This document shows, piece by piece, positions 1-64,000 of a stretch of 64,000 nt of DNA (positions are counted from its first letter, which is position 1; each line of letters opens with the position of its first letter). The position numbers were made by a program, and so were the translations under genes. The notes under the pieces are model-generated. The model was not told the origin of the DNA. It ran no database searches and saw nothing but the letters and a program-made list of their open reading frames with translations. Source of the DNA: Mucilaginibacter daejeonensis (GTDB taxonomy: Bacteria > Bacteroidota > Bacteroidia > Sphingobacteriales > Sphingobacteriaceae); assembly GCF_020783335.1 (NCBI RefSeq), contig NZ_CP086068.1, forward strand, positions 558,001 to 622,000, written 5' to 3'.

Positions 1-2
1 AG

Positions 3-1046
3 GGCAATTACCGCATTACGCTCACTTTGGGCGATCAAGAACAAAGCAGCAATACGACGGTCAAGGCCGAATCGCGCCGGTTGATGCTCGAGAACGTGGT
101 CACCAAACCGGGGGAGTTCAAGATCATCAGCTTCATGGTCAACGTGCGTAAGCCGCAGATCAGCGGGGGCGACAGCGTAAGGCTGAAACCGCGCGAGGTG
201 GGCAAACTGGACTGGGATGATAAGTTAACGCTCGAGTTCGATGGCAAAACGTTCCTCAATACCCTCGAGATACAAAAGGTGACCGATCAGATCACCGTAT
301 ACCTGGCTGGTAACTCCACGGTGGTGGATCAGGACGATGAGCCCTGGGCCGCCTGGGGGCAAATGATCCCGAGGTTCTTTAAGCAGGGTGTGGCCGTGGC
401 CAACCACGCCGAATCGGGCCTAACGCTGGGCAGCTTTATGGGCAGCAAACGGCTCGATAAGGTAATGAGCCTCATTCGCCCCGGCGACTACCTGTTCATC
501 GAGTTCGGCCATAATGATCAAAAAGAGAAAGGACCTAACGATGGCCCGTGGCGGTCATATGCCGAACGGTTAAAGACCTATATTGCCCGTACGCGTCAAA
601 AAGGGGCCATTCCGGTCATCGTGACCTCAACGGCACGCCGCTCGTTCGATGCCGAAGGCCGTACAGTGAACACCCTGGGCGAATACCCCGACGCGGCCCG
701 CAAGGTGGCCAGGGATGAGGGCGTGACCCTGATCGATCTGAACGCCATGACCACTAGATTTTATGATGCGCTGGGTGTAGAGCCATCCAAAAAAGCATTG
801 GTACATTACCCGGCCAATACCTTCCCCGGGCAGACCAAGGCGTTTGAAGATAACACCCATTTTAATCCATACGGTGCATATGAACTGGCCAAATGTGTGG
901 CCCAAGGCATCCGCACAAGCGATCTGGCCTTGAAAGAGTACCTGGTCGACATGCCAGCGTTCGACCCATCGCACCCCGATGCGCTCGATAGTTTTAACTG
1001 GCCGCTAAGCCCCAAGAACTCTACCATTAAACCTGATGGTAATTAA
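3..1046 (+). CDS. Rhamnogalacturonan acetylesterase (CE12-type SGNH hydrolase), 5' partial
   Basis: The reading frame is open from base 3, so the true start lies upstream; an in-frame TTG at 27 is unlikely to be it. Roughly the first 90 visible residues form a beta-rich accessory domain as found in Bacteroidetes rhamnogalacturonan acetylesterases. The SGNH domain follows: block I GNSTV (codons from about 309, nucleophile Ser, with Asn where GDS is usual), GHND (about 508-519) and a C-terminal D-N-T-H (about 849-860) supplying the catalytic Asp/His. The enzyme should remove acetyl groups from the rhamnogalacturonan I backbone. It lies 12 bases before a PL22 lyase and heads a five-gene pectin run. 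The family call is firm; substrate specificity is inferred from the neighbours. Confidence 0.88.
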   Translation, partial: GNYRITLTLGDQEQSSNTTVKAESRRLMLENVVTKPGEFKIISFMVNVRKPQISGGDSVRLKPREVGKLDWDDKLTLEFDGKTFLNTLEIQKVTDQITVYLAGNSTVVDQDDEPWAAWGQMIPRFFKQGVAVANHAESGLTLGSFMGSKRLDKVMSLIRPGDYLFIEFGHNDQKEKGPNDGPWRSYAERLKTYIARTRQKGAIPVIVTSTARRSFDAEGRTVNTLGEYPDAARKVARDEGVTLIDLNAMTTRFYDALGVEPSKKALVHYPANTFPGQTKAFEDNTHFNPYGAYELAKCVAQGIRTSDLALKEYLVDMPAFDPSHPDALDSFNWPLSPKNSTIKPDGN

Positions 1047-1058
1047 CAACACCAAGCT

Positions 1059-2291
1059 ATGATGAAGAAGGAATTGTTGACCCTGTTGTTGCTTGCCGGC
1101 GTTGGCCTGGCCGCCCTGGCGCAACCCGTGCTGGAGACCGGTGCAGGCAAAAAGCCCATGTCTGTTAACGAGTGGATCGATAAAGATACCGGCCACAAAG
1201 TGGTGCGTTTGGTATCACGGCCGGGCGGTAACTCAAGTTTTTATTTTAATAATGAATGCTTTGTGCCGCAAAAAGGTACCGAGGGCGATATCATGGTGTT
1301 CACCGGGGGAACGACCAAGGGTAAACAATTGTTCACCATCAACCTAAAGACCAAGGCCGTAACACAGTTGACCTTCCGCAGCAAGGTATCGGGCGAGATG
1401 GTTTGCCCTAAAACACGCGAGGCCTTTTACCAATGTGGCGATAGCATTTTTGCTGCCAATGTAGATACTCGTAAAGAGCGGTTCATTTATGCTTTTGATC
1501 CCTCGTTCAAAGGCAGGGTAGGTACCGTAAATGCCGATGGTACGTACATGGCCTGCGTAAAGGCGGTAGGCGATCAGGAGCGCGAGATATTGAAGCAATA
1601 CCCCGAAAAACGCGATTTTTTCCAGCGCATCTATAATGCCCACATCGAGCATGTGCTGTACATCTTAGATACCCGCACCAAACAGTTAAAGGAAGTGAAC
1701 CGTGAGAACGAGTGGACCAACCATTTGCTGTTCTCGCCAACTGACCCCAACGTGTTATCCTACTGCCATGAGGGCCCGTGGGAAAAGGTGGACCGCATAT
1801 GGAACTACAACATCGCCACTAATAGGTCGATCCTGTTGCACAAGCGTACTATGCCTATGGAGATCGCCGGTCATGAGTTCTTTTCACCGCGCGGTAATAC
1901 CGAATGGTTCGATCTGCAAAAGCCTAAGGGACAGACCTTCTTTTTGGCAGGCTATGACATGGCTACAGGTAAAGAGAAGATATACCAGATGGACCGCAAC
2001 GAGTGGTCGATCCACTTTAACGTAACGGCCGACGAAAAGCTTTTTTGCGGCGATGGGGGCGACCCTAACCAGGTGGCCAAAGCACCCGACGGCATGTGGA
2101 TCTACTTGTTCCACCCCAATGGCGACCGTTTCCGGTCAGAAAAGCTGGTGAACATGAAGAACCATTATTACAAATTCGAGCCGAACGTCCATTTCTCACC
2201 CGATGAAAAATGGGTGATCTTTAGAGCTAACTTTGAAGGGCATGAGGAGATATATGCTGTTGAGATAGACAAAGCCACCCAGGCCGGATAA
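1059..2291 (+). CDS. Oligogalacturonate lyase, PL22 family
   Basis: A 410-residue protein with a signal peptide (Lys-Lys, a hydrophobic run, then an A-L-A-Q cleavage site near residue 22), so it is predicted to be periplasmic, although characterised PL22 enzymes are often cytoplasmic. The body reads as a seven-bladed propeller with repeated D/E-K-W-x-x-F and L-x-T-x-x-x-K strand patterns. His-containing segments CHEGPW, GHEFFS and WSIHFNV match the places where PL22 lyases hold their catalytic base and Mn ligands. The reaction is beta-elimination of short oligogalacturonides to unsaturated uronates. ATG-ATG gives two possible starts, 1059 or 1062. It sits between CE12 esterases and likely belongs to one transcription unit with them. 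Confidence 0.85.
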   Translation: MMKKELLTLLLLAGVGLAALAQPVLETGAGKKPMSVNEWIDKDTGHKVVRLVSRPGGNSSFYFNNECFVPQKGTEGDIMVFTGGTTKGKQLFTINLKTKAVTQLTFRSKVSGEMVCPKTREAFYQCGDSIFAANVDTRKERFIYAFDPSFKGRVGTVNADGTYMACVKAVGDQEREILKQYPEKRDFFQRIYNAHIEHVLYILDTRTKQLKEVNRENEWTNHLLFSPTDPNVLSYCHEGPWEKVDRIWNYNIATNRSILLHKRTMPMEIAGHEFFSPRGNTEWFDLQKPKGQTFFLAGYDMATGKEKIYQMDRNEWSIHFNVTADEKLFCGDGGDPNQVAKAPDGMWIYLFHPNGDRFRSEKLVNMKNHYYKFEPNVHFSPDEKWVIFRANFEGHEEIYAVEIDKATQAG

Positions 2292-2350
2292 ACCCTGGCG
2301 GTCGCTTTTGGTCGAACCTGATCTGAACCTGTTGTACAAACCCGATATAC

Positions 2351-3118
2351 ATGAGAACATTACGATACACCGCGATCATCCTTTTAGCTGCTGTAGCCAT
2401 GCTGGCCTTCAGGCAACCATCTAAACCGGTCATTTACCTCATTGGCGATTCTACCGTTCACAACGCCGACAAAGAGACCTGGGGCTGGGGTTCCATCATT
2501 GGCAACTACTTTGACGACAGCAAGATCACGGTGAACAACCAGGCCATGGCCGGGCGCAGCACCCGTACCTTTATCAAGGAGAACCGCTGGCACCGGGTAG
2601 ATTCGATGCTAAAACCGGGCGATTATGTGCTGATGCAATTTGGCCACAACGAGGGCAGCAAGCCCGATACCAATAAGGCCGGTTACCGTGGTGTATTGAA
2701 TGGCACCGGCGAGGAGACCGTTGACCTGACCTGGCCCAACGGCACCAAAGAGACCGTGCACACCTATGGCTACTACCTGCGCAAATTCATCCGCGAGACC
2801 AAAGCTAAAGGCGCTACCCCGATCGTGCTTTCGATGATCCCGCGTAACGATTGGAAGGATGGTAAGGTAAAGCGCGCCAGTAATGACTACGGCAAGTGGG
2901 CTAAAGAGATAGCAGACCAGGAAGGTGCGTCGTTCATCGACTTGAACGCCATTACGGCCGATAAATATGACGCCTGGGGTGCCGATTCGGTGAAGAAACA
3001 CTTCCCGATCGATCATACGCACCCGAACAAGATGGGTGCTACGGTAAATGCCGAATCCATAGTGGCGGGCATCAAAGCCAACAAAAAGATCAAATTGAAC
3101 CAATATTTAAAGAAATAG
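2351..3118 (+). CDS. Rhamnogalacturonan acetylesterase, CE12 paralogue A
   Basis: A 255-residue SGNH hydrolase with an N-terminal hydrophobic signal segment (about residues 8-20). Block I is IGDSTV with the nucleophile at about Ser34, block III is FGHNE (residues about 95-99), and the C-terminal D-H-T-H-P-N supplies the catalytic Asp/His. The length matches single-domain CE12 enzymes. It is expected to deacetylate rhamnogalacturonan in the periplasm. The gene is 6 bases before a second, clearly homologous copy (2351-3118 versus 3125-3919), so the pair looks like a tandem duplication that has diverged. No accessory domain is present, unlike the first gene of the window. Confidence 0.87.
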   Translation: MRTLRYTAIILLAAVAMLAFRQPSKPVIYLIGDSTVHNADKETWGWGSIIGNYFDDSKITVNNQAMAGRSTRTFIKENRWHRVDSMLKPGDYVLMQFGHNEGSKPDTNKAGYRGVLNGTGEETVDLTWPNGTKETVHTYGYYLRKFIRETKAKGATPIVLSMIPRNDWKDGKVKRASNDYGKWAKEIADQEGASFIDLNAITADKYDAWGADSVKKHFPIDHTHPNKMGATVNAESIVAGIKANKKIKLNQYLKK

Positions 3119-3124
3119 CCGATC

Positions 3125-3919
3125 ATGTATAAAGGTCATTTAACAAGAAGCATTAAAGCTGCCGTGATCATGGTAGCAGCACTGGCACTGTACTCGTTCA
3201 TGCAGGCGCCCAAACCGGTACTTTACCTCGTGGGCGATTCTACCGTGAAGAACGGCAAAGGCAAAGGCGATGGCGGCCTGTGGGGCTGGGGAAATTACGT
3301 AGGCGCGTATTTTGACAGCACCCGCATCACGGTAGAGAATGATGCTTTGGGTGGTACCAGCAGCCGTACCTTTCAAACGCAAGGCCACTGGGATAAGGTA
3401 CTGGCCAAGATCAAGCCCGGCGACTATGTGATGATGCAGTTCGGGCACAATGATTCGAGCCCGCTGGTTGACACCTCACGTGCCCGCGGCACCATCAAAA
3501 GCAATGGCGATGAGCAACAGGACCTGTACAACCCGCTAACTAAAAAGCAGGAGGTGATCCACAGCTATGGCTGGTACCTGCGTAAAATGATCGGCGAGGC
3601 TAAGGCTAAAGGCGCTACTGTACTGGTGTGCTCATTGATCCCACGCAACGCCTGGAAGGATGGCAAGGTGACCCGCAGCAGTGCCGATTACGGCCTGTGG
3701 GCCAAACAGGCCGCTGCCCAGGCAGGCGCTACTTTTATTGACCTGAACACCCTGGTGGCCGATGTTTACGACAGCGAAGGCCAGCAAAAAGTAGGCACCG
3801 TTTACTTTACCGATAAGGATCATACGCATACCATTGAAGCAGGTGCTAAACTGAACGCTCAGTTGGTGGCCAAAGGCATTAAAGAGAGCAGTTCACCTTT
3901 GCGCAGCTACCTGAAATAA
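3125..3919 (+). CDS. Rhamnogalacturonan acetylesterase, CE12 paralogue B
   Basis: A 264-residue SGNH hydrolase with a signal or anchor segment at residues about 11-26. VGDSTV has its nucleophile at about Ser39, followed by FGHND and a C-terminal D-H-T-H; the spacing is the same as in the preceding gene. Compared with copy A it has a Gly/Lys-rich insertion (G-K-G-K-G-D-G-G) after block I, close to the active site, which could alter acetyl-position preference. It is likely co-transcribed with copy A (6-base gap). The function is deacetylation of pectic rhamnogalacturonan; the difference in specificity from copy A is an inference only. Confidence 0.87.
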   Translation: MYKGHLTRSIKAAVIMVAALALYSFMQAPKPVLYLVGDSTVKNGKGKGDGGLWGWGNYVGAYFDSTRITVENDALGGTSSRTFQTQGHWDKVLAKIKPGDYVMMQFGHNDSSPLVDTSRARGTIKSNGDEQQDLYNPLTKKQEVIHSYGWYLRKMIGEAKAKGATVLVCSLIPRNAWKDGKVTRSSADYGLWAKQAAAQAGATFIDLNTLVADVYDSEGQQKVGTVYFTDKDHTHTIEAGAKLNAQLVAKGIKESSSPLRSYLK

Positions 3920-4057
3920 GCGTGAGTGGCAGTGGCCTTCGCTGCTTTGAGCTTAAAAAATTTTGACAACGAACAAGGGTGAATGGCCCTTTGATCATCA
4001 TTGATAGTGATGTCCGATCGGCAGATCAGGCATCACTTAACTATTAAAGAACCGATA

Positions 4058-5206
4058 ATGACCATGCGAATGAGAAGACCGATACCGTTTATGGTAGCCG
4101 CTTTGATGCTGATCGCCCCACTGAAAACTTTGCAGGCGCAAAAGCTGCCTGCCAAAGCCAAGATCGTGAGCGATATGGCACTGGCCAATGAATACTTCAT
4201 GAAAAAATGGCCCGACCCATCTACCCCAACCAACGTGAATAAGGTACGGTCGAGCAACTTGTGGACCCGCGCCGTTTACTATGAGGGATTGATGGCGTTG
4301 CATAAGATCGATCCGCTGCAAAAATATAAGAAGTACGCGCTGGACTGGGGCACCTTCCATAAATGGGAACCACGCGACGGACTGAACACCCGCAACGCCG
4401 ATAACCAGTGCTGCGGACAGACCTACATCGAGCTGTACGAACTGGATAAAAAGCCCGAATACATCGAACCGATCAAAAAGAACATCGACATGATGCTCAC
4501 CGGTGATAAGATCGATGATTGGAACTGGATCGACGCGCTGCAAATGGCCATGCCGGTTTTTGCCAAGTTAGGCGCCATTTACAAGGACGACCGCTACTAC
4601 GAGCGCATGTACGAGATCTACAATTACTCCAAGACCAAGCACGGCGGCAATGGCCTGTACAACCCGCAGGAGCATTTGTGGTGGCGCGATAAGGACTTTG
4701 TTCCGCCCTACAAAGAGCCTAACGGTGCCAACTGTTACTGGTCGCGCGGTAACGGCTGGGTAGTGGCCGCCATGGTACGCGTGTTGGAAGTGATGCCAAA
4801 GAACGCGCCGCACCGCAATGAATACCTGACAATGTATAAGGACATGGTCGAGGCATTGGTGCCTCTACAAAGAGCAGATGGTTACTGGAACGTTAGCCTG
4901 ATGGACCCGACCCACTTTGGTGGAAAGGAACTGACCGGTACGGCGCTGTTCGCTTATGGTATGGCCTGGGGTGTTAACAACGGCATCCTGAAAAAGAAGA
5001 CCTACCAGCCGATCATCACCAAGGCCTGGAACGCCATGGTGAAAGATTGCCTGCACCCTGATGGCATGCTGGGCTTTGTACAAGGCACCGGCAAAGAGCC
5101 GAAAGATGGCCAACCCGTAGCTTACGACCATATCCCCGACTTTGAGGATTACGGTCTGGGTTGTTTCCTGCTGGCTGGCAGCGAGGTGTACCGCCTGAGC
5201 AAGTAA
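4058..5206 (+). CDS. Unsaturated rhamnogalacturonyl/glucuronyl hydrolase, GH105
   Basis: An enzyme of about 382 residues of the (alpha/alpha)6-barrel GH105 family. The frame extends upstream to a TTG at 4001, but ATG at 4058 is preferred because it places a normal signal peptide (basic M-R-M-R-R, hydrophobic core, then L-Q-A-Q) at the N terminus. Family features include the W-N-W-I-D-A-L-Q-M-A segment with the catalytic Asp, Y-W-S-R-G-N-G-W, and repeated aromatic helices. It hydrates and releases the terminal unsaturated uronic acid made by pectin lyases, so it acts after the PL22 enzyme upstream. A strong terminator follows at 5240, closing the pectin run. Distinguishing rhamnogalacturonyl from glucuronyl substrates is not possible here. 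Confidence 0.87.
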   Translation: MTMRMRRPIPFMVAALMLIAPLKTLQAQKLPAKAKIVSDMALANEYFMKKWPDPSTPTNVNKVRSSNLWTRAVYYEGLMALHKIDPLQKYKKYALDWGTFHKWEPRDGLNTRNADNQCCGQTYIELYELDKKPEYIEPIKKNIDMMLTGDKIDDWNWIDALQMAMPVFAKLGAIYKDDRYYERMYEIYNYSKTKHGGNGLYNPQEHLWWRDKDFVPPYKEPNGANCYWSRGNGWVVAAMVRVLEVMPKNAPHRNEYLTMYKDMVEALVPLQRADGYWNVSLMDPTHFGGKELTGTALFAYGMAWGVNNGILKKKTYQPIITKAWNAMVKDCLHPDGMLGFVQGTGKEPKDGQPVAYDHIPDFEDYGLGCFLLAGSEVYRLSK

Positions 5207-5239
5207 AAGATATTCTCAATTCATAAATTTGTTCGCTAC

Positions 5240-5275
5240 CGTCTGTTGTACACCAGTGCAACAGACGTTTTTTGT
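5240..5275 (+). terminator. Rho-independent terminator after the GH105 gene
   Basis: A perfect 9-bp stem (CGTCTGTTG at 5240-5248 with CAACAGACG at 5259-5267) is followed by a T-run. It lies 33 bases after the GH105 stop and ends the pectin gene run. Confidence 0.85.
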
Positions 5276-7360
5276 TTATATACCGATGCTGAACCCTGCG
5301 TAGTAATTGCGTAAAGGTGCCGGGTTATAATAGCGGTTGCCTACGGCGTTAAGATCGTTACCTAAGCTATAGCGCTGGTTGAGCAGGTTATCGGCCCCGG
5401 CGTACAGGTTGAGGCGGGTAGCCCTGCCTACACTGAACTGCCAGCCTGCTTTGGCCTGCAATAAGTGATAAGCTTTGGCGTAAACCGAGTTGGCATCGTT
5501 AACGGGCAGCTTGCCGGTATAGTTATGCTGCACGAACACATAAATGGCCTGTGGCAACCTGAACTGCAAACTGCTCACCACCACCTGGCGCGGTACACCT
5601 GTAAGGCGGTTACCCGAATAGTCCACATTGTTCACACGATAATCGCGGAAGTTGAAACGGCTCACCGTAAGCGCCTCATTCAATTGCACTCCCCTGATCA
5701 CGCCTGTGCTTTGCGGCTTAAGCAGCCAGGCACTGAAGTTCAGTTCAAGACCTAATTGCCTGGTGCCGCCTGCGTTGATGAAATAGTCCGTCTCGTTAGT
5801 CAGGCGCTGGTTCACGATCGAGTTGCTGAGCCGGTAGTAGAACACCGAGGCATCCAGCATCAGGGTCTCGTCGCGGTCGCGCAAACGGAAGCCGGTCTCG
5901 TAGTTCCAGCCGTTCTCGGGCTGCAGGTCGGTGTTCACAATGTTGTTGGTAGGCCTAACTTCGGCAATAGTAGGGGTGGAGTAACCCCGGCTCACCGATG
6001 CTCTCCAAATAAAATTGCTCAGGATCTGGTAAGATAGCGCCAACCTCGGCATTAGTTGCGGGTCGAAGTTCTTGGTGTTGCTTCCCGGCTGATAAAGCGG
6101 GTAAATGTTGCGGTACTTATACTGGTAATAGTTCAGGCTCAGTGCTGCCTCAATGTTCAACCGGCGGGCCACGGTAGCGGCATAGCGCGTAAAAAAGAAG
6201 TGCTGATCGGTGTTCACCTCATCAATGGCTTGTGGCTTGCCTTTAATGCCTTTCAGGTTGTCATAATTGTTGATATCGGCATTGGTGCGCTGCCACTCGG
6301 CGCCCAGGTCAAGCTTCCACTCGAAGGCAACGGCCGGTAAGCTGCTCAGCTCAAAGTAGGTGCGTGCGCCGTAGGTGCCTTCGGTGCGTTGCTCGTAGTT
6401 GGTGATAAAGGGGTTGGCAAAATCCACATGCGAGCCAAATATGGTGGCCACATTGCGGATGCGGTCGCTCAGTCGGGCCTCGTTCACCAAGCCGCCATAT
6501 AGCATCTTGGTGCTGATGCCGATGTTCTGATCGATGGCGCTGCCCGTGGCCGGTGTGGCCGGCCGCGATGCACGCGGGTTGGCCTCGAACTGTGCCAGCG
6601 TGAGTCCGCCAGGTGTTTGGTATTTCAGGTCACTGTAAAAGCCGATGGCCTTGAGCTGGTTGCCTTTGCCATAGCGGTAACGGTCGGCTAATTGAAAGTA
6701 ATGGCGGCGCATGTAGCTATGGTCGCGGTAACCATCATAGCTTTGATAGCCCTGGCCAATGTTGAGGTCGTTACTGCCCCAACGCTGATGAACGGTCGCG
6801 TTCTGGTGGATCAAACCGTATGAGCCGGCGTTGACGTTGAGGGAGGCAGTACTGCTGTCGTTGCCGCGGTTCACGGGATCGATCAGTACCACACCGCCCG
6901 AGTTAGCCCCGAAGAGGCTGCCATCTGGCCCCTTCAATACCTCGATGCTATACAGATCGGCGATATCGAGCGCGTTGAGGTAGGTGTTGCCGCCTGCATC
7001 GGTGAGCGGCATCTCGTCAAAGTAGATCTTCACGTTACGCACCCCGAACGGCGACCGAAGCAAACTTCCCCTGATAGACAATCGGTAACTGCCCGGTGTA
7101 CGCTCTTCCATGCGGATGCCAGGCAGCGTGTTCATGGCGCTGACCAGTGAGTTACTGGGTTGCAGCGTAAGCTGTTTAGCGCTTAACACGCCTACTGAGG
7201 CAGGCACCTGGATCATCTGCTGTTCGCTCAGGTAACCTCTCACCATAACCGAGCGCAGTTTTCGGGCGCTGTCGGTAACGGTGGTATCACGTTGCTGGGC
7301 AAAAGCGGAAAAGGTGGAGATGGATAGCAGTAAGCAGATGGAAGTAGACAGTTTGATCAT
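5276..7360 (-). CDS. TonB-dependent outer-membrane receptor
   Basis: The frame opens at 7399, but ATG at 7360 starts a normal signal peptide (M-I-K-L-S-T-S, hydrophobic core, F-A-Q-Q), giving 694 residues. The plug domain runs from about residue 35 to 155 (R-S-V-M-V-R-G, LPGIRMEERTPGS, Y-S-I-E-V-L-K-G-P, GANSGGVVLID). The rest is a 22-strand-type barrel ending in an aromatic-rich strand, N-Y-Y-A-G-F-S-I-G-I. It has no N-terminal carboxypeptidase-like domain and no SusD partner, so it resembles a siderophore or metal receptor more than a SusC glycan importer. The ligand cannot be read from sequence. The start codon lies just after the terminator hairpin of the upstream PQQ-like gene. Confidence 0.85.
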   Translation of the reverse strand: MIKLSTSICLLLSISTFSAFAQQRDTTVTDSARKLRSVMVRGYLSEQQMIQVPASVGVLSAKQLTLQPSNSLVSAMNTLPGIRMEERTPGSYRLSIRGSLLRSPFGVRNVKIYFDEMPLTDAGGNTYLNALDIADLYSIEVLKGPDGSLFGANSGGVVLIDPVNRGNDSSTASLNVNAGSYGLIHQNATVHQRWGSNDLNIGQGYQSYDGYRDHSYMRRHYFQLADRYRYGKGNQLKAIGFYSDLKYQTPGGLTLAQFEANPRASRPATPATGSAIDQNIGISTKMLYGGLVNEARLSDRIRNVATIFGSHVDFANPFITNYEQRTEGTYGARTYFELSSLPAVAFEWKLDLGAEWQRTNADINNYDNLKGIKGKPQAIDEVNTDQHFFFTRYAATVARRLNIEAALSLNYYQYKYRNIYPLYQPGSNTKNFDPQLMPRLALSYQILSNFIWRASVSRGYSTPTIAEVRPTNNIVNTDLQPENGWNYETGFRLRDRDETLMLDASVFYYRLSNSIVNQRLTNETDYFINAGGTRQLGLELNFSAWLLKPQSTGVIRGVQLNEALTVSRFNFRDYRVNNVDYSGNRLTGVPRQVVVSSLQFRLPQAIYVFVQHNYTGKLPVNDANSVYAKAYHLLQAKAGWQFSVGRATRLNLYAGADNLLNQRYSLGNDLNAVGNRYYNPAPLRNYYAGFSIGI

Positions 7361-7376
7361 AGATGGTGTAATAAAA

Positions 7377-7410
7377 CAAAAGTAGCCCTTTTGGTGCAAG
7401 GGCTACTTTT
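7377..7410 (-). terminator. Terminator of the PQQ-like dehydrogenase gene
   Basis: AGTAGCCCTT (7381-7390) pairs perfectly with AAGGGCTACT (7398-7407), flanked by A-run and T-run on either side. On the minus strand it follows the stop of the 7445-8767 gene and precedes the receptor start, so the receptor must have its own promoter or depend on read-through. Confidence 0.75.
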
Positions 7411-7444
7411 GTTAGATCGTAAAATATATGTGTTAATGCGGCGC

Positions 7445-8767
7445 TTATTTGGCAGCAGCTACCCGCCAGATCTTGTTGCCTGAATCGTCAGCTACCAGCA
7501 GGGAGCCATCCTTAGCCACGGCCACACCCACCGGGCGACCGTATACTTCTTTCTTGGCCTCATTGGCAACAAAGCCGGTCAAAAAGTCCTCAGGTTTACC
7601 GGGTTTGCTGCCGTTGAACGGTACGGCCACTACTTTGTAACCCACCAGTTTGGAGCTGTTCCATGAGCCGTGCTGGCCAATAAAGGCCGCGTTCTTGTAC
7701 TTGCCGCCAAAGGCATCATCAGGGTAAAATGCCAGGCCTAATGAGGCTGTATGAGAACCCAAAGCCACGTCAGGCACGATGGTCTTTTTCACCATGTCAG
7801 GGCGCTGACCTTTCAGGCGCGGGTCCTCATGCTGACCAAAGTAGGCGTATGGCCAGCCGTAAAAGCCACCTTCTTTAACGCTGGTCAGGTAATCGGGAAC
7901 CAGCATATCGCCCAGTTCGTCGCGCTCGTTAACGGCGGTCCAAATGGTCTGAGTGCCGGGGAAAAAGCCCACACCTACCGGATTACGCAGCCCGCTGGCG
8001 TATATCTTTTCGTTGGCGCCATCTTTATCTACCACCAATATATTGGCGCGACGAGCTTCATTGGCCAGGCCATGCTCCGCTACGTTACTGCCTGATCCTA
8101 CGGTGATATAGATCTTACTGCTATCGGCACTCACCAGCAGGTTGCGGGTCCAGTGATTATTATAGCCACCGGCAGGAAGTTTCAAAATGCGTGTACCATC
8201 TTTGGTGATTCGGGTATCGCCGGGAGAGTAAGGATAACGCCACAAGCCATCGGTGTTAGCTACGTAAAAGTAACGGCCAATAATGGCCATACCGAAAGGT
8301 TGGTTCAAGCCGCTTAAAAACATCCCTTTGTTGTCAACCACGCCGTCGCCATCCTTGTCGCGCAGGATCACGATCTGGTTAGGGCTGTCACCCATATTTT
8401 GTGAGTCATCCTGTCCTACTAAGGCCGATCCCACTTTCTTCAGGCCTTTAGCCTCAGTGGTGGCTAAGGCAACAAGCACATCGCCGTTAGGGGCTATGTA
8501 AATGTTACGCGGGTTGTTCAGCTTTTCGGCATACAAGGAGACCTTGAAGCCTTCGGGAGCGGTAGGGGTTTTGCCGGCAGGCCAGCCGATCACTTTACAA
8601 AAATTCTTTACTGACTTGGTCTCGTAAGGTGGTGGTAGGTCAACGGTCTGCTCGGCGGTGCTGGCCACGGTATCGGCCTTGGCCGGGTCGGGCTTTTTAT
8701 TTTGCTGGCAACTGGCCAAAAGCGTACCGGCAGCAGCCAGGGTAAATAGTAAGTTGTTGCTTTTCAT
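7445..8767 (-). CDS. PQQ-dependent sugar / sorbosone dehydrogenase-like lipoprotein
   Basis: A 440-residue protein with a lipoprotein signal peptide (lipobox L-L-A-S-C, Cys about 20) and then a Pro/Lys/Thr linker to about residue 45. The body is a six-bladed propeller of the soluble glucose/sorbosone dehydrogenase class: P-R-N-I-Y-I-A-P-N-G-D-V, D-K-D-G-D-G-V-V-D, Y-N-N-H-W-T-R-N-L, G-L-R-N-P-V-G, G-F-Y-G-W-P-Y, GSHTASLGLAFYP, and a final G-R-P-V-G-V-A-V-A-K-D-G-S-L-L-V-A-D-D. These match family signatures for PQQ and calcium binding, but many such lipoproteins have no demonstrated dehydrogenase activity. It is predicted to be anchored in the periplasm or on the surface. Its own terminator follows at 7377-7410. 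Confidence 0.8.
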   Translation of the reverse strand: MKSNNLLFTLAAAGTLLASCQQNKKPDPAKADTVASTAEQTVDLPPPYETKSVKNFCKVIGWPAGKTPTAPEGFKVSLYAEKLNNPRNIYIAPNGDVLVALATTEAKGLKKVGSALVGQDDSQNMGDSPNQIVILRDKDGDGVVDNKGMFLSGLNQPFGMAIIGRYFYVANTDGLWRYPYSPGDTRITKDGTRILKLPAGGYNNHWTRNLLVSADSSKIYITVGSGSNVAEHGLANEARRANILVVDKDGANEKIYASGLRNPVGVGFFPGTQTIWTAVNERDELGDMLVPDYLTSVKEGGFYGWPYAYFGQHEDPRLKGQRPDMVKKTIVPDVALGSHTASLGLAFYPDDAFGGKYKNAAFIGQHGSWNSSKLVGYKVVAVPFNGSKPGKPEDFLTGFVANEAKKEVYGRPVGVAVAKDGSLLVADDSGNKIWRVAAAK

Positions 8768-8947
8768 ACAGAAGTGTGGTTCATTGATGTAATAAGAACT
8801 TAACCTGTATGATAAATATTTGTTTCAACATCAAGCCGAACCCACAGCAAACGCAGACCGATCGTGAGTGAGGGCTTTCAATGCTTGGTCGCATAGAACC
8901 TCGCTTTTCTACTAATTACTTCAAGTTTGGAATGATATCTTCTTATA

Positions 8948-8972
8948 AGGCCTCCCTTCCGGGGGAGGGCCT
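8948..8972. repeat. GC-rich hairpin, REP-like
   Basis: AGGCCTCCC pairs with GGGAGGGCCT with one bulged G and a TTCCGG apex. It lies in the 241-bp gap between two minus-strand genes. Neither strand has a following T-run, so it is not a classic intrinsic terminator; it could be a REP-type or mRNA-stabilising hairpin. The rest of the gap holds no recognisable gene. Confidence 0.45.
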
Positions 8973-9008
8973 GTATGGGACCACTACTTTGTAGGTTTCG
9001 TGCGGAGC

Positions 9009-9530
9009 TTAAAACTTCACGAACTTTTCCACCTGTTCATTCACGAAATTGATGGTGCGTTCGTTCACGAGCTGGCCATCGGCGTCCATCTCCTGGCGTA
9101 TGCCGGGGATGTGGATGCGCAGGGGCAAAACGTGTAAATGCAGGTAGCTGCACACGCCGGCAAAATGGTCGATGCCGCGTATGTTACCGTACGTGCCTGA
9201 CGACAGTCCCACCAGTGCGGCCTTCTTATCATAAAAGCTATCAGGGAAGGTACACGAGTCGATAAAGGCCTTCAACACACCCGGAAAACTGCCATTGTAT
9301 TCGGGTATCACGAACAGGAACTTTTGGGTGGCCGTGATCAGTTGCTGTATGGGCTCAAACGCTTCGCTGCGCGCACCGAACATATCGGTCTTGATAAAAT
9401 CAGCGGGCAGGTCCTGCAAGGATAGCACATTAACTTCCAGTTGTTTATTTAAAAGAAGCTGCTGATAATATTTGGCCAGTTTTAGCGTAGAACTACCAGG
9501 GCGGTTGGTGGAAGCAATGATGCTGATCAT
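9009..9530 (-). CDS. NADPH-dependent FMN reductase-like flavoprotein
   Basis: A 173-residue flavodoxin-fold protein. The N terminus I-S-I-I-A-S-T-N-R-P-G-S-S-T is the FMN-phosphate loop of the NADPH-dependent FMN reductase family; V-I-P-E-Y-N-G-S-F-P-G-V-L-K at about residues 95-108 is the hallmark second motif, and L-V-G-L-S-S-G-T-Y-G-N-I-R-G precedes helix 4. It is expected to be a cytoplasmic reductase of FMN, quinones or azo compounds; the physiological substrate is unknown. It is a single-gene unit, with divergent parA beginning 157 bases beyond its start. Confidence 0.85.
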   Translation of the reverse strand: MISIIASTNRPGSSTLKLAKYYQQLLLNKQLEVNVLSLQDLPADFIKTDMFGARSEAFEPIQQLITATQKFLFVIPEYNGSFPGVLKAFIDSCTFPDSFYDKKAALVGLSSGTYGNIRGIDHFAGVCSYLHLHVLPLRIHIPGIRQEMDADGQLVNERTINFVNEQVEKFVKF

Positions 9531-9687
9531 TTAAAAGTGTTTATAAGTTAACGCGACGGGTAGCCAGCCTAATTGTTTAAATTCGTATCTTTAGCCCCCG
9601 GTCAAATAAAAGCGAAAGTATAAATTTTTAGCTTCACTTTTTTGACCGACCGGCAAAGGCACGTGTTGTAATATTTGAGGTAAAAAA

Positions 9688-10497
9688 ATGAGTAAGATAA
9701 TTGCTTTGGCTAACCAAAAAGGGGGTGTTGGCAAAACAACATCGTCCATAAACCTGGCGGCAAGTTTGGCCGTATTAGAGTACCGGACGTTGCTGGTGGA
9801 TGCTGATCCGCAGGCCAACTCTACCTCGGGTATAGGTTTTGATCCGCGCACGATCAAGAACAGCATTTACGAGTGCATCATTAACCAGGTGGACCCGGCC
9901 GAGGCCATCCAACGCACCGAAACTCCGAATCTTGACCTGTTGCCAGCACACATCGACCTGGTGGGTGCCGAGATAGAGATGATCAACCTGGCCGATCGTG
10001 AATATAAGATGAAGGCCATTTTGGATAAGGTGCGCGATCAGTATGATTTCATCATCATTGATTGCTCGCCATCATTGGGTTTGATCACGATCAATGCCCT
10101 TACCGCGGCCGATTCGGTGATCATTCCTGTTCAGTGCGAATATTTCGCCCTGGAAGGTTTAGGCAAGTTGCTAAACACGATCAAGATCGTGCAGAACCGC
10201 CTGAACCCGCAACTGAGCATCGAGGGTATATTACTCACCATGTACGATGTAAGGCTGAGGCTGAGCAACCAGGTGGTAGAGGAGGTGCGCACGCACTTTG
10301 AGGACCTGGTGTTCGATACCATCATTCAGCGTAATACCCGTTTAAGCGAGGCGCCAAGCTTTGGCGTATCAGTGATCATGCACGATGCCACCTGTAAAGG
10401 TGCCGTGAACTACCTGAACCTGGCGCGCGAGATCATTCGCAAGAACGGTTTGGAACAAACAGCAGGCAAGGCAAGTCCGGAAGCATTAGTTAAGTAA
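9688..10497 (+). CDS. parA: Chromosome partitioning ATPase ParA (Soj)
   Basis: A 269-residue deviant-Walker ATPase. KGGVGKTT at residues 11-18 is the P-loop with the signature lysine, L-L-V-D-A-D-P-Q-A-N at about 36-45 is Walker A', and F-I-I-I-D-C-S-P-S-L-G at about 116-126 is Walker B. The length matches chromosomal Soj rather than plasmid ParA with an HTH extension. It binds DNA as an ATP dimer and drives origin segregation with ParB. The stop codon overlaps the parB start by one base (TAATG), implying translational coupling. A weak -7-like TATCTTTA lies upstream near 9586. Confidence 0.95.
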   Translation: MSKIIALANQKGGVGKTTSSINLAASLAVLEYRTLLVDADPQANSTSGIGFDPRTIKNSIYECIINQVDPAEAIQRTETPNLDLLPAHIDLVGAEIEMINLADREYKMKAILDKVRDQYDFIIIDCSPSLGLITINALTAADSVIIPVQCEYFALEGLGKLLNTIKIVQNRLNPQLSIEGILLTMYDVRLRLSNQVVEEVRTHFEDLVFDTIIQRNTRLSEAPSFGVSVIMHDATCKGAVNYLNLAREIIRKNGLEQTAGKASPEALVK

Positions 10498-11411
10498 TGA
10501 GCGTAGACAAAAAGAAAGCATTAGGCAAAGGATTAAGCGCCCTGTTGAATGATACGCCCAGCGTAACATCACATAAAAGCTTCTCATCATCGCCCGAGAC
10601 CACCGTTAACACCGGTAATAGCTTAGGTTCAGTGAATGAGATCCGCATAGCCGAGATCGAGATAAATCCTTTTCAGCCCCGTACCGATTTTGATGAGCAG
10701 GCCCTGATCGAATTGGCCGAATCCATCAAAGTACAGGGACTGATCCAACCCATCACCGTTAGGCGGGTAAACTCGCACTCGTACCAATTGATATCGGGCG
10801 AGCGCCGTTTACGTGCCTCTAAACGTGCCGGGTTAAATACCATACCGGCGTACGTACGCACGGCCAACGATCAGCAAATGCTGGAGATGGCCCTGATCGA
10901 GAACATACAGCGCGAAGATCTGAACGCCATGGAAGTGGCCCTGAGCTTTCAGCGTATGATCGATGAGTGCAGCCTGAAACAGGAAGAGCTGGGTGAGCGC
11001 GTGAGCAAGAACCGCAGTACCGTGAACAACTACCTGCGCCTGCTTAAATTGCCGCCAAGCATACAGGCCAGCATACGCGATGGCGATATCAGCATGGGCC
11101 ATGCCCGTGCGCTGATCACCATTGCCGACCCGATCAAACAGGTACACCTGCACCAGCAGATCCTGCAGTACGGGCTATCGGTACGTAAGGTAGAGGAGAT
11201 GGTGCGCGCCCTGCAAAATGGTGGCGAAAAGAAAGAAGGCCGCAAGCCTGAGCCACTATCCTACCAGGTGCAAAAGATTCAGGATGACCTGGCCTCGCGT
11301 TTTAGCACCCGTGTAAAACTGACCATTAGCCCTAAGGGCGCCGGCCGTATCGAGATCCCTTTCCTATCGGAAGATGATCTGGGCCGTATACTCGAAATGC
11401 TTGACCAATAA
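10497..11411 (+). CDS. parB: Chromosome partitioning protein ParB (Spo0J)
   Basis: A 304-residue ParB/Spo0J protein. Residues about 45-135 are the CTPase/nuclease-fold domain with GERRLRASKRAG (GERRxRA motif) and the E-N-I-Q-R-E-D-L-N box. Residues about 140-215 are the HTH that reads parS (KNRSTVNNYLRLLKLP, GHARAL), and the C-terminal 50 residues are the dimerisation domain. It loads on parS sites as a CTP-dependent clamp. Its stop codon directly abuts the next ATG (11412). A parS-like palindrome occurs in dapB, 1.1 kb downstream. Confidence 0.95.
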   Translation: MSVDKKKALGKGLSALLNDTPSVTSHKSFSSSPETTVNTGNSLGSVNEIRIAEIEINPFQPRTDFDEQALIELAESIKVQGLIQPITVRRVNSHSYQLISGERRLRASKRAGLNTIPAYVRTANDQQMLEMALIENIQREDLNAMEVALSFQRMIDECSLKQEELGERVSKNRSTVNNYLRLLKLPPSIQASIRDGDISMGHARALITIADPIKQVHLHQQILQYGLSVRKVEEMVRALQNGGEKKEGRKPEPLSYQVQKIQDDLASRFSTRVKLTISPKGAGRIEIPFLSEDDLGRILEMLDQ

Positions 11412-12101
11412 ATGATGAACAGGCTGCTGCTTACCCTATCGCTCATCCTTACGTGGGGAGCCTTGTATGCTCAAAAGCCTGATACCGTTAAGGTGAAGGA
11501 CCCTGCCCAGGTGCAGCAGCGCAAGCGCGATTCCATTTTGGGTAAGCCGGTCATCACCGAAAAGATCACCTCCAAAAATAAAAAGATATACCGCCCCGAT
11601 AGTACCCACAGCCCAAGCCTGGCCTTCAAGCGCTCGGGCATTATACCGGGTTGGGGGCAGTTATACAACGGCCGCTGGTGGAAAGTGCCGATCATTTATG
11701 GTGGCCTGGGTTTGCTGGGTGTGGCCGTTGAGTTCAACGTGCGCTATCAAAAGCAATTCCTGAGGGCATACCGTTTAAGGCAAAGCGGTGAACCGGCCTC
11801 CAGCGATGATACTCCGCTGGTGAAGCAGTTGCTGGCCAATAGCGGCTATACTACCTCGGTGCTCGAGAATGCCGTGAACGGTTACCAGCGTAATATGCAG
11901 CTCAGTATACTGGGTATAGTGGGCGCATGGGGCATTCAAATGATCGATGCCTACATCGATGCCAAATTCATACACTCCTACACCATGGACCGCGACCTGA
12001 GTTTCAAGGTAACGCCGGGCGTGCTGCCTGCCGGGCCCATGTATGCCGGTAATATTCCTGCGGTTATGCCGGTCATAAAGCTTACCTTTACCATGAGATA
12101 A
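11412..12101 (+). CDS. DUF5683 domain-containing membrane protein
   Basis: A 229-residue protein with a signal peptide (cleaved after L-Y-A-Q, about residue 19), a charged linker, then A-F-K-R-S-G-I-I-P-G-W-G-Q-L-Y-N-G-R-W-W-K, which is the DUF5683 signature, followed by two or three membrane segments (about residues 95-110 and 155-175). Its function is unknown. It is fused to the par operon with no intergenic base (TAA then ATG), so it is co-translated with ParB. In Bacteroidetes this family typically sits between parB and dapB, which suggests a cell-envelope role that is convenient to co-express rather than a direct part in segregation; that is inference. ATG-ATG gives an alternative start at 11415. 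Confidence 0.8.
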   Translation: MMNRLLLTLSLILTWGALYAQKPDTVKVKDPAQVQQRKRDSILGKPVITEKITSKNKKIYRPDSTHSPSLAFKRSGIIPGWGQLYNGRWWKVPIIYGGLGLLGVAVEFNVRYQKQFLRAYRLRQSGEPASSDDTPLVKQLLANSGYTTSVLENAVNGYQRNMQLSILGIVGAWGIQMIDAYIDAKFIHSYTMDRDLSFKVTPGVLPAGPMYAGNIPAVMPVIKLTFTMR

Positions 12102-12144
12102 GCCAATAAACTGTTCTGTCGCAATAAACACTCCCTTACAAAAA

Positions 12145-12897
12145 ATGAAGATCGCATTATTGGGCTACGGCAAAATGGGCAAGATCATTGAAAAGATCGC
12201 CACTGACCGCAACCACCAGATCGTACTCAAAATAGATAAAGACAATGTACACGAGGCCACGCCCGAGAACCTGAAACAGGCCGATGTGGCCATCGAGTTC
12301 AGTACGCCGGGCACCGTGTTAGCCAATATTGACCGTTGTTTTGAAGCGGGCATACCCATTATAGTGGGCACCACCGGCTGGTACGAGCAGCTGGATGAGG
12401 TGAAGCAGAAATGTATTGATACCAACGGCACTTTGCTTTACGGATCTAACTACAGCGTGGGGGTTAACGTGTTTTTTCACGTGAACCGCATACTGGCCAA
12501 GATCATGAACAAATACCCGTACTATGATGTGCAGGTAGAGGAGATACACCACACCCAAAAGCTCGACTCGCCAAGCGGAACGGCCATTACCATTGCCGAA
12601 GGCATCATCGATGGGCTGGAAGCCAAGCAGAACTGGAAGAACGTGCTGGTGGATGATAGCGCAGCACCGACCGACGACCTGTTACAGAACAACGAGCTGC
12701 TGATCGAATCTCTCCGGATCGAGAACGTGCCGGGTACCCATACTGTGATGTATGACTCGGAAGTGGACAGCATCGAGTTCAAGCACACGGCGCATAACCG
12801 TAACGGCTTTGCTTTAGGCGCTGTGCTGGCGGCCGAATGGGTGAGCGATAAAAAAGGATTTTATCAGGTGACCGATATGTTTAACTTTAACGCCTGA
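12145..12897 (+). CDS. dapB: 4-hydroxy-tetrahydrodipicolinate reductase
   Basis: A 250-residue enzyme of the lysine/diaminopimelate pathway that reduces hydroxy-tetrahydrodipicolinate with NAD(P)H. The Rossmann motif is L-L-G-Y-G-K-M-G at residues 5-12. The catalytic segment E-E-I-H-H-T-Q-K-L-D-S-P-S-G-T-A contains His135/His136 and Lys139, and E-F-S-T-P-G-T is the conserved strand after the nucleotide site. The length is typical for the Bacteroidetes form. It provides meso-DAP for peptidoglycan. It sits 43 bases after the DUF5683 gene and 22 before lepB in the same direction. Confidence 0.95.
   Translation: MKIALLGYGKMGKIIEKIATDRNHQIVLKIDKDNVHEATPENLKQADVAIEFSTPGTVLANIDRCFEAGIPIIVGTTGWYEQLDEVKQKCIDTNGTLLYGSNYSVGVNVFFHVNRILAKIMNKYPYYDVQVEEIHHTQKLDSPSGTAITIAEGIIDGLEAKQNWKNVLVDDSAAPTDDLLQNNELLIESLRIENVPGTHTVMYDSEVDSIEFKHTAHNRNGFALGAVLAAEWVSDKKGFYQVTDMFNFNA
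12473..12488. other. parS-like palindrome inside dapB
   Basis: The 16-mer centred on TCACGTGA matches the widely conserved parS consensus TGTTTCACGTGAAACA at 13 of 16 positions. It lies in the dapB coding sequence about 1.1 kb after parB. The octamer core is expected by chance about once per 65 kb, but the flanking matches and the position make a real ParB site plausible. Confidence 0.5.
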
Positions 12898-12919
12898 TCG
12901 ATATAAACTGTACGACCAA

Positions 12920-14026
12920 ATGAATTGGAAATTCTGGAATAAAAATACTAACGACCAGACAAAGAAGAAGAAAAGCGCGGCCCGCGAGTGGACCGACGCT
13001 ATCATATTTGCAGTGGTTGCCGCTACGCTGATCCGTACGCTGTTCATCGAAGCGTATACCATACCAACCGAATCAATGGAGCGCTCCTTATTGGTGGGCG
13101 ACTTTTTATTCGTGAGCAAGGTCAATTACGGTGCCCGCACGCCCATGACGCCTATCGCGTTCCCATTCGCGCATCATACCATGCCGATCATTAATACCAA
13201 AGCTTACTGGGATGGCATCAAATTACCTTACTACCGTTTGCCGGGGTTAAGCCACATTAAAAAAGGCGATGTAGTGGTATTTAACTACCCAATGGAGGCC
13301 GATTCGCCTTTTTACCGCCCGGTAGATAAGCGCGAGAACTACATCAAACGTTGCCAGGGTACCCCGGGCGATACCTTATCCATTGCTGATGCACAGGTAT
13401 TCGTGAACGGCAAGGCCAATCCTAACCCGCCCGAAGGTCAGATCAACTATGATGTGAACGTGAGCGGCTCGGGCCTTAACCCTAAGCTGATCGATGAGCT
13501 GCACATTTCCCTGTCAGATTATAATACGCTGCTTACCATGACCAAGGCCTCGGCCGCGGCCTTAAAGAACTACAGCAACGTGACCTCGGTAAAACCACAC
13601 ATCACGCCAAAAGACTCGGTAGAGTACGGTGGTGAGGTGTTCCCGAATGACAAGCATTACGCTAAATGGAACCAGGACAACTATGGGCCGATCATTATCC
13701 CTAAAAAAGGCTGGACCGTTAAACTTGATAGCCTGACCCTGCCGTTCTATAAACGTGCCATCACCGTTTACGAAGGCAACAAGCTGGAAGTAAAAGGTGC
13801 CGATATTTTGATCAACGGCCAAAAGACCGACAGCTACACCTTTAAAATGGACTACTACTGGATGATGGGTGATAACCGCCACAACTCATACGATTCGCGC
13901 TTTTGGGGTTTCGTACCTGAGGACCACATCGTGGGTAAGGCCCTGTTCGTTTGGATGAGCTGGGATACCAACGGTAGTTTCTTCAGCAAGATCCGCTGGA
14001 ACCGTTTGTTCATGGGCATCCACTAA
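12920..14026 (+). CDS. lepB: Signal peptidase I
   Basis: A 368-residue type I signal peptidase with one membrane segment at about residues 27-45. The catalytic dyad is Ser52 in I-P-T-E-S-M-E and Lys143 in E-N-Y-I-K-R-C-Q-G-T-P-G-D, and the C-terminal M-G-D-N-R-H-N-S-Y-D-S-R-F-W-G box is intact. Between boxes D and E there is a long insertion (about residues 165-285), as is usual in Bacteroidetes, making it longer than the about 320 residues of the E. coli enzyme. It cleaves signal peptides on the outer face of the inner membrane. A strong terminator follows at 14052. Confidence 0.94.
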   Translation: MNWKFWNKNTNDQTKKKKSAAREWTDAIIFAVVAATLIRTLFIEAYTIPTESMERSLLVGDFLFVSKVNYGARTPMTPIAFPFAHHTMPIINTKAYWDGIKLPYYRLPGLSHIKKGDVVVFNYPMEADSPFYRPVDKRENYIKRCQGTPGDTLSIADAQVFVNGKANPNPPEGQINYDVNVSGSGLNPKLIDELHISLSDYNTLLTMTKASAAALKNYSNVTSVKPHITPKDSVEYGGEVFPNDKHYAKWNQDNYGPIIIPKKGWTVKLDSLTLPFYKRAITVYEGNKLEVKGADILINGQKTDSYTFKMDYYWMMGDNRHNSYDSRFWGFVPEDHIVGKALFVWMSWDTNGSFFSKIRWNRLFMGIH

Positions 14027-14051
14027 ACGTAACGTTAGGCACCAAAATATA

Positions 14052-14086
14052 AAAGCCTTTCAGGATCATCTCCTGAAAGGCTTTTT
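14052..14086 (+). terminator. Terminator after lepB
   Basis: AAAGCCTTTCAGGA and TCCTGAAAGGCTTT form a 14-bp stem with a 5-base loop and a T-tail. It ends the par-dapB-lepB run. Confidence 0.9.
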
Positions 14087-14114
14087 GCATTTAATAGGGG
14101 GGAAGTAGGCCGGC

Positions 14115-14534
14115 TCAGCCCTTAACGATCTCGATCCACATCTTTTCTTTTTTCTCGATGCTTTTGAGCAGCGCTACCAGGTTGTTCACCTTGCTGGCGC
14201 AATTCCAGATGCGGGTCTTCATGTCGCCATTCTCGCCTACCAGTATGCAGCCTTCGGTGTTATCGGGCGTATTGCCACCATGTATGCGTATACCGGCGAA
14301 CCATTTGACGTTGAGCAGCAACGGCAGGTACTTTTTGAAGCGGTTACTGTAGCTAAGGATAACCTCGTATTTGCCGTAGTCGATCGCGGTTTTGCTGTGC
14401 ACCTTGCCGCTGCCATCGGCTTTGAGGTCGCGCACGGTGTCCTCGCAGGTGTAAGCATAAAATTGGCCATTGAGATACATTTTGCCAAAGGTGGCGGTAG
14501 GAGTGAATACAGAGCGTACTACTTTAAGATCCAT
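14115..14534 (-). CDS. DUF5675 family protein
   Basis: A 139-residue cytoplasmic protein without signal peptide or membrane segment. The pattern T-F-G-K-M-Y-L-N-G...Y-T-C-E-D-T-V-R-D, then G-K-Y-E-V-I-L-S-Y-S-N-R-F-K, then I-R-I-H-G-G-N-T-P-D-N-T-E-G-C-I-L-V-G matches the DUF5675 family. The H-G-G-N...E-G-C-I-L-V-G stretch resembles the H..G...GC segment of L,D-transpeptidase/YkuD folds, with His and Cys in the right order, so a peptidoglycan-related role is possible but unproven. It is a single gene with its own upstream region. Confidence 0.75.
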   Translation of the reverse strand: MDLKVVRSVFTPTATFGKMYLNGQFYAYTCEDTVRDLKADGSGKVHSKTAIDYGKYEVILSYSNRFKKYLPLLLNVKWFAGIRIHGGNTPDNTEGCILVGENGDMKTRIWNCASKVNNLVALLKSIEKKEKMWIEIVKG

Positions 14535-14835
14535 GGGTGTGTGTTGGGGTATATGATAAAATAAAAGTCGATTTGAACCGGTCCGTAAATCGAACCGAAG
14601 TGTTGACAGATGCTTGCCATAACGAAAGGTCTGAATCTATCTAAACAGCAAGAGAGCAGTGCATCGGGAAATGCACTTTCAATACCACTAATATACTAAA
14701 AAAATTAGCAATTGCAAGGTTTTTGTGAACTTTTATTGGAAGAGGGAACGGAGGAACTTAAACGAAAAAAGCTGCAAGGGTCACTTGCAGCTTTTAATTA
14801 TTCTGGAGGTATGGTTAAAACACTATACCGTGATC
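14535..14835. other. Intergenic stretch between the DUF5675 gene and lpd
   Basis: About 300 bases with no credible gene on either strand. It holds the lpd terminator (14768-14794) at one end and presumably the DUF5675 promoter at the other; no clear TAnnTTTG element was found for the latter. Confidence 0.6.
14768..14794 (-). terminator. Terminator of lpd
   Basis: GCTGCAAG (14771-14778) and CTTGCAGC (14784-14791) form a perfect stem with flanking A- and T-runs. It lies 41 bases beyond the lpd stop on the minus strand. Confidence 0.85.
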
Positions 14836-16239
14836 TTAAATGTGTATAGCGCGGTTATCGGTAGCGGCTAAGCAAGCCTCACGAATGGCCTCGGTATAGG
14901 TGGGGTGAGCGTGGCTCATGCGGGTCACGTCCTCAGCGCTGGCACGGAACTCCATAGCAACCACACCCTCGGCGATCATATCGGCCGCACGCGGACCGAT
15001 CATGTGTACGCCTAGTATCTCGTCGGTAGTGGCATCGGCCAGTACTTTAACAAAACCATCTATATCCATGCTGGCACGTGCACGGCCACTGGCCTTGAAC
15101 GGGAACGAGCCGGCCTTGTATTTAACGCCTTGTTCTTTCAGTTGCTCCTCGGTTTGGCCAACGCTGGCAACCTCTGGCCAGGTATACACCACACCAGGTA
15201 TCAGGTTATAGTTGATATGTGGTTTTTGACCGGCAATGATCTCGGCCACAAAAGTACCTTCGTCCTCAGCTTTGTGAGCCAGCATAGCGCCGCGGATCAC
15301 GTCGCCAATGGCGTAAATGCCTTTTACCTTGGTCTCCAGGTGCTCGTCAACAGTGATCTTTTTGCCGCGTTCTTCTACGGTGATTCCAATGTTCTCTAAA
15401 CCTAAACCATCGGTATATGCTACACGGCCAACGGCCACCAGGCAGTAGTCGCCTTTCAGCTCTTTGCTTTCGCCTTTCGGGGTGTCAAAGCTAACGGTCA
15501 CTTCGTCGCCTTCAACTTTAGCGCCGGTCACTTTGTGCCCCAGGTAAAATTCCATGCCGATCTTCTCAAGGCTTTTCTTCAGTTCTTTACCCAAACCTTT
15601 ATCCATGGTCGGGATGATCGAATCCATGAACTCGATCACTGATACTTTGGCACCCAAACGGGCGTATACCGAACCCAGTTCCAGGCCGATCACACCACCG
15701 CCGATCAGCACCAGATGTTTAGGTACCTCAGGCAGGGTAAGGGCCTCGGTAGAGGTGATGACACGTTTTTTATCGATCGGTAAAAATGGTAACGACGACG
15801 GCTTCGAACCGGTAGCGATGATCACATTTTTGGTGGTCAGGGTCTCTTCGGTACCATCGGCCTTTTTAACCACGATGGTGTTCTTGTCCTTAAATGAACC
15901 TACACCTTGGTAAGTGGTTACCTTGTTCTTCTTCATCAGGAAAGTGATACCGCCGGTGGTTTGTGCAACTACCTCATTTTTGCGGGTGATCATTTGCTTG
16001 AAGTCTACCGAAAGGTTATCCAGGTTAATGCCGTGGGTCTTGAACGTGTGAGCAGCATTGTGGTAGTGCTCGCTCGAATCAAGCAGGGCTTTTGACGGGA
16101 TACAGCCCACATTTAAGCAGGTGCCACCAAAGGTGCTGTATTTCTCGATCATGGCCGTTTTCAGACCCAGTTGGGCGCAGCGTATAGCAGCCACATAGCC
16201 ACCCGGACCCGAACCTATTACGATAACATCATATTGCAT
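14836..16239 (-). CDS. lpdA: Dihydrolipoyl dehydrogenase
   Basis: A 467-residue FAD disulfide oxidoreductase, the E3 component of 2-oxoacid dehydrogenase complexes. FAD site: V-I-G-S-G-P-G-G-Y at residues 7-15. Redox pair: G-G-T-C-L-N-V-G-C-I-P-S-K with Cys41 and Cys46. NAD site: L-I-G-G-G-V-I-G-L-E. The C-terminal H-A-H-P-T-Y-T-E-A-I-R-E-A carries the catalytic His-Glu of the partner subunit. No E1/E2 genes are nearby, so this is the stand-alone E3 shared between complexes. A perfect -7 element lies 26 bases upstream. Confidence 0.95.
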   Translation of the reverse strand: MQYDVIVIGSGPGGYVAAIRCAQLGLKTAMIEKYSTFGGTCLNVGCIPSKALLDSSEHYHNAAHTFKTHGINLDNLSVDFKQMITRKNEVVAQTTGGITFLMKKNKVTTYQGVGSFKDKNTIVVKKADGTEETLTTKNVIIATGSKPSSLPFLPIDKKRVITSTEALTLPEVPKHLVLIGGGVIGLELGSVYARLGAKVSVIEFMDSIIPTMDKGLGKELKKSLEKIGMEFYLGHKVTGAKVEGDEVTVSFDTPKGESKELKGDYCLVAVGRVAYTDGLGLENIGITVEERGKKITVDEHLETKVKGIYAIGDVIRGAMLAHKAEDEGTFVAEIIAGQKPHINYNLIPGVVYTWPEVASVGQTEEQLKEQGVKYKAGSFPFKASGRARASMDIDGFVKVLADATTDEILGVHMIGPRAADMIAEGVVAMEFRASAEDVTRMSHAHPTYTEAIREACLAATDNRAIHI

Positions 16240-16264
16240 AACGGTAAGATATTTTGTTGGTGCC

Positions 16265-16272
16265 CAAAGGTA
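16265..16272 (-). promoter_or_regulatory. Candidate -7 element for lpd
   Basis: TACCTTTG on the minus strand is a perfect match to the Bacteroidetes TAnnTTTG -7 element, 25 bases before the lpd ATG. No good TTTG -33 element was found at the expected spacing. Confidence 0.5.
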
Positions 16273-16315
16273 ATACTACACCGGGTAAAACAGGTAATAT
16301 TTGAGTAAAAGAATG

Positions 16316-16368
16316 TGGGGGGATGTGGGGTGAGAGGTGAGTAGTGAGGGGTGAGTGGTCGGTAGTTC
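16316..16368 (+). repeat. G-rich imperfect tandem repeat
   Basis: The stretch is made of reiterated GTGAG/GTGGG units (for example GGTGAGTAGTGAGGGGTGAG). It lies in the 250-bp divergent gap between lpd and the DoxX-like gene. No coding function is apparent, and four or more G-runs of at least three are present. Confidence 0.6.
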
Positions 16369-16489
16369 GGTGCCCTGGTAGTACTGTTCACTTTAATTCG
16401 ACTCTCACTAAATACCAAATGGGCGCCGCAGAGCATTTCGCTATATAACAAAAGATCATTACTTTAACCTCATCCTATCCATCACCATT

Positions 16490-17785
16490 ATGACCGATCT
16501 TGCTGCCGACCACCACACGCCTTGGCCGTTCGGGCTTAAATTCGCTTTCCGGTTCTTTTTCGTGTTCTTTATCCTGTTCGTGTTCTTCGTACCGAATGGG
16601 GCGGTGCCTTTGCTAAACGTGTTTTACGATAGCTACATACAGCCCATGCACGGGTTGGTGGTATGGCTGGGCGCCCATGTACTGCACCTACCCCAACCGA
16701 TCACCACCTTTACCAACGGCAGCGGCGATACCACTTACGACTATATCGTGCTGCTCGTGTGCGCAATATCAGCACTGGTGGGCGCCACGGTATGGTCGGC
16801 GATCAGGCGCGGGCCTTGTAATTATACTAAGCTGTACTATTGGCTCGTCGTGGTGGTGCGGTTCTATGTGGCGTTCACCATGATCAGTTATGGCGGGGTA
16901 AAGGTGATCAAATTGCAGTTCCCGTACCCAAACCTGTACCGTTTGCTGCAACCCTACGGCAACTCATCCCCTATGGGCCTGGCGTGGACGTTCATGGGCT
17001 TTAGCGAGGGCTATAACTACTTTACCGGACTGGCCGAACTAAGCTGCGGCATCCTGCTGCTCTTCCGCCGCACCACGGCGCTGGGTGCGCTGATCGGCTT
17101 CGTGGTGTCGGCCAATATCATGGCCATTAATTATTGCTTTGATGTTCCGGTTAAGATCGTATCCACCTTGCTTACCATCATGTGCCTGTTCATCCTCAGT
17201 AAAGATGCCGGCCGTTTCCTCAATTTGCTGATCCTGAACCGCCCGGCACAGCCGGCCAACCTGACGCCTATGCGGTTCCGTAAAAAGTGGAAGAACATCA
17301 CCATGGCCACTCTCAAATACCTGGTGATCGCTTATGTGATCGCCAGCGATGTGAGCAATCTTTTCTATGGCTATAACAACTATGGCGACCATGCCTCCAA
17401 GCCGCCACTTTACGGTATTTACGAGGTGAAAAGTTTTGTGCGCGGCAAAGACACCGTGGCCCCACTGATCACTGACACCACCCGCTGGCGCAGGCTGGTG
17501 ATCAATTATAAAGGCACCGCACGTGCCTATTTGATGAATGATAGCGTACGTAACCTTAACTTCGAGGTCGATACCGCCAAAAAGCTCGCTACCGTTTACA
17601 GCGCGACCGACACCCTGCATAAATACAAGCTGCATTATGCACGCATCCCGAAAGATACACTGCTGCTGAAAGGTTTTTATAAAGGTGATACTGTAAACGT
17701 CAAACTCCACCGCTTTGACGAGAAGAAATTCAGGCTCACCAGCCGGGGTTTCCACTGGGTCAATGAGTATCCGTACAACCGGTAG
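16490..17785 (+). CDS. DoxX-like multi-spanning membrane protein
   Basis: A 431-residue protein. Residues about 20-250 contain six or seven hydrophobic segments, including V-V-V-R-F-Y-V-A-F-T-M-I-S-Y-G and G-L-A-E-L-S-C-G-I-L-L-L-F-R-R-T-T-A-L-G-A, typical of DoxX/DoxD-type membrane proteins. After another membrane segment near residue 280, about 140 residues form a soluble beta-rich tail (probably periplasmic) with no recognised domain. The biological role is unknown. It lies 68 bases before the CocE-type hydrolase on the same strand, so the two could be co-transcribed, but nothing shows a functional link. Confidence 0.65.
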   Translation: MTDLAADHHTPWPFGLKFAFRFFFVFFILFVFFVPNGAVPLLNVFYDSYIQPMHGLVVWLGAHVLHLPQPITTFTNGSGDTTYDYIVLLVCAISALVGATVWSAIRRGPCNYTKLYYWLVVVVRFYVAFTMISYGGVKVIKLQFPYPNLYRLLQPYGNSSPMGLAWTFMGFSEGYNYFTGLAELSCGILLLFRRTTALGALIGFVVSANIMAINYCFDVPVKIVSTLLTIMCLFILSKDAGRFLNLLILNRPAQPANLTPMRFRKKWKNITMATLKYLVIAYVIASDVSNLFYGYNNYGDHASKPPLYGIYEVKSFVRGKDTVAPLITDTTRWRRLVINYKGTARAYLMNDSVRNLNFEVDTAKKLATVYSATDTLHKYKLHYARIPKDTLLLKGFYKGDTVNVKLHRFDEKKFRLTSRGFHWVNEYPYNR

Positions 17786-17853
17786 GCCGTTATGTTAGGT
17801 AGCAAAGGGGTTTAAGCTTATCTTTAACGCAGCTAAACTATAATTCGAAACAA

Positions 17854-19719
17854 ATGAGAACGATTTGCTTATGGCTGCTGGCCTTCAGCGTTACCTGTAC
17901 GGCCGCTTTTGCGCAGGGTACCAACTATGCTTCCACGCATTACACCAAAAAGGAAGTATACATCACCATGCGCGATGGCATCAAACTATTCACCGCCATT
18001 TATACGCCTAAAGATGCCTCGCCACAAAAAAAGTATCCCATGGTGATGCAGCGTACCTGCTACAGCGTTGCGCCTTACGGTGCCGATCAATTCCCGGCCC
18101 GCCTTGGCCCGTCAGAAACGATGATGAAGCAAGGCTACATCGTGGTTTACCAGGATGTGCGTGGCCGCTACAAAAGCCAGGGCACCTGGACCAACATGAC
18201 GCCCGTGATCGATAACAAAAAGAGCAAAAAGGACGTTGACGAAGGTTCAGATACTTATGACACCATTGACTGGCTGGTGAAGAACGTGCAGTTCAACAAT
18301 GGCCGCGTGGGCCAGTGGGGCGGTTCTTATCCGGGCTTTTACACTGCGGCGGGTGCTTTGTCGGGCCACCCGGCTTTAAAGGCCTCATCGCCGCAGGCTC
18401 CGATCTCTGATTTTTGGTTCGATGATTTTCATCATAACGGTGCCTTGTTGGAATCTTACTTTTTCACCTACCCGGTATTCGGCGTGCAAAAGACCGATAC
18501 CACCAGTAAGGCCTGGTACACCATGCTTGATACCAAAGGTCAAAAGGATGGCTACCAGTTCCTGCTGGATATGGGGCCTTTGACCAACGCCGACAAATAT
18601 TACAAAGACAACTTTTACTGGCAGGAGACCGTTAACCACCCTAACTATGATGAGTTTTGGCAAAAACGCGACCTGCTGCGCCATTTAAAAGATATTAAAC
18701 CTGCCATTATGGTGGTAGGCGGATGGTATGATGCCGAAGATCTGCGCGGTCCGCTGGCCATATTCAAGACCATTAACAAGACCACCCCGCAAGCCTACAA
18801 TACCATTGTGATGGGGCCATTTGATCATGGCGGCTGGGGCCGCGAGCGTGGGCATACCCTGCACAGCAACGTGTACTTTGGCGATAGCATTGCCACCTTT
18901 TACCAACGGAACATCGAGGCCAAATTCTTCGAGCACTTCCTGAAAGGGAACGGCAGCAAAGAGAGTGGTTTGCCAAAAGCCTACATGTACAACACCGGTA
19001 AAAAGGAGTGGGCCACCTTTGCGCAATGGCCGGTAGCCAACGCCGTTAAAGAGAAGCTTTATTTAGGTGCCGATGGAAAGCTGCCTATGAGCCAGCCTGA
19101 AGGTAATGGTTCAGTATCATTCATCAGCGATCCGTTAAAGCCGGTTCCTTACACCGAGGATAATACCACCACCATGGGCTTTACTCCGCGCAACTACATG
19201 AGCGAGGATCAGCGCTTTGCCGGCCGCAGGCCTGATGTATTGGTGTTCCAGAGCGATGTGCTGAAGGATGATGTGACCCTGGGTGGCGAGATCATGGCGC
19301 ACCTTAAAGTGGCCACCACCGGTACCGATGCCGACTGGATCGTGAAGCTGATCGATGTTTACCCTTCCGATGAGCCTAACCACGCTTACATGCCTAACAA
19401 GAACATCATTTTGGCCAACTACCAGCAAATGGTACGGTCTGAGATCATGCCCGGCCGTTTCCGTAACAGCTTTGAAAAGCCAGAGGCATTTGTTCCCGGT
19501 CAAAAAGCTAACGTGAACTTGAAGCTGCAGGATGTGCTGCATACTTTTAAAAAAGGTCACCGCATCATGATCCAGGTGCAGAGTACAGCGTTCCCGCTAT
19601 TTGCCCGCAACCCGCAAAAATTTGTGTCCAACCCGTACAAAGCCACCGAGGCAGACTACATCAAAGCTACCCACACCGTTTATAACGACAGCTACGTAGA
19701 GGTAGATGTGTTAAAATAG
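17854..19719 (+). CDS. CocE/NonD family serine hydrolase (acyl-peptidase or alpha-amino-acid esterase type)
   Basis: A 621-residue secreted hydrolase with a signal peptide cleaved near A-A-F-A-Q (residue 20-21). The alpha/beta-hydrolase domain has the nucleophile in G-Q-W-G-G-S-Y-P-G with Ser158, the acid in V-V-G-G-W-Y-D-A-E-D and the histidine in G-P-F-D-H-G-G-W-G. From about residue 375 the C-terminal jelly-roll (X-Pro dipeptidyl-peptidase C-terminal type) follows, ending with the common S-Y-V-E-V-D-V. Relatives include cocaine esterase, cephalosporin acylases and alpha-amino acid ester hydrolases; the natural substrate cannot be told. The length fits the family. A terminator follows. Confidence 0.88.
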   Translation: MRTICLWLLAFSVTCTAAFAQGTNYASTHYTKKEVYITMRDGIKLFTAIYTPKDASPQKKYPMVMQRTCYSVAPYGADQFPARLGPSETMMKQGYIVVYQDVRGRYKSQGTWTNMTPVIDNKKSKKDVDEGSDTYDTIDWLVKNVQFNNGRVGQWGGSYPGFYTAAGALSGHPALKASSPQAPISDFWFDDFHHNGALLESYFFTYPVFGVQKTDTTSKAWYTMLDTKGQKDGYQFLLDMGPLTNADKYYKDNFYWQETVNHPNYDEFWQKRDLLRHLKDIKPAIMVVGGWYDAEDLRGPLAIFKTINKTTPQAYNTIVMGPFDHGGWGRERGHTLHSNVYFGDSIATFYQRNIEAKFFEHFLKGNGSKESGLPKAYMYNTGKKEWATFAQWPVANAVKEKLYLGADGKLPMSQPEGNGSVSFISDPLKPVPYTEDNTTTMGFTPRNYMSEDQRFAGRRPDVLVFQSDVLKDDVTLGGEIMAHLKVATTGTDADWIVKLIDVYPSDEPNHAYMPNKNIILANYQQMVRSEIMPGRFRNSFEKPEAFVPGQKANVNLKLQDVLHTFKKGHRIMIQVQSTAFPLFARNPQKFVSNPYKATEADYIKATHTVYNDSYVEVDVLK

Positions 19720-19737
19720 ACCAATACAGATTCTAAA

Positions 19738-19777
19738 AAGAAAGGGGCGTTCATAATATGGATGCCCCTTTCTTTTG
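19738..19777 (+). terminator. Terminator after the CocE-type gene
   Basis: AAAGGGGC (19741-19748) pairs with GCCCCTTT (19764-19771), extended by AAG/CTT and followed by T-rich sequence. Confidence 0.75.
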
Positions 19778-19798
19778 TTGGTTAGTAGCCTGCAAAAC

Positions 19799-20035
19799 CT
19801 ACTTCAATACGCCAATGACGGTAAAACGGCCGAACACTTCCTCGGTGTGCGGTGCACCCGATAGTTCTTCGGTGAGGTCCTGGCCGGCCCAGTGCTCATA
19901 GTGCTTGCCGTTGTGCCATAGGCGGCTGGCGGTCACATCATAGATCAGCCCCTGGTAGGCCACCCAGATCTGCGGCTTGTCCTGCCCGTTGCGCAGGGCC
20001 AGTTGGGAGCGGGTATAGGCAGGCAGTTCGGTCAT
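19799..20035 (-). CDS. Small cytochrome b5-like heme-binding domain protein
   Basis: A 78-residue protein matching the short bacterial cytochrome b5-like heme/steroid-binding type: Y-T-R-S-Q-L-A-L-R-N-G-Q-D-K-P, then W-V-A-Y-Q-G-L-I-Y-D-V-T-A-S-R-L-W, then N-G-K-H-Y-E-H-W-A-G-Q-D-L-T, then A-P-H-T-E-E-V-F. The His in K-H-Y-E-H and in A-P-H are candidate axial heme ligands. It has no membrane segment. Its start overlaps the lycopene cyclase stop by four bases (ATGA), so it is the last gene of the crtB operon. A role as electron donor for a membrane carotenoid-modifying enzyme is an inference from this coupling. Confidence 0.75.
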   Translation of the reverse strand: MTELPAYTRSQLALRNGQDKPQIWVAYQGLIYDVTASRLWHNGKHYEHWAGQDLTEELSGAPHTEEVFGRFTVIGVLK

Positions 20036-20712
20036 GATCGGTTGGCGCGGCGTTTAAAGTATTCAAAAAAGCCCACGTTCATCATCAGTAAGGCCATAGA
20101 GTAAAAGTGATCTTCGAGCGGTATGGTACCTACCCTAATGGCCATATTCTCGTGGTTATTGTACAGCACGATAGGGATACTGGTGAGCAGCCCATTCACG
20201 AGGTAGAACGGAAGTAACGATACCGCATAGGCCATATAAAAACGCCCTAACCAGTACGATGGCCGTATAAATTGTACGATCAGGATTAGTACCAGCAGCA
20301 ACCCAAAGGTAACGGTGGTGTATATCCTGTCGTAATACATCATGAGCAGCACGATGCACAGCATCACCAATAAGGTCGATAGCCAGCGCACCAGGCTTAC
20401 CGGCGGGCTCCACTTAACGTAGTAGTTAAGGCAGGCATAAATAAAGATGCACGAAAAAGGGACCGTTAAAAAGAACAGGATCTCTTCCAACGGTAACTGC
20501 ATGAATTTGATGCCGGTGATGTACTCGCTGTTGAACCACCAAACCCCTTTAATGGTAAATAGCACGTCCCAAAACAGGAAGATGAGCCCTGTGATAGCCA
20601 TTCCCGGCCAAATGTAGCGCCAGCTTTTATGAAAGGCTACCCGCTTATCAAATGACAGCAGTATAGGGAACAGGATGGTCAGGAAGTTGATCAGGAGGTA
20701 AGCGTAGGTCAT
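20032..20712 (-). CDS. crtYcd: Lycopene cyclase, fused CrtYc-CrtYd type
   Basis: A 226-residue integral membrane protein with about six or seven hydrophobic segments arranged as two homologous halves. Each half carries the cyclase signature: L-P-L-E-E at residues 73-77 and I-P-L-E-D at about 197-201. G-V-W-W-F-N-S-E-Y-I-T-G precedes the first. This is the heterodimer-type lycopene cyclase fused into one chain, common in Bacteroidetes, converting lycopene to beta-carotene. It directly abuts the upstream hypothetical gene (TAA then ATG) and overlaps the b5-like gene by four bases. Confidence 0.9.
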   Translation of the reverse strand: MTYAYLLINFLTILFPILLSFDKRVAFHKSWRYIWPGMAITGLIFLFWDVLFTIKGVWWFNSEYITGIKFMQLPLEEILFFLTVPFSCIFIYACLNYYVKWSPPVSLVRWLSTLLVMLCIVLLMMYYDRIYTTVTFGLLLVLILIVQFIRPSYWLGRFYMAYAVSLLPFYLVNGLLTSIPIVLYNNHENMAIRVGTIPLEDHFYSMALLMMNVGFFEYFKRRANRS

Positions 20713-21255
20713 TTACTGGGCAGCTAATTGGCTGCGCAGCTTTTGTACCTGCGCGGGTGTACAACGGTCGCTATCGATCAAAAACTTAATGATGGTATGC
20801 ACCAGCTCGGGATCGGCCGAGGTGTAGTGCTTTTTATTGAGTTGGGTGATCATGGCATCACGATCGGCGGTCAAATTCTTGTTATAACCCAAAAAGCCCG
20901 GCACGTTATGCTCGATCGAGAAGCGCATAAAGCGGATCTCGATATTATCGGGTTCGCGGCTAACGGCGGTCTTAAAGGTCTTTTCTGCATCGTTCAAGTA
21001 CTTCACCTTATAGTACGGGTTCCAGGCATGCTTGGCCTTCAGGGCCTGTACGGCTCCAATGTAAGCCACGGTAAGCGGGCTTTTATCAGCTTCGGCGGTA
21101 AGTACGGTGTATAACGAGTCGGTAAGTGTTTTTTTCTCAAGCGCCTGTAAAAGCTGCCTGCGGATCACTTTGGGTTCGGGGATATCGGCAAAGGCAAGGT
21201 TGGTGAGTAACAGCAGCGGCAATAACGAACACCAGATCGGGTATAGCACCCTCAT
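20713..21255 (-). CDS. Hypothetical secreted protein in the crtB operon
   Basis: A 180-residue protein with a clear signal peptide (hydrophobic L-L-P-L-L-L-L-T-N-L-A-F-A, cleaved near residue 23). The mature part is mostly alpha-helical. The segment around A-E-K-T-F-K-T-A-V-S-R-E-P-D-N-I-E-I-R-F-M-R-F resembles a tetratricopeptide-like helix pair, but no full repeat set is visible. It starts inside the crtB stop (one-base overlap) and ends flush with the crtYcd start, so it is tightly co-translated with carotenoid enzymes. Its function is unknown; periplasmic location makes a direct catalytic part in carotenoid synthesis unlikely. Confidence 0.75.
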   Translation of the reverse strand: MRVLYPIWCSLLPLLLLTNLAFADIPEPKVIRRQLLQALEKKTLTDSLYTVLTAEADKSPLTVAYIGAVQALKAKHAWNPYYKVKYLNDAEKTFKTAVSREPDNIEIRFMRFSIEHNVPGFLGYNKNLTADRDAMITQLNKKHYTSADPELVHTIIKFLIDSDRCTPAQVQKLRSQLAAQ

Positions 21256-22088
21256 CAGATCACGTTAAGTTTTTGCTGTACAAGCGCTTTAAAATACAGG
21301 GCCAGCTTTTGCGTGTCAGACACCCTGATCCGTTTTTGCAGGATCACGTTGGCCGGTGTGCGGCATATCTTCTCGAATAACTGGCGGTAATAGGTATAAG
21401 CGATGTAAACGCCTAAACGGGTACCTTTCGGTAAACGTTTAATGCCCTCGTAGGCGTCATCAAAGTCCTGGCGTATATTGGCCTCGATCTGCTGTTTATC
21501 GGCCTCGCTGAAGTGCTTTAGGTCCACCAGCGGGAAATAGGTGCGGCCGCGTTCTTCCAAATCGGCCTTCACATCGCGCAAAAAGTTCACCTTTTGGAAG
21601 GCCGAGCCCAGGCTGCGGGCCATTGGGCGCAGTTGATCGTAAAGGTCGGCGTCGTTCTCGCAAAAAACGCGCAGGCACATCAGGCCCACCACCTCGGCCG
21701 ATCCGTAAATGTACTTCTCGTAGCTCTGGTCGGTACAGGTGGTCAGGTCAAGGTCCATCTCCATCGAGCATAAAAAAGCGTTGATCAGTTCTTCTTCGAT
21801 GTTGTAATCCTTTACCACTTTTTGAAAGGCATGCAGGATGGGGTTCAAACTGATACCCTGGTGCAGGGCTATAAAGGTATCAGCCCTGAAATTGGCCATC
21901 AGTTGCCGTTTGTCATGGTCATGAAAAGTGTCAACGATCTCATCGGCGCAGCGTACGTAACCATATATGGCGTAAATAGGCGCTCTGAAGCGCTTATCGA
22001 AGGCCATGATACCTTTACTGAACGAGGTGCTGTATCTGGTGGTGAATACTTTGCTGCATTCGAAGCTGGTATCGTCAAATAAATTCAT
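21255..22088 (-). CDS. crtB: Phytoene synthase (squalene/phytoene synthase family)
   Basis: A 277-residue trans-isoprenyl diphosphate synthase. The first Asp-rich motif is D-E-I-V-D with Asp49 and Asp53; the second is N-F-L-R-D-V-K-A-D near residue 165, followed by E-E-R-G-R-T-Y-F-P, a family signature. It condenses two GGPP to phytoene, the first committed step of carotenoid synthesis. The length matches CrtB. It heads a four-gene operon with overlaps of 1, 0 and 4 bases and is divergent from crtI, 100 bases away. Confidence 0.93.
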   Translation of the reverse strand: MNLFDDTSFECSKVFTTRYSTSFSKGIMAFDKRFRAPIYAIYGYVRCADEIVDTFHDHDKRQLMANFRADTFIALHQGISLNPILHAFQKVVKDYNIEEELINAFLCSMEMDLDLTTCTDQSYEKYIYGSAEVVGLMCLRVFCENDADLYDQLRPMARSLGSAFQKVNFLRDVKADLEERGRTYFPLVDLKHFSEADKQQIEANIRQDFDDAYEGIKRLPKGTRLGVYIAYTYYRQLFEKICRTPANVILQKRIRVSDTQKLALYFKALVQQKLNVI

Positions 22089-22110
22089 GGGAAGGGCAGA
22101 TGTTATATCT

Positions 22111-22118
22111 CAAATGTA
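22111..22118 (-). promoter_or_regulatory. Candidate crtB -7 element
   Basis: TACATTTG on the minus strand is a perfect TAnnTTTG element 22 bases before the crtB ATG. It overlaps a TGTACA palindrome (22115-22120). An inverted repeat AACAAA-N7-TTTGTT (22127-22145) lies just upstream in the shared crtB-crtI control region. Confidence 0.5.
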
Positions 22119-22188
22119 CATATAAAACAAAGTAATTGTTTGTTCGGCGGCCGAAACATTTTGTTTAATTTTCGCTTGTAAACACGGC

Positions 22189-23670
22189 ATGTACCAAAAT
22201 AAAGTTATTGTGATAGGGGCCGGCTTTGCCGGTCTGGCAGCGGCCACGCTGCTGGCCAAAGAGGGCCACGAGGTCATCATCCTTGAAAAGAACGATCAAC
22301 CGGGAGGCCGGGCGCGGGTATGGGAAAAGGACGGTTTCGTTTTTGATATGGGCCCGAGCTGGTACTGGATGCCTGATGTGTTCGAGCAGTATTTTGGGCT
22401 GTTCGGTAAAAAGCCTTCAGACTATTACGAGCTTACCCGCCTTGATCCAGGTTACCGCATTTGGTACGGCGCTAACGATCTGATGGACGTGCCAGCCGGT
22501 ATGCCCGAGTTGGAGGCCATGTTCGAGCAGCATGAGCCTGGCAGCGCCGCCCGCCTGCGCGAGTTCCTGGCACAGGCCAAGTACAAGTACGAGGTGGGCA
22601 TGGGCGAATACGTGTTCAAGCCATCGCACTCATTGGCCGAGTACATGGATCTTGGCTTGCTGAAAAAGAGCCTGGGCATACAACTGCTCACCAGCATGAG
22701 CAAGCACGTGCGCCAGTTCTTCAAAGACCCCAAACTGATCAAGATGCTGGAGTTCCCGGTATTGTTCCTGGGCGCTACCCCGCAAGATACCCCGGCCATG
22801 TACAGCATGATGAACTACGCCGACCTGGCTCTGGGCACCTGGTACCCGCAGGGCGGCATGAACCAGATCGTGCAGGGCATGGTGAAACTGGCCAAAGAAT
22901 ACGGGGTCGACATCAGGCTCAACACCGAGGTGGCTCATATTAAAGTAGATGATGGTCGTGCTACCGACATCTACACCAATAAAGGCACCCTCACGGCCGA
23001 CCTGGTGATCGCCGGGGCCGATTACGAGTACGTGGACCAACACCTGATCGATAAGCCGCACCGTAATTACAGCGCCAAATACTGGGATACGCGTACCATG
23101 TCGCCGTCAAGCTTGCTCTATTACATTGGCGTTAACAAGCGGGTGGATGGCGTACAGCACCATAACCTCTTTTTTGATGAGGATTTTGACCTGCACGCGC
23201 GCGAGATCTATGCCGACCCTAAATGGCCTACCAAGCCGTTGTTCTATGTATCGTGCCCATCCAAAACGGATGCCCATGTGGCGCCTGAAGGTTGTGAGAA
23301 TCTGTTCTTTTTGATGCCGCTGGCCCCGGGCTTACATGATGACGAGACCCTGCGCGAAAAATACTTCGACCTGATGCTTACCCGTTTTGAAAACATCACC
23401 GGGCAAAGCATTCGGGATAACATCGTGGTAAAGCGCAGCTACGCCATGAACGATTTTACTTCTGACTACCATTCTTTTAAAGGTAACGCTTACGGATTAG
23501 CCAACACGCTTACCCAAACGGCCTTTTTAAAACCGGCCATGCGCGCCAAAAAGATCAGTAACATGCTCTATACCGGTCAGCTCACGGTACCTGGTCCGGG
23601 TGTTCCGCCGGCACTCATATCAGGCCAGGTGGTAGCTGCCGAGGCGGCCAAGCTATTGAAGGCTAAATAA
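22189..23670 (+). CDS. crtI: Phytoene desaturase
   Basis: A 493-residue FAD-dependent desaturase. The N-terminal dinucleotide-binding fold is V-I-G-A-G-F-A-G-L-A-A-A, with E-K-N-D-Q-P-G-G-R-A at about residues 34-43. The C terminus contains L-Y-T-G-Q-L-T-V-P-G-P-G-V-P-P-A-L-I-S-G-Q, the bacterial-type phytoene dehydrogenase signature. It introduces double bases-conjugating desaturations that turn phytoene into lycopene for CrtYcd. A -7-like TAATTTTC lies at 22166. The last 18 bases overlap the convergent 23653-23955 gene. Confidence 0.93.
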   Translation: MYQNKVIVIGAGFAGLAAATLLAKEGHEVIILEKNDQPGGRARVWEKDGFVFDMGPSWYWMPDVFEQYFGLFGKKPSDYYELTRLDPGYRIWYGANDLMDVPAGMPELEAMFEQHEPGSAARLREFLAQAKYKYEVGMGEYVFKPSHSLAEYMDLGLLKKSLGIQLLTSMSKHVRQFFKDPKLIKMLEFPVLFLGATPQDTPAMYSMMNYADLALGTWYPQGGMNQIVQGMVKLAKEYGVDIRLNTEVAHIKVDDGRATDIYTNKGTLTADLVIAGADYEYVDQHLIDKPHRNYSAKYWDTRTMSPSSLLYYIGVNKRVDGVQHHNLFFDEDFDLHAREIYADPKWPTKPLFYVSCPSKTDAHVAPEGCENLFFLMPLAPGLHDDETLREKYFDLMLTRFENITGQSIRDNIVVKRSYAMNDFTSDYHSFKGNAYGLANTLTQTAFLKPAMRAKKISNMLYTGQLTVPGPGVPPALISGQVVAAEAAKLLKAK

Positions 23671-23955
23671 GGTATGCGCTAAAAAGATGATCACGTTGAC
23701 CAATAGAGCGGCGTAAAGCACCGTGCGGCTGCGTTTGTAGCTGATGACAGCTTTTACCAGGTCCTTCTCGATCTTGCCTGGTGCTTGGCTATTGGCCGTG
23801 ATCAGTTGCCGGGTATCGATGTTGCCCGTCCACAACTGCAACAGACCGGCGGTCGAGAATTGCCGAAACCGCATGATGCCCAGCGAGCACTGCGCGAACC
23901 AGGCAAAGGCCGCTACACCTGCCAACGCGCCCGCCAACTGTAGGTAAAATAACAT
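23653..23955 (-). CDS. Hypothetical two-span membrane protein
   Basis: A 100-residue protein with hydrophobic segments at about residues 5-22 and 80-97 and a basic, soluble middle part (Q-A-P-G-K-I-E-K-D-L-V-K-A-V-I-S-Y-K-R-S-R). Its 3' end overlaps the crtI 3' end by 18 bases in convergent orientation. No known family is recognised. The membrane topology and codon pattern support a real gene; its closeness to crtI may be incidental. Confidence 0.6.
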   Translation of the reverse strand: MLFYLQLAGALAGVAAFAWFAQCSLGIMRFRQFSTAGLLQLWTGNIDTRQLITANSQAPGKIEKDLVKAVISYKRSRTVLYAALLVNVIIFLAHTLFSLQ

Positions 23956-24252
23956 AACCCAAAGTAACTAAAAAATGTAAGCGCGGCATAGCGCTGATGC
24001 GACCCAGAACAGCTGTTTCAAGTGTTTCACCGATGTAACAGTAAGGGCCTCGTTTTACGCTTCCCGGTAATGGAAAAAGCTGTAAAAACCCAACTTTTTC
24101 AAGAAAAGCCAATAAATAGTGCTTGTTCGATGCCAGGGCGATCAGCGTATCGTAAATCGTAACACTTCGAGAGCCATCCGGAATATACAAAACCGATCGC
24201 CCTAAAACACTATGGATGGTCGGGTGTTGCTTTAATATAAAACTTACCTATT
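23956..24252. other. Intergenic stretch before csbD, possible dispersed repeat
   Basis: About 300 bases without a convincing gene. A minus-strand frame runs from an ATG at 24190 into the neighbouring gene and is probably not translated. The block around 23990-24070 is GC-richer and looks like conserved non-coding sequence rather than random spacer. Confidence 0.4.
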
Positions 24253-24438
24253 ATGGATAAATTAGAGATAAAAGGCGGCTGGAACGAGCTGAAAGGCAAG
24301 ATCAAACAAGCCTACGCCGACCTTACAGACGATGATCTGAAACACGAAGAAGGCAAAGATGACGAGTTACTCGGCAGGTTACAGCAAAAGACCGGCAAAG
24401 GCCGCGACGAGCTGGTAAGCTGGATCAAAAGCTTATAA
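24253..24438 (+). CDS. CsbD family stress-response protein
   Basis: A 61-residue hydrophilic protein matching the CsbD family: [22 protein letters not shown], then [21 protein letters not shown]. The W-N-E-x-K-G-x-x-K and L-x-G-x-x-Q-x-x-x-G-x-x-x-x-E spacing is diagnostic. The family is induced in general stress in many bacteria, with unknown biochemistry. It is a single-gene unit ending in a very strong terminator. Confidence 0.9.
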
Positions 24439-24439
24439 C

Positions 24440-24473
24440 GACAAAAGGCCCCGCATACCGGGGCCTTTTGTCA
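24440..24473 (+). terminator. Bidirectional terminator after csbD
   Basis: GACAAAAGGCCCCG and CGGGGCCTTTTGTC form a 14-bp stem around a CATAC loop. The A/T flanks allow use from both strands, ending csbD and the minus-strand receptor unit. Confidence 0.9.
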
Positions 24474-24497
24474 TTATAATATATGATAGTAGGCCGC

Positions 24498-24602
24498 TCA
24501 CGGCCTTTTGTTGCTTGTGGTGAACCAACGGTATAGTGCCAGTACGGCCAGCACCGAGGCCGCATAAGCGATCACCTTTAAGCAAAGCATGATCGTGTCC
24601 AT
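24498..24602 (-). CDS. Small (34-residue) single-pass membrane protein
   Basis: Reading the minus strand from ATG at 24602 gives a 34-residue protein: a short N terminus with Met-Asp-Thr, about 20 hydrophobic residues (I-M-L-C-L-K-V-I-A-Y-A-A-S-V-L-A-V-L-A-L), then a polar basic tail ending N-K-R-P. It begins four bases after the stop of the outer-membrane receptor gene and ends just before the shared terminator, so it would be co-transcribed. The position and typical small-membrane-protein pattern support it; no family is recognised. Confidence 0.5.
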   Translation of the reverse strand: MDTIMLCLKVIAYAASVLAVLALYRWFTTSNKRP

Positions 24603-24606
24603 CGCA

Positions 24607-27030
24607 TTAATTGCCATTGCTTCCGCTTTTATCGTCGTTGTTGATCGTGCGCTTATTTTTCTTGATATCGCTGCTCAGCTTACCGAACTTGTAGCTCAAG
24701 CTCAGGCTGAACGTACGGTAAAATTGGTTCCCGGTGTTTGACTGATAAAGGTCAGGTGTGCTGGTGAACTGCGTGAATTTATACCTTGCCTGGTATGGGT
24801 TGCTTAATACCGTGCTCACTGTTAGCTTTTTATTCAGGAACATTTTTGAAGCGCTCAAGCTGCTGTACACATAATCATTAGAGCCGCCCTGTAAAAAGAT
24901 GTACCTGCGGTTAAAGCCGCCGCCTAAGCCAAAGGTCCAGGTATCGGTAGGTTTGTAAGTTAGGTTGGCATTGGTGTTAGTTCGCCATCCTTTGTTGCTA
25001 AAGAACTGACCCATGTACGGTCCTTTCACCCACACATAGAACAGACCCGTGTTGAAACTCAGGGTGAGCTTGTTGGCCAGCGTGTAGTTTCCACTAATGT
25101 TCCAGCGTAATATCTTCACGTTGCCGGCATTGTCATAAGTGGTCACCGAGGTATCGTTGCGCAAGGCCAGCACATTCACGATATTATTATCGATCTGGAT
25201 ATAGCTGAGCTTGTTGGTCAGCGTGCCTTTGCCCGTTTTGGTATGTGTAAGCTCGAACAAACGACCGGTCACAGCCTGCAGGTCGGGGTTACCGGTGCTC
25301 AGCAACTGTGGGTTACTGCGATCCACGAAAGGATTCAACTGAAAAATGTAAGGGCGTTCGAGGCGGCTGGTATAGCCAAAGGTAAGGCTTTGGTTATTGG
25401 GCAGCGTGTGCATTACCGATAATGACGGGATCACATTGGTGTAGCTGGTCTTCAACAAGGTGTTGTTATCGGTTATAAAATTGGCATCTACCCGGGTATG
25501 CTCTAACCTGACACCGGCTTTGAACGTCCACTTGGTGAGCTTTAACTGGTACGAATTATAGGCTGCATACACATCCTGGTGGTAGTCAAAATCGTTACGG
25601 CGCGACGGGTCTGTCACATAAGTGCCGCCAAGTAACTGCTGACCCGATGCCCGGCTGAACGCATTACGTAATATCGCTTTGGCACCACCCTCAATGGTGA
25701 GCCCTTTGATCGGGTAAACCTCATCCAATTGGAAGGTATGTTCCTTGTAACCGGCATCGTTCTGCTGGGTATAATCAGGAACGTTATAATTCACGCGTTC
25801 CTGTGCGCTGAGATCGTTAGCGCGACCATCAAGCGAGTACGAGTAACGGTATGACGCCGTGAACAATTGCTGCTTGTTGCGTTTAGCACCTAACTGGTAA
25901 TTCAAACCGGCGTCAAGTCCTTTCCAGTTGAAGCCGCCGTTGTTCAGCAATAAATATGACTGGGCAAAAGTGCCTGCATTATAGGTGGTGAAACGGTTTT
26001 GATCCTGGTCAAAGCTGCCTAGATTATAATTCAATGAACCGGTGAACAAGTTCAGCGTATCCACTTCGTAACTGGCCTCCAGGCTGCTATAAAGGTAATT
26101 GCCGCCGTAAGTATTGGTTCCCTGCTGTAAAAATGTAGATGACACATTGCCTGACCCGGCCGGGTCAAATGTTTGGCGAAGGTTGTCAAATTCCATGGTA
26201 TTGGTACGTTGCCTGCCCATACCGTAAGTGCCTGATATGCCAAACTTGTTAGCCTTTGCGGTACCCGTCAAGTTGATGCTTGGCCCCCAGGGCAAGCTGT
26301 AGCGGCTGGTCACGGTTCCGTTATAGCCGTCTTCGGTCTTCTTGGTGGTGATGATGTTGATGATACCAGCTAAGCCTTCGCCATCATATTTGGAGGGAGG
26401 GGTAGTGATCACCTCGATCTTTTGTATGCTACTGGCCGGCATAGAGCGTAACACATCTTTGGGGTTGGAGGCCAGCAAGGCCGACGGTTTACCATTGATA
26501 AAGATGCGATAGCTCGAACTGCTTTGCAATTGGATATTATCATCGCCATCCACACTTAACAGCGGCACACGGCGCATCATATCCATGGCGGTGAGTGCTT
26601 TGCTATCAGGGTCGGCCTGCACATCGTAGCTCAGCCGATCGATCTCTTGTTTGATCAACGGGCGCGATGCGGTAACGCCCACCTCTTTCAATTGCCCATT
26701 TGATGGCGCCAGTTGAATAGTGCCCAGATCGGTCATCGTTGCCGAGGCAAAGTTCACCGGGATGGTCTTGGTGGCATAACCGACCGCCACTACTGAAAGT
26801 TGATAATGTTTTACCGGTAATTTATTGATCTCGAAGCTGCCGTCAGCTTTGGTGAGGGTGCTTTTGATGCCTTGGGTGCCTGCTGAATCCTTTAATGATA
26901 GCGTGATCAGACCCAAAGGCTTTTGAGTGGCCGAATCGGTGATGAGGCCTTTGATAGTGGCCGTTGGTGCCTGGGCCAGGGCAATAAAGGCCATGCACCC
27001 GCAGATCGCAGTGAGTATCAGTTTTTTCAT
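24607..27030 (-). CDS. TonB-dependent-receptor-like outer-membrane beta-barrel protein
   Basis: An 807-residue protein. The signal peptide ends near I-A-L-A-Q (residue 19-20). Residues about 23-110 are a carboxypeptidase-regulatory-like beta-sandwich (A-T-I-K-G-L-I-T-D-S-A-T-Q-K-P-L-G). The plug follows at about 115-230 (L-K-E-V-G-V-T-A-S-R-P, KIEVITTPPSKYDGEGLAGI). The rest is a barrel of the Bacteroidetes outer-membrane beta-barrel family, ending in L-S-L-S-Y-K-F-G-K-L plus a hydrophilic Lys/Asn/Ser tail of about 25 residues. No SusD partner is adjacent and the ligand is unknown. A 34-residue membrane ORF follows directly. Confidence 0.85.
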   Translation of the reverse strand: MKKLILTAICGCMAFIALAQAPTATIKGLITDSATQKPLGLITLSLKDSAGTQGIKSTLTKADGSFEINKLPVKHYQLSVVAVGYATKTIPVNFASATMTDLGTIQLAPSNGQLKEVGVTASRPLIKQEIDRLSYDVQADPDSKALTAMDMMRRVPLLSVDGDDNIQLQSSSSYRIFINGKPSALLASNPKDVLRSMPASSIQKIEVITTPPSKYDGEGLAGIINIITTKKTEDGYNGTVTSRYSLPWGPSINLTGTAKANKFGISGTYGMGRQRTNTMEFDNLRQTFDPAGSGNVSSTFLQQGTNTYGGNYLYSSLEASYEVDTLNLFTGSLNYNLGSFDQDQNRFTTYNAGTFAQSYLLLNNGGFNWKGLDAGLNYQLGAKRNKQQLFTASYRYSYSLDGRANDLSAQERVNYNVPDYTQQNDAGYKEHTFQLDEVYPIKGLTIEGGAKAILRNAFSRASGQQLLGGTYVTDPSRRNDFDYHQDVYAAYNSYQLKLTKWTFKAGVRLEHTRVDANFITDNNTLLKTSYTNVIPSLSVMHTLPNNQSLTFGYTSRLERPYIFQLNPFVDRSNPQLLSTGNPDLQAVTGRLFELTHTKTGKGTLTNKLSYIQIDNNIVNVLALRNDTSVTTYDNAGNVKILRWNISGNYTLANKLTLSFNTGLFYVWVKGPYMGQFFSNKGWRTNTNANLTYKPTDTWTFGLGGGFNRRYIFLQGGSNDYVYSSLSASKMFLNKKLTVSTVLSNPYQARYKFTQFTSTPDLYQSNTGNQFYRTFSLSLSYKFGKLSSDIKKNKRTINNDDKSGSNGN

Positions 27031-27407
27031 ATAAAATTTAGCTTGAGGGTGCGTAGTGCGGTTGATGGCAGCTATGCGTGGTCGTGTACAGGTCGGCCAA
27101 CTTTGTACACACCTATATGACAGGCAAAATATTAGGGCGTTGCACTGAACTGCATTTTTGATGAAACGGCGCTCTTAATATATGATTGAAAGATGAGTTA
27201 TTAACGAGTGCAACACGCTGATATAATTGTGATTATGCTATGTTCGAGGTTGTGATAAAATTTTTGTTTTCATCGGTATCAGCACATCAAAAGAAGTGTG
27301 AAAAGCACCTGTCAGGGTCGGGTGGCCCTTTTTGACTTACTGCGATCAAAAGCCCTTCAATGCTAATATGGCTTTGCAATAGCATGGATAGCTACTATTT
27401 TTACACC
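27031..27407. other. Divergent intergenic region with an inverted repeat
   Basis: This 377-base gap separates the receptor (minus) from the LDH2-type dehydrogenase (plus). It holds an inverted repeat GTGTACA (27084-27090) / TGTACAC (27104-27110) with a 13-base spacer, about 55 bases before the receptor start. No small gene or RNA was recognised. Confidence 0.5.
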
Positions 27408-28487
27408 ATGGAGCACATCTTTCCCGAGCAGCGATTACGAGAGTTCACCCACAACATATTTAAGTCGATCGGTTGCAGTGACGAACACGCCCACCTGTCG
27501 GCCGATGTATTGTTACGGTCAGACCTGAGGGGCATCGACTCGCACGGTGTGGCTCGTTTGAGCGGTTACGTGCGTCTGTGGGAAAAGCAGCGCATCAATG
27601 CCACACCGCAGATCAGGGTGGTACATGAAACGCCCACAACGGCAACGGTAGATGGCGATGCCGGACTGGGTCTGGTTGTAGCACCATTTGCTATGAAAGT
27701 GGCCATCAAAAAAGCTCGGGAATATGGTTCAGGATGGGTATCGGTACGTAACTCCAATCACTTTGGTATAGCTGGTTACCACGCACTAATGGCGGTTGAA
27801 CAGGACATGATCGGATTTGCCATGACCAATGCCAGTCCGCTGGTAGCGCCCACTTTTGCCAACGAACGGCTTTTGGGCACCAACCCTATGTGCTATGCGT
27901 TTCCGGCAGGTAAATACCCGCCACTGATCGTGGATATGGCCACCTCGGCCGCGGCCAATGGCAAATTGGAGATAGCCCAGCGCTTAGCAAAGGCCGTACC
28001 TGAAGGCTGGATCCAAGACGGCTCGGGTAATTATACCACTGATCCCCATGCTTTAAAAAGCGGCGGCTCCTTATTGCCTTTGGGCAGTGACCGTGAGCAC
28101 GGCAGCCACAAGGGTTTCGGATTGAGCGCCACAGTAGACATTTTGTCGGGGGTGCTTTCGGGAGCCAACTATGGCCCGTGGGTGCCTCCATTCGTGGCAT
28201 TCATGGATCCGCTGAACGATCAGCCAGGGCAGGGTATCGGTCACTTTGTGGGCGCTATGCGGGTTGATGGTTTCCGCCCGGTGGAAGACTTCAAGGCTAA
28301 CATGGACAACTGGATCAGCCGTTTTAAAAATGCTCGCACCGTAGATCCAGATCAAAAAGTGATCATCCCCGGCGAACCGGAGCTGGAAGCAGAGGCAGAC
28401 CGTAAGCTGAACGGCATACCGCTGGTGAATGCCGTGGTGGATGACCTGAACCTATTGGCCGATCGTTTTGGAATAGAACGGTTGTAG
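27408..28487 (+). CDS. Malate/L-lactate dehydrogenase (LDH2/YlbC) family oxidoreductase
   Basis: A protein of about 359 residues; upstream in-frame ATGs at 27360 and 27384 exist, but 27408 gives the usual N terminus (E-H-I-F-P-E-Q-R-L). Family signatures are D-L-R-G-I-D-S-H-G-V-A-R-L, V-R-N-S-N-H-F-G-I-A-G-Y-H-A, G-T-N-P-M-C-Y-A-F-P and H-K-G-F-G-L-S. These NAD(P)H-dependent enzymes reduce 2-oxoacids (malate, lactate, ureidoglycolate, sulfolactate and related). The exact substrate cannot be assigned. It is a single-gene unit facing a convergent PPOX-family gene 10 bases away. Confidence 0.87.
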   Translation: MEHIFPEQRLREFTHNIFKSIGCSDEHAHLSADVLLRSDLRGIDSHGVARLSGYVRLWEKQRINATPQIRVVHETPTTATVDGDAGLGLVVAPFAMKVAIKKAREYGSGWVSVRNSNHFGIAGYHALMAVEQDMIGFAMTNASPLVAPTFANERLLGTNPMCYAFPAGKYPPLIVDMATSAAANGKLEIAQRLAKAVPEGWIQDGSGNYTTDPHALKSGGSLLPLGSDREHGSHKGFGLSATVDILSGVLSGANYGPWVPPFVAFMDPLNDQPGQGIGHFVGAMRVDGFRPVEDFKANMDNWISRFKNARTVDPDQKVIIPGEPELEAEADRKLNGIPLVNAVVDDLNLLADRFGIERL

Positions 28488-28497
28488 TAGGCTGTCT

Positions 28498-29046
28498 TTA
28501 AAACATCGCAGTAGGCAAACCATCCATACTTACGCGGTTCTTTTCTTCGCGGTATGCTTTCAGGCCTTCTTCACCTTTATTCTCAGCCCATTTTACTGAT
28601 TGGTCGCGTTCGCCAGTGTAATCGTAATACGGCACACCGAATCCACAGGAGGTTTGTACCTGATCAACATCGGCCACTATGATCTGGCGGGTCGATAGTG
28701 GCACGTTATCAAAAAGAGTAATAAGTTCATGCCATTCAGCATCGCCTGGCAATACCGTGCGCCCCTGCCCGTATAAACGCAGTATAAGCGGCGGCCCGTC
28801 AAAAGCACAGAACATTATCGTTATGCGGCCGTTTTCCAGCACATGGGCCGAAGTTTCGTTACCGCTGCCTGTGATGTCAAGGTAAGCCACCTTATTATTT
28901 TCCAGTATCCTGAAACTGTTCAAGCCTTTGGGCGACACATTCACATGCCCATTAGCACTCAACGGTGCGCTGGCGACAAAATAGATCTTTTGCCGCTCAA
29001 TAAATTCGCGATGTTGCGGCTGCATATGGTCGAAGAATTTGCCCAT
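28498..29046 (-). CDS. Pyridoxamine 5'-phosphate oxidase-family flavin-binding protein
   Basis: A 182-residue split-barrel protein: F-I-E-R-Q-K-I-Y-F-V-A-S-A-P-L, then N-V-S-P-K-G, then V-A-Y-L-D-I-T-G-S-G-N-E-T-S-A-H, then G-R-I-T-I-M-F-C-A-F, then L-R-L-Y-G-Q-G-R. These match the general PPOX-like flavin reductase or uncharacterised stress group rather than PdxH itself, since the PdxH substrate residues are not apparent. It is likely an FMN- or F420-type cytoplasmic redox protein of unknown substrate. It is convergent with the LDH2-family gene. Confidence 0.83.
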   Translation of the reverse strand: MGKFFDHMQPQHREFIERQKIYFVASAPLSANGHVNVSPKGLNSFRILENNKVAYLDITGSGNETSAHVLENGRITIMFCAFDGPPLILRLYGQGRTVLPGDAEWHELITLFDNVPLSTRQIIVADVDQVQTSCGFGVPYYDYTGERDQSVKWAENKGEEGLKAYREEKNRVSMDGLPTAMF

Positions 29047-29153
29047 GATGAGTTGGTATTTATGGATTCACACAAATATAAATAAGACCACTAAACTTTA
29101 TGCTTTTGCTGCACTACATTGCATGCGCTCAGGGTTTTTAAGTAATCTCATAT

Positions 29154-29708
29154 ATGTACGACAAACTGCAATACCATCAAGAAAACAAAAAATATTTGAC
29201 CATATACCGTAAAGTGGGCTCAAAGAGTATCGAAACAAGCCACGGCTATATCGTTGCTTTTGCAAAAGATTTTGTCATACTGCAAGAAACGAACGATTTT
29301 GAGATAGATGGATACATCATAATCCCTGTTGCCCAAATACATAAGCTTCGTTTTAATAACGTAGATAAGTATTTTGATAAAATAATGGCCATGGAGAAAT
29401 TAAGCGGTCGTGTAGTACTAAAATATCATGTATCCTTGGATAGCTGGCCATCTATTTTCAGATCATTACAAGACCAAGAACTGACAGTCATCGTTGAATG
29501 TGAAGACCCCGATGATAAAAGTTTTGACATAGGCCCTATTATTAAGATTGAACAAGAGACGATACATGTCCAAAATTTTGATGCGCTTGGTTTTTTTGAT
29601 TTAGAGCCGTCAATCATCGCTTACGGCAAGATCACCAAAGTTCAGTTTAACGGGCGCTATGAGAACATATTCAGCAAATACACCCGACATAGGAAAGTCA
29701 GACGCTAA
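29154..29708 (+). CDS. Hypothetical protein with two apparent Sm-like repeats
   Basis: A 184-residue protein with no signal peptide or membrane segment and a lower GC content than its neighbours. Two segments of about 45 residues share a pattern: residues about 31-76 (G-Y-I-V-A-F-A-K-D-F-V-I-L ... G-Y-I-I-I-P-V-A-Q-I-H-K-L-R-F ... Y-F-D-K-I) and about 126-175 (G-P-I-I-K-I-E-Q-E-T-I-H-V ... S-I-I-A-Y-G-K-I-T-K-V-Q-F ... Y-E-N-I-F). Each reads as strand-turn-strand-strand like an Sm/LSm barrel half. The C terminus is basic (R-H-R-K-V-R-R). The function is unknown; an RNA-binding or translation-related role is only a structural guess. Confidence 0.6.
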   Translation: MYDKLQYHQENKKYLTIYRKVGSKSIETSHGYIVAFAKDFVILQETNDFEIDGYIIIPVAQIHKLRFNNVDKYFDKIMAMEKLSGRVVLKYHVSLDSWPSIFRSLQDQELTVIVECEDPDDKSFDIGPIIKIEQETIHVQNFDALGFFDLEPSIIAYGKITKVQFNGRYENIFSKYTRHRKVRR

Positions 29709-29776
29709 TAATTTATTAACATCTTATCTATTTAAGTGGCAATTCGTTTATTTGTAATGCCCTTTTCATCCTCAAC

Positions 29777-31432
29777 ATGAATTTCAAAAAACTTCTAACG
29801 ATAGCAGCGGCCTTTACTTCCCTCACGGCCTCGGCGCAGCTGATGCAAAAAAAAGAGACCTATACCCGTGCTGATACTTTGCGTGGTTTGCTTACCCCTT
29901 TGCGTACCTGTTACGATATCAATTACTATCATTTGGATGTGAAGTTCGATATCGATAAAAAGTACATCAGCGGCAGTAATCTGTTCAAGTTCACGGCCAC
30001 CCAAAATTTCACCAAGCTGCAATTCGATCTGTATGCTAACCTCAAGGTGGATAAGGTAGAGTACAAAGGCAAAGAAGTGCCTTTTACCCGTGAGTTCAAC
30101 GCCGTATTCGTGACCTTTCCTAAAGCCATAGCCAAAGGCGCCAAGGAAGAGTTCACGGTGTATTATTCAGGCAACCCTACCGTGGCCAAACGGGCGCCGT
30201 GGGATGGTGGCGTTGTTTTCACCACCGACTCTTTAGGGAAACCATGGGTAGCCACCGCCTGTCAGGGTGCAGGTGCGAGTATATGGTGGCCTACCAAAGA
30301 TCACCAGAGCGATGAGGTGGACAGTATGCTGGTGAGCATTAGTGTGCCTGCCGGCTTGAAAGACGTATCGAATGGTCGCCTACGCAAGACCACCACTTTG
30401 CCTGATGGCTACACCCGGTTCGACTGGTTCGTGGCCAACCCGATCAACAACTATGATATAGCGGCCAACATTGGCGATTATACGCACTTTGACGATAGTT
30501 ATATGGGCGAAAAAGGCAAACTCACCCTCGACTATTGGGTGTTGCCTTACCACCTGGAGTTGGCCAAGACGCATTTTGAGCGTGATGTGAAACGTATGCT
30601 CAAGTCGATGGAGTACTGGTTCGGCGCATACCCCTGGTATGAGGACGGTTACAAACTGGTGGAAACGCCGCATTTAGGCATGGAACACCAAAGCGCCGTA
30701 GCCTATGGCAACAAGTATCGTAACGGTTACCTCGGTCGTGACCTCTCAGGCACCGGCCGTGGCCTCAATTGGGATTTTATCATCATACACGAGAGCGGTC
30801 ATGAATGGTTCGGTAATAATATCACCTCTAAAGATCTGGCCGACATGTGGATCCATGAAAGCTTTACCAATTACTCCGAATCACTATTCATCGAGCATAA
30901 CTACGGCAAGGAGGCTGGCCTGGAGTACCTGAAAGGCACACGCAAGAACATACAGAACGACGAACCCATCATTGGTCCATACAATGTGAACAAGGAAGGT
31001 TCGGGCGATATGTACTACAAAGGTGGCAACATGCTTGGTACTATCCGTGCCACCATCGGTAATGATGAAAAATGGCGTCAGATCCTGCGTGGACTAAATA
31101 GTACCTTCTACCATCAAACAGTAACTACTCAACAGGTAGAGGACTATATGAGCAAGCAGGCCGGACTGAATTTGAAACCTATATTTGACCAATACCTACG
31201 CCATACCAAACTACCTGAGCTGGATCTGAAGTTCGAGAACGGTAAGGTTTACGCCAAGTGGACTGCCGACGTAAAAGGCTTTAACATGCCGGTTAAAATG
31301 CGCAAAAAGGACGGGCAGTTTTACCTGGTGAAACTGAACACCGAGTGGGCCCCTGTAGGCTTGCCCGGACTTACTAAAGATAACCTGGAGGTAGACACCC
31401 TCGAGTTCTGCATCAATGTGAAGACCGAATAA
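29777..31432 (+). CDS. M1 family zinc metallopeptidase (aminopeptidase N-like)
   Basis: A 551-residue secreted peptidase with a signal peptide ending at T-A-S-A-Q (residue 20-21). The N-terminal beta domain leads to the exopeptidase motif G-M-E-H-Q (301-305; Gly-x-Met-Glu-Asn in classical members) and the zinc site H-E-S-G-H (338-342) with the third ligand Glu361 in W-I-H-E-S-F, exactly the HEXXH-X18-E spacing. It is shorter than the about 870 residues of PepN because the C-terminal ARM-like domain is absent or reduced, as in the short Bacteroidetes M1 enzymes. It trims peptides in the periplasm or outside the cell. Confidence 0.9.
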   Translation: MNFKKLLTIAAAFTSLTASAQLMQKKETYTRADTLRGLLTPLRTCYDINYYHLDVKFDIDKKYISGSNLFKFTATQNFTKLQFDLYANLKVDKVEYKGKEVPFTREFNAVFVTFPKAIAKGAKEEFTVYYSGNPTVAKRAPWDGGVVFTTDSLGKPWVATACQGAGASIWWPTKDHQSDEVDSMLVSISVPAGLKDVSNGRLRKTTTLPDGYTRFDWFVANPINNYDIAANIGDYTHFDDSYMGEKGKLTLDYWVLPYHLELAKTHFERDVKRMLKSMEYWFGAYPWYEDGYKLVETPHLGMEHQSAVAYGNKYRNGYLGRDLSGTGRGLNWDFIIIHESGHEWFGNNITSKDLADMWIHESFTNYSESLFIEHNYGKEAGLEYLKGTRKNIQNDEPIIGPYNVNKEGSGDMYYKGGNMLGTIRATIGNDEKWRQILRGLNSTFYHQTVTTQQVEDYMSKQAGLNLKPIFDQYLRHTKLPELDLKFENGKVYAKWTADVKGFNMPVKMRKKDGQFYLVKLNTEWAPVGLPGLTKDNLEVDTLEFCINVKTE

Positions 31433-31440
31433 ACGGTCTT
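31421..31440. terminator. Short hairpin between convergent genes
   Basis: AAGACCG (31421-31427) and CGGTCTT (31434-31440) form a 7-bp stem that includes the peptidase stop codon. The neighbouring T/A-run is weak, so its termination function is uncertain. Confidence 0.4.
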
Positions 31441-31443
31441 ACA

Positions 31444-31722
31444 TCAATATTCTGCAAAGGCTTCATCAGGGAAGCACCATAACCAGCGCTCGCCCGGCTC
31501 GGCCGATGCCATTACCGGGTGCTGGCTGCGGTGGTAATGCTTGGTCATGTGCTTCTGTGGCGATGAATCGCAGCACAAGGTGACACCACATGTTTGGCAG
31601 GTGCGCAGATGCACCCAGGTTCCGTTCTGTTTCGCACATTCTTCACAAACGTATTCTTTGGCGGTCTTTACCTCGGTGATCGCGCTTAAATGTTCGCATA
31701 AAGGTGGGTTCTGCTCTGCCAT
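31444..31722 (-). CDS. UBP-type zinc finger protein
   Basis: A 92-residue protein with the start chosen at 31722, seven bases after the upstream stop, instead of a frame extension into that gene. Zinc ligands are arranged as C-x-H ... C-E-E-C ... C-Q-T-C ... C-C-x(7)-H-x-x-x-H ... H, the ZnF-UBP pattern (C-E-H-L-S, Y-V-C-E-E-C, R-T-C-Q-T-C-G-V-T-L-C-C, H-M-T-K-H, H-P-V). Its eukaryotic counterpart binds ubiquitin C termini. Bacterial copies occur in Bacteroidetes and Actinobacteria as small solo proteins of unknown ligand. It is likely co-transcribed with the preceding outer-membrane gene. Confidence 0.83.
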   Translation of the reverse strand: MAEQNPPLCEHLSAITEVKTAKEYVCEECAKQNGTWVHLRTCQTCGVTLCCDSSPQKHMTKHYHRSQHPVMASAEPGERWLWCFPDEAFAEY

Positions 31723-31729
31723 GATGATG

Positions 31730-32761
31730 TTATTTATCGTCCCCGAAATTGAATAGTTTTTTACGACCCAGGTCATACGTGATCCTGAACGCTTGCTGGC
31801 TATCGCCCAGTTGACCCGGTGACTGGTGCAAGCTTAACACGAACTGCCCTTTGATGTGTTTGAACAGGAAAGGTGTGTAAATGATATCGAGCCGGTTGTA
31901 GGTCTTTTTGCGGTAAAAAGAATCGCCGTAGGTCACGTTGTGGCCTTCGCCTTTATAGAACTCATCATAAAAGGCCAAACGCTTGATGCTGGCATAAAAG
32001 CTGGCCACCACGCCAAGCGGTTTCTGAAAGCCGTTCACCGAGCGCACGCGCTCTAACGACATCATTCCGCCGACCTCAACTGAAAGGGAATCAAAAACGG
32101 TGTTCTTTCCAAAGTTATATCCTGCACGTATCTGCAATGCGCCGTTATCGCGAATGTGATCATTTGGGATAGACACTGCCGGACCGGCATCGTGCAGTAA
32201 CATAAAATAGTGCGACAGGTAGAACGGGCCTACAGGGTCGGGCAGGTACTTACCGGCCAAACCGAACAGGAATTGCTCGCGGTCGGTATTGGTTTGGCGG
32301 CTTACCCAATCCAGCCATAAGGTCTCGTAGCCATACTCGGTCTGGTAGCGGGTGAGCAGGCCTTCAACATTGGGGCGGTAGTAGCGCAGTGTATCGTTCA
32401 AAATAGCACGCGGGTAATTGCTAAGCAGTCCCTCGCGCGGGAACATGCCCGCATTGAACAGCCATTTGTGACTTTCGAACTTGTAATAGGCCACCGGATC
32501 TACCTTCAGAAAGTAAGGTTTCGCACCGAACTCATGAATACCGTTGATACCCACTACAAAATGGTTCAGGCTATCGATGTTCAGTCCCAGGTCCAGCGCC
32601 AGCCGGGTGCCCGAGTAGGTGCGTGAACGCTCGGTAAAGGCCTTGTATTCGCGGTTGTCCAGAAAGCCGAAACCATTGAAGCCAATGTCGACGCTGTTTT
32701 GCGCCTGAACAAGGCCCGTGGTCATTAAAAAGAAGAATAGAAAGTATATCCTTTTGATCAT
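31730..32761 (-). CDS. Hypothetical outer-membrane or exported beta-rich protein
   Basis: A 343-residue protein with a signal peptide (hydrophobic F-L-F-F-F-L-M-T-T-G-L-V-Q-A, cleavage near residue 20). The mature part alternates hydrophobic and polar residues in many short strands with repeated aromatic residues (for example Y-F-L-K-V-D-P-V-A-Y-Y-K-F-E), consistent with an outer-membrane barrel; it ends R-I-T-Y-D-L-G-R-K-K-L-F-N-F. No known family is recognised. It is followed seven bases later by the UBP zinc-finger gene and preceded 11 bases earlier by the GT39 gene, so a three-gene minus-strand unit is likely. Confidence 0.6.
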   Translation of the reverse strand: MIKRIYFLFFFLMTTGLVQAQNSVDIGFNGFGFLDNREYKAFTERSRTYSGTRLALDLGLNIDSLNHFVVGINGIHEFGAKPYFLKVDPVAYYKFESHKWLFNAGMFPREGLLSNYPRAILNDTLRYYRPNVEGLLTRYQTEYGYETLWLDWVSRQTNTDREQFLFGLAGKYLPDPVGPFYLSHYFMLLHDAGPAVSIPNDHIRDNGALQIRAGYNFGKNTVFDSLSVEVGGMMSLERVRSVNGFQKPLGVVASFYASIKRLAFYDEFYKGEGHNVTYGDSFYRKKTYNRLDIIYTPFLFKHIKGQFVLSLHQSPGQLGDSQQAFRITYDLGRKKLFNFGDDK

Positions 32762-32772
32762 GTATTACTGTG

Positions 32773-34488
32773 TTATTGGACGGTAAAGTTAACTATCCTG
32801 CTGTTACGCCCCCCATTAAAAGGGTAGGTACGTATGGAAAAAATGAGATCATAACGGCCTTTTTCCATCGGTGCGGTCAGGTTCATGTCATATGTGCCGA
32901 ACTGGTTAGGCGCGATGCTGATATTCTTGAATTCCGCACCGGAACGTTGAATGCTTTTCAGGTCTTCCCTCTGGTAAAAGCAAGCCCTCAATACTGCGAA
33001 TGAATGCGTGTTCAGACTATCGAACTTAATGGTATCACTGTATGGGTTATGGATCTTCAACTTGAACTGGATCCGTTGACCTGGCTTAGCTGTAACCTTG
33101 TAGTTATCGGTAATGATGTCCGCCTTTTGATAAGTGCGCACATCGTTCACCCAGGTGCCATACCAGGTGCCTTTGGTGGTAGCAGTACTATCAGCTATCA
33201 GGTTAGGCGTATGCGGGAAGGCATTGATGTAATAAGCACGATGATGTTGCATACTGTCCTCAATGGGCCAAATGTCGTACTGTGTGCGGCGGTAAAATGC
33301 CTCATCATAAGCAAAGCCTTTGAGGCTGCGGGTGTAGTAGTTGTATTTAGATATCTCTTGAAAACCCATGGGCGATATCACGAACGCGTTGCCGGCCTTT
33401 TGATGGATGGACCGTGCCCATTCGCGATAACCAAAATATTCTTTAAGCGCCGGCAGGCGGGTAATTGCAGGTAGTCCGCTGATCAGCAACAGCCGAAAAC
33501 CTACGATAAGCCCGGCGTTGATCCAAGCAAGTTTGTAAGCCCATGCAGGTGGATGGCCTTGTGTGGTGCGGATCAGCGTGAGCAACAGCACCGGTACAAA
33601 GGCGATGAGCGTCCAATGAGGCTGTACGTTCCCTTTCAGCGTATTGATCAGGAAGAAGATAAAGATACCGAAGCCATTGACCATCAGCGTACGGATGAAT
33701 ACATCTTTAATGCGGGTACCAAATCCATAAACGATCAGGAACCAGCCGATCAGCGGGCCGGCCATCAACAATTGCCCCGGCACGAACAGGTAGGTATGCG
33801 CGAACTCATACGTCTCCGAAGAACGCTCGAACAGGTGGTACCTGGCCGATGCATAATCATGCTGTACCTGCCACAAAATATGCGGTATGTACAGCACCCC
33901 CGCAATAGCCACGATGGCATAAAAGCTGGGCCTTTTCAGTAATTTGATGTTTGCCGCAAGCGTAAAAATGATGAGCAGCACCGCGTGGTATTTGCTGTAG
34001 AACAAGCCCGCCACCACGATGCCCAATAAAAGCGTGGTCCTCCATGCGTCGTGCTCTAAATATCGTTGATACAGGTAGTAGAACAATACCGTGAAGAACA
34101 GCAAGGGCGCATCGGGCGTGGTATTGAACCCGTACATGTGAAAGGCAAATATGCTGAGCGCCGATACAATGAACCAGCGCACATCGGCCCCATAACGTTT
34201 GGCCATTAGCCACATCACATACATGGAGCAGGTGCTGGTCAGAATGGTCATGAACCTTAGGCCTAACTCATTGTGCAGCAAGCTATCGCCGATACGGATA
34301 AAGATGGCTACCATGGGTGGATGGTCATAATACCCCCAATCTAAAAACCTGGAATATACCCAGTAATAAGCCTCATCAGAGTGCAGCCCGAGCGTACATG
34401 ATTGCAGGATGTTCAGCACCGTCCACCCCAAAAGGAAGAAGAGCAGGTATCGGTCAGATACGGTCTTATTAAGGGTGGATGTTGGCAT
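32773..34488 (-). CDS. GT39-type integral membrane glycosyltransferase
   Basis: A protein of about 571 residues; the frame begins at a GTG at 34497, but ATG at 34488 is preferred. Ten or so membrane segments fill residues about 15-370, with the first periplasmic loop carrying L-H-S-D-E-A-Y-Y-W and G-Y-Y-D-H-P-P, the catalytic-Asp loop of the PMT/ArnT class that uses lipid-linked sugar donors. The remaining about 200 residues are a soluble periplasmic tail, which is longer than in simple members. It transfers a sugar to lipid or protein acceptors; which one is unknown. The promoter-like TACCTTTG lies 23 bases upstream. Confidence 0.82.
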   Translation of the reverse strand: MPTSTLNKTVSDRYLLFFLLGWTVLNILQSCTLGLHSDEAYYWVYSRFLDWGYYDHPPMVAIFIRIGDSLLHNELGLRFMTILTSTCSMYVMWLMAKRYGADVRWFIVSALSIFAFHMYGFNTTPDAPLLFFTVLFYYLYQRYLEHDAWRTTLLLGIVVAGLFYSKYHAVLLIIFTLAANIKLLKRPSFYAIVAIAGVLYIPHILWQVQHDYASARYHLFERSSETYEFAHTYLFVPGQLLMAGPLIGWFLIVYGFGTRIKDVFIRTLMVNGFGIFIFFLINTLKGNVQPHWTLIAFVPVLLLTLIRTTQGHPPAWAYKLAWINAGLIVGFRLLLISGLPAITRLPALKEYFGYREWARSIHQKAGNAFVISPMGFQEISKYNYYTRSLKGFAYDEAFYRRTQYDIWPIEDSMQHHRAYYINAFPHTPNLIADSTATTKGTWYGTWVNDVRTYQKADIITDNYKVTAKPGQRIQFKLKIHNPYSDTIKFDSLNTHSFAVLRACFYQREDLKSIQRSGAEFKNISIAPNQFGTYDMNLTAPMEKGRYDLIFSIRTYPFNGGRNSRIVNFTVQ

Positions 34489-34511
34489 ACGATACACGGC
34501 AGACGTTGCTG

Positions 34512-34519
34512 CAAAGGTA
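34512..34519 (-). promoter_or_regulatory. Candidate -7 element for the GT39 gene
   Basis: TACCTTTG on the minus strand is a perfect -7 match 23 bases before ATG 34488; it supports that start over the upstream GTG. No clear -33 element at 18-20 bases. Confidence 0.45.
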
Positions 34520-34604
34520 GCTATTTACACACCAATGTGGTCAGCTACTTAGACGATAGCCCACAATGTGCATACACGGCGGTATGTTGTATCGACGAGT
34601 AGAG

Positions 34605-35048
34605 TTATTTTTTGCTGAGATGGTCTTTACCGGTGATCAGCAGCCCGAATTCCTCTGAGGGCCACTTTTGGGTGGAGCGGTGATGGATCTTGTGGGCACG
34701 GCGCAGGTTGAGCAAGTAACTGTTATTGGTTTTGAACGGCTTGAATCGGTTGTGGATGAACCAGTCGTGAAAAATAAAATAGATGATGCCATACACGCTG
34801 ATGCCCAAGCCGATCCATAGGCGGGCATCCATATGGTAATGGCCGGCCCACATGAGCCATAAAGAAAGAGCAGCGAAACCAATGCTGAAGATGTCATTCA
34901 ACTCGAACCAGCCGTGCCTTTCCTCGTGATGCGTGCGATGTATGAACCACAGCGGACCATGGAAAAGGTACCTGTGCATCAGCCATGACAAGCCTTCCAT
35001 AGCGGCTACGGTAAGCAGTACAAGGACGATATTGATGACAGCATTCAT
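34605..35048 (-). CDS. crtZ: Beta-carotene hydroxylase-like fatty-acid hydroxylase superfamily protein
   Basis: A 147-residue membrane protein from ATG 35048 (a frame extension to 35105 lacks support). It has four hydrophobic segments and the full set of histidine clusters of the di-iron hydroxylases: H-R-Y-L-F-H (25-30), H-R-T-H-H (37-41), H-D-W-F-I-H (94-99) and H-K-I-H-H (119-123). The length and spacing fit CrtZ, which 3-hydroxylates beta-carotene rings toward zeaxanthin. It is 12 kb from the crtB/crtI cluster and faces the PfkB gene on the same strand, 78 bases after its stop. The electron donor is not known. Confidence 0.85.
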   Translation of the reverse strand: MNAVINIVLVLLTVAAMEGLSWLMHRYLFHGPLWFIHRTHHEERHGWFELNDIFSIGFAALSLWLMWAGHYHMDARLWIGLGISVYGIIYFIFHDWFIHNRFKPFKTNNSYLLNLRRAHKIHHRSTQKWPSEEFGLLITGKDHLSKK

Positions 35049-35126
35049 GTATCTTGTAGAGTTATACGCAGCAGCGGTGGTCTGCAAAGGACCGGCCGCT
35101 GCCACTTTTATAACTGCTGCTTTTGA

Positions 35127-36047
35127 TTAAAGTTCTATATCGAAACGGGCCAGATCAACAAATTGCTGTACACGTGCAGCAACTTCCTCATTGGTAAGGT
35201 TCTTGATCTTCTCGGTACCAAATTTTTCTACGCAGAAAGAGGCCAGCGCCGAACCGTAAATGATCGCATTTTTCATGTTGTTGAAGTTCACGGTGCCTAC
35301 CTTGGCTAAATAGCCAATAAAGCCACCCGCAAAGGTATCGCCCGCACCGGTAGGGTCAAAAACATCGGCCAATGGCAATGCTGGAGCTGAGAAGATCTTG
35401 TCCTCATGGAACAGTAATGCACCATGCTCACCCTTTTTAATGATCAGGTATTTAGGACCCATGGTCAGGATCTTTTTAGCTGCTTTAACCAAAGAGTATT
35501 CGCCGCTTAACTGACGAGCCTCGGCATCATTGATGGTCAGGACATCCACCATCTTGATGGTATCAAGCAGGTCGTTCAGGGCAATGTCCATCCAGAAGTT
35601 CATGGTGTCCATCACGATCAGTTTAGGGCGGTTAGTGAGGCGGTTGATCACCGTTTGCTGCACCTGCGGGGTAAGGTTACCCAGCATCAGGTATTCGCAA
35701 TCCTGATAGCTATTAGGTATAATAGGGTCAAAATCGGCCAGTACGTTCAGTTCAGTGATCAGGGTATCACGGCTGTTCATGTCGTTATGGTAGCGGCCGC
35801 TCCAAAAGAATGACCTTTCGCCCTGTTTGATCTGTAGTCCTTCGGTGCCGATCTGATGTGCTTCCAGGTCGGCGATCTCGCTTTGAGGGAAGTCATCACC
35901 CACAACCGCCACGATCTTTACCTTGTTGTAAAAGTACGAAGCCGCTAAACTGGCGTAAGTAGCCGCACCACCAACAATTTTATCGGTCTTACCGAAGGGG
36001 GTCTCAATAGCGTCAAATGCCACAGTACCAATCACTAATAAACTCAT
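35127..36047 (-). CDS. PfkB family carbohydrate (or nucleoside) kinase
   Basis: A protein of about 306 residues from ATG 36047; the longer frame lacks any family similarity. It begins L-L-V-I-G-T-V-A-F-D-A-I-E-T-P, has V-G-G-A-A-T-Y-A-S-L-A-A at about 25-36, and carries the catalytic anion-hole motif D-P-T-G-A-G-D-T-F-A-G-G-F near residue 245-257. These define the ribokinase/PfkB family; substrate classes (sugar, adenosine, sulfofructose) cannot be separated. It is transcribed away from tRNA-Asn. Confidence 0.87.
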   Translation of the reverse strand: MSLLVIGTVAFDAIETPFGKTDKIVGGAATYASLAASYFYNKVKIVAVVGDDFPQSEIADLEAHQIGTEGLQIKQGERSFFWSGRYHNDMNSRDTLITELNVLADFDPIIPNSYQDCEYLMLGNLTPQVQQTVINRLTNRPKLIVMDTMNFWMDIALNDLLDTIKMVDVLTINDAEARQLSGEYSLVKAAKKILTMGPKYLIIKKGEHGALLFHEDKIFSAPALPLADVFDPTGAGDTFAGGFIGYLAKVGTVNFNNMKNAIIYGSALASFCVEKFGTEKIKNLTNEEVAARVQQFVDLARFDIEL

Positions 36048-36080
36048 CTGAAAAAAAATTAAAAATATTTGCTGCAAATA

Positions 36081-36111
36081 TTGTGAAATTACCGCAGACT
36101 TTATACTTTTG
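36081..36111 (+). promoter_or_regulatory. Promoter of tRNA-Asn
   Basis: TTG at 36081-36083, then 20 bases, then TACTTTTG at 36104-36111: both elements match the Bacteroidetes promoter (-33 TTTG, -7 TAnnTTTG). The tRNA starts 23 bases downstream. Confidence 0.65.
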
Positions 36112-36134
36112 CACCACTCCAAACCGGAAAATAC

Positions 36135-36208
36135 TCCTGAATAGCTCAGCCGGTTAGAGCATCTGACTGTTAATCAGAGGGTCGCTGGTTCGAGTCCAGC
36201 TTCAGGAG
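36135..36208 (+). tRNA. tRNA-Asn (anticodon GTT)
   Basis: A complete cloverleaf: acceptor TCCTGAA (36135-36141) pairs with TTCAGGA (36201-36207). The anticodon stem TCTGA/TCAGA (36162-36166/36174-36178) encloses loop CTGTTAA with anticodon GTT at 36169-36171. The T-loop GGTTCGAGTCC is canonical. No CCA is encoded. A terminator follows. Confidence 0.95.
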
Positions 36209-36213
36209 CGATA

Positions 36214-36247
36214 GAAAGCCTTTCAGCGTATGCTGGAGGGCTTTTTT
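36214..36247 (+). terminator. Terminator after tRNA-Asn
   Basis: AAGCC-TTTCAGC and GCTGGA-GGGCTT form an imperfect stem with a GTAT loop, followed by a six-T run. It ends the tRNA transcript. Confidence 0.7.
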
Positions 36248-36660
36248 GATTTATGCCTATTCCAAAAGAAGTAAATCAGGGGCTCTTTGATAGTACGTTG
36301 TTAGTACACTGTTAGTACAACCGTGGACCTGCAGCTTAGTAAGAGGAAGAGATATTAAACTATTAAAGATATAAGAGATCAAACCGAGGACGGAATATTA
36401 TATATTTTCGCGAAAGAATATCTCTTTTATCTCAATTTAGGTGAGTATACTATATACGCAGGAGTCGTTCTGTTTTTAATTTTATCTATGGTCACCGTTT
36501 GGTGACTATTTCGATCTTACACAATATGGCGTAATTGTTTATCGCCATTATCATATCTTCTCAAAATAGTTTGATATCAGCTTAACTTCCTGTTATAATA
36601 TTGCTTGTTATTTATAGATTTATAACACTCGAAAGGGTACTATTTTACCAAGCTATTGAT
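36248..36660. other. AT-rich gene-free stretch between tRNA-Asn and the PAS sensor
   Basis: Over 400 bases, markedly AT-rich, with no coding potential on either strand. It holds three 11-bp direct repeats (36291-36323), a long-distance perfect 10-bp inverted repeat AAGAGATATT/AATATCTCTT (36347-36356/36417-36426), and two short hairpin-forming palindromes at 36491-36506 and 36526-36548. It looks like foreign or degraded DNA downstream of a tRNA, or a regulatory region of the sensor gene. Confidence 0.5.
36291..36323 (+). repeat. Three 11-bp direct repeats (TAGTACRYTGT-type)
   Basis: TAGTAC occurs at 36291, 36302 and 36313 with exact 11-base spacing (one helical turn). This lies 83 bases beyond the tRNA-Asn end and could be arm-type protein-binding sites. 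Confidence 0.55.
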
Positions 36661-38946
36661 ATGAGATTACCCGCTTCGCTTATCGCTAATGAGCAACAAT
36701 GGACCATGTTGTTCAATGCTACTCCTATACCAACGATCATTTTAAAGGCCGATCAGCCATTGTTCACAGTGTTGTTCGCTAATGAGGCGTATTTGCTCCT
36801 CAGTGACCTAAGAGCCGATAGTTTGGTAGGCAAGAGTTTCACTGTACTCATGCGCGGTTTTTACCATGACATGCAGCAGATCCAACAGCCACTGCAGCAG
36901 TTGGTACACGACCGTACGGCGCAAAAACAGAGTGGTGTCGAGTATCAGTTCATAACGCCGCAAGGCGCTGTCACTAAATACTTCGACATCTATAACACCC
37001 CTGTAGCAAATGACGACGGCGAAGTTGAGTTCATTATCCGAACGATCAATGATGTGACCGAACTTTGGGAGTCGCAGCAGCGCGAAAAGGCGATCCATGA
37101 GGACCTGGTAAGGCATGAACGTTTTTTGACCGATTCGCAGCGGGTAGGGAACGTGGGCAACTGGGAGGTAGATATGTTGAAGCGAACGGTGATATGGTCT
37201 GAGGTACTAAAAGACATTTACGAGTTGCCTGCTGATCATGAGCTTACTTTTGAGGGCGGCCTGTCGTTCTATAAAGATGAAGCCTCCCGGAAAGCGTTAT
37301 TAGAAGCAGTGGATACGGCCATTAAAGGGAGTGGAATGTTCGATATCGAGCTGGGGATCCTCACCCACGCGGGTAACATGCGTTGGATCCGTACCATTGG
37401 TAAGGCTGATGTGAATGATGGCCAATGCACCAGATTGTATGGCATTACACAGGATATCACAGCGTCTAAAAAGATCAGGAACGTGCTGACCGAATCCAGG
37501 AATCAGTACCAGGCCCTTATCGAGTCGGTGGACGGTGTGGTTTGGGAGGCCGATGCTAATACCTTTGCGTTCAACTACATCAGCAGCAAGATCATCGATA
37601 TACTCGGTTACACGCCCGAGCAATGGCTCAGCGACCCGAATTTTTGGGCCGATCACATTTACCATGGTGATCGCGAATGGGCTATCGATTTTTGCCAGCG
37701 CAATACCAAAGAAGAGATGAACCATGTGTTCGACTACCGAATGGTCAAGGCCGATGGGGGCATAGTTTGGATCAAAGATCTGGTCTCTGTTATCTCCGAA
37801 AAGGGTAAACCAACGGTGCTCAGGGGCGTGATGATCGATGTGTCGGTCTCCAAATTACTGGCCAGCCTGGACCATCTCGAAAAAAGTATGCTTCAGCTAG
37901 CGGCTGACAGTGAGGAAAGTATCCATCGGATCATCCATCTGTATCTGAAAGGTATAGAGGACCTGCTACCGCATATGAAATGTTCGTTACTACAGGTCAA
38001 GAACGATAGATTATACAATATGGCAGCCCCCTCGTTACCAGCAGAATACATGGGGGCCGTGCATGGGCTACCCATTAGTGATAACGCTGGTTCGTGTGGT
38101 ATGTCAGCATTGAGGAATGAGAAGGTGATCGTGGCCGATATATCAACTCACCCTGCCTGGCATGATCACAAACATTTGGCGTCGAAATTTGGGTTACGGT
38201 CGTGTTGGTCGTATCCCATCGTTAACAGTGATAACGAGGTGGTAGCAGTGCTAGGAATGTATTTTGATGACATTAAAAGCTCGGGCGACACCGAAACATT
38301 AGTTATTGAACGCTCGGCGGCTATCATAAAAGTGGTGCTGGAGAACTGGCAGCGGGCAAGGATCATTGACGAGAACGCCATGCTGATCGCTCAGGGACAG
38401 GAACTAGCCAACTTTGGTAATTGGCATTGGGATATCAATAATAACAAGGTAAGTTGGTCTGACGTTCTCTATACCATATATGGTGTAGAGAAGCAGGATC
38501 ATGTGGCCACTTTTGAGGGCTATCTTGCCTTGTTGCATGCCGACGACCGGGAAATGGTAAAGGACACCATTTTAGGAGCGCTACACTCCAAAGAGGATGT
38601 AATGTTCGAAGAGCGTATCATCAGGCCTGATGGCGAGATACGCTACCTGCGTTCATGGGGCCGGGTGTTACTTGACGCTGCTGGCCGGCCTGAAAAAATG
38701 ATCGGTTCATGTTTAGATATCACCGCGGCCAAGAACATCGAACTACAATTGTGGGACATCGCCTGGATGCAGTCGCATCTGGTGCGAGCACCGCTGGTAA
38801 GGTTGATGGGGCTTATTGACCTCCTTAAAGAGGAACTGGCCGAGCGGGGTACAAAAAATGAGTTGTTCGATCACATCATGTCTACCGCGCATGAGCTTGA
38901 CCGGGTCATCATCGAGATATCCAACAAAACCATCACGATCGACTGA
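36661..38946 (+). CDS. Multi-PAS/GAF sensor with DHp-like helix pair but no ATPase domain
   Basis: A 761-residue cytoplasmic protein; ATG 36661 is chosen over the upstream TTG at 36601. Domain order by pattern: PAS about 13-135, PAS/PAC about 160-275 (N-W-E-V-D, R-W-I-R-T-I-G, L-Y-G-I-T-Q-D-I-T), PAS about 280-395, GAF about 415-565, PAS/PAC about 580-690, then about 65 residues of DHp-like coiled coil with I-A-W-M-Q-S-H-L-V-R-A-P-L-V-R-L-M-G-L-I and candidate phospho-acceptor His706. The protein ends there, without the HATPase N/G boxes. It therefore cannot autophosphorylate alone; it may be a substrate of a separate kinase or a non-phosphorylating sensor. No response regulator is adjacent. 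Confidence 0.82.
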   Translation: MRLPASLIANEQQWTMLFNATPIPTIILKADQPLFTVLFANEAYLLLSDLRADSLVGKSFTVLMRGFYHDMQQIQQPLQQLVHDRTAQKQSGVEYQFITPQGAVTKYFDIYNTPVANDDGEVEFIIRTINDVTELWESQQREKAIHEDLVRHERFLTDSQRVGNVGNWEVDMLKRTVIWSEVLKDIYELPADHELTFEGGLSFYKDEASRKALLEAVDTAIKGSGMFDIELGILTHAGNMRWIRTIGKADVNDGQCTRLYGITQDITASKKIRNVLTESRNQYQALIESVDGVVWEADANTFAFNYISSKIIDILGYTPEQWLSDPNFWADHIYHGDREWAIDFCQRNTKEEMNHVFDYRMVKADGGIVWIKDLVSVISEKGKPTVLRGVMIDVSVSKLLASLDHLEKSMLQLAADSEESIHRIIHLYLKGIEDLLPHMKCSLLQVKNDRLYNMAAPSLPAEYMGAVHGLPISDNAGSCGMSALRNEKVIVADISTHPAWHDHKHLASKFGLRSCWSYPIVNSDNEVVAVLGMYFDDIKSSGDTETLVIERSAAIIKVVLENWQRARIIDENAMLIAQGQELANFGNWHWDINNNKVSWSDVLYTIYGVEKQDHVATFEGYLALLHADDREMVKDTILGALHSKEDVMFEERIIRPDGEIRYLRSWGRVLLDAAGRPEKMIGSCLDITAAKNIELQLWDIAWMQSHLVRAPLVRLMGLIDLLKEELAERGTKNELFDHIMSTAHELDRVIIEISNKTITID

Positions 38947-38970
38947 CGCAACAACGTACCGATCCATTCT

Positions 38971-39333
38971 TTAATTTTCCTTGCGGCTCATATCGCGCTT
39001 GGCCCACTCGGCCATGGCATTGATCACCGTCTCCAACTCGCTGCCGCTACTGGTAAGTCTATACGTCACGTAAGGCGGTACCACCGGTTTTGCTTCGCGG
39101 ATCAACAACCCGTCGGCCTCCAATTGTTTCAGGTGCTGAATAAGCATCTTTTCGGTGATGTGTGGCATAGCTTTCCTGATCTCACTGTAGCGTTTACTTC
39201 CTGATAGCAAATGATACAGAATGATCGGTTTCCAATGTCCCCCGATCTTGTTCATTACGTAGGTCACCGGGCAGGCCTGCAACGCGATTCCGCGGTTGGC
39301 ATTATACGTCGAATTCTCTTTGATCTTGGTCAT
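38971..39333 (-). CDS. HxlR family winged-helix transcriptional regulator
   Basis: A 120-residue DNA-binding protein of the HxlR/YodB class: C-P-V-T-Y-V-M-N-K-I-G-G-H-W-K-P-I-I-L, then L-L-S-G-S-K-R-Y-S-E-I-R-K-A-M-P-H-I-T-E-K-M-L-I-Q-H-L-K-Q-L-E-A-D-G-L-L-I-R, the classical winged helix. Cys21 sits where the redox- or quinone-sensing cysteine of YodB/HypR is found. It is divergent from an NmrA-type reductase 70 bases away and most likely regulates it and itself; the control region contains an operator-like palindrome and overlapping promoters. Confidence 0.9.
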   Translation of the reverse strand: MTKIKENSTYNANRGIALQACPVTYVMNKIGGHWKPIILYHLLSGSKRYSEIRKAMPHITEKMLIQHLKQLEADGLLIREAKPVVPPYVTYRLTSSGSELETVINAMAEWAKRDMSRKEN

Positions 39334-39350
39334 ACATACTTTGGGGTAAG

Positions 39351-39401
39351 TACTTGTAAAAAAGTAAGTGCAAATCTAACTTTGCTTCATCAAAACACAA
39401 A
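39351..39401. promoter_or_regulatory. Overlapping divergent promoters and operator-like palindrome, hxlR / NmrA gene
   Basis: Minus strand: TTTG (39401-39398), 19 bases, TAGATTTG (39378-39371), a textbook Bacteroidetes promoter for hxlR. Plus strand: CTTG (39353-39356), 20 bases, TAACTTTG (39377-39384) for the reductase. The two -7 elements share two bases, so polymerase cannot occupy both. The palindrome TACTT-N6-AAGTA (39351-39366) covers the plus-strand -33 region and the expected hxlR transcription start. Confidence 0.7.
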
Positions 39402-39403
39402 AT

Positions 39404-40297
39404 ATGAAATACATTATCACCGGGTCGTTAGGCAACATCAGCCTCCCCGTTACCAAAGATCTGATCGCTGCCGGCCACCAAGTGACCGTTATCAGCAGTG
39501 ATCCTAATAAACAACAAGCCATTACTGATCTGGGTGCAACGCCTGCGATAGTGCCGGTTCAGGACCGTGATCAGCTTCGTTCAACGTTCGCCGGTCATGA
39601 CGTGGCCTATCTCATGATCCCAAGTATATTCTCTCTTGATGATTATGCTGCCTTTCAACTCGAGGTAGCTGATAACTACATTGATGCGCTTACCTCGGCC
39701 GGTATCAATAAGGTGGTGCTGTTAAGCAGCATAGGTGCGCATTTGCGTAAAGGTGCCGGCCCGATAGATGCCCTGGGCTACCTGGAAGAGAAGCTGGCTG
39801 CATTACCTGGCCTGCAAGTGAAGATACTTCGTCCATCGTATTTTTTCAACAACCTGTATAGTTTGATCGGTATGATCAAGCATGCCGGTATAGCTGGTAA
39901 CAACTTTGGGAACACTGATGAGAAACTGGTGTTAGTAGATACCGACGACATTGCCAGGGTGGCTTCTGAGCGATTGCTTACACCTTTTACTGAGGCACAG
40001 ACCATCACCTACATCTCCAGCGATGAACGCCATCCGCACGAGATCGCTGCTGTGTTGGGTACTGCGATCGGCAAGCCGGACCTGAAATGGATCACCTTTA
40101 GCGACGAGGATGCGTACAATGGCATGTTGCAAGCGGGGCTGAATGAGAGCTTTGCCGGCATGTACCGTGATATGGGCCACGCCTTGCGCACAGGTGCCTT
40201 GCAGGAAGACTATTGGCGGTCGAACCATGCACCGCAGGGACAATTAAAGCTGGAGCGATTCGCAGAGCGTTTTGCCGCAGCTTACAACGCACAATAA
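39404..40297 (+). CDS. NmrA-like NAD(P)-binding reductase
   Basis: A 297-residue atypical short-chain reductase. It starts with the Rossmann motif Y-I-I-T-G-S-L-G-N-I-S-L-P-V (NmrA/QOR2-type G-x-x-G-x-x), has V-V-L-L-S-S-I-G-A-H after strand 5, and R-P-S-Y-F-F-N-N at about residue 147. These proteins are NADPH-dependent quinone reductases or NADP redox sensors. Pairing with an HxlR regulator that has an N-terminal Cys suggests a quinone or electrophile response; this is inference. A terminator follows at 40313. Confidence 0.85.
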   Translation: MKYIITGSLGNISLPVTKDLIAAGHQVTVISSDPNKQQAITDLGATPAIVPVQDRDQLRSTFAGHDVAYLMIPSIFSLDDYAAFQLEVADNYIDALTSAGINKVVLLSSIGAHLRKGAGPIDALGYLEEKLAALPGLQVKILRPSYFFNNLYSLIGMIKHAGIAGNNFGNTDEKLVLVDTDDIARVASERLLTPFTEAQTITYISSDERHPHEIAAVLGTAIGKPDLKWITFSDEDAYNGMLQAGLNESFAGMYRDMGHALRTGALQEDYWRSNHAPQGQLKLERFAERFAAAYNAQ

Positions 40298-40312
40298 GTA
40301 TTTATAGACACC

Positions 40313-40348
40313 AAGAACGCCGGTATGCGAACATGCCGGCGTTCTTTA
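40313..40348 (+). terminator. Terminator after the NmrA-like gene
   Basis: AAGAACGCCGGTATG and CATGCCGGCGTTCTT form a 15-bp near-perfect stem with a short CGAA loop, followed by T-rich sequence. Confidence 0.9.
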
Positions 40349-40469
40349 TTTAAACGCTTACCGAGGCGAGGAACAAAGGGTGATCAAGCTCTTGAGTGAC
40401 CTGTTATAATGAAAAACGCAAACCACTTACACCAATGGGTTGTTGATCATCAAATTCAACTTAACACTT

Positions 40470-41462
40470 ATGCCATCAACAAGCCGATACAAAACACACT
40501 GGGAGGTACAGCCCGACCGTGTGGTCATCTATCCGTACCGTGTATTTAAAACCGTAGCTGCCGTGATCGCGGTATTTTTTGCAGGGATCTATTTCGTTTA
40601 CTTAAAATATCAGAACTACGGTATCAATGCACAGTTGCCTTTAGCCATTTTTATGGTGGTGATCGTATTGCTTTTCTGGGGTTATGGGGCTACCCATATC
40701 GAGTTCGATAACAGCACGGGGCGCATGCGCAAATTACTGATGGGATTTCTACCCGTGGCCAACATCCCTTTTTCAGAGCTGCAAGGCATTAACACCGTGA
40801 GCAATGTGAGCGGTGGATATAATTATCGCGTTTTCCGTAAGAACGCGCGTTACGGTAAGGGTATAGTGGTGTCCTCGGGTTACCACAAGAACGATGATGA
40901 AAATGCGGTGGCGTTCGTTAATGAGGCGGTGACCACCATTCACGGCTATCTGGGCGGTCACCGGTCGCCGGCCGATGATGTGCCCGAATACATTACCACA
41001 TATAAGTATTTTGACCAGCGCGATGGTATTTACGTGATCAAGAATAAAAAGATAGGCGCGATCATTATCGGCGTTATATTTTTAGCCATAGGTGGCGTTA
41101 TCCTTACCTCTGATACCAATACCGTCACCTCTAAAGTGGTTATCGTGGGCATCATGGTGTTCATTGCGGGCGTCTTCATTAACGCTGCGTTCACCAATGT
41201 TACTTTTGATACCAGTGCTCAGGTCATACAACGTAAAGGGCCGCTCGGTATGTTGGATCGTCGTTATGCGTTTCGCGATTTTGTAGGCATACAGACCCTG
41301 CGCCGTTCAACTAACCTGGTGTACACCGGTACAGATGTGAACATGTGTTTCAACGTGCCCGAAAAAGCCGATAAGCAGGAGGTGTTTTCCATTAGTACAC
41401 TACGCAGAAGCAGTGACATCGAGCGATTGGTTCAAGAGATCCACCAGATCATGCGCCGATGA
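40470..41462 (+). CDS. Membrane protein with duplicated TM-pair plus PH-like unit
   Basis: A 330-residue protein from ATG 40470 (the frame extends to a TTG at 40440). Two homologous halves are visible: each has two membrane segments (about 27-65 and 190-235) followed by a beta-rich stretch starting H-I-E-F-D-N-S-T-G-R-M-R-K in the first and N-V-T-F-D-T-S-A-Q-V-I-Q-R-K in the second. The beta parts resemble the bacterial PH-like (DUF304-type) fold. The function is unknown. It is a single-gene unit. Confidence 0.6.
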   Translation: MPSTSRYKTHWEVQPDRVVIYPYRVFKTVAAVIAVFFAGIYFVYLKYQNYGINAQLPLAIFMVVIVLLFWGYGATHIEFDNSTGRMRKLLMGFLPVANIPFSELQGINTVSNVSGGYNYRVFRKNARYGKGIVVSSGYHKNDDENAVAFVNEAVTTIHGYLGGHRSPADDVPEYITTYKYFDQRDGIYVIKNKKIGAIIIGVIFLAIGGVILTSDTNTVTSKVVIVGIMVFIAGVFINAAFTNVTFDTSAQVIQRKGPLGMLDRRYAFRDFVGIQTLRRSTNLVYTGTDVNMCFNVPEKADKQEVFSISTLRRSSDIERLVQEIHQIMRR

Positions 41463-41498
41463 TCTGATGGACCTTACAATATACGGTGGCGTATAGTT

Positions 41499-42479
41499 TT
41501 ACGCTTTGTTTAGTTGGGTATTATACAACGTTTTGCCAGTAACGCTGATCACCTTAACGTTCAGTCGTTTTTCGTCGATAGAGAAGTACATGAAGCCATT
41601 TTCGGAAGCCTGAAAGCGGCTCATGGCAATGCCTTCGGTAACGTGTGTCAATTCTGATCCTGCACCAGAGATGAATTGATGAGTGTAACCCTGCGGCTTT
41701 AAGTGCTGCATGGAGTGCTCGTGGCCTGACAGGTAAAGGTCTACCTTTTGCTTTTCTAATATCGGTCCAAGACGCTCTCTGATAGCCAGCGTATCATAGT
41801 TGTTGATACGCGGACCTACCGTATAAGTAGGGTGGTGGCCTACCACGATCTTCCACTTCACATCATCAGAGGCATCCTGAAGGGTCTTTTCGATCCAGGC
41901 GAGTTGCTTTTCAGGATGCTGGTCCTTATAGTCCTGTACAATGGCCTGGCTATCGATCATTACAAAAAGAGCTTTTGCTTTCGTTTTGCCGATGGCCACC
42001 TCTTTGGTGTAGTACCTGGATGGCATATGCCACCTGCGGCTCACCTTGCCGTAGCGGATCTGGGCGTCAGGCTCTGAGTAATAATCGTGATTACCCAAAA
42101 TAGCGAACCAGTCGATCTGCAGGGAATGAGCAGTATATACGTTCTCGAAAGAGTAGTGCCACAGCGGGTCGTTCTCACTCACTACGCCTTTAGGGTAGAA
42201 GTTATCACCTACGGAAACGATAAAATCAACGGGATTCACTCTCGCCCAGTCGCCCATGGTCTTGGCGGTCTCCAATTGTAAATTCTCACCGTTGCGGCCC
42301 CAATCACCAATGGCTAAAAAATTGACCGGGAAGCCGTTAGGGTCAGGCCCCATGGCCGATAGGTCCTCACTTTCTAAATGGGTTACCTGTGTTTCGGCCA
42401 ATGTAGTGAGCGGTGCGGCAGCAATGGATGCGCTAAGGGCAGTAAGCGTAGTGCTTCTAACAAAATCTCTGCGTTTCAT
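41499..42479 (-). CDS. Purple acid phosphatase-like metallophosphoesterase, Tat-exported
   Basis: A 326-residue protein whose N terminus M-K-R-R-D-F-V-R-S-T-T-L-T is a twin-arginine signal. Metal-binding blocks are complete: A-I-G-D-W-G, S-V-G-D-N-F-Y, L-G-N-H-D-Y-Y, V-V-G-H-H-P and S-G-H-E-H-S. The order and spacing match tartrate-resistant (ACP5-type) purple acid phosphatases. It hydrolyses phosphomonoesters in the periplasm. A perfect -7 TACATTTG lies 27 bases upstream. Confidence 0.88.
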   Translation of the reverse strand: MKRRDFVRSTTLTALSASIAAAPLTTLAETQVTHLESEDLSAMGPDPNGFPVNFLAIGDWGRNGENLQLETAKTMGDWARVNPVDFIVSVGDNFYPKGVVSENDPLWHYSFENVYTAHSLQIDWFAILGNHDYYSEPDAQIRYGKVSRRWHMPSRYYTKEVAIGKTKAKALFVMIDSQAIVQDYKDQHPEKQLAWIEKTLQDASDDVKWKIVVGHHPTYTVGPRINNYDTLAIRERLGPILEKQKVDLYLSGHEHSMQHLKPQGYTHQFISGAGSELTHVTEGIAMSRFQASENGFMYFSIDEKRLNVKVISVTGKTLYNTQLNKA

Positions 42480-42505
42480 GAAATTGGGATGAGCAAGAAT
42501 GCGTT

Positions 42506-42513
42506 CAAATGTA
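42506..42513 (-). promoter_or_regulatory. Candidate -7 element for the phosphatase gene
   Basis: TACATTTG on the minus strand, the same octamer as in front of crtB, 26 bases before the ATG. No clear -33 element. Confidence 0.4.
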
Positions 42514-42586
42514 CAGCCCGCAATATATCAATAATGGCCCAATTGTGCCATCCCATCAATGTGAAACTATAGTTAAGCTTGTATCA

Positions 42587-43327
42587 TTAGAGGGCCTGTC
42601 GGAATTCTGGCCTGCGCATGCGGTAGCAGTTCATGGCCGTTCGGCCCAATTGAGCTACCAAACGGTAATTGACGATAGAGCCTACCGCCGCACCCACTAC
42701 CGGTAACAGTTGAGCCATTTTGGCCAGGTCAATGTAGTCGCGGTATTCCTGCTGAAAAGTGTACCAATCGAATAGTTCCACATTGTCAGGCAAGCTGTCA
42801 ACATAGTTCGTCCAGTTACTCATTAGCTCATACACTTTATTACGATTTTGCTGCCCGCTAAAGGCCAGTTGAAAGATGTATAAAATGTACAGCCGCTCCT
42901 TATGGTCCCGAACATCGTGGCCGTATAGGGAGGCGATATCGAACAAGAGTTTGATCTTGATGCCCATCAGTGCAGGCAGATCGGCAAGTCCCATCAGTAT
43001 GCCGCCTGCGCCGGTAATGGCGCCTTCAACACTGGCGGTCTTTTGGTAGGTATCGATCTGCCCCTTTACGAGGGCCTCGCGCATTTGTAACGAGGTATCG
43101 GCCAATGGTGCCTTGGTCATGTACTTGGCACCAAATAGCACCGCTTTCACCATCTTTTCGATCACGGTGGTGATGGTGGCATGAACCTTATCTGGTATCA
43201 CCTGGTTGATCTTGTTCTGCACACCTTTCGACAGCCGATCGGTCAAGGAGGGCTTTTGCTGCATCTTATGCTGCCAGAATTGTAACTGTATTAGTGCTTG
43301 TTGCTCGTAGTCGTCCATAAAGTGCAT
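42587..43327 (-). CDS. EcsC family protein
   Basis: A 246-residue protein with helices typical of the EcsC family: E-G-A-I-T-G-A-G-G-I-L-M-G-L-A-D-L-P-A-L-M-G-I-K-I-K-L-L-F-D-I-A-S-L-Y-G at the core and L-L-P-V-V-G-A-A-V-G-S-I-V-N-Y near the C terminus. The family is named after a Bacillus gene next to an ABC transporter and has no established biochemistry; hydrophobic helices suggest membrane association. It follows ligD with a 14-base gap (43342 to 43327) and is probably co-transcribed with it. Confidence 0.82.
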   Translation of the reverse strand: MHFMDDYEQQALIQLQFWQHKMQQKPSLTDRLSKGVQNKINQVIPDKVHATITTVIEKMVKAVLFGAKYMTKAPLADTSLQMREALVKGQIDTYQKTASVEGAITGAGGILMGLADLPALMGIKIKLLFDIASLYGHDVRDHKERLYILYIFQLAFSGQQNRNKVYELMSNWTNYVDSLPDNVELFDWYTFQQEYRDYIDLAKMAQLLPVVGAAVGSIVNYRLVAQLGRTAMNCYRMRRPEFRQAL

Positions 43328-43341
43328 ATGATGGTCGAACC

Positions 43342-46092
43342 TTACTCAAAACTTTTCTTAGCCTTCTCGATCACCTTCACCAGGTCAATGCCATCACCCA
43401 GCACACCTTTAAAAAGGTCTCCGGTCTCCTTCAGGCGGTCGAAGGCGTTAAAGATGGTGAAATCTTTCATGGTTAGGCCAGGCTTCACTTCATCCCAACT
43501 TAACGGCATGGACACGGTGGCGCCTGGTTTGGGCCTCAACGAGTACGCGCCTGCGATGGTAGCACCGGGGCGATTCTGCAAAAAGTCGAGATACATTTTG
43601 CCTTTACGGGCCGCGATCTTACGTTCCAGGCTGGTGAAATCAGGCAGTTCCTCATGCACCTTATTCACGATGATACGCGCAAATAACTGCGACTGATCGT
43701 AGCTGTACTGGCCTTTTAATGGGATATAAATGTGGATACCCGTAGAGCCCGATGTTTTGACATAGCAGGGCACATCAATGGCATCCAATACCTCTTTGAC
43801 CTTGCAGGCCGCTTGAATGACCTGTTCAAAAGTGTTCTTGTCAGGGTCGAGGTCGATCACACAAAAGTCGGGGCAATCGGGCGACTGTATACGGCTGAAC
43901 CAGGGATTCATCTCGATACAGCCCAGGGAAGCCATCCACAATAAGTACGATTCATCTGATCCTACCAGGTATTCCTTGTGCTCGCCATCGCTGGTGGTGT
44001 AAGGGAAGGTCTTGTCGATCCATTCGGGAGCTTTACCCTTTACATCCTTTTGGTAAAAGCTTGGGCCATGTATGCCGTTAGGAAAGCGATTGAGCGACAT
44101 AGGCCGGTCAAGCAGGTAGGGCAGTATATAATCGGCTATGCGGTAGTAGTAATTGAACATATCCCGTTTGGTGATATTGTCCTCAGGCCAGTAAACCTTA
44201 CTCAAATGTGTGAATTTGAGGTCATGGCCGCATATCTTACGTACTTGTGTCTCTTCGGTAGGGTTGAGCAATGTCTTCCGTTCATTGCTGGCAGGTGGCT
44301 TAATGCCGGCACGTGCCTTAGGCTTTTCGGCAGGCGCATCTTTTTCATGCACAACGTTGTCCGTGTCCTTTGGCGTCTCCAAAACTACATCCTTGGCCTT
44401 TTTATCGGTGCGCATGCCTTTAAATGAGGCCTGGCGGAAAATGCCATCGCTGGTCACCTCAGCGTAATTTACCTCGCCTACCAATTGGGGCTTCAGCCAG
44501 GTAGGTTTAGCACCCATGCGCTGCGGCCGGAAGCGTGAAGGCTTATCCACATCAGGCTCTGTCTCAAAAGGTACCTTATCGGTGATGAGTGGCTCGAACT
44601 GTTCCATCATTTCGGTCTGCATCTTGGCATTGAAGCCTGTGCCTACTTTGCCTGCGTAAACCAGCTTTTTGCCATCATAAAGGCCCATTACCAACGCGCT
44701 GAAGGGCTTACTGGTACCCGCATTTTTAGTGAAACCGGCGATCACCACCTCTTGCCGGCGTTGTACCTTGATCTTGAGCCATTCTTTGGAACGGAGGTCG
44801 GAAGTGTAAACACTGTCGGCCTTTTTAGCCATGATGCCCTCCAGGCCTATTCGTGTCGCCGCATCAAAAAATTCGACCCCGCTGGCCGTGAACACCTCGC
44901 TTTTGCGCAAGCGGTCATCATCGGCAGGGAGTATCTCTTTTAAAATGGCCTGGCGTTGAATAAGCGGCAGATCCATCAGGTTCTTGCCCTGGTACCACAA
45001 TATATCGAACACATAGTAGACCAGGTGGCCGTCGGCCTCGCTGCGCCAGTTCTGGAGGGCGCCAAAATCTGACAGACCTTTGTCATTCAATACCACGATC
45101 TCGCCATCGATCACCGCATCAGTATTCCACTTTTTGAGCAGGTCAACGATGGGGTAATATTTATCGAACGGGATATTGTTTCGGGAAATGAGTTCGGCGC
45201 TATCCTTGCCCACTTTGGCTACGGCCCGATAGCCGTCCCACTTTACTTCGTAAACCCAGTCTGGATCATCAAATGGCTCATCGATCAGGGTGGCCTTCAT
45301 GGGTCTGATGTCCTTGGGGATGGCGGCTTTGGGTGCGTTCTTCAATAATTTCGCTACCGATATATCCTCAGTTTCGGCAGTGTCTATCTTTTCTGCAAGT
45401 TTCTGGTCGGCCTCTTTGGGAGATTCCTTTTTATTGGTCTTTGTTGAGGTTTTCTTACTTTTTGTTGGTTTTTCCAGGTTTTCCTCATGGCCATTCTGCC
45501 ACACCTTATCACTGGTCTTTTCCATCTGAGCAATGGTCTTGTCAGACAGTACTGACCGGTCCTTTTTGGTGATGTCGGCCGTTGATGCGAACTCGTCTTT
45601 ATGTTTGATCATGAGCCACGAGTCGGCACTGCCCATGCCATGGGTCTTCACCAGGGCGAACTCGCCTTTCAACTTTTCGCCGTGGAGTTTGATCTTTAAT
45701 GAGCCCGACTCCAGCTGTTTCAACAAATGTTTCTCCTGGGCCTTTTTGCCTTTGATCTCCTCGATCGGTTCGTAGGTGCCCTGGTCCCAAACGATCACGG
45801 TGCCACCACCATATTCACCTTCGGGGATGATGCCCTCAAAGTCGCGGTAATCAAATGGGTGATCCTCTACCCGCATGGCCAGGTGTTTCACCTTAGGGTC
45901 GGTCGACGGGCCTTTGGGTACCGCCCAACTCTTAAGCACACCTTCCATCTCCAGCCTAAAGTCATAATGCAGGCGTGAGGCATCGTGCTTTTGTACCACG
46001 AAGGTGAGGTGGTCCTTGTCGTTGCTTTTACCGGCTTTGGGTTCTTTGGTCTTTTTGAAGTCCCGTTTTTGATTATATTCTTTGAGGCTCAT
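43342..46092 (-). CDS. ligD: Multidomain ATP-dependent DNA ligase D (NHEJ)
   Basis: A 916-residue protein with the order phosphoesterase-ligase-polymerase. Residues about 25-165 are the 3'-phosphoesterase (V-V-Q-K-H-D-A-S-R-L-H-Y-D-F-R-L). A Lys/Thr/Ser-rich linker runs about 170-250. The ligase domain at about 260-570 has the adenylation motif E-V-K-W-D-G with Lys284. A second linker follows, then the primase-polymerase domain (about 630-905) with V-I-D-L-D-P-D metal motif and T-S-G-S-T-G-I-H. It seals and processes double-strand breaks with Ku, but no ku gene is present in the window. It is co-directional with ecsC. Confidence 0.94.
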   Translation of the reverse strand: MSLKEYNQKRDFKKTKEPKAGKSNDKDHLTFVVQKHDASRLHYDFRLEMEGVLKSWAVPKGPSTDPKVKHLAMRVEDHPFDYRDFEGIIPEGEYGGGTVIVWDQGTYEPIEEIKGKKAQEKHLLKQLESGSLKIKLHGEKLKGEFALVKTHGMGSADSWLMIKHKDEFASTADITKKDRSVLSDKTIAQMEKTSDKVWQNGHEENLEKPTKSKKTSTKTNKKESPKEADQKLAEKIDTAETEDISVAKLLKNAPKAAIPKDIRPMKATLIDEPFDDPDWVYEVKWDGYRAVAKVGKDSAELISRNNIPFDKYYPIVDLLKKWNTDAVIDGEIVVLNDKGLSDFGALQNWRSEADGHLVYYVFDILWYQGKNLMDLPLIQRQAILKEILPADDDRLRKSEVFTASGVEFFDAATRIGLEGIMAKKADSVYTSDLRSKEWLKIKVQRRQEVVIAGFTKNAGTSKPFSALVMGLYDGKKLVYAGKVGTGFNAKMQTEMMEQFEPLITDKVPFETEPDVDKPSRFRPQRMGAKPTWLKPQLVGEVNYAEVTSDGIFRQASFKGMRTDKKAKDVVLETPKDTDNVVHEKDAPAEKPKARAGIKPPASNERKTLLNPTEETQVRKICGHDLKFTHLSKVYWPEDNITKRDMFNYYYRIADYILPYLLDRPMSLNRFPNGIHGPSFYQKDVKGKAPEWIDKTFPYTTSDGEHKEYLVGSDESYLLWMASLGCIEMNPWFSRIQSPDCPDFCVIDLDPDKNTFEQVIQAACKVKEVLDAIDVPCYVKTSGSTGIHIYIPLKGQYSYDQSQLFARIIVNKVHEELPDFTSLERKIAARKGKMYLDFLQNRPGATIAGAYSLRPKPGATVSMPLSWDEVKPGLTMKDFTIFNAFDRLKETGDLFKGVLGDGIDLVKVIEKAKKSFE

Positions 46093-46237
46093 GGTAGTGT
46101 GTTATGGTGTGGCTTATATCATAACATTGCGCTTTTTGTAAAGTTTCGCGTATTGGGCCACCATAAACTTAACCCGCAGTTGGCCTACGCTTAGTATTGG
46201 GTGCCTACCTTTAGGCATCAGTTCATGACAGAGGTTT

Positions 46238-47413
46238 ATGAAAGACAACCCGATCAAAGTGGCGTTCTTTGCCGAGGTGCTTACCCCGGACTTTGACGGC
46301 GCCGTGCGCACCATGTATCAACTGATCCAGCGCATCGATCGTTCGCGGTTCGAGTTCTTCTTCATTGCGGGCACGGGGCCCGACCGGCTGAACGGCTTTG
46401 AATGTTTAAAGGTGCCTGCAGTGACGCTGCCCATCAATACCACTTACAGCATGGCCCTGCCGGTACTGGCACAGGGCCGTATCAAGGAACGGCTACAGAC
46501 GTTCGCGCCAGATGTGATCCATATCGCTACCCCATCGCCGCTGGGGCATTATGCGTTAAAGATGGCCCGGCAACATAATATCCCGGTGCTGACCATTTAC
46601 CATACCCACTTCATCGCTTACGCCCAACATTACTTGAAGCACCTGCCTTTCCTGGTGCCTGGGGTGAAACAAATGATCGCCGATGGTTACCGCAGCTTTT
46701 ACAACCAATGCCAAATGATCTACATGCCTACGGTAAGTATGTGCCATGACCTGGCGCAGATCGGCGTTACCCCGCATCATTTCAAATTATGGAAACGCGG
46801 TATCGATATCCGGATGTTCGACCCATGTAAACGCGATATGCACTTGATGCGCCAATTGACCGGCAATGATCACCCGGTAGTGCTATTTGCCAGCCGGTTG
46901 GTTTGGGAAAAGAACCTGGAGACACTGATGCGCATCTACCGGCAACTGCAGCAGCGTAGCCCCAATGTCAACTTCGTGGTGGCGGGCGATGGTGTGGCCA
47001 TGACCGAATGTAAGGGCGCTATGCCCAACGCCATTTTTACTGGCAAGGCGGATCATGAGTTATTATCAGTGCTGTATGCCAGTGCCGATGTCTTCGTTTT
47101 CCCGTCCACATCAGAGACCTACGGCAATGTGGTGCAGGAAGCCATGGCATCGGGCCTGCCCTGCGTGATCGCCAATGGCGGTGGCTCGGCCGAGTTTGTG
47201 GAAGATGGGATTAACGGCTTTAAGTGCGACCCGAATGATGAAATTGCTTATGTGGAGAGGATCATGCTGCTGTTGCAGGATGATGGCCTGCGCCAGCGTT
47301 TTGGTGAGAAAGGCCGACGACAGGTATCGCAATGCAGTTGGGATGCGCTGGCCAGTGAATACTTTGAAGACATCGCCGCGTTAGCATGCGCAAATGAGCC
47401 AGTATTGGCTTGA
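46238..47413 (+). CDS. Glycosyltransferase family 4 protein (SQD2/MgtA-like)
   Basis: A 391-residue GT-B enzyme. N-terminal A-F-F-A-E-V-L-T-P-D-F-D-G-A-V-R-T is the acceptor-side start common to plant SQD2-like and bacterial MgtA-type alpha-glycosyltransferases. The donor domain holds F-A-S-R-L-V-W-E-K-N-L-E-T-L, G-D-G, and P-S-T-S-E-T-Y-G-N-V-V-Q-E-A-M-A-S-G-L-P (the E-x7-E motif). It probably glycosylates diacylglycerol or another lipid, or a polysaccharide; the sugar is unknown. It is divergent from ligD, 145 bases away. Confidence 0.87.
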   Translation: MKDNPIKVAFFAEVLTPDFDGAVRTMYQLIQRIDRSRFEFFFIAGTGPDRLNGFECLKVPAVTLPINTTYSMALPVLAQGRIKERLQTFAPDVIHIATPSPLGHYALKMARQHNIPVLTIYHTHFIAYAQHYLKHLPFLVPGVKQMIADGYRSFYNQCQMIYMPTVSMCHDLAQIGVTPHHFKLWKRGIDIRMFDPCKRDMHLMRQLTGNDHPVVLFASRLVWEKNLETLMRIYRQLQQRSPNVNFVVAGDGVAMTECKGAMPNAIFTGKADHELLSVLYASADVFVFPSTSETYGNVVQEAMASGLPCVIANGGGSAEFVEDGINGFKCDPNDEIAYVERIMLLLQDDGLRQRFGEKGRRQVSQCSWDALASEYFEDIAALACANEPVLA

Positions 47414-47444
47414 GTTGCCCGAGTGGGCCTTCCAAAATTATTGT

Positions 47445-47452
47445 TAGCTTTG
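47445..47452 (+). promoter_or_regulatory. Candidate -7 element for the sulP leader
   Basis: TAGCTTTG is a perfect -7 element, placing transcription start near 47457 and giving a leader of about 165 bases before sulP. Confidence 0.5.
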
Positions 47453-47463
47453 CATTAACTAAT

Positions 47464-47505
47464 ATGCAACACCGTTCAAGCGACAGCCCTGTCACACCAC
47501 CTTGA
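47464..47505 (+). CDS. Possible 13-residue leader peptide upstream of sulP
   Basis: ATG at 47464, 11 bases after the -7 element, opens a 13-codon frame rich in Ser and Pro (ends S-P-V-T-P-P) and stops with TGA at 47503. A hairpin (47503-47521) begins at its stop codon: TGAT-ACC paired with GGT-ATCA around a single C-C mismatch. Such an arrangement would suit attenuation or translation-coupled control; no experimental or comparative support is available here. Confidence 0.3.
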   Translation: MQHRSSDSPVTPP

Positions 47506-47623
47506 TCACCAGTGGTCATCATTTATTATCCTTTGCTTTCTGAAGCATAAGGGTAGCAGTTAGTTCCCTTTATTTCTGATCATCTTTTTCAGGCTATACC
47601 CTGTATGGCCAAAGTATTATTTT

Positions 47624-49165
47624 ATGTCCTTTACACTTCCGCATTTGTTCGATCTTAAAGCCAAGGTCAATTATAAGAATGAGATACTGGCCGGGCTCAC
47701 CGTAGCCATGACCATGATGCCCGAATCGTTGTCCTTTGCAATACTGGCCGGTTTCCCGCCGTTGGTAGGGCTTTACGCAGCATTCATTATGGGATTGGTC
47801 ACCTCGGTACTGGGCGGCCGGCCCGGACTCATATCCGGTGGGGCAGGGGCCACGGTAGTGGTGTTGGTGGCTTTGATGAAGAGCCACGGCATCGAGTACG
47901 TTTTTGCCGCTGTTGCGCTGGCCGGCGTGATCCAGATCCTGGTGGGTGTTTTTAAGCTGGGTAAATTTATCCGTCTGGTGCCGCAGCCTGTGATGTATGG
48001 CTTTGTTAACGGTTTGGCCGTCATCATTTTTACGGCTCAGTTAGAGCAGTTCAAAACCGTGGTGAACGGACAGGTGAGCTGGCTGGTAGGTACGCCACTG
48101 CTCATCATGGCGGGGTTGGTAGCACTTACTATAGCTATCGTCATGGTCTTTCCGCGCATCACCAAAGCGGTGCCACCCTCGTTAGTGGCTATCATCGTGG
48201 TGTTCATCATTGTACTGGTGTTCAACATCCCGACCAAGACGGTGAAGGATATAGCCGCCGTTAGCGGTGGTTTCCCGCCGTTCCATATCCCTCAGATCCC
48301 GTTCGGTATCGATACCCTGAAGATCATTTTTCCGTACTCGCTTATTATGGCGGGTGTTGGCCTTACCGAGGGACTGCTGACCCTTAACCTGGTAGATGAA
48401 ATGACGGCCACCCGTGGCAACAGTAACCGCGAATGCGTGGCGCAGGGTACTGCCAATATCCTCAACAGTTTCTTTTTTGGGATGGGTGGCTGCCCCATGA
48501 TCGCGCAAACGTTGGTCAATCTATCGGCTGGCGCAAGAGCAAGGTTATCGGGAATCATCGCTTCGCTCACAATACTGCTGATCATCTTATTTGGTGCGCC
48601 GGTGATCGAGCGGGTGCCTATGGCGGCGCTTACCGGCGTCATGATCATGGTGGCCATTGGTACCTTTGAGTGGGCCAGCTTTCGCATTATCAATAAAATG
48701 CCACGGCAAGATGTATTTGTAGGCATATTGGTGGCGCTGATAACCGTGTGGCTGCATAACCTGGCGCTGGCCGTACTGGTGGGCGTCATTATATCGGCAT
48801 TGGTATTTGCCTGGGAGAGTGCCAAACGCATACGGGCCCGCAAATACACTGATGCGCAGGGCGTGAAGCACTACGAGATATACGGCCCGCTCTTTTTTGG
48901 ATCGGTGACCGCCTTTAACGAAAAATTTGAGGTAGATACCGACCCCGCCGAAGTGGTGATCGATCTTAAGGATAGCCGCGTGGCCGACATGAGCGCCATT
49001 GAGGCTCTTAATAAACTGACCGAGCGTTACCACAAAGCAGGTAAAACGCTTCACCTGAAACACCTCAGTGCCGACTGCCGCCAACTGCTGCGCAATGCCA
49101 ACGAGGTGATAGAGGTGAACATATTGGAAGACCCTGACTACCGCGTAGCGACCGACCGCTCCTGA
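47624..49165 (+). CDS. SulP family inorganic anion transporter with STAS domain
   Basis: A 513-residue transporter. About 11-13 membrane segments occupy residues 15-400, with the SLC26/SulP signatures M-T-M-M-P-E-S-L-S-F-A-I-L-A-G-F-P-P-L-V-G-L-Y-A-A and G-G-P-G-L-I-S-G-G-A-G-A-T-V-V-V-like stretches. A cytoplasmic STAS domain lies at about 425-505 (V-V-I-D-L-K-D-S-R-V-A-D-M-S-A-I-E-A-L). It exchanges or imports sulfate, bicarbonate or related anions; the ion is not determinable. The mRNA likely carries a leader of about 165 bases. Confidence 0.88.
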   Translation: MSFTLPHLFDLKAKVNYKNEILAGLTVAMTMMPESLSFAILAGFPPLVGLYAAFIMGLVTSVLGGRPGLISGGAGATVVVLVALMKSHGIEYVFAAVALAGVIQILVGVFKLGKFIRLVPQPVMYGFVNGLAVIIFTAQLEQFKTVVNGQVSWLVGTPLLIMAGLVALTIAIVMVFPRITKAVPPSLVAIIVVFIIVLVFNIPTKTVKDIAAVSGGFPPFHIPQIPFGIDTLKIIFPYSLIMAGVGLTEGLLTLNLVDEMTATRGNSNRECVAQGTANILNSFFFGMGGCPMIAQTLVNLSAGARARLSGIIASLTILLIILFGAPVIERVPMAALTGVMIMVAIGTFEWASFRIINKMPRQDVFVGILVALITVWLHNLALAVLVGVIISALVFAWESAKRIRARKYTDAQGVKHYEIYGPLFFGSVTAFNEKFEVDTDPAEVVIDLKDSRVADMSAIEALNKLTERYHKAGKTLHLKHLSADCRQLLRNANEVIEVNILEDPDYRVATDRS

Positions 49166-49208
49166 GCCATCACGTTAATTCGATCGGTCGCACTGGACCG
49201 ATACTCAG

Positions 49209-49520
49209 CTACATGGCAATGTCATGCCCCATGCGCGGGTCTTCGGGCAGGATCTCCATATCGGGGTAGTCAATATATTCGGCGTACCAGCGTATGGCGC
49301 TCACCACGTCCAGCGCATCATCAGGCGTGATATTAATGGTTTCGAACGCGTACAATTTTTTCTTGGCGTACGCGAACAGTTGGATCTCGTTCTCATCCGG
49401 TGCGTAGTCTTCTTCGGTAACGCAGTAAACCTTGACCTTGAGTGCTGTGTCGCGCGAATGGATCACATCACGGCAAGGATCATTAGGGTCGGTAGCTAAA
49501 AGAAATACGTTGTGGTCCAT
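49209..49520 (-). CDS. Hypothetical small acidic protein
   Basis: About 103 residues from ATG 49520 (a longer frame to 49559 is possible). It is soluble and acidic: F-L-L-A-T-D-P-N-D-P-C-R-D-V-I-H-S-R, D-Y-A-P-D-E-N-E-I, Y-A-E-Y-I-D-Y-P-D-M-E-I-L-P-E-D. No family is recognised. It faces sulP convergently and its start is 140 bases from the divergent small lipoprotein gene. Confidence 0.55.
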   Translation of the reverse strand: MDHNVFLLATDPNDPCRDVIHSRDTALKVKVYCVTEEDYAPDENEIQLFAYAKKKLYAFETINITPDDALDVVSAIRWYAEYIDYPDMEILPEDPRMGHDIAM

Positions 49521-49660
49521 AACCAGTAAATGATTGATACGGTTCAATAATATTACCATTTAAACAACTTTATGTTTTAATGATATTTTAATGCGTCTAA
49601 CGCCATTTTTTCGAACAAAACACTTGGTGCGGTGTAGTTTATAGATAATGTGAAAGCGCA

Positions 49661-49831
49661 ATGAAGAAGTTAAGATATATGATACCGGTATTATTATTAT
49701 TTGCACTGGCCAGCTGCGGCGAGAACCCGCATAATACCTTTGGTGGCCCGTCAAACAACCCGCACGATACATCAGCTTCCCGGCGTGATACCAGTTCCGT
49801 GAGTACGCGTACCGATGGCCACGAGCGATAA
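49661..49831 (+). CDS. Small lipoprotein (56 residues)
   Basis: The frame reads as a 56-residue protein: basic start M-K-K-L-R-Y, hydrophobic P-V-L-L-L-F-A, lipobox L-A-S-C with the lipidated Cys19, then a short hydrophilic tail rich in Ser, Thr, Asn, Asp and His. This is a complete lipoprotein layout with almost no folded domain, so it would be a small outer- or inner-membrane lipoprotein of unknown role. The signal sequence quality makes it likely a real gene. Two terminator-like hairpins follow at 49991-50064. Confidence 0.65.
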   Translation: MKKLRYMIPVLLLFALASCGENPHNTFGGPSNNPHDTSASRRDTSSVSTRTDGHER

Positions 49832-49990
49832 GCGATAATAGAACGATGAGTTGTGGAAATGACCGGGAATAAATTCCACATTCTACAGTAAATATTTCCC
49901 CATAGTAAACTCAAGTGATTGTTAAAGGCAACTTAATTAAGTTAAATGGGCGTTTTTAACCTTTGGTATAAAAATTGGATATATGAAAAT

Positions 49991-50064
49991 GCCCTACTCA
50001 AAGGGCTGTTTTTCATAGGTAGATGTAGAGTCGGATAGCTGCGAGAGTGATTCCGACTTTTTTA
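49991..50064 (+). terminator. Two consecutive terminator-like hairpins
   Basis: GCCCT/AGGGC (49991-50006) followed by TGTTTTT, then AGTCGGA/TCCGACT (50029-50058) followed by a T-run. They lie downstream of the small lipoprotein gene and read in its direction. Confidence 0.6.
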
Positions 50065-50065
50065 T

Positions 50066-50503
50066 TTAGAAAGAATTTTTTCGCCTTAACCCTTCCGCGC
50101 CAAAACGTAACAGATCTTTAGAGGTGATGTAACCTACCGTATTGAGCACGATCTGCCCTTTACTATTCATAATGATGAGCGTAGGGTAAGCCCGCATACC
50201 CCATTGCTGCGCCAGTTGCGGGTGGTTGCCCCGCTCCATATCTAGCGCTACGTTCACAAAATTCGAGTTAAAGAACTCCGCAGCTTTAGGATCTTTAAAG
50301 GTCGTTGCCTTGAGCATTTTGCATGGACCGCACCAGGTAGCATAAGCATCAACAAAGATGTATTTATGCTGCGCCGCAGCTTGTTTAAGCGCCTCGGGCC
50401 ATGAGTTCTCGATAAAGTTGATCTGGGTGTTTTGACCCCGGCTGATCAGCGTGGCCGTTACCAGCAGTATGATCAGTGATGCGCGTTTAATCATTGATGT
50501 CAT
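50066..50503 (-). CDS. Thioredoxin-family protein (periplasmic thiol oxidoreductase type)
   Basis: A 145-residue protein with an N-terminal hydrophobic signal (about residues 8-20) and a thioredoxin fold. The active site W-C-G-P-C-K has Cys58 and Cys61, preceded by K-Y-I-F-V-D-A-Y-A-T. M-R-A-Y-P-T-L-I-I-M has the cis-proline. It is probably a periplasmic disulfide reductase or thiol-protection protein; the partner is not known. An alternative start is the Met at 50494. Confidence 0.87.
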   Translation of the reverse strand: MTSMIKRASLIILLVTATLISRGQNTQINFIENSWPEALKQAAAQHKYIFVDAYATWCGPCKMLKATTFKDPKAAEFFNSNFVNVALDMERGNHPQLAQQWGMRAYPTLIIMNSKGQIVLNTVGYITSKDLLRFGAEGLRRKNSF

Positions 50504-50563
50504 ATTCCATAAAAAACTCCACCTGGTTTTCCAGGCGGAGAGTTATCAGCTATTATTTATTAA

Positions 50564-52387
50564 TTAGGGACGGAAAGGGCGTTGCGGCCTTTGCTGGCGC
50601 TGTTGTTCCTGCTGCTGCTGTTGCTGCTGGCGTTGTTGTTCACGCTGTTGCTGTTGTTGTTGGCGTTGTTGTTCTTGTTGCTGCTGACGCTGTTGCTGTT
50701 GTTGTTGGCGTTGCTGTTCTTGTTGCTGCTGACGCTGTTGCTCCTGCTGTTGACGTTGTTGTTCTTGTTGCTGCTGACGCTGTTGCTCCCGTTGTTGGCG
50801 TTGCTGTTCTTGTTGTTGCTGACGCTGTTGCTCCTGCTGTTGACGTTGAATCTCTTGTTGCTGTTGACGTTGTTGCTCCTGCTGTTGGCGTTGCTGTTCT
50901 TGACGCTGTTGCTCTTGCTGTTGACGTTGCTGTTCCTGCTGTTGCTGGCGTTGTTGATCCTGTTGTTGCTGCCTTTGTTGCTGTTGCTGCTGCCACTGTT
51001 GGCGACGCATATCCTGCTGCTGACGTTGTTGCTGCCACTGCTGGCGGCGTTGTTCCATTTGCTGGCGCTGCTCGTCAGTAGGCTGGCCTTGCTGTCCCTG
51101 CTGCTGACGTTGTTGCTGCCACTGCTGGCGACGTTGTTCCATTTGTTGGCGCTGCTCGTCAGTTAGCTGGCCTTGCTGTCCCTGTTGTTGACGTTGTTGT
51201 TGCCACTGCTGGCGACGTTGTTCCATTTGCTGGCGCTGCTCGTCAGTTAGCTGTCCTTGTTGGCCGTTGTCGCTACGTTGGCCCCATTGCTGGCGGCGTT
51301 GGTCATCACGGCCTTGCTGGTCTTGCACGGCACGTTGCTGGTCGGCCACCTGCTGCTGATCTTGTTGCTGGCGGCGGCGCTGATCTTGTTCGTAACCGAT
51401 GCGGTCGGTCTGCACGCCATTGCGGGTAGGGCGGCCATTATTACGGTCGTTGCCTTGCGGGCTGCGTCCGTTAAAGCGTGGGTCAGGGTTGTTCACTCTT
51501 ACCACGTTGCCGGCATCATTGCTGCGGGCGGTGTTGGCCAAGCGACCCGCGTTCTGGCTATTGGTAGCAGCGCCACGGCGGTCACGCGCACCGATCCTCC
51601 AATCAGGGTGAGCATTACGGTATGCGCTGCCATCCACCACACGGGCAGGGCGGGCATCGCCACCTCTGCGTACCACTGGGCGGTATATATTGATGGTGGT
51701 GTTGTTCACATAACTGCGTGATGGCCTGTTGATGTTACGAATGTTATATACCTGTACCCGGTTGCGGGTCACGCGCTCAATGTCGGCAATGCGTGGTCCG
51801 CAGGCATGTCGGCTGTTGTTACGCTCATAGTAATTGTTGATCACCGTGGTGCGGCTAAATATACTGATGATGCGTGGTCTTGGTACATAATAATTGTAGA
51901 TCACCGGACTATTGATGTATATCTGCGGGGCAAAGGTCCAGTAGTCATAAGGAATACTGGCGCCAAAGCTAATGCCCGGGCCTAACGGAGCCCAGCCGTA
52001 ATAATAGTCATCATCGGTACGCCAATCCACCCAGGCTGGTCCCCATTCATAGTCGGGGATCCATTCCCAGCCGTAGTAGTCGTCAAAGCGCCAGCGGCCG
52101 TAATGGAAAGGAGCCCAACCCCATTCATAGTCAGACACCCAGGTGTTGCCATACTCGGTCATGGCCCAGTGTCCGTTGGTAGCGTAGGGTTTAAAGTCGC
52201 TATCTACATCGGGTACCCAAACGGTGCCGTACTGGTCGTCATTTACCCAGGTGCCATAAGGTTGTAACTGGTCGTAAAAATCCTGGAAAGTTATTTGGTC
52301 GTTCTGCGCCGATGCCTTTTGTGGGACAGCCGCCATGGTGAAGATCACCATGACGCACAGATATATGTATTTGATCAGCGGTCTCAT
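50564..52387 (-). CDS. DUF6600-type secreted protein with a long Gln/Arg-rich tail
   Basis: A 607-residue protein with a signal peptide (A-S-A-Q near residue 28). Residues about 35-190 hold repeated aromatic motifs (Y-G-T-W-V, G-H-W, W-V-P-D, Y-E-W-G-W-A-P-F-H-Y-G-R-W, Y-G-W-E-W-I-P), the DUF6600 signature. A basic N/R-rich middle follows. From about residue 350 to the end the chain is almost wholly Gln and Arg with scattered Glu, including three exact 28-residue repeats, and is expected to be disordered and highly cationic. Its role is unknown; a surface- or nucleic-acid-binding tail is a guess. Opposite-strand frames rich in Leu are shadows of the Gln codons. Confidence 0.78.
   Translation of the reverse strand: MRPLIKYIYLCVMVIFTMAAVPQKASAQNDQITFQDFYDQLQPYGTWVNDDQYGTVWVPDVDSDFKPYATNGHWAMTEYGNTWVSDYEWGWAPFHYGRWRFDDYYGWEWIPDYEWGPAWVDWRTDDDYYYGWAPLGPGISFGASIPYDYWTFAPQIYINSPVIYNYYVPRPRIISIFSRTTVINNYYERNNSRHACGPRIADIERVTRNRVQVYNIRNINRPSRSYVNNTTINIYRPVVRRGGDARPARVVDGSAYRNAHPDWRIGARDRRGAATNSQNAGRLANTARSNDAGNVVRVNNPDPRFNGRSPQGNDRNNGRPTRNGVQTDRIGYEQDQRRRQQQDQQQVADQQRAVQDQQGRDDQRRQQWGQRSDNGQQGQLTDEQRQQMEQRRQQWQQQRQQQGQQGQLTDEQRQQMEQRRQQWQQQRQQQGQQGQPTDEQRQQMEQRRQQWQQQRQQQDMRRQQWQQQQQQRQQQQDQQRQQQQEQQRQQQEQQRQEQQRQQQEQQRQQQQEIQRQQQEQQRQQQQEQQRQQREQQRQQQQEQQRQQQEQQRQQQQEQQRQQQQQQRQQQQEQQRQQQQQQREQQRQQQQQQQEQQRQQRPQRPFRP
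51014..51265 (-). repeat. Three 84-bp tandem repeats within the DUF6600 gene
   Basis: TTCCATTT recurs at 51053, 51137 and 51221, an exact 84-base period, encoding a 28-residue unit (G-Q-Q-G-Q-L/P-T-D-E-Q, then Gln/Arg-rich with a single Met and Trp). The surrounding CTG/TTG-rich sequence is a degenerate microsatellite prone to length change. Confidence 0.85.
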
Positions 52388-52591
52388 TCCTGTTGCTTGT
52401 TAATTAGTGTGTTCGGTAAGTATGACACTATTTATCATCAAGCGTTTAACGGTGTTCAATGTTTACCTTTTATTGACCCTGTGTCAGATATGCATATAAA
52501 GCGCCGGTGTATGCTTGCGCAGAAGCAGAGCCATACGGTGAGTGAACTTTTTTCTTACTTTTACATTGATTTAGCTAATAGATATTTTATT

Positions 52592-53554
52592 ATGAGCACT
52601 GTAAATATCCCGAGGTTAGACCTCGATACCTATAAGAACGGCGATGCCGAAAGCCGTAAAAAATTCTCTGACGCTATTGGCGCGGCCTTTAACGATACCG
52701 GTTTCGTGACCATCACCAACCACGGATTAAGCAAGCAACTGATCGATGACCTGTACGCTCAGGTGAAAGCCCTGTTCGCCCTGCCCGAAGAGATCAAGCT
52801 GAAGTATGAAAAACCTGAACTGGCCGGCCAGCGCGGTTACACCAGCAAGGGCAAAGAGACCGCTAAAGGTTTCAAGGTGCCCGATCTTAAAGAGTTTTGG
52901 CAGATCGGCCAGACCGTTACCGACGGCGACCCGATCAAAGAACAATATCCTGACAACGTAGAGGTAGAGGAGCTTCCTGAATTTAACCGCGTGACCCGCG
53001 AAATATATCAAAAGCTGGAAGAGGCCGGTATGATGCTACTTGAAGTCATTGCCGTTTACCTGGAGCTGCCGAAAGACTACTTTAGAGACAAGGTGCACAA
53101 CGGTAACTCGATCTTGCGTACCCTGCACTACTTCCCGATCGAGGATCCTGATGCTTTGGCGCCTGATGCCGTACGTGCCGGTGCCCATGAGGACATCAAC
53201 CTGATCACCCTGCTGATCGGTGCCAGTGCCGATGGTTTGGAAGTGCTGACCCGCGATAACGAGTGGTTCCCGATCAAAGCCCATGGTGAGGACGTAGTGG
53301 TTAACGTAGGCGATATGTTGCAACGTTTGACCAATAACAAGTTGCGCTCGACCACTCACCGTGTGGTGAACCCGCCACGCGAGCAAATGAAATTTTCACG
53401 TTTCTCGGTGCCATTCTTCCTGCACCCGAAATCCGACATGGATCTGACCAGCCTGCCGGGCACCATCGATGAGCAGCACCCTAAGGTATACAGCGATATG
53501 ACCGCCGGCGAATACCTTGACGAGCGCCTGAGAGAGATAGGCCTGAAAAAATAA
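52592..53554 (+). CDS. Isopenicillin N synthase-like 2-oxoglutarate/Fe(II) oxygenase
   Basis: A 320-residue oxygenase from ATG 52592; the frame continues upstream without a better start. Iron ligands are His199 and Asp201 (A-H-E-D-I-N) and His256 (T-T-H-R-V-V-N); the co-substrate motif R-F-S is Arg270-x-Ser272. The N-terminal N-H-G-L (non-haem dioxygenase N domain) is present. The family includes IPNS, ACC oxidase and flavonoid oxygenases; in bacteria the substrate is mostly unknown. A single-gene unit with a terminator. Confidence 0.88.
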   Translation: MSTVNIPRLDLDTYKNGDAESRKKFSDAIGAAFNDTGFVTITNHGLSKQLIDDLYAQVKALFALPEEIKLKYEKPELAGQRGYTSKGKETAKGFKVPDLKEFWQIGQTVTDGDPIKEQYPDNVEVEELPEFNRVTREIYQKLEEAGMMLLEVIAVYLELPKDYFRDKVHNGNSILRTLHYFPIEDPDALAPDAVRAGAHEDINLITLLIGASADGLEVLTRDNEWFPIKAHGEDVVVNVGDMLQRLTNNKLRSTTHRVVNPPREQMKFSRFSVPFFLHPKSDMDLTSLPGTIDEQHPKVYSDMTAGEYLDERLREIGLKK

Positions 53555-53573
53555 TAGAGCTTAAAAGCAGAAA

Positions 53574-53600
53574 AGCAGCCAGAGATGGCTGCTTTTTTTA
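53574..53600 (+). terminator. Terminator after the 2OG oxygenase gene
   Basis: AGCAGCCA and TGGCTGCT form a perfect 8-bp stem with a GAGA tetraloop and a seven-T run. Confidence 0.9.
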
Positions 53601-53643
53601 TTGGATAGTATTTAGCCGAATATTAATGGTCGACCTATCGGCT

Positions 53644-54129
53644 TTACTTATTCATCTCGCTTTCAATAGCGCGGTAAAATTCGTTGCAGTGTTGTGAGCC
53701 AATGATGTAAACCAACCCGTCGCGATCGGTCAGGTGAATGGCCTCGTTACCGGCAGTATAGAAACGGATAGTACCTTTGCTGTGCAGGTTATAAACCGGG
53801 TTGTTCACCAGATAGCGGCTGTAGGTGCCTTTCTCCACTTTAACGATGCTGTTAAGGTCTATCTTCACCAGTTTGGTGGTCCAGAGACCGTTCAAAAGGA
53901 TGCTGCCATTCTGCACCTTGATGCTAAAGTGCACCACAAAACCTAAAATGATCGAGATGATCACAATGGCGAAACCTACCACTACCAACAGGTCGGCGTT
54001 GCGTTCGTTAGGGTCGGTGAAAAAGAAGACGGCAAAACAAAGCATGGCCAACACCAGGCGTATGGTCACGGGGATCCATTCGCGGCCGAGGTATTGTTTC
54101 TCCAAAAAGACCGGTTTGGTATTGCTCAT
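53644..54129 (-). CDS. Small membrane protein with PH-like domain
   Basis: A 161-residue protein with two hydrophobic segments (about 20-38 and 44-68) and a beta-rich C-terminal part (I-K-V-Q-N-G-S-I-L-L-N-G-L-W-T-T-K-L-V-K-I-D-L) like the bacterial PH-fold of DUF304-type proteins; it recalls one half of the 40470 protein. Its start overlaps the tilS stop by four bases (ATGA), so it is co-translated with tilS. The function is unknown. Confidence 0.6.
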   Translation of the reverse strand: MSNTKPVFLEKQYLGREWIPVTIRLVLAMLCFAVFFFTDPNERNADLLVVVGFAIVIISIILGFVVHFSIKVQNGSILLNGLWTTKLVKIDLNSIVKVEKGTYSRYLVNNPVYNLHSKGTIRFYTAGNEAIHLTDRDGLVYIIGSQHCNEFYRAIESEMNK

Positions 54130-55463
54130 GGCTTGATATTGATGCCGAAGATAACAACTTTTTTGGTTCGGCCTGTTAATTTGTAACGGTCGCTCATGCG
54201 GTGGCCAGCCACCCAGATCACTTCCTGGTTACCGTTGACGAGTATAGGTATACGTGTTTTTTGATGTAAAGGTATCTTCAGATCAATAAAAAGATTGCTT
54301 AATTTTTTGGTACCCGTCATGCCCAGCGGCACTATGGTGTCGCCCTGTTGCCAGCTGCGTATAGTGAGCGGATATACCAGCAGGTCGGCATCTACGTAGG
54401 CCAGGTCTCGGTCGGGAATGATCGGTGTATTGGCCTCCACCTGCTCTATGCTGAGTTGATGATCACTCCAGTTCAAAAGCGTATCACCCTCATTGATCAG
54501 CACGGTGTGGGGCTCATCTTTTTCCAGCGGCGTAATGATCACTTGATCACGATCCAGTACCATTCGGTGTGTACTGGATGCGAAGCTGCGGCCGCTGTGC
54601 TTATCTAAGGAGGCCAGCAAGTCATCTACCGTGGTATCATTAAAGCCATGATCTTTCAATAACTCACACATCAGCAGGCGCTGCGGTTCAAGGGTCTTGA
54701 TATCGCTGATCAGGAGGCGCACCGCGTTACCTTGCTGATGCCAAATACGTTGTTTTGCTAAAGCTACCTGTTGAGCGAGTAATCGCTCCAGTTCCCTGAA
54801 ATGCGTCAGGTTACGTTCAAAGGTGCTTTCGAGGTTAGGGTTCAGCTCCTTCAGTTTAGGGATCACCTCGTGGCGCAGTTTGTTGCGGGCATATTTGGTA
54901 GAGGCGTTAGAGCTGTCTTCCATGTAAGCCAGTTGCTCCTGCGCTATGGTGGCGGCTATCTCCTCGCGGTTCATGAACAGGAGTGGGCGTACCAGGTGGC
55001 CATTGCGGGGTAAAATGCCATGTAACCCGGCAATACCGGTGCCCCGGGTAAGGTTCAACAATATTGTCTCGATCGCGTCGTTTTGGTGATGTGCCAGCGC
55101 AACGGCCTCATAACCATGCCCTATCCTGACCTCTTCGAACCATTGATAACGCAGCTCACGGGCCGCCATTTGTATCGACATCCTGTGCTCAGCAGCGTAG
55201 GCCGCGGTATCAAAGTTGGTGGTGTAAAAAGGAACTTCCAGTTGCCGGGCCAGCAGGTGACAGAACTGCTGCTCAGTATCGGCCTCGGCACCACGCAACC
55301 TGAAATTACAATGAGCTATGCCAAACGTATGGCCGGCAGCCTTTAATAAATGAGCCAGCAACACCGAATCCATGCCACCACTCACTGCGGCTATAACTGG
55401 TGTTTCGGCCGTAAAAAGGCCGTTCTGTTGCACGTATGCAGTAAAGCGATCTACCGGCACCAT
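54126..55463 (-). CDS. tilS: tRNA(Ile)-lysidine synthase
   Basis: A protein of about 445 residues from ATG 55463; the frame also opens at a TTG (55469), but that codon is inside the promoter -7 element. The PP-loop motif is A-V-S-G-G-M-D-S (Ser28-Ser33), and D-A-I-E-T-I-L-L-N-L-x-R-G-T follows. The middle and C-terminal domains (L-x-x-x-K-I-P...R-x-P-I-L-V) are present. It modifies C34 of the AUA-reading tRNA-Ile to lysidine, an essential step. The next gene overlaps by four bases. Confidence 0.93.
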   Translation of the reverse strand: MVPVDRFTAYVQQNGLFTAETPVIAAVSGGMDSVLLAHLLKAAGHTFGIAHCNFRLRGAEADTEQQFCHLLARQLEVPFYTTNFDTAAYAAEHRMSIQMAARELRYQWFEEVRIGHGYEAVALAHHQNDAIETILLNLTRGTGIAGLHGILPRNGHLVRPLLFMNREEIAATIAQEQLAYMEDSSNASTKYARNKLRHEVIPKLKELNPNLESTFERNLTHFRELERLLAQQVALAKQRIWHQQGNAVRLLISDIKTLEPQRLLMCELLKDHGFNDTTVDDLLASLDKHSGRSFASSTHRMVLDRDQVIITPLEKDEPHTVLINEGDTLLNWSDHQLSIEQVEANTPIIPDRDLAYVDADLLVYPLTIRSWQQGDTIVPLGMTGTKKLSNLFIDLKIPLHQKTRIPILVNGNQEVIWVAGHRMSDRYKLTGRTKKVVIFGINIKP

Positions 55464-55466
55464 GGT

Positions 55467-55496
55467 CAAAATTATTAATTAATAACCGCAACCAAA
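55467..55496 (-). promoter_or_regulatory. tilS promoter abutting the start codon
   Basis: TTTG (55496-55493), 18 bases, TAATTTTG (55474-55467) on the minus strand, then ACC and the tilS ATG. The -7 element ends only three bases before the start, so transcription would begin at or next to the ATG, giving a leaderless mRNA. Confidence 0.65.
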
Positions 55497-55500
55497 CAAC

Positions 55501-55508
55501 TAATTTTG
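55501..55508 (+). promoter_or_regulatory. -7 element abutting the GTG start of the OstA-like gene
   Basis: TAATTTTG, the same octamer as for tilS, ends four bases before GTG 55513, implying a leaderless transcript. No good -33 match is present. Confidence 0.5.
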
Positions 55509-55512
55509 TAGC

Positions 55513-57828
55513 GTGAGAAAATATCTCTTTTTATACCTACTGATCAGCTTTGCCTGTAGCGCCGTGGCGCAGCGTAAACCCAAACCTACCATCGTTGACC
55601 TCATACGGTCTGACCGGGCAGAGGGCGTGCGGATAAAAGGTGAAGACGTGATCAAGGTATATCAGGGCATGTTCAAGCAAGAGGGAACTACCCTCACCTC
55701 CGATAGCGCTTACTACTACCAGGCACGGAACTCCTTCGATGCCTTTGGTAATGTCCACATTAACCAGGGCGATACCCTGAACGTGTATGGCGACAAGCTC
55801 TACTATAATGGTAATACCCACGTGGCCCTCGTGACCGACAATGTACGTATGGTGGATCGTGATGCCACGCTTACCACCAATTACCTCACCTACAACACGG
55901 CCACCCGTATAGGCACCTACACCGGCGGCGGTAAACTGGTGAACAAGGACAATACCCTGGTGAGTAAGAACGGCTATTATTTTGCCAATTCCCGCGATGC
56001 TTATTTCAGGTACGATGTGGTACTGACCACGGTAGATGCCATCATCAAGACCGATACCCTGCGCTATAATTCCGGTAGCCGCATCTCTTATTTTTACGGC
56101 CCCACCAAAATATTGGGTAAAGACAAGGACACCTTGTACACCGAACGTGGCAACTATAACACTATTACAGAGCAGGCCTTCTTCAGCAAGAATAACCTTT
56201 ACTCATCGGGCAGTAAGTCGTTAAAAGGGGACAGCCTTTTTTATGACCGCTTGAAAGGTTACGGTCGTGCCGTGAAACGGGTGACCTTTAATGACAATGA
56301 GCAAAAGGTGACCATCAAAGGCGATCTGGGCACATTTTACAAAGCGGAGGAAAAGTGCGTGGTGACCGAAAACCCTTATGCCATCATCATTACCGAACAA
56401 CGCGACAGCACTAAAAGCGATTCGGCCACGGTACAGCCAGCCGATATCAAGGCAAAAAAGGACAATACTAAAGTGGTCAGCAAGGTGCCACCGGTAAAGG
56501 CCAAGCTAAAGCCAGTCACCACTAACAGTACTGCCAAAGCTACTGATGCGGCCGCCAAGACCGACACCGCCGCCGTACCGCCGCCACCCAAGGTAAAACG
56601 TGATACCATTTACTGGGGAGCCGATACGCTCGAAACCCGAATCATGACCTATAAAAGCCTGCGCGAACTACAGGAAAAGATGCGACAGGCCGGCATACGG
56701 GACACCTCGCTGAAAGATACGGGCAAGGTAGTGGTGAAACGCAAACCTATCCCGCTTTCCACCGCCAAAAACCTGATACAGCCGCCACCGGCCGACTTCA
56801 AGATGGATATGAGCTTTTTGCGCCCTAACTACTTTGGTAAGCCTAAACCAGTAGATACGTTGCAAAAGAAAAAGCAGGCGATGGCTCGTGCCGCAGCCGA
56901 CAGTGCTAAAAAGAAGGCCGCTCCCGCAAAACCAAAGATCATCAAGACCGACTCGGTATACCTGGCCAATAAGCTGAACCTGAGCGATACGGCCCGTATA
57001 CGCGTAATGAGCGCGCATCATAACGCCAAGATATTTAAATCAGATCTGCAAGCCAAGTCCGATTCGATGTTCTACAGTTATGCCGACTCTACCATGCGTT
57101 GCTTTGTGAACCCGATGTTCTGGACGCAAGGTTCGCAAATATCTGGCGATACCATTTACCTGCAGCTCAAGAACAAAAAGCTGGACAATATGAATGTGTT
57201 CCCCAATGCGTTCACGGTCAATATAGAGGGGACAGACTCCACGAACTTTAACCAGGTGGCCGGGAAGCGTATGCGTGGATTTTTTGTGGAAAATAAGTTC
57301 CAGCGCTTGTTTGTGGATGGTAACGCAGAGACCATTTATTATAACCGCGACAGCCTTAAGAACGTGACCGAACTACTGCGCACCATCAGCAGCCGTATAC
57401 GCGTGAACTTTAAGGATAACAGCGCCACCGATGTCACCTGGTATACCAAAGTAGATGAACGCGGCATCCCGATCAAAAAGGCCAAGGAAGATGAAAAGAT
57501 CTTGAAAGGTTTTATCTGGAAGCCCAAGGACCGGCCCGCCTCCAAAGAAGTGATCACCTCACCGGCTGTACGCAAAAAAGCTGCTCAGGCCCGTAAGGTG
57601 GCAAGCAAGCCAGCCAAGCCAACGGGCAAACCTGGCGCTAAACCCGGCCAAAAGCCATCGGCTTCTAAGCCAGCAGCTACTACGGTTCCTGCGGCGGGAG
57701 ACAGCACCAAAATGAGCCCTCAGGCAGGTGGCATTGCTCCTGCACTAAAAGATAGCTCGAAGGTGAAGCCTGTTGCAGATACCTTGAAAAAGGCAGCACC
57801 AGTAGATACGACCAAGAAAAAGCCTTGA
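55513..57828 (+). CDS. OstA-like (LptA-family) outer-membrane biogenesis protein
   Basis: A 771-residue protein with a GTG start and a signal peptide (hydrophobic L-F-L-Y-L-L-I-S-F-A-C-S-A-V-A-Q). The N-terminal half shows the repetitive OstA/LptA beta-jellyroll pattern (G-E-D-V-I-K-V-Y-Q-G-M-F-K, L-T-S-D-S-A-Y-Y-Y, F-D-A-F-G-N-V-H-I-N-Q-G-D-T-L-N-V-Y-G-D-K-L). The middle and C terminus contain Lys/Pro/Ala-rich low-complexity linkers (about 290-360 and 690-771). It is expected to work in LPS transport to the outer membrane. Much longer than LptA (about 180 residues), as in Bacteroidetes. Confidence 0.82.
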   Translation: MRKYLFLYLLISFACSAVAQRKPKPTIVDLIRSDRAEGVRIKGEDVIKVYQGMFKQEGTTLTSDSAYYYQARNSFDAFGNVHINQGDTLNVYGDKLYYNGNTHVALVTDNVRMVDRDATLTTNYLTYNTATRIGTYTGGGKLVNKDNTLVSKNGYYFANSRDAYFRYDVVLTTVDAIIKTDTLRYNSGSRISYFYGPTKILGKDKDTLYTERGNYNTITEQAFFSKNNLYSSGSKSLKGDSLFYDRLKGYGRAVKRVTFNDNEQKVTIKGDLGTFYKAEEKCVVTENPYAIIITEQRDSTKSDSATVQPADIKAKKDNTKVVSKVPPVKAKLKPVTTNSTAKATDAAAKTDTAAVPPPPKVKRDTIYWGADTLETRIMTYKSLRELQEKMRQAGIRDTSLKDTGKVVVKRKPIPLSTAKNLIQPPPADFKMDMSFLRPNYFGKPKPVDTLQKKKQAMARAAADSAKKKAAPAKPKIIKTDSVYLANKLNLSDTARIRVMSAHHNAKIFKSDLQAKSDSMFYSYADSTMRCFVNPMFWTQGSQISGDTIYLQLKNKKLDNMNVFPNAFTVNIEGTDSTNFNQVAGKRMRGFFVENKFQRLFVDGNAETIYYNRDSLKNVTELLRTISSRIRVNFKDNSATDVTWYTKVDERGIPIKKAKEDEKILKGFIWKPKDRPASKEVITSPAVRKKAAQARKVASKPAKPTGKPGAKPGQKPSASKPAATTVPAAGDSTKMSPQAGGIAPALKDSSKVKPVADTLKKAAPVDTTKKKP

Positions 57829-57947
57829 GGATAATAAGGGTCAGACGGCTTGCCACCTTGCTTGTAGGCAAATAACACTTGTTAATGCGATGCAACGTAG
57901 GATGCTTCACTATCATTCAGCATGACATGGAGTAAATAAGCTCTATC

Positions 57948-58535
57948 TTATCCTACCTGCTCTTTTAAGAACGTGATCAGTTTTTCCATGGCAATGGCGC
58001 GATGGCTGATGGCGTTCTTTTGTTCCATGGTCATTTGGGCAAAGGTCACGTCGTAGCCCAGCGGTTCAAAAATGGGATCATAGCCGAAGCCACCAAGTCC
58101 TGCGCGTTCGCGGCGGATATGACCTTCAACGATGCCTTCAAAAAAGTGCTCTTCGCCGTTCCATAATAATGAGATCACCGTACGAAATTGCGCGCGGCGG
58201 TCCTCAAATATCTCCAGCTTTTGCAGCACCTTGTTCATGTTAGCCTCGTGATCGCCATGCTGGCCGGCGTACCTTGCCGAAAAAACGCCCGGCTCGTTGT
58301 TGAGGGCATAGATCTCGAGGCCGCTATCATCGCCAAAGCAATTCAGTCCGTATTTATTGAACACATGATGGCTTTTGATCGAGGCGTTCTCCCGAAAGGT
58401 AAGGCCCGTCTCGGCTATATCATCATGGCAGTCAATATCGGTCAGGCTCAGGAGTTGTAAACGGTCGCCCACTTTGGCGGCAACTTCCTGTAATTTATGC
58501 TGATTATTGGTAGCGAATACTAAACTTAAAGGCAT
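57948..58535 (-). CDS. rdgB: Non-canonical purine NTP pyrophosphatase (RdgB/HAM1)
   Basis: A 195-residue enzyme: F-A-T-N-N-Q-H-K-L-Q-E-V at residues 6-17 is the conserved S/T-x-N-x-x-K-x-x-E signature; F-G-D-D-S-G-L-E-I and Y-A-G (S-A-R-Y-A-G) follow; F-G-Y-D-P-I-F and S-H-R-A are near the C terminus. It hydrolyses dITP, dXTP and ITP to limit mutagenic purines. It starts three bases after the stop of the upstream hypothetical gene, so they form an operon. Confidence 0.94.
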   Translation of the reverse strand: MPLSLVFATNNQHKLQEVAAKVGDRLQLLSLTDIDCHDDIAETGLTFRENASIKSHHVFNKYGLNCFGDDSGLEIYALNNEPGVFSARYAGQHGDHEANMNKVLQKLEIFEDRRAQFRTVISLLWNGEEHFFEGIVEGHIRRERAGLGGFGYDPIFEPLGYDVTFAQMTMEQKNAISHRAIAMEKLITFLKEQVG

Positions 58536-58538
58536 AGG

Positions 58539-59120
58539 TCAAAAGGTCTTTACCAGGTTCCAGAATATCTTTTTGTTGTCAACGCTGGTCATCATTTCTT
58601 CAAAGGCAAAGGTGTGCAAGGCCATCACGTTGCCCAACTGCTGGATCTGGTGGGCAGTAAGCGTATCAATGCCGGCGGGATGGGCTTTGGCGCCCAGTAT
58701 CAACAACTTCACCGGGGCAAAAAAGGCCAGCAGGTCGGTCCAGCCTTTGCCGTTCACGGCGGCCATGTTCAACAGGGCTATATCGTCCTCGGTATAATTG
58801 ATGCGGGCCAGCGTGCTCATGAGCGGGGTAAGGTGCTCATCAACAATGTGCAGGGCCGAGGGGTAGTGCGTGAGTATCAACAGTTTCTTTTTGTTACCAC
58901 CCATATACTTGAACGTTAATACAGGCGTTTCAACAGCAGGTGCAACCGGCTCTGGTTTGGCTGGCTCTGGCGCTGCGGCAGCCGGAACCACAGGTTCAGC
59001 CTCGCTCACAACAGGCGAGGCAGGCTCTGCAGAAAGATAAGCGGTCCTGTCGGCAGGGAGCAGATACAATTCATCTTGCAGGAAATGGGTCAGCAGTGCC
59101 GTAGAGGTGTCAGCTTTCAC
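58539..59120 (-). CDS. Hypothetical protein co-transcribed with rdgB
   Basis: A protein of about 193 residues. The frame extends to a TTG at 59138, but that codon overlaps a perfect promoter element, so GTG 59120 is taken as start. Residues about 35-70 are a Pro/Glu/Ala linker; the C-terminal about 115 residues form an alpha/beta domain (K-L-L-I-L-T-H-Y, D-I-A-L-L-N-M-A, V-K-L-L-I-L-G-A-K-A-H-P-A-G). That last segment is vaguely like the DNA polymerase III psi fold, but this is weak. The function is unknown. Confidence 0.6.
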   Translation of the reverse strand: MKADTSTALLTHFLQDELYLLPADRTAYLSAEPASPVVSEAEPVVPAAAAPEPAKPEPVAPAVETPVLTFKYMGGNKKKLLILTHYPSALHIVDEHLTPLMSTLARINYTEDDIALLNMAAVNGKGWTDLLAFFAPVKLLILGAKAHPAGIDTLTAHQIQQLGNVMALHTFAFEEMMTSVDNKKIFWNLVKTF

Positions 59121-59135
59121 TTTAACAAATTTTAA

Positions 59136-59143
59136 CAAAAATA
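59136..59143 (-). promoter_or_regulatory. Candidate -7 element for the hypothetical-rdgB operon
   Basis: TATTTTTG on the minus strand, 15 bases before GTG 59120. It overlaps the alternative TTG start, which argues against that start. Confidence 0.45.
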
Positions 59144-59303
59144 ACTAAAGCATCCGAGCCTTTATGGTCATATTCGCATATTATTATGCCACAGGGATAT
59201 GATCGCAAATAGATGACGCCCAAATGCGAAATTTTTGCGAAATTCGGAGGTTTATTTTAAGCCGATGCGCCAACAGGGCGGCATCGGGACAATCAAGGTG
59301 TAC

Positions 59304-60695
59304 ATGAGAAAATTTGGTATATTTTTAATTATCGGTCTGCTGTTCACGGTCACAATGGCGCACGCGCAGCAACGCGTTACGCTGGATAAAGTGGCCGGAG
59401 TAGTAGGCGGAAGCGTTATCTTACAATCAGACATCGAACTACAATACGCACAGAACCTGGCTCAGGGCATGACCCCCGACCCTAACTTTAAGTGTATGAT
59501 CCTGAACAGGCTGCTCATTCAAAAGCTGCTGGCTCAACAGGCGGTGATCGATAGCGTGACCGTGAGCGAGGATGATGTGGACAATAACATTGATCGCCGC
59601 ATGCGCAGTATGATGCAGCGTGCCGGTGGTCAGGACAGGTTAGAGCAGTTCCTGGGCCGTTCGCTGATCCAGTACAAAGATGAGATCCGTTCAGACATCA
59701 AAGAAGGTATGATTGCCGAGAAGATGCAGGCTAAGATCACCGAAAAGACCAGCGTTACCCCTCAAGAGGTGAAACGTTACTTTGATAACATCCCTAAAGA
59801 TAGCTTGCCATCATACAACAAAGAGGTAGAGGTGGGTGAGATCGTTTTTCAACCTAAATTGAATAAGGAAGAGAAGCAATTTTATAAAGAGAAAGCAGAG
59901 GCCCTGCGTACCCGTGTGAAGAACGGTGAGGACTTTGGTAACATTGCCCGCCTGTACTCGCAGGATCCTGGCTCAGCCGCCGAGGGTGGCGACTTAGGCT
60001 TTTTTGACCGTAACACCATGGCCAAAGAATTTACGGCCAACGCATTTAAACTAAAGGCGGGTGAGATATCGCCTGTGTTCGAAACAGAGTTCGGCTTCCA
60101 CTTTTTGCAGGTGATCGAGCGCCGCGGCGAGCAGGTACACGCGCGCCACGTACTGATCATGCCGGTGGTAACGCCAGCCAGTTTACAACGTGCCAAGGCC
60201 AAGGCCGATAGTGTTTACACGCTGATCACCAAAAACAAACAGATCGACTTTTCGACCGCTGCTTCGGTGTACTCTGACAACAAAGAGTCGAAATATAACG
60301 GTGGTATGTTGATGATGGAAGATAACGTGACCGCCCGTACCACACTGATCCCTACCGATAAGCTTGACCCTGCCGTGGCCCTGATCGTTGATACCATGAA
60401 GGTGAACGAGATATCGATGCCGCACCAGTTCACTGATCAGCAAGGCAAACAAACATATAAGATACACTACCTGCGCTCGGTGACCGATGCGCATAAGGCT
60501 AACTTAGCCCAAGATCTTCCTAAACTGAAGGTCGTGGCGCAGAACGAAAAGGTGACCAAAACCGTGAACGAGTGGTTCGAGAAGAAGAGAAAGAACACTT
60601 TCGTTCGCATCGACCCTGAGTTTCAATCATGCCCTCAGTTGAAGGATTGGGTGAATAATAAGGAAACTGCTACCTCTGCTCAAGCTAAGCCATAA
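59304..60695 (+). CDS. surA: SurA-like peptidyl-prolyl cis-trans isomerase (periplasmic chaperone)
   Basis: A protein of about 463 residues from ATG 59304 (signal peptide basic-hydrophobic-A-H-A-Q); upstream in-frame TTG 59235 and ATG 59265 give no signal peptide. Residues about 20-160 are the SurA N-domain (D-K-V-A-G-V-V-G-G-S-V-I-L-Q-S-D-I-E). Two parvulin domains follow: about 160-270 (A-R-L-Y-S-Q-D-P-G-S-A-A-E-G-G-D-L-G-F-F, complete) and about 280-390 (degenerate). It assists folding of outer-membrane proteins. It lies 9 bases before the MoxR gene. Confidence 0.87.
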   Translation: MRKFGIFLIIGLLFTVTMAHAQQRVTLDKVAGVVGGSVILQSDIELQYAQNLAQGMTPDPNFKCMILNRLLIQKLLAQQAVIDSVTVSEDDVDNNIDRRMRSMMQRAGGQDRLEQFLGRSLIQYKDEIRSDIKEGMIAEKMQAKITEKTSVTPQEVKRYFDNIPKDSLPSYNKEVEVGEIVFQPKLNKEEKQFYKEKAEALRTRVKNGEDFGNIARLYSQDPGSAAEGGDLGFFDRNTMAKEFTANAFKLKAGEISPVFETEFGFHFLQVIERRGEQVHARHVLIMPVVTPASLQRAKAKADSVYTLITKNKQIDFSTAASVYSDNKESKYNGGMLMMEDNVTARTTLIPTDKLDPAVALIVDTMKVNEISMPHQFTDQQGKQTYKIHYLRSVTDAHKANLAQDLPKLKVVAQNEKVTKTVNEWFEKKRKNTFVRIDPEFQSCPQLKDWVNNKETATSAQAKP

Positions 60696-60704
60696 CAGCT
60701 ACAT

Positions 60705-61670
60705 ATGCCAGCATACCGTTCAGACGTTGAAGCCGCCGACGCACTCAAGCAGGCCTATCATGACATCAAGGCCGAGATCGGTAAAGTGATCATTGGCCAG
60801 GATGAGGTGATCCGCTCGGTGCTGATCTCGGTGTTCAGCAATGGGCACTGTTTGCTGGTAGGAGTTCCGGGCCTGGCCAAAACTTTGCTGGTGCAAACCA
60901 TATCGCAGGTGCTTGACCTTGACTTTAACCGTATACAGTTTACGCCCGATCTGATGCCGTCAGACATCATTGGTGCCGAGATACTGGGCGAGGACAGGCA
61001 TTTCAAATTCGTTAAAGGACCTATTTTCTCCAACATCGTACTGGCCGACGAGATCAACCGTACGCCGCCCAAAACGCAGGCCGCCTTATTAGAGGCCATG
61101 CAGGAGAAAGCCGTTACAGCCGCCGGCGTTACGCACAAGTTACAGCAGCCCTTTTTTGTGCTGGCTACCCAGAATCCTATAGAGCAGGAAGGGACCTACC
61201 CATTGCCGGAGGCACAGTTAGATCGTTTTATGTTCAATGTGACATTGGGCTACCCTACCTTTGCCGAAGAACTACAGGTAGTGAAGAACACTACAGGCAC
61301 CAATAAGGCGCAGCCTAATAAAGTGATCGGTGCGGCCGAGATCGTGGCGTTCCAGCAATTGGTGCGTAACATACCGGTAAGTGATAACGTGCTGGAATAC
61401 GCCGTACGCATGGTGTCCAGAACGCGTCCGCAGGGTGAGTTGGCCACTGCCGATATCAAACGCTACCTGAACTGGGGAGCAGGCCCACGTGCCTCGCAGT
61501 TCCTGGTATTGGGTGCCAAGTGCCATGCGGTGATCAGCGGCAAGTATTCGCCCGATATTGAGGATGTACAGGCCGTAGCCAAACCTATCCTTCGCCACCG
61601 CATCGTACGCAGCTACCACGCCGAGGCCGAAGGCTTAAGCACTGATCAGATCATCGAAAAGCTTTTTTAA
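60705..61670 (+). CDS. MoxR-type AAA+ ATPase
   Basis: A 321-residue AAA+ protein: Walker A G-V-P-G-L-A-K-T (53-60), Walker B L-A-D-E-I-N-R-T-P-P-K-T-Q-A-A-L-L-E-A-M, sensor A-T-Q-N-P-I-E-Q-E-G-T-Y-P-L-P-E-A-Q-L-D-R-F. MoxR proteins act as chaperones for metal insertion or complex assembly, usually with DUF58 and VWA partners; none follows here, since a convergent gene comes next. The closest neighbour is the SurA-like gene, likely in the same operon. Confidence 0.9.
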   Translation: MPAYRSDVEAADALKQAYHDIKAEIGKVIIGQDEVIRSVLISVFSNGHCLLVGVPGLAKTLLVQTISQVLDLDFNRIQFTPDLMPSDIIGAEILGEDRHFKFVKGPIFSNIVLADEINRTPPKTQAALLEAMQEKAVTAAGVTHKLQQPFFVLATQNPIEQEGTYPLPEAQLDRFMFNVTLGYPTFAEELQVVKNTTGTNKAQPNKVIGAAEIVAFQQLVRNIPVSDNVLEYAVRMVSRTRPQGELATADIKRYLNWGAGPRASQFLVLGAKCHAVISGKYSPDIEDVQAVAKPILRHRIVRSYHAEAEGLSTDQIIEKLF

Positions 61671-61697
61671 CGTTTCAACGTCATCTTGACCATACTA

Positions 61698-61738
61698 AAA
61701 AGGAAAAGGCTTACCAGTTACGATAAGCCTTTCCTTTT
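61698..61738. terminator. Bidirectional terminator between MoxR and the GDSL lipoprotein gene
   Basis: AAGGAAAAGGCTTA and TAAGCCTTTCCTT pair with one bulge around a ten-base loop, with A- and T-rich flanks; it serves the convergent genes. Confidence 0.8.
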
Positions 61739-61762
61739 GTATATGTATGCTATAGGGGCTTG

Positions 61763-62551
61763 TTAGTATCCGGCAACTGTTTTAAGTACCGGCGAGGTCA
61801 TCATGGTCTGGTATACCAGGTTGTGGCCTCGATTGTTCAGGTGTACACCATCACCCGCGTTGTAAATGCGCTGCATGGCGTATGATGGGGTGGCCAGCTT
61901 CATAAAGTAGTTATGTACGTTCTGCGGAAAATCACTTACCAGTTTATCGTTCAAGATCTTTAAGCGGTTACGCATAGCTGCCTGGTTAAAGTTACGTGGC
62001 TGTGTGCCGGTAAGCAGGTAGCTCGATCGTGCCGATGCCACGAGCCTGATGATGGTACGGTAGTTCTTCAATATCTCCTCATCGCGGTAGTTAGCAGCGA
62101 TATCATTGCTCGGCAGGTTAATGATCACCAGGTCGGGCTGATATTTGAGTGCTGCGGTAACATTGGCGTTGGTATCAGGCCTTGGGCGGTTAGGGATAGC
62201 GCTCAACTGGCCCGTAGGCATCAGTTGATAGGTGGTATAACCGCCTATACCCAGGTTAATGATCTTGACGTTCTTTTTATCCTTGGTCATGCGCAGTTTT
62301 AACCGGCCTACCCAGCACGAGTCGGGGCTGGTAGCGCCAAAACCTGCGGCTGTGGAGGAGCCAAGTATAACGATCACCTTATTGCTCGTATCCTTTGCCG
62401 GTTTAGAGGCATCATCTGATGGTTTGGTAGGGATATTTACCGGACTGTAAGGTGAATTTAACGCGTCATCTGTCAGCGATGCTTTTTTGCAAGCCGAGAG
62501 AACAACGATCAGAACGGAAAATAAAATAACAATTGATCTATAGCGTAACAT
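61763..62551 (-). CDS. SGNH/GDSL hydrolase lipoprotein
   Basis: A 262-residue lipoprotein from ATG 62551 (an upstream GTG at 62566 is less likely): V-V-L-S-A-C lipobox, a Lys/Ser/Asp/Thr linker, then an SGNH fold. Block I reads I-L-G-S-S-T-A-A-G-F-G (Gly-Ser-Ser in place of Gly-Asp-Ser), block III N-L-P-S-N-D, and the C-terminal D-G-V-H-L-N supplies Asp/His. It is a predicted surface or periplasmic esterase or acetylesterase; the substrate is unknown. It is unrelated in detail to the CE12 enzymes at the start of the window. Confidence 0.82.
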   Translation of the reverse strand: MLRYRSIVILFSVLIVVLSACKKASLTDDALNSPYSPVNIPTKPSDDASKPAKDTSNKVIVILGSSTAAGFGATSPDSCWVGRLKLRMTKDKKNVKIINLGIGGYTTYQLMPTGQLSAIPNRPRPDTNANVTAALKYQPDLVIINLPSNDIAANYRDEEILKNYRTIIRLVASARSSYLLTGTQPRNFNQAAMRNRLKILNDKLVSDFPQNVHNYFMKLATPSYAMQRIYNAGDGVHLNNRGHNLVYQTMMTSPVLKTVAGY

Positions 62552-62566
62552 TTTATTTCGGGGCAC

Positions 62567-62985
62567 ACAAATTTATATTTTTTTTAGATCAATCAAATAG
62601 GTGTACTCAGTATTATGGTCTACCTATTCGGTTGGTGATCAGTGGCGTAGGTTGGCTGGATGTAGAAAATACTGCAACGCCGATACCATACATTCGATAG
62701 TAAGATACATTCCGAAAAAATAATTATAAAAGCTCAAAATGGAACGAATTTGAGGCGTTATTGAACTTGCTATTTAATATAAAAGATATCAAAGTTTGCT
62801 GGTAAAGAAGATCGTTCGGGAAGGATTTTCTCAATGTGGGGAATATCGGTCCCAATACGTTCGTTCGATTCTCATTTCTACGCATTTTCCGCGCGCCGTG
62901 TTTTACTTGTAATTTGATAATTTAATAAATAATTAAAACCTGTAGTGGTCAGCAACTGTTCAAGTGTTAATTAAACATCTACCAT
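62567..62985. other. Divergent intergenic region
   Basis: About 420 AT-rich bases between the GDSL lipoprotein and the YciE/YciF-like gene. No credible gene, RNA or perfect TAnnTTTG element was found; TTGTAATTTGATAAT near 62909 is a near-match. Confidence 0.55.
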
Positions 62986-63531
62986 ATGGCAACCACAAAG
63001 GCAAAAAAAGAAGAGACCACAGAGAATGTGGAAGAGTCGGCATTGAAGGAATTATTTGTTGACGAATTAAAAGACATTTACTGGGCAGAGAAGCACTTAT
63101 CGAAAGCCCTGACCAAGTTAGCTAAAGCCGCTACTTCAGATGAGTTGCGCAGTGCTTTGGAGACCCATAAAGAAGAGACCGACAACCAGGTGACCCGTTT
63201 GGAGGAGGTATTCAAGATAGTTGATGAAAAAGCTTCAGCCAAAAAATGTGATGCGATGGAAGGCCTGATCGAGGAATCAGAAAGCATCGTGAGCGATACT
63301 GAAGATGGCAGCATGACCCGTGATGTGGGCATCATTTCGGCCGCACAAAAATCAGAGCATTATGAGATTGCTTCATATGGTACGCTGCGCACCCTGGCCA
63401 ATACCTTGGGCTACAGCGAAGCAGCCGAACTGCTTGACCAAACACTGGCCGAGGAGAAAAAGACCGACGAGTTGCTGACACAACTGGCCGAGAACCTGAT
63501 CAATGCATCGGCCAAGACCGAGAAAGCATAA
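62986..63531 (+). CDS. YciE/YciF-like ferritin-fold protein (DUF892)
   Basis: A 181-residue protein. After a charged Lys/Glu N terminus (about 20 residues) comes L-F-V-D-E-L-K-D-I-Y-W-A-E-K-H-L, the DUF892 signature, then helices with E-x-x-x-H (L-E-T-H-K-E-E) and E-H-Y-E-I-A-S-Y-G, which give the ferritin-like di-iron ligands. Family members are stress-induced; some bind iron with ferroxidase activity. A single-gene unit with a terminator. Confidence 0.88.
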   Translation: MATTKAKKEETTENVEESALKELFVDELKDIYWAEKHLSKALTKLAKAATSDELRSALETHKEETDNQVTRLEEVFKIVDEKASAKKCDAMEGLIEESESIVSDTEDGSMTRDVGIISAAQKSEHYEIASYGTLRTLANTLGYSEAAELLDQTLAEEKKTDELLTQLAENLINASAKTEKA

Positions 63532-63568
63532 GTGTTGAATAGTTAAAGCCCCTTGCTTCGGCAAGAAT

Positions 63569-63607
63569 GAACGCCTCCTGACCATGTCTGTGAGGCGTTT
63601 CATTTTT
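63569..63607 (+). terminator. Terminator after the DUF892 gene
   Basis: AACGCCTC (63570-63577) and GAGGCGTT (63592-63599) form an 8-bp stem with a 14-base loop, followed by a T-rich tail. Confidence 0.75.
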
Positions 63608-63659
63608 TAAACGCACGCCTGATCTATGAGCCGTAACTAAATTTGTTAGCAAAACTCTT

Positions 63660-63667
63660 TATATTTG
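63660..63667 (+). promoter_or_regulatory. Candidate -7 element for pdeM
   Basis: TATATTTG is a perfect -7 match ending 12 bases before ATG 63680, implying a very short leader. TTTG at 63642 is too close for a standard -33 element. Confidence 0.45.
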
Positions 63668-63679
63668 TGCCCACATAAA

Positions 63680-64000
63680 ATGATGAGTGCAGATACGACC
63701 TTGATGGTAATGGGAGAGGAGCTGTTATTGGTGCCCGAAAGAGCTATTTTTTGGATACAGCATCAGGTGTTGATCGTGGCCGATGTGCATTTGGGCAAGG
63801 TGGGCCATTTCCGTAAAGCTGGTATAGCCGTACCGCAGCAGATCGGGCATGAGGACCTGGCTTGTTTGACCCGGCTCATCAACCGTTTACAGCCTCAAAA
63901 GATATGGTTCCTGGGTGATCTGTTCCATAGCGATATGAACGCCGACTGGCAGCACTTTGCCAACTGGCGCCGGCAATACCCAGATATCATGATGCAGCTG
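63680..64000 (+). CDS. pdeM: Ligase-associated metallophosphoesterase PdeM, 3' partial
   Basis: The last 321 bases encode 107 residues of a gene that continues past the window. The start Met-Met-Ser-Ala-Asp is followed by L-L-L-V-P-E-R-A-I-F-W, then V-A-D-V-H-L-G-K-V-G-H-F-R-K-A-G-I-A-V-P, the hallmark of the ligase-associated DNA-damage-response endonuclease/phosphoesterase PdeM, and W-F-L-G-D-L-F-H-S-D with the next metal ligands. In many bacteria it is found with an ATP-dependent ligase and Lhr-type helicase; those would lie beyond the window if present. ATG-ATG gives starts at 63680 or 63683. Confidence 0.85.
   Translation, partial: MMSADTTLMVMGEELLLVPERAIFWIQHQVLIVADVHLGKVGHFRKAGIAVPQQIGHEDLACLTRLINRLQPQKIWFLGDLFHSDMNADWQHFANWRRQYPDIMMQL

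Follow-up and report, generated by a model that had tools for sequence, protein, structure and literature searches.

The spacer between a gene for an HxlR-type regulator and a divergently oriented gene for an NAD(P)H-binding enzyme in Mucilaginibacter daejeonensis carries a 51 bp block in which two opposed promoters have part of their -7 boxes in common and are overlaid by two overlapping palindromes. How the block is built, how well it is conserved in many Bacteroidota and how tightly it is linked to hxlR were observed directly, as was an invariant cysteine in the regulator. To judge from these sequence features, the stretch very likely does work as a self-regulated switch.

The locus and its two genes

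The window, meaning the whole stretch of 64,000 nucleotides that was analysed (558001-622000), lies within a single-contig genome of 4.81 Mb. The features discussed here are as follows, with positions counted from the first base of the window.

38971-39333, minus strand: hxlR, encoding a 120-aa winged-helix regulator of the HxlR/DUF24 type with a single cysteine (Cys21)
39335-39385: composite promoter-operator block of 51 bp, mean pairwise identity 0.912 over 87 distinct spacers
39337-39352: dyad 1, TACTT-N6-AAGTA (TACTTTGGGGTAAGTA), strict form in 69 of 87 relatives
39351-39366: dyad 2, TACTT-N6-AAGTA, in 86 of 87 relatives
39353-39356, plus strand: reductase -33 element CTTG, within dyad 2; TTG in 87 of 87 spacers (an alignment anchor column)
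39366, minus strand: predicted hxlR transcription start, with the -7 box placed at -12 to -5 (PMC9723704); predicted leader of 33 nt
39371-39378, minus strand: hxlR -7 box TAGATTTG, TAnnTTTG in 79 of 87 relatives; its TA at 39377-39378 is common with the reductase -7 box
39377-39384, plus strand: reductase -7 box TAACTTTG, TAnnTTTG in 86 of 87 relatives
39389, plus strand: predicted reductase transcription start, by the same placement of the -7 box (PMC9723704)
39398-39401, minus strand: candidate hxlR -33 element TTTG, weakly supported
39404-40297, plus strand: reductase gene, 297 aa, NmrA/NAD(P)H-binding family, divergent from hxlR

The hxlR product scores 104.2 bits against the Pfam HxlR family (cut-off 20.8), which places it in the HxlR/DUF24 family, and its closest solved structure is that of HypR/YybR (4a5m, E 2.8e-25). 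The divergent product lies above the respective cut-offs of both NAD_binding_10 (47.1 bits) and NmrA (43.9 bits) in Pfam and presumably acts as a reductase, as it is called here. The two genes are transcribed away from each other across a spacer of 70 bp (39334-39403).

Conservation of the 51 bp block

Ortholog loci (L010-L119, n = 110, some genes fetched twice) were chosen by similarity of hxlR and not by the motif. They yielded 88 distinct spacers, reduced to 87 when L107 was dropped, as no reductase match adjoins there and the block is present only in diverged form. The 87 spacers, 69 to 153 bp in length, were aligned on ACTTG-N5-AAGT, which is found in each of them, so that the anchor columns are invariant partly by construction. 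Being made up of best hits, with Dyadobacter, Flavobacterium and Mucilaginibacter heavily represented, the set is not representative of the phylum; its reductases are 40 to 100% identical to that of the window.

Across these spacers the columns 39335-39385 are almost fixed and conservation drops sharply past 39385, the mean pairwise identity being 0.912 in the block versus 0.524 in 39386-39403. The hxlR codons reach 0.788 at positions 1 and 2 and 0.424 at position 3, and even among the 2621 pairs with a position-3 identity below 0.45 the block retains 0.909. It is on this conservation that the above-chance standing of the promoter overlap and the palindrome rests. The composite CAAAnnTAnnTTTG, in which the two opposed -7 boxes overlap, has a single copy in the window, at the hxlR/reductase spacer, but 14 copies in the genome (4.8 Mb) versus 10 in the control, so that the overlap alone is not statistically exceptional. 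Nor is a single palindrome rare, as TACTT-N6-AAGTA has 9 genomic sites versus 5 in a backward control. Within the window its only exact copies are the two listed above (mean in shuffles 0.05, two copies in 0 of 100), and by counting alone the double palindrome is the only unusual feature.

The genomic counts are what speaks for the view that promoter- and palindrome-like strings arose by chance in an A+T-rich spacer. This origin is refuted by the conservation of the block in the 87 spacers and by its linkage to hxlR across 149 genomes of the genus (see below), even though neither the overlap nor the single palindrome is rare, and we consider it extremely unlikely.

Two overlapping predicted promoters

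In Bacteroidota the TTG-type -33 element of sigma-A promoters is spaced by about 17-23 bp. The sigma-A -7 box of the phylum, TAnnTTTG, is present on both strands of the spacer, and direct reading bore out the two promoters of the original prediction in coordinates and spacing: TTTG (39401-39398), N19 and TAGATTTG (39378-39371) for hxlR on the minus strand, and CTTG (39353-39356), N20 and TAACTTTG (39377-39384) for the reductase on the plus strand. The two bases that they were said to share are the TA at 39377-39378; both boxes read TAnnTTTG, and the overlapping pair is intact in 79 of the 87 spacers. The starts predicted at 39389 and 39366 follow from placing each box at -12 to -5, the location of the flavobacterial sigma-A box TAnnTTTG in the available part of PMC9723704. 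Mutual exclusion of RNA polymerase at the two promoters, as originally proposed, would be expected even without common bases, because the predicted starts are only 23 bp apart.

The weakest part of this anatomy is the putative -33 box of hxlR, which is weakly conserved. TTTG is found at N17-23 in 35 of 87 spacers, compared with 14.0 expected by shuffling, with 23 occurrences at N19; the shorter TTG is found in 51 (24.7 expected from shuffles), most of them at N19. A scan of 38900-40420 with an E. coli-type sigma-70 model, which does not cover the promoters of this phylum, gave no site in the spacer and one promoter-like site at 39849-39821. A terminator scan of the same stretch found none.

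A candidate operator of two palindromes

The palindrome originally noted at 39351-39366 does cover the -33 region of the reductase promoter as well as the predicted start of hxlR, and 86 of 87 relatives keep it. It is not a single copy, as had been supposed, since a second copy at 39337-39352 overlaps it within the conserved block. The two dyads have 2 bp in common and combine to TACTT-N6-AAGTACTT-N6-AAGTA. Dyad 1 extends from -52 to -37 relative to the predicted reductase start and from +15 to +30 relative to that of hxlR; the corresponding positions of dyad 2 are -38 to -23 and +1 to +16. Dyad 1 is the looser of the two (strict in 69 versus 86 of 87), and both are strict together in 68 of the 87 spacers.

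The half-site centres of TACTT-N6-AAGTA are 11 bp or about 37 Å apart. This is close to the 34.8 Å between the recognition helices of DNA-bound HxlR, which are 44.0 Å apart in the free form (PMC7835342, available part), so that one dimer per dyad fits. On geometry only, two other pairings fit less well to a dimer of this kind: that through the inner AAGTACTT, with centres 3 bp apart, and GTACTT-N10-AAGTAC, with centres 16 bp (about 54 Å) apart. Two dimers on dyads that overlap by 2 bp may clash.

Two further details of the block were noted. The inner sequence of dyad 1 is TNGGGT (39342-39347) in nearly all relatives, with GGG (39344-39346) in 87 of 87; dyad symmetry is an insufficient explanation for dyad 1, as this GGG is asymmetric and yet invariant. 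Directly after dyad 2 there is a conserved AAGTAC (39366-39371; AAGTGC in the window), which repeats GTAAGTAC 18 bp past its first occurrence and may be a further half-site or a piece of the hxlR promoter.

Linkage of the motif to hxlR

A search for the core motif with up to three mismatches gave 80 matches in 74 of 149 genomes of the genus, and these were compared with 81 listed hxlR matches (E < 1e-30). Among the matches listed, all 65 exact motifs are directly upstream of hxlR in the expected orientation, as are 5 of 5 motifs with one mismatch, 4 of 7 with two and 0 of 3 with three. Seen from the regulator, again among the matches listed, 71 of the 73 hxlR genes with 58% identity or more have the motif and, in the form searched, so do 3 of 8 matches of 47-54% identity. 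Of the two motif-less hxlR matches in the upper range, that in G079 starts at base 3 of its contig. At the other, in G030, the block has diverged but contains the overlapping -7 pair, and the protein opposite, of 211 aa, resembles NAD(P)-binding proteins in its first residues.

The six leftover motif matches adjoin a weaker hxlR match in G104 (L174; 34% over a part) and G124 (L179; 29%), adjoin a broken hxlR remnant in G110 (L175), lie 74 bases from a contig end in G117 (L182), or precede a lone reductase in G127 (L180); the match in G015 (L181) has neither hxlR nor reductase adjoining. In a sample of the phylum the motif was matched in 24 of 395 genomes and 8 of 170 genera. Among the 23 loci newly found there (L150-L172), an hxlR match adjoins the motif in 20; none was found beside the three-mismatch motifs of L152, L170 and L171. 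By position, the candidate operator is thus tied to the regulator gene hxlR, with its inverted repeat over the predicted promoter of the divergent gene.

Other and diverged users of the motif

Variants of the motif adjoin HxlR proteins of only 29-43% identity, which have different neighbour genes:

L156: isochorismatase
L158: cupin match, under the curated cut-off
L159: NmrA
L164: SDR
L179: SnoaL-like

The HxlR proteins of L184-L186 are about 50% identical and have a zinc-type dehydrogenase as neighbour; their operator has diverged, though not in the overlapping -7 pair, which is still there. Among diverged relatives the exact pair is present in L178 and L189 and absent in L172, L173, L174, L176, L180, L182, L183 and L188; it is absent also in L156, L158, L159, L164 and L179. 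Within the stretch examined, L174, L158 and L179 also lack the -7 pattern of the downstream gene. As several diverged users do without the exact pair, the -7 overlap marks near relatives and not every user of the operator.

Seven of these relatives (L172, L173, L176, L180, L182, L183, L188) have lost only the exact hxlR -7 box and keep the downstream one, which would suit a different reading of the block. According to this, CAAAnnTA is a further part of the HxlR operator, the hxlR start is elsewhere, and the block consists of one promoter plus operator. The unbroken conservation from dyad 2 into CAAAnnTA, including the extra AAGTAC, and the weak -33 element of hxlR (35 of 87) also point that way. 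We nevertheless regard it as improbable: 79 of 87 spacers retain TAnnTTTG on the hxlR strand, the two n positions being among the freest in the box, hxlR follows directly behind a predicted leader of 33 nt, and the -33-like TTTG, with its peak at N19, exceeds the number in shuffles (35 versus 14.0).

Single loci show further arrangements. In L159 (1494-1549), a more distant relative, there are three TACTT-N6-AAGTA dyads at 1494, 1508 and 1534, the third being on the promoter side. In L175 (G110:C55) hxlR is only a broken remnant while the reductase stays and the motif is drifting (two mismatches); as one case, this drift alongside the loss of hxlR is suggestive only. L180 (G127:C9:174445) has a reductase paralog with a three-mismatch motif but without an adjoining hxlR match; the hxlR of L186, which faces a zinc-type dehydrogenase, is some 8 kb away, and together they are a possible multi-gene regulon.

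The motif is not a general operator for all HxlR proteins of the genome, which holds five such genes. The loci of the other four (L005, L007, L008, L009; about 3.2 kb each) contain no TACTT-N6-AAGTA, and no similar block was seen in their upstream stretches.

Evolution of the pair

A tree of 80 rows, built from HxlR plus reductase by a quick method without bootstrap, places the pair of the window in a set of 14 rows (SH-aLRT 99). The other members are M. conchicola, M. polytrichastri, ten Dyadobacter and one Chitinophaga, and the 15 other Mucilaginibacter rows are placed apart from this set. A joint horizontal transfer of regulator, switch and enzyme between orders is suggested by this grouping. 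Ancient duplication with loss would be the alternative to such a transfer.

Cysteine 21

A cysteine census of the first 110 residues in 87 distinct orthologs found the N-terminal CPV cysteine in all of them, at position 21 in 86 and at position 20 in one, and it is the sole cysteine in 76. The other 11 have a second cysteine near the C-terminus, which might permit a two-cysteine switch in those species.

Alignment with 4a5m places Cys21 at Cys14 of HypR and Met56 at Cys49, so that a two-cysteine switch of the HypR type does not fit. Neither does a formaldehyde sensor of the HxlR type, which employs a Cys-Lys pair, as all 87 distinct orthologs have Val at Cys+2, where HxlR of B. subtilis has Lys. 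If Cys21 is the sensor, a one-cysteine mechanism remains because these two do not fit, and this could be either thiol modification or Cys21-Cys21' bridging.

Redox control through Cys21, as put forward in the original prediction, is plausible by analogy and consistent with a cysteine that is invariant, mostly the only one, and redox-sensing in relatives (PMC6943732, available part). Quinones or diamide as the specific inducers are a guess, as the matching cysteine of B. subtilis HxlR senses formaldehyde according to the accessible text of PMC7835342; the inducer cannot be picked from sequence.

Proposed mechanism

We favour a self-regulated divergent switch, which we consider probable, where HxlR dimers on both dyads would repress hxlR as well as the reductase gene and modification of Cys21 would relieve this. 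We infer that HxlR binds here, that it represses rather than activates, that two dimers act together, that Cys21 provides the chemistry, and that the enzyme is a reductase with a matching substrate. HxlR dimers would bind the two overlapping 16 bp dyads. Occupancy of dyad 2 would cover the reductase -33 element, starting at the predicted hxlR start, and that of dyad 1 would widen the cover to the hxlR leader and to the sequence that precedes the reductase promoter; since these elements would be covered, bound HxlR should repress both genes. Modification of Cys21 by an electrophile or oxidant (or aldehyde) would most likely weaken DNA binding. The reductase would then be made and clear the inducer, and rising HxlR would shut the switch again. 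On free DNA, polymerases would compete for the two promoters, as the same TA step is used by both. Several observations count against this model: dyad 1 is less strict and has the invariant GGG, two dimers on the overlapping dyads may clash, the hxlR -33 element is weak, and only 3 of 8 hxlR matches of 47-54% identity have the motif (among the matches listed).

Repression is the favoured sign; it could be the opposite, as HxlR and HypR of B. subtilis are both activated on modification (PMC7835342, PMC6943732; available parts). By that route HxlR would activate the reductase gene, with modified Cys21 strengthening the binding to dyad 1 (centre at about -44.5) and so recruiting polymerase. That HypR is the best solved relative, that both regulators gain activity on modification (same sources), and that dyad 1 is upstream of the reductase -33 element are all in keeping with activation. 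We think it improbable, as a -33/-7 pair of ordinary spacing is already in place for the reductase, dyad 2 as the more conserved dyad (86 of 87) sits on the -33 element in the position of a repressor site, and neither known activating chemistry fits (Cys+2 is not Lys in 87 of 87; Met56 is at the position of Cys49 in HypR).

A more far-reaching idea can be offered tentatively, as doubtful though conceivable: the 51 bp element plus hxlR may be a portable two-way cassette of Bacteroidota, with its geometry kept through transfer between orders and with varied detoxifying enzymes attached. The two dyads would then form a two-step device, one bound dimer (on dyad 2 or 1) versus two giving different outputs of regulator and enzyme.

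To our knowledge, few operators have been mapped for HxlR regulators in Bacteroidota, and the block provides a precise candidate operator for a subgroup of HxlR found in several families of this phylum. It is also a natural example of strong selection on two promoters that have base pairs at -12/-11 in common, and its compactness makes it a part that could be tried out as an inducible bidirectional switch in these bacteria.

Comparison with known systems

A literature search on operators of the HxlR family, including divergent NmrA pairs and Bacteroidota motifs, gave, as judged mostly by its listings, nothing relevant beyond the papers cited here and general ones, most subscription journals being outside its scope. 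QorR-qor2 of Corynebacterium glutamicum and ytfH-qorB of Escherichia coli are, like the pair described here, divergent combinations of an HxlR-family regulator and an NAD(P)H reductase, and QorR likewise has a single cysteine. The operator of YodB in B. subtilis is a TACTA-type dyad similar to the operator here. YodB and CatR are Cys-based repressors of detoxifying enzymes, and YodB has at least one further cysteine, Cys101 (PMC6943732, available part), whereas Cys21 is alone in the protein of the window.

HxlR of B. subtilis belongs to the same family (E 2.1e-21), has the conserved N-terminal cysteine, and its recognition-helix spacing suits the half-sites found here. It is an activator whose modification raises its DNA binding (both according to the available part of PMC7835342). 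It differs in being an activator of hxlAB and in its formaldehyde-induced Cys11-Lys13 bridge, for which there is no partner here (CPV in 87 of 87).

The hypR and HypO genes of B. subtilis are divergent, and HypR is activated via a Cys14-Cys49' disulfide, which is the role of its Cys49. HypR (YybR) is the best solved relative (E 2.8e-25), with Cys14 aligned to Cys21, and like the regulator here it is linked to a reductase, the flavin disulfide reductase HypO (PMC6943732, available part). It differs in that it is activated on modification (same source) and that Met56 stands here in place of Cys49. This kind of system is already known; what is new is the compact composite, the strength of its conservation, and the reuse of the motif beside other pairs of HxlR and enzyme.
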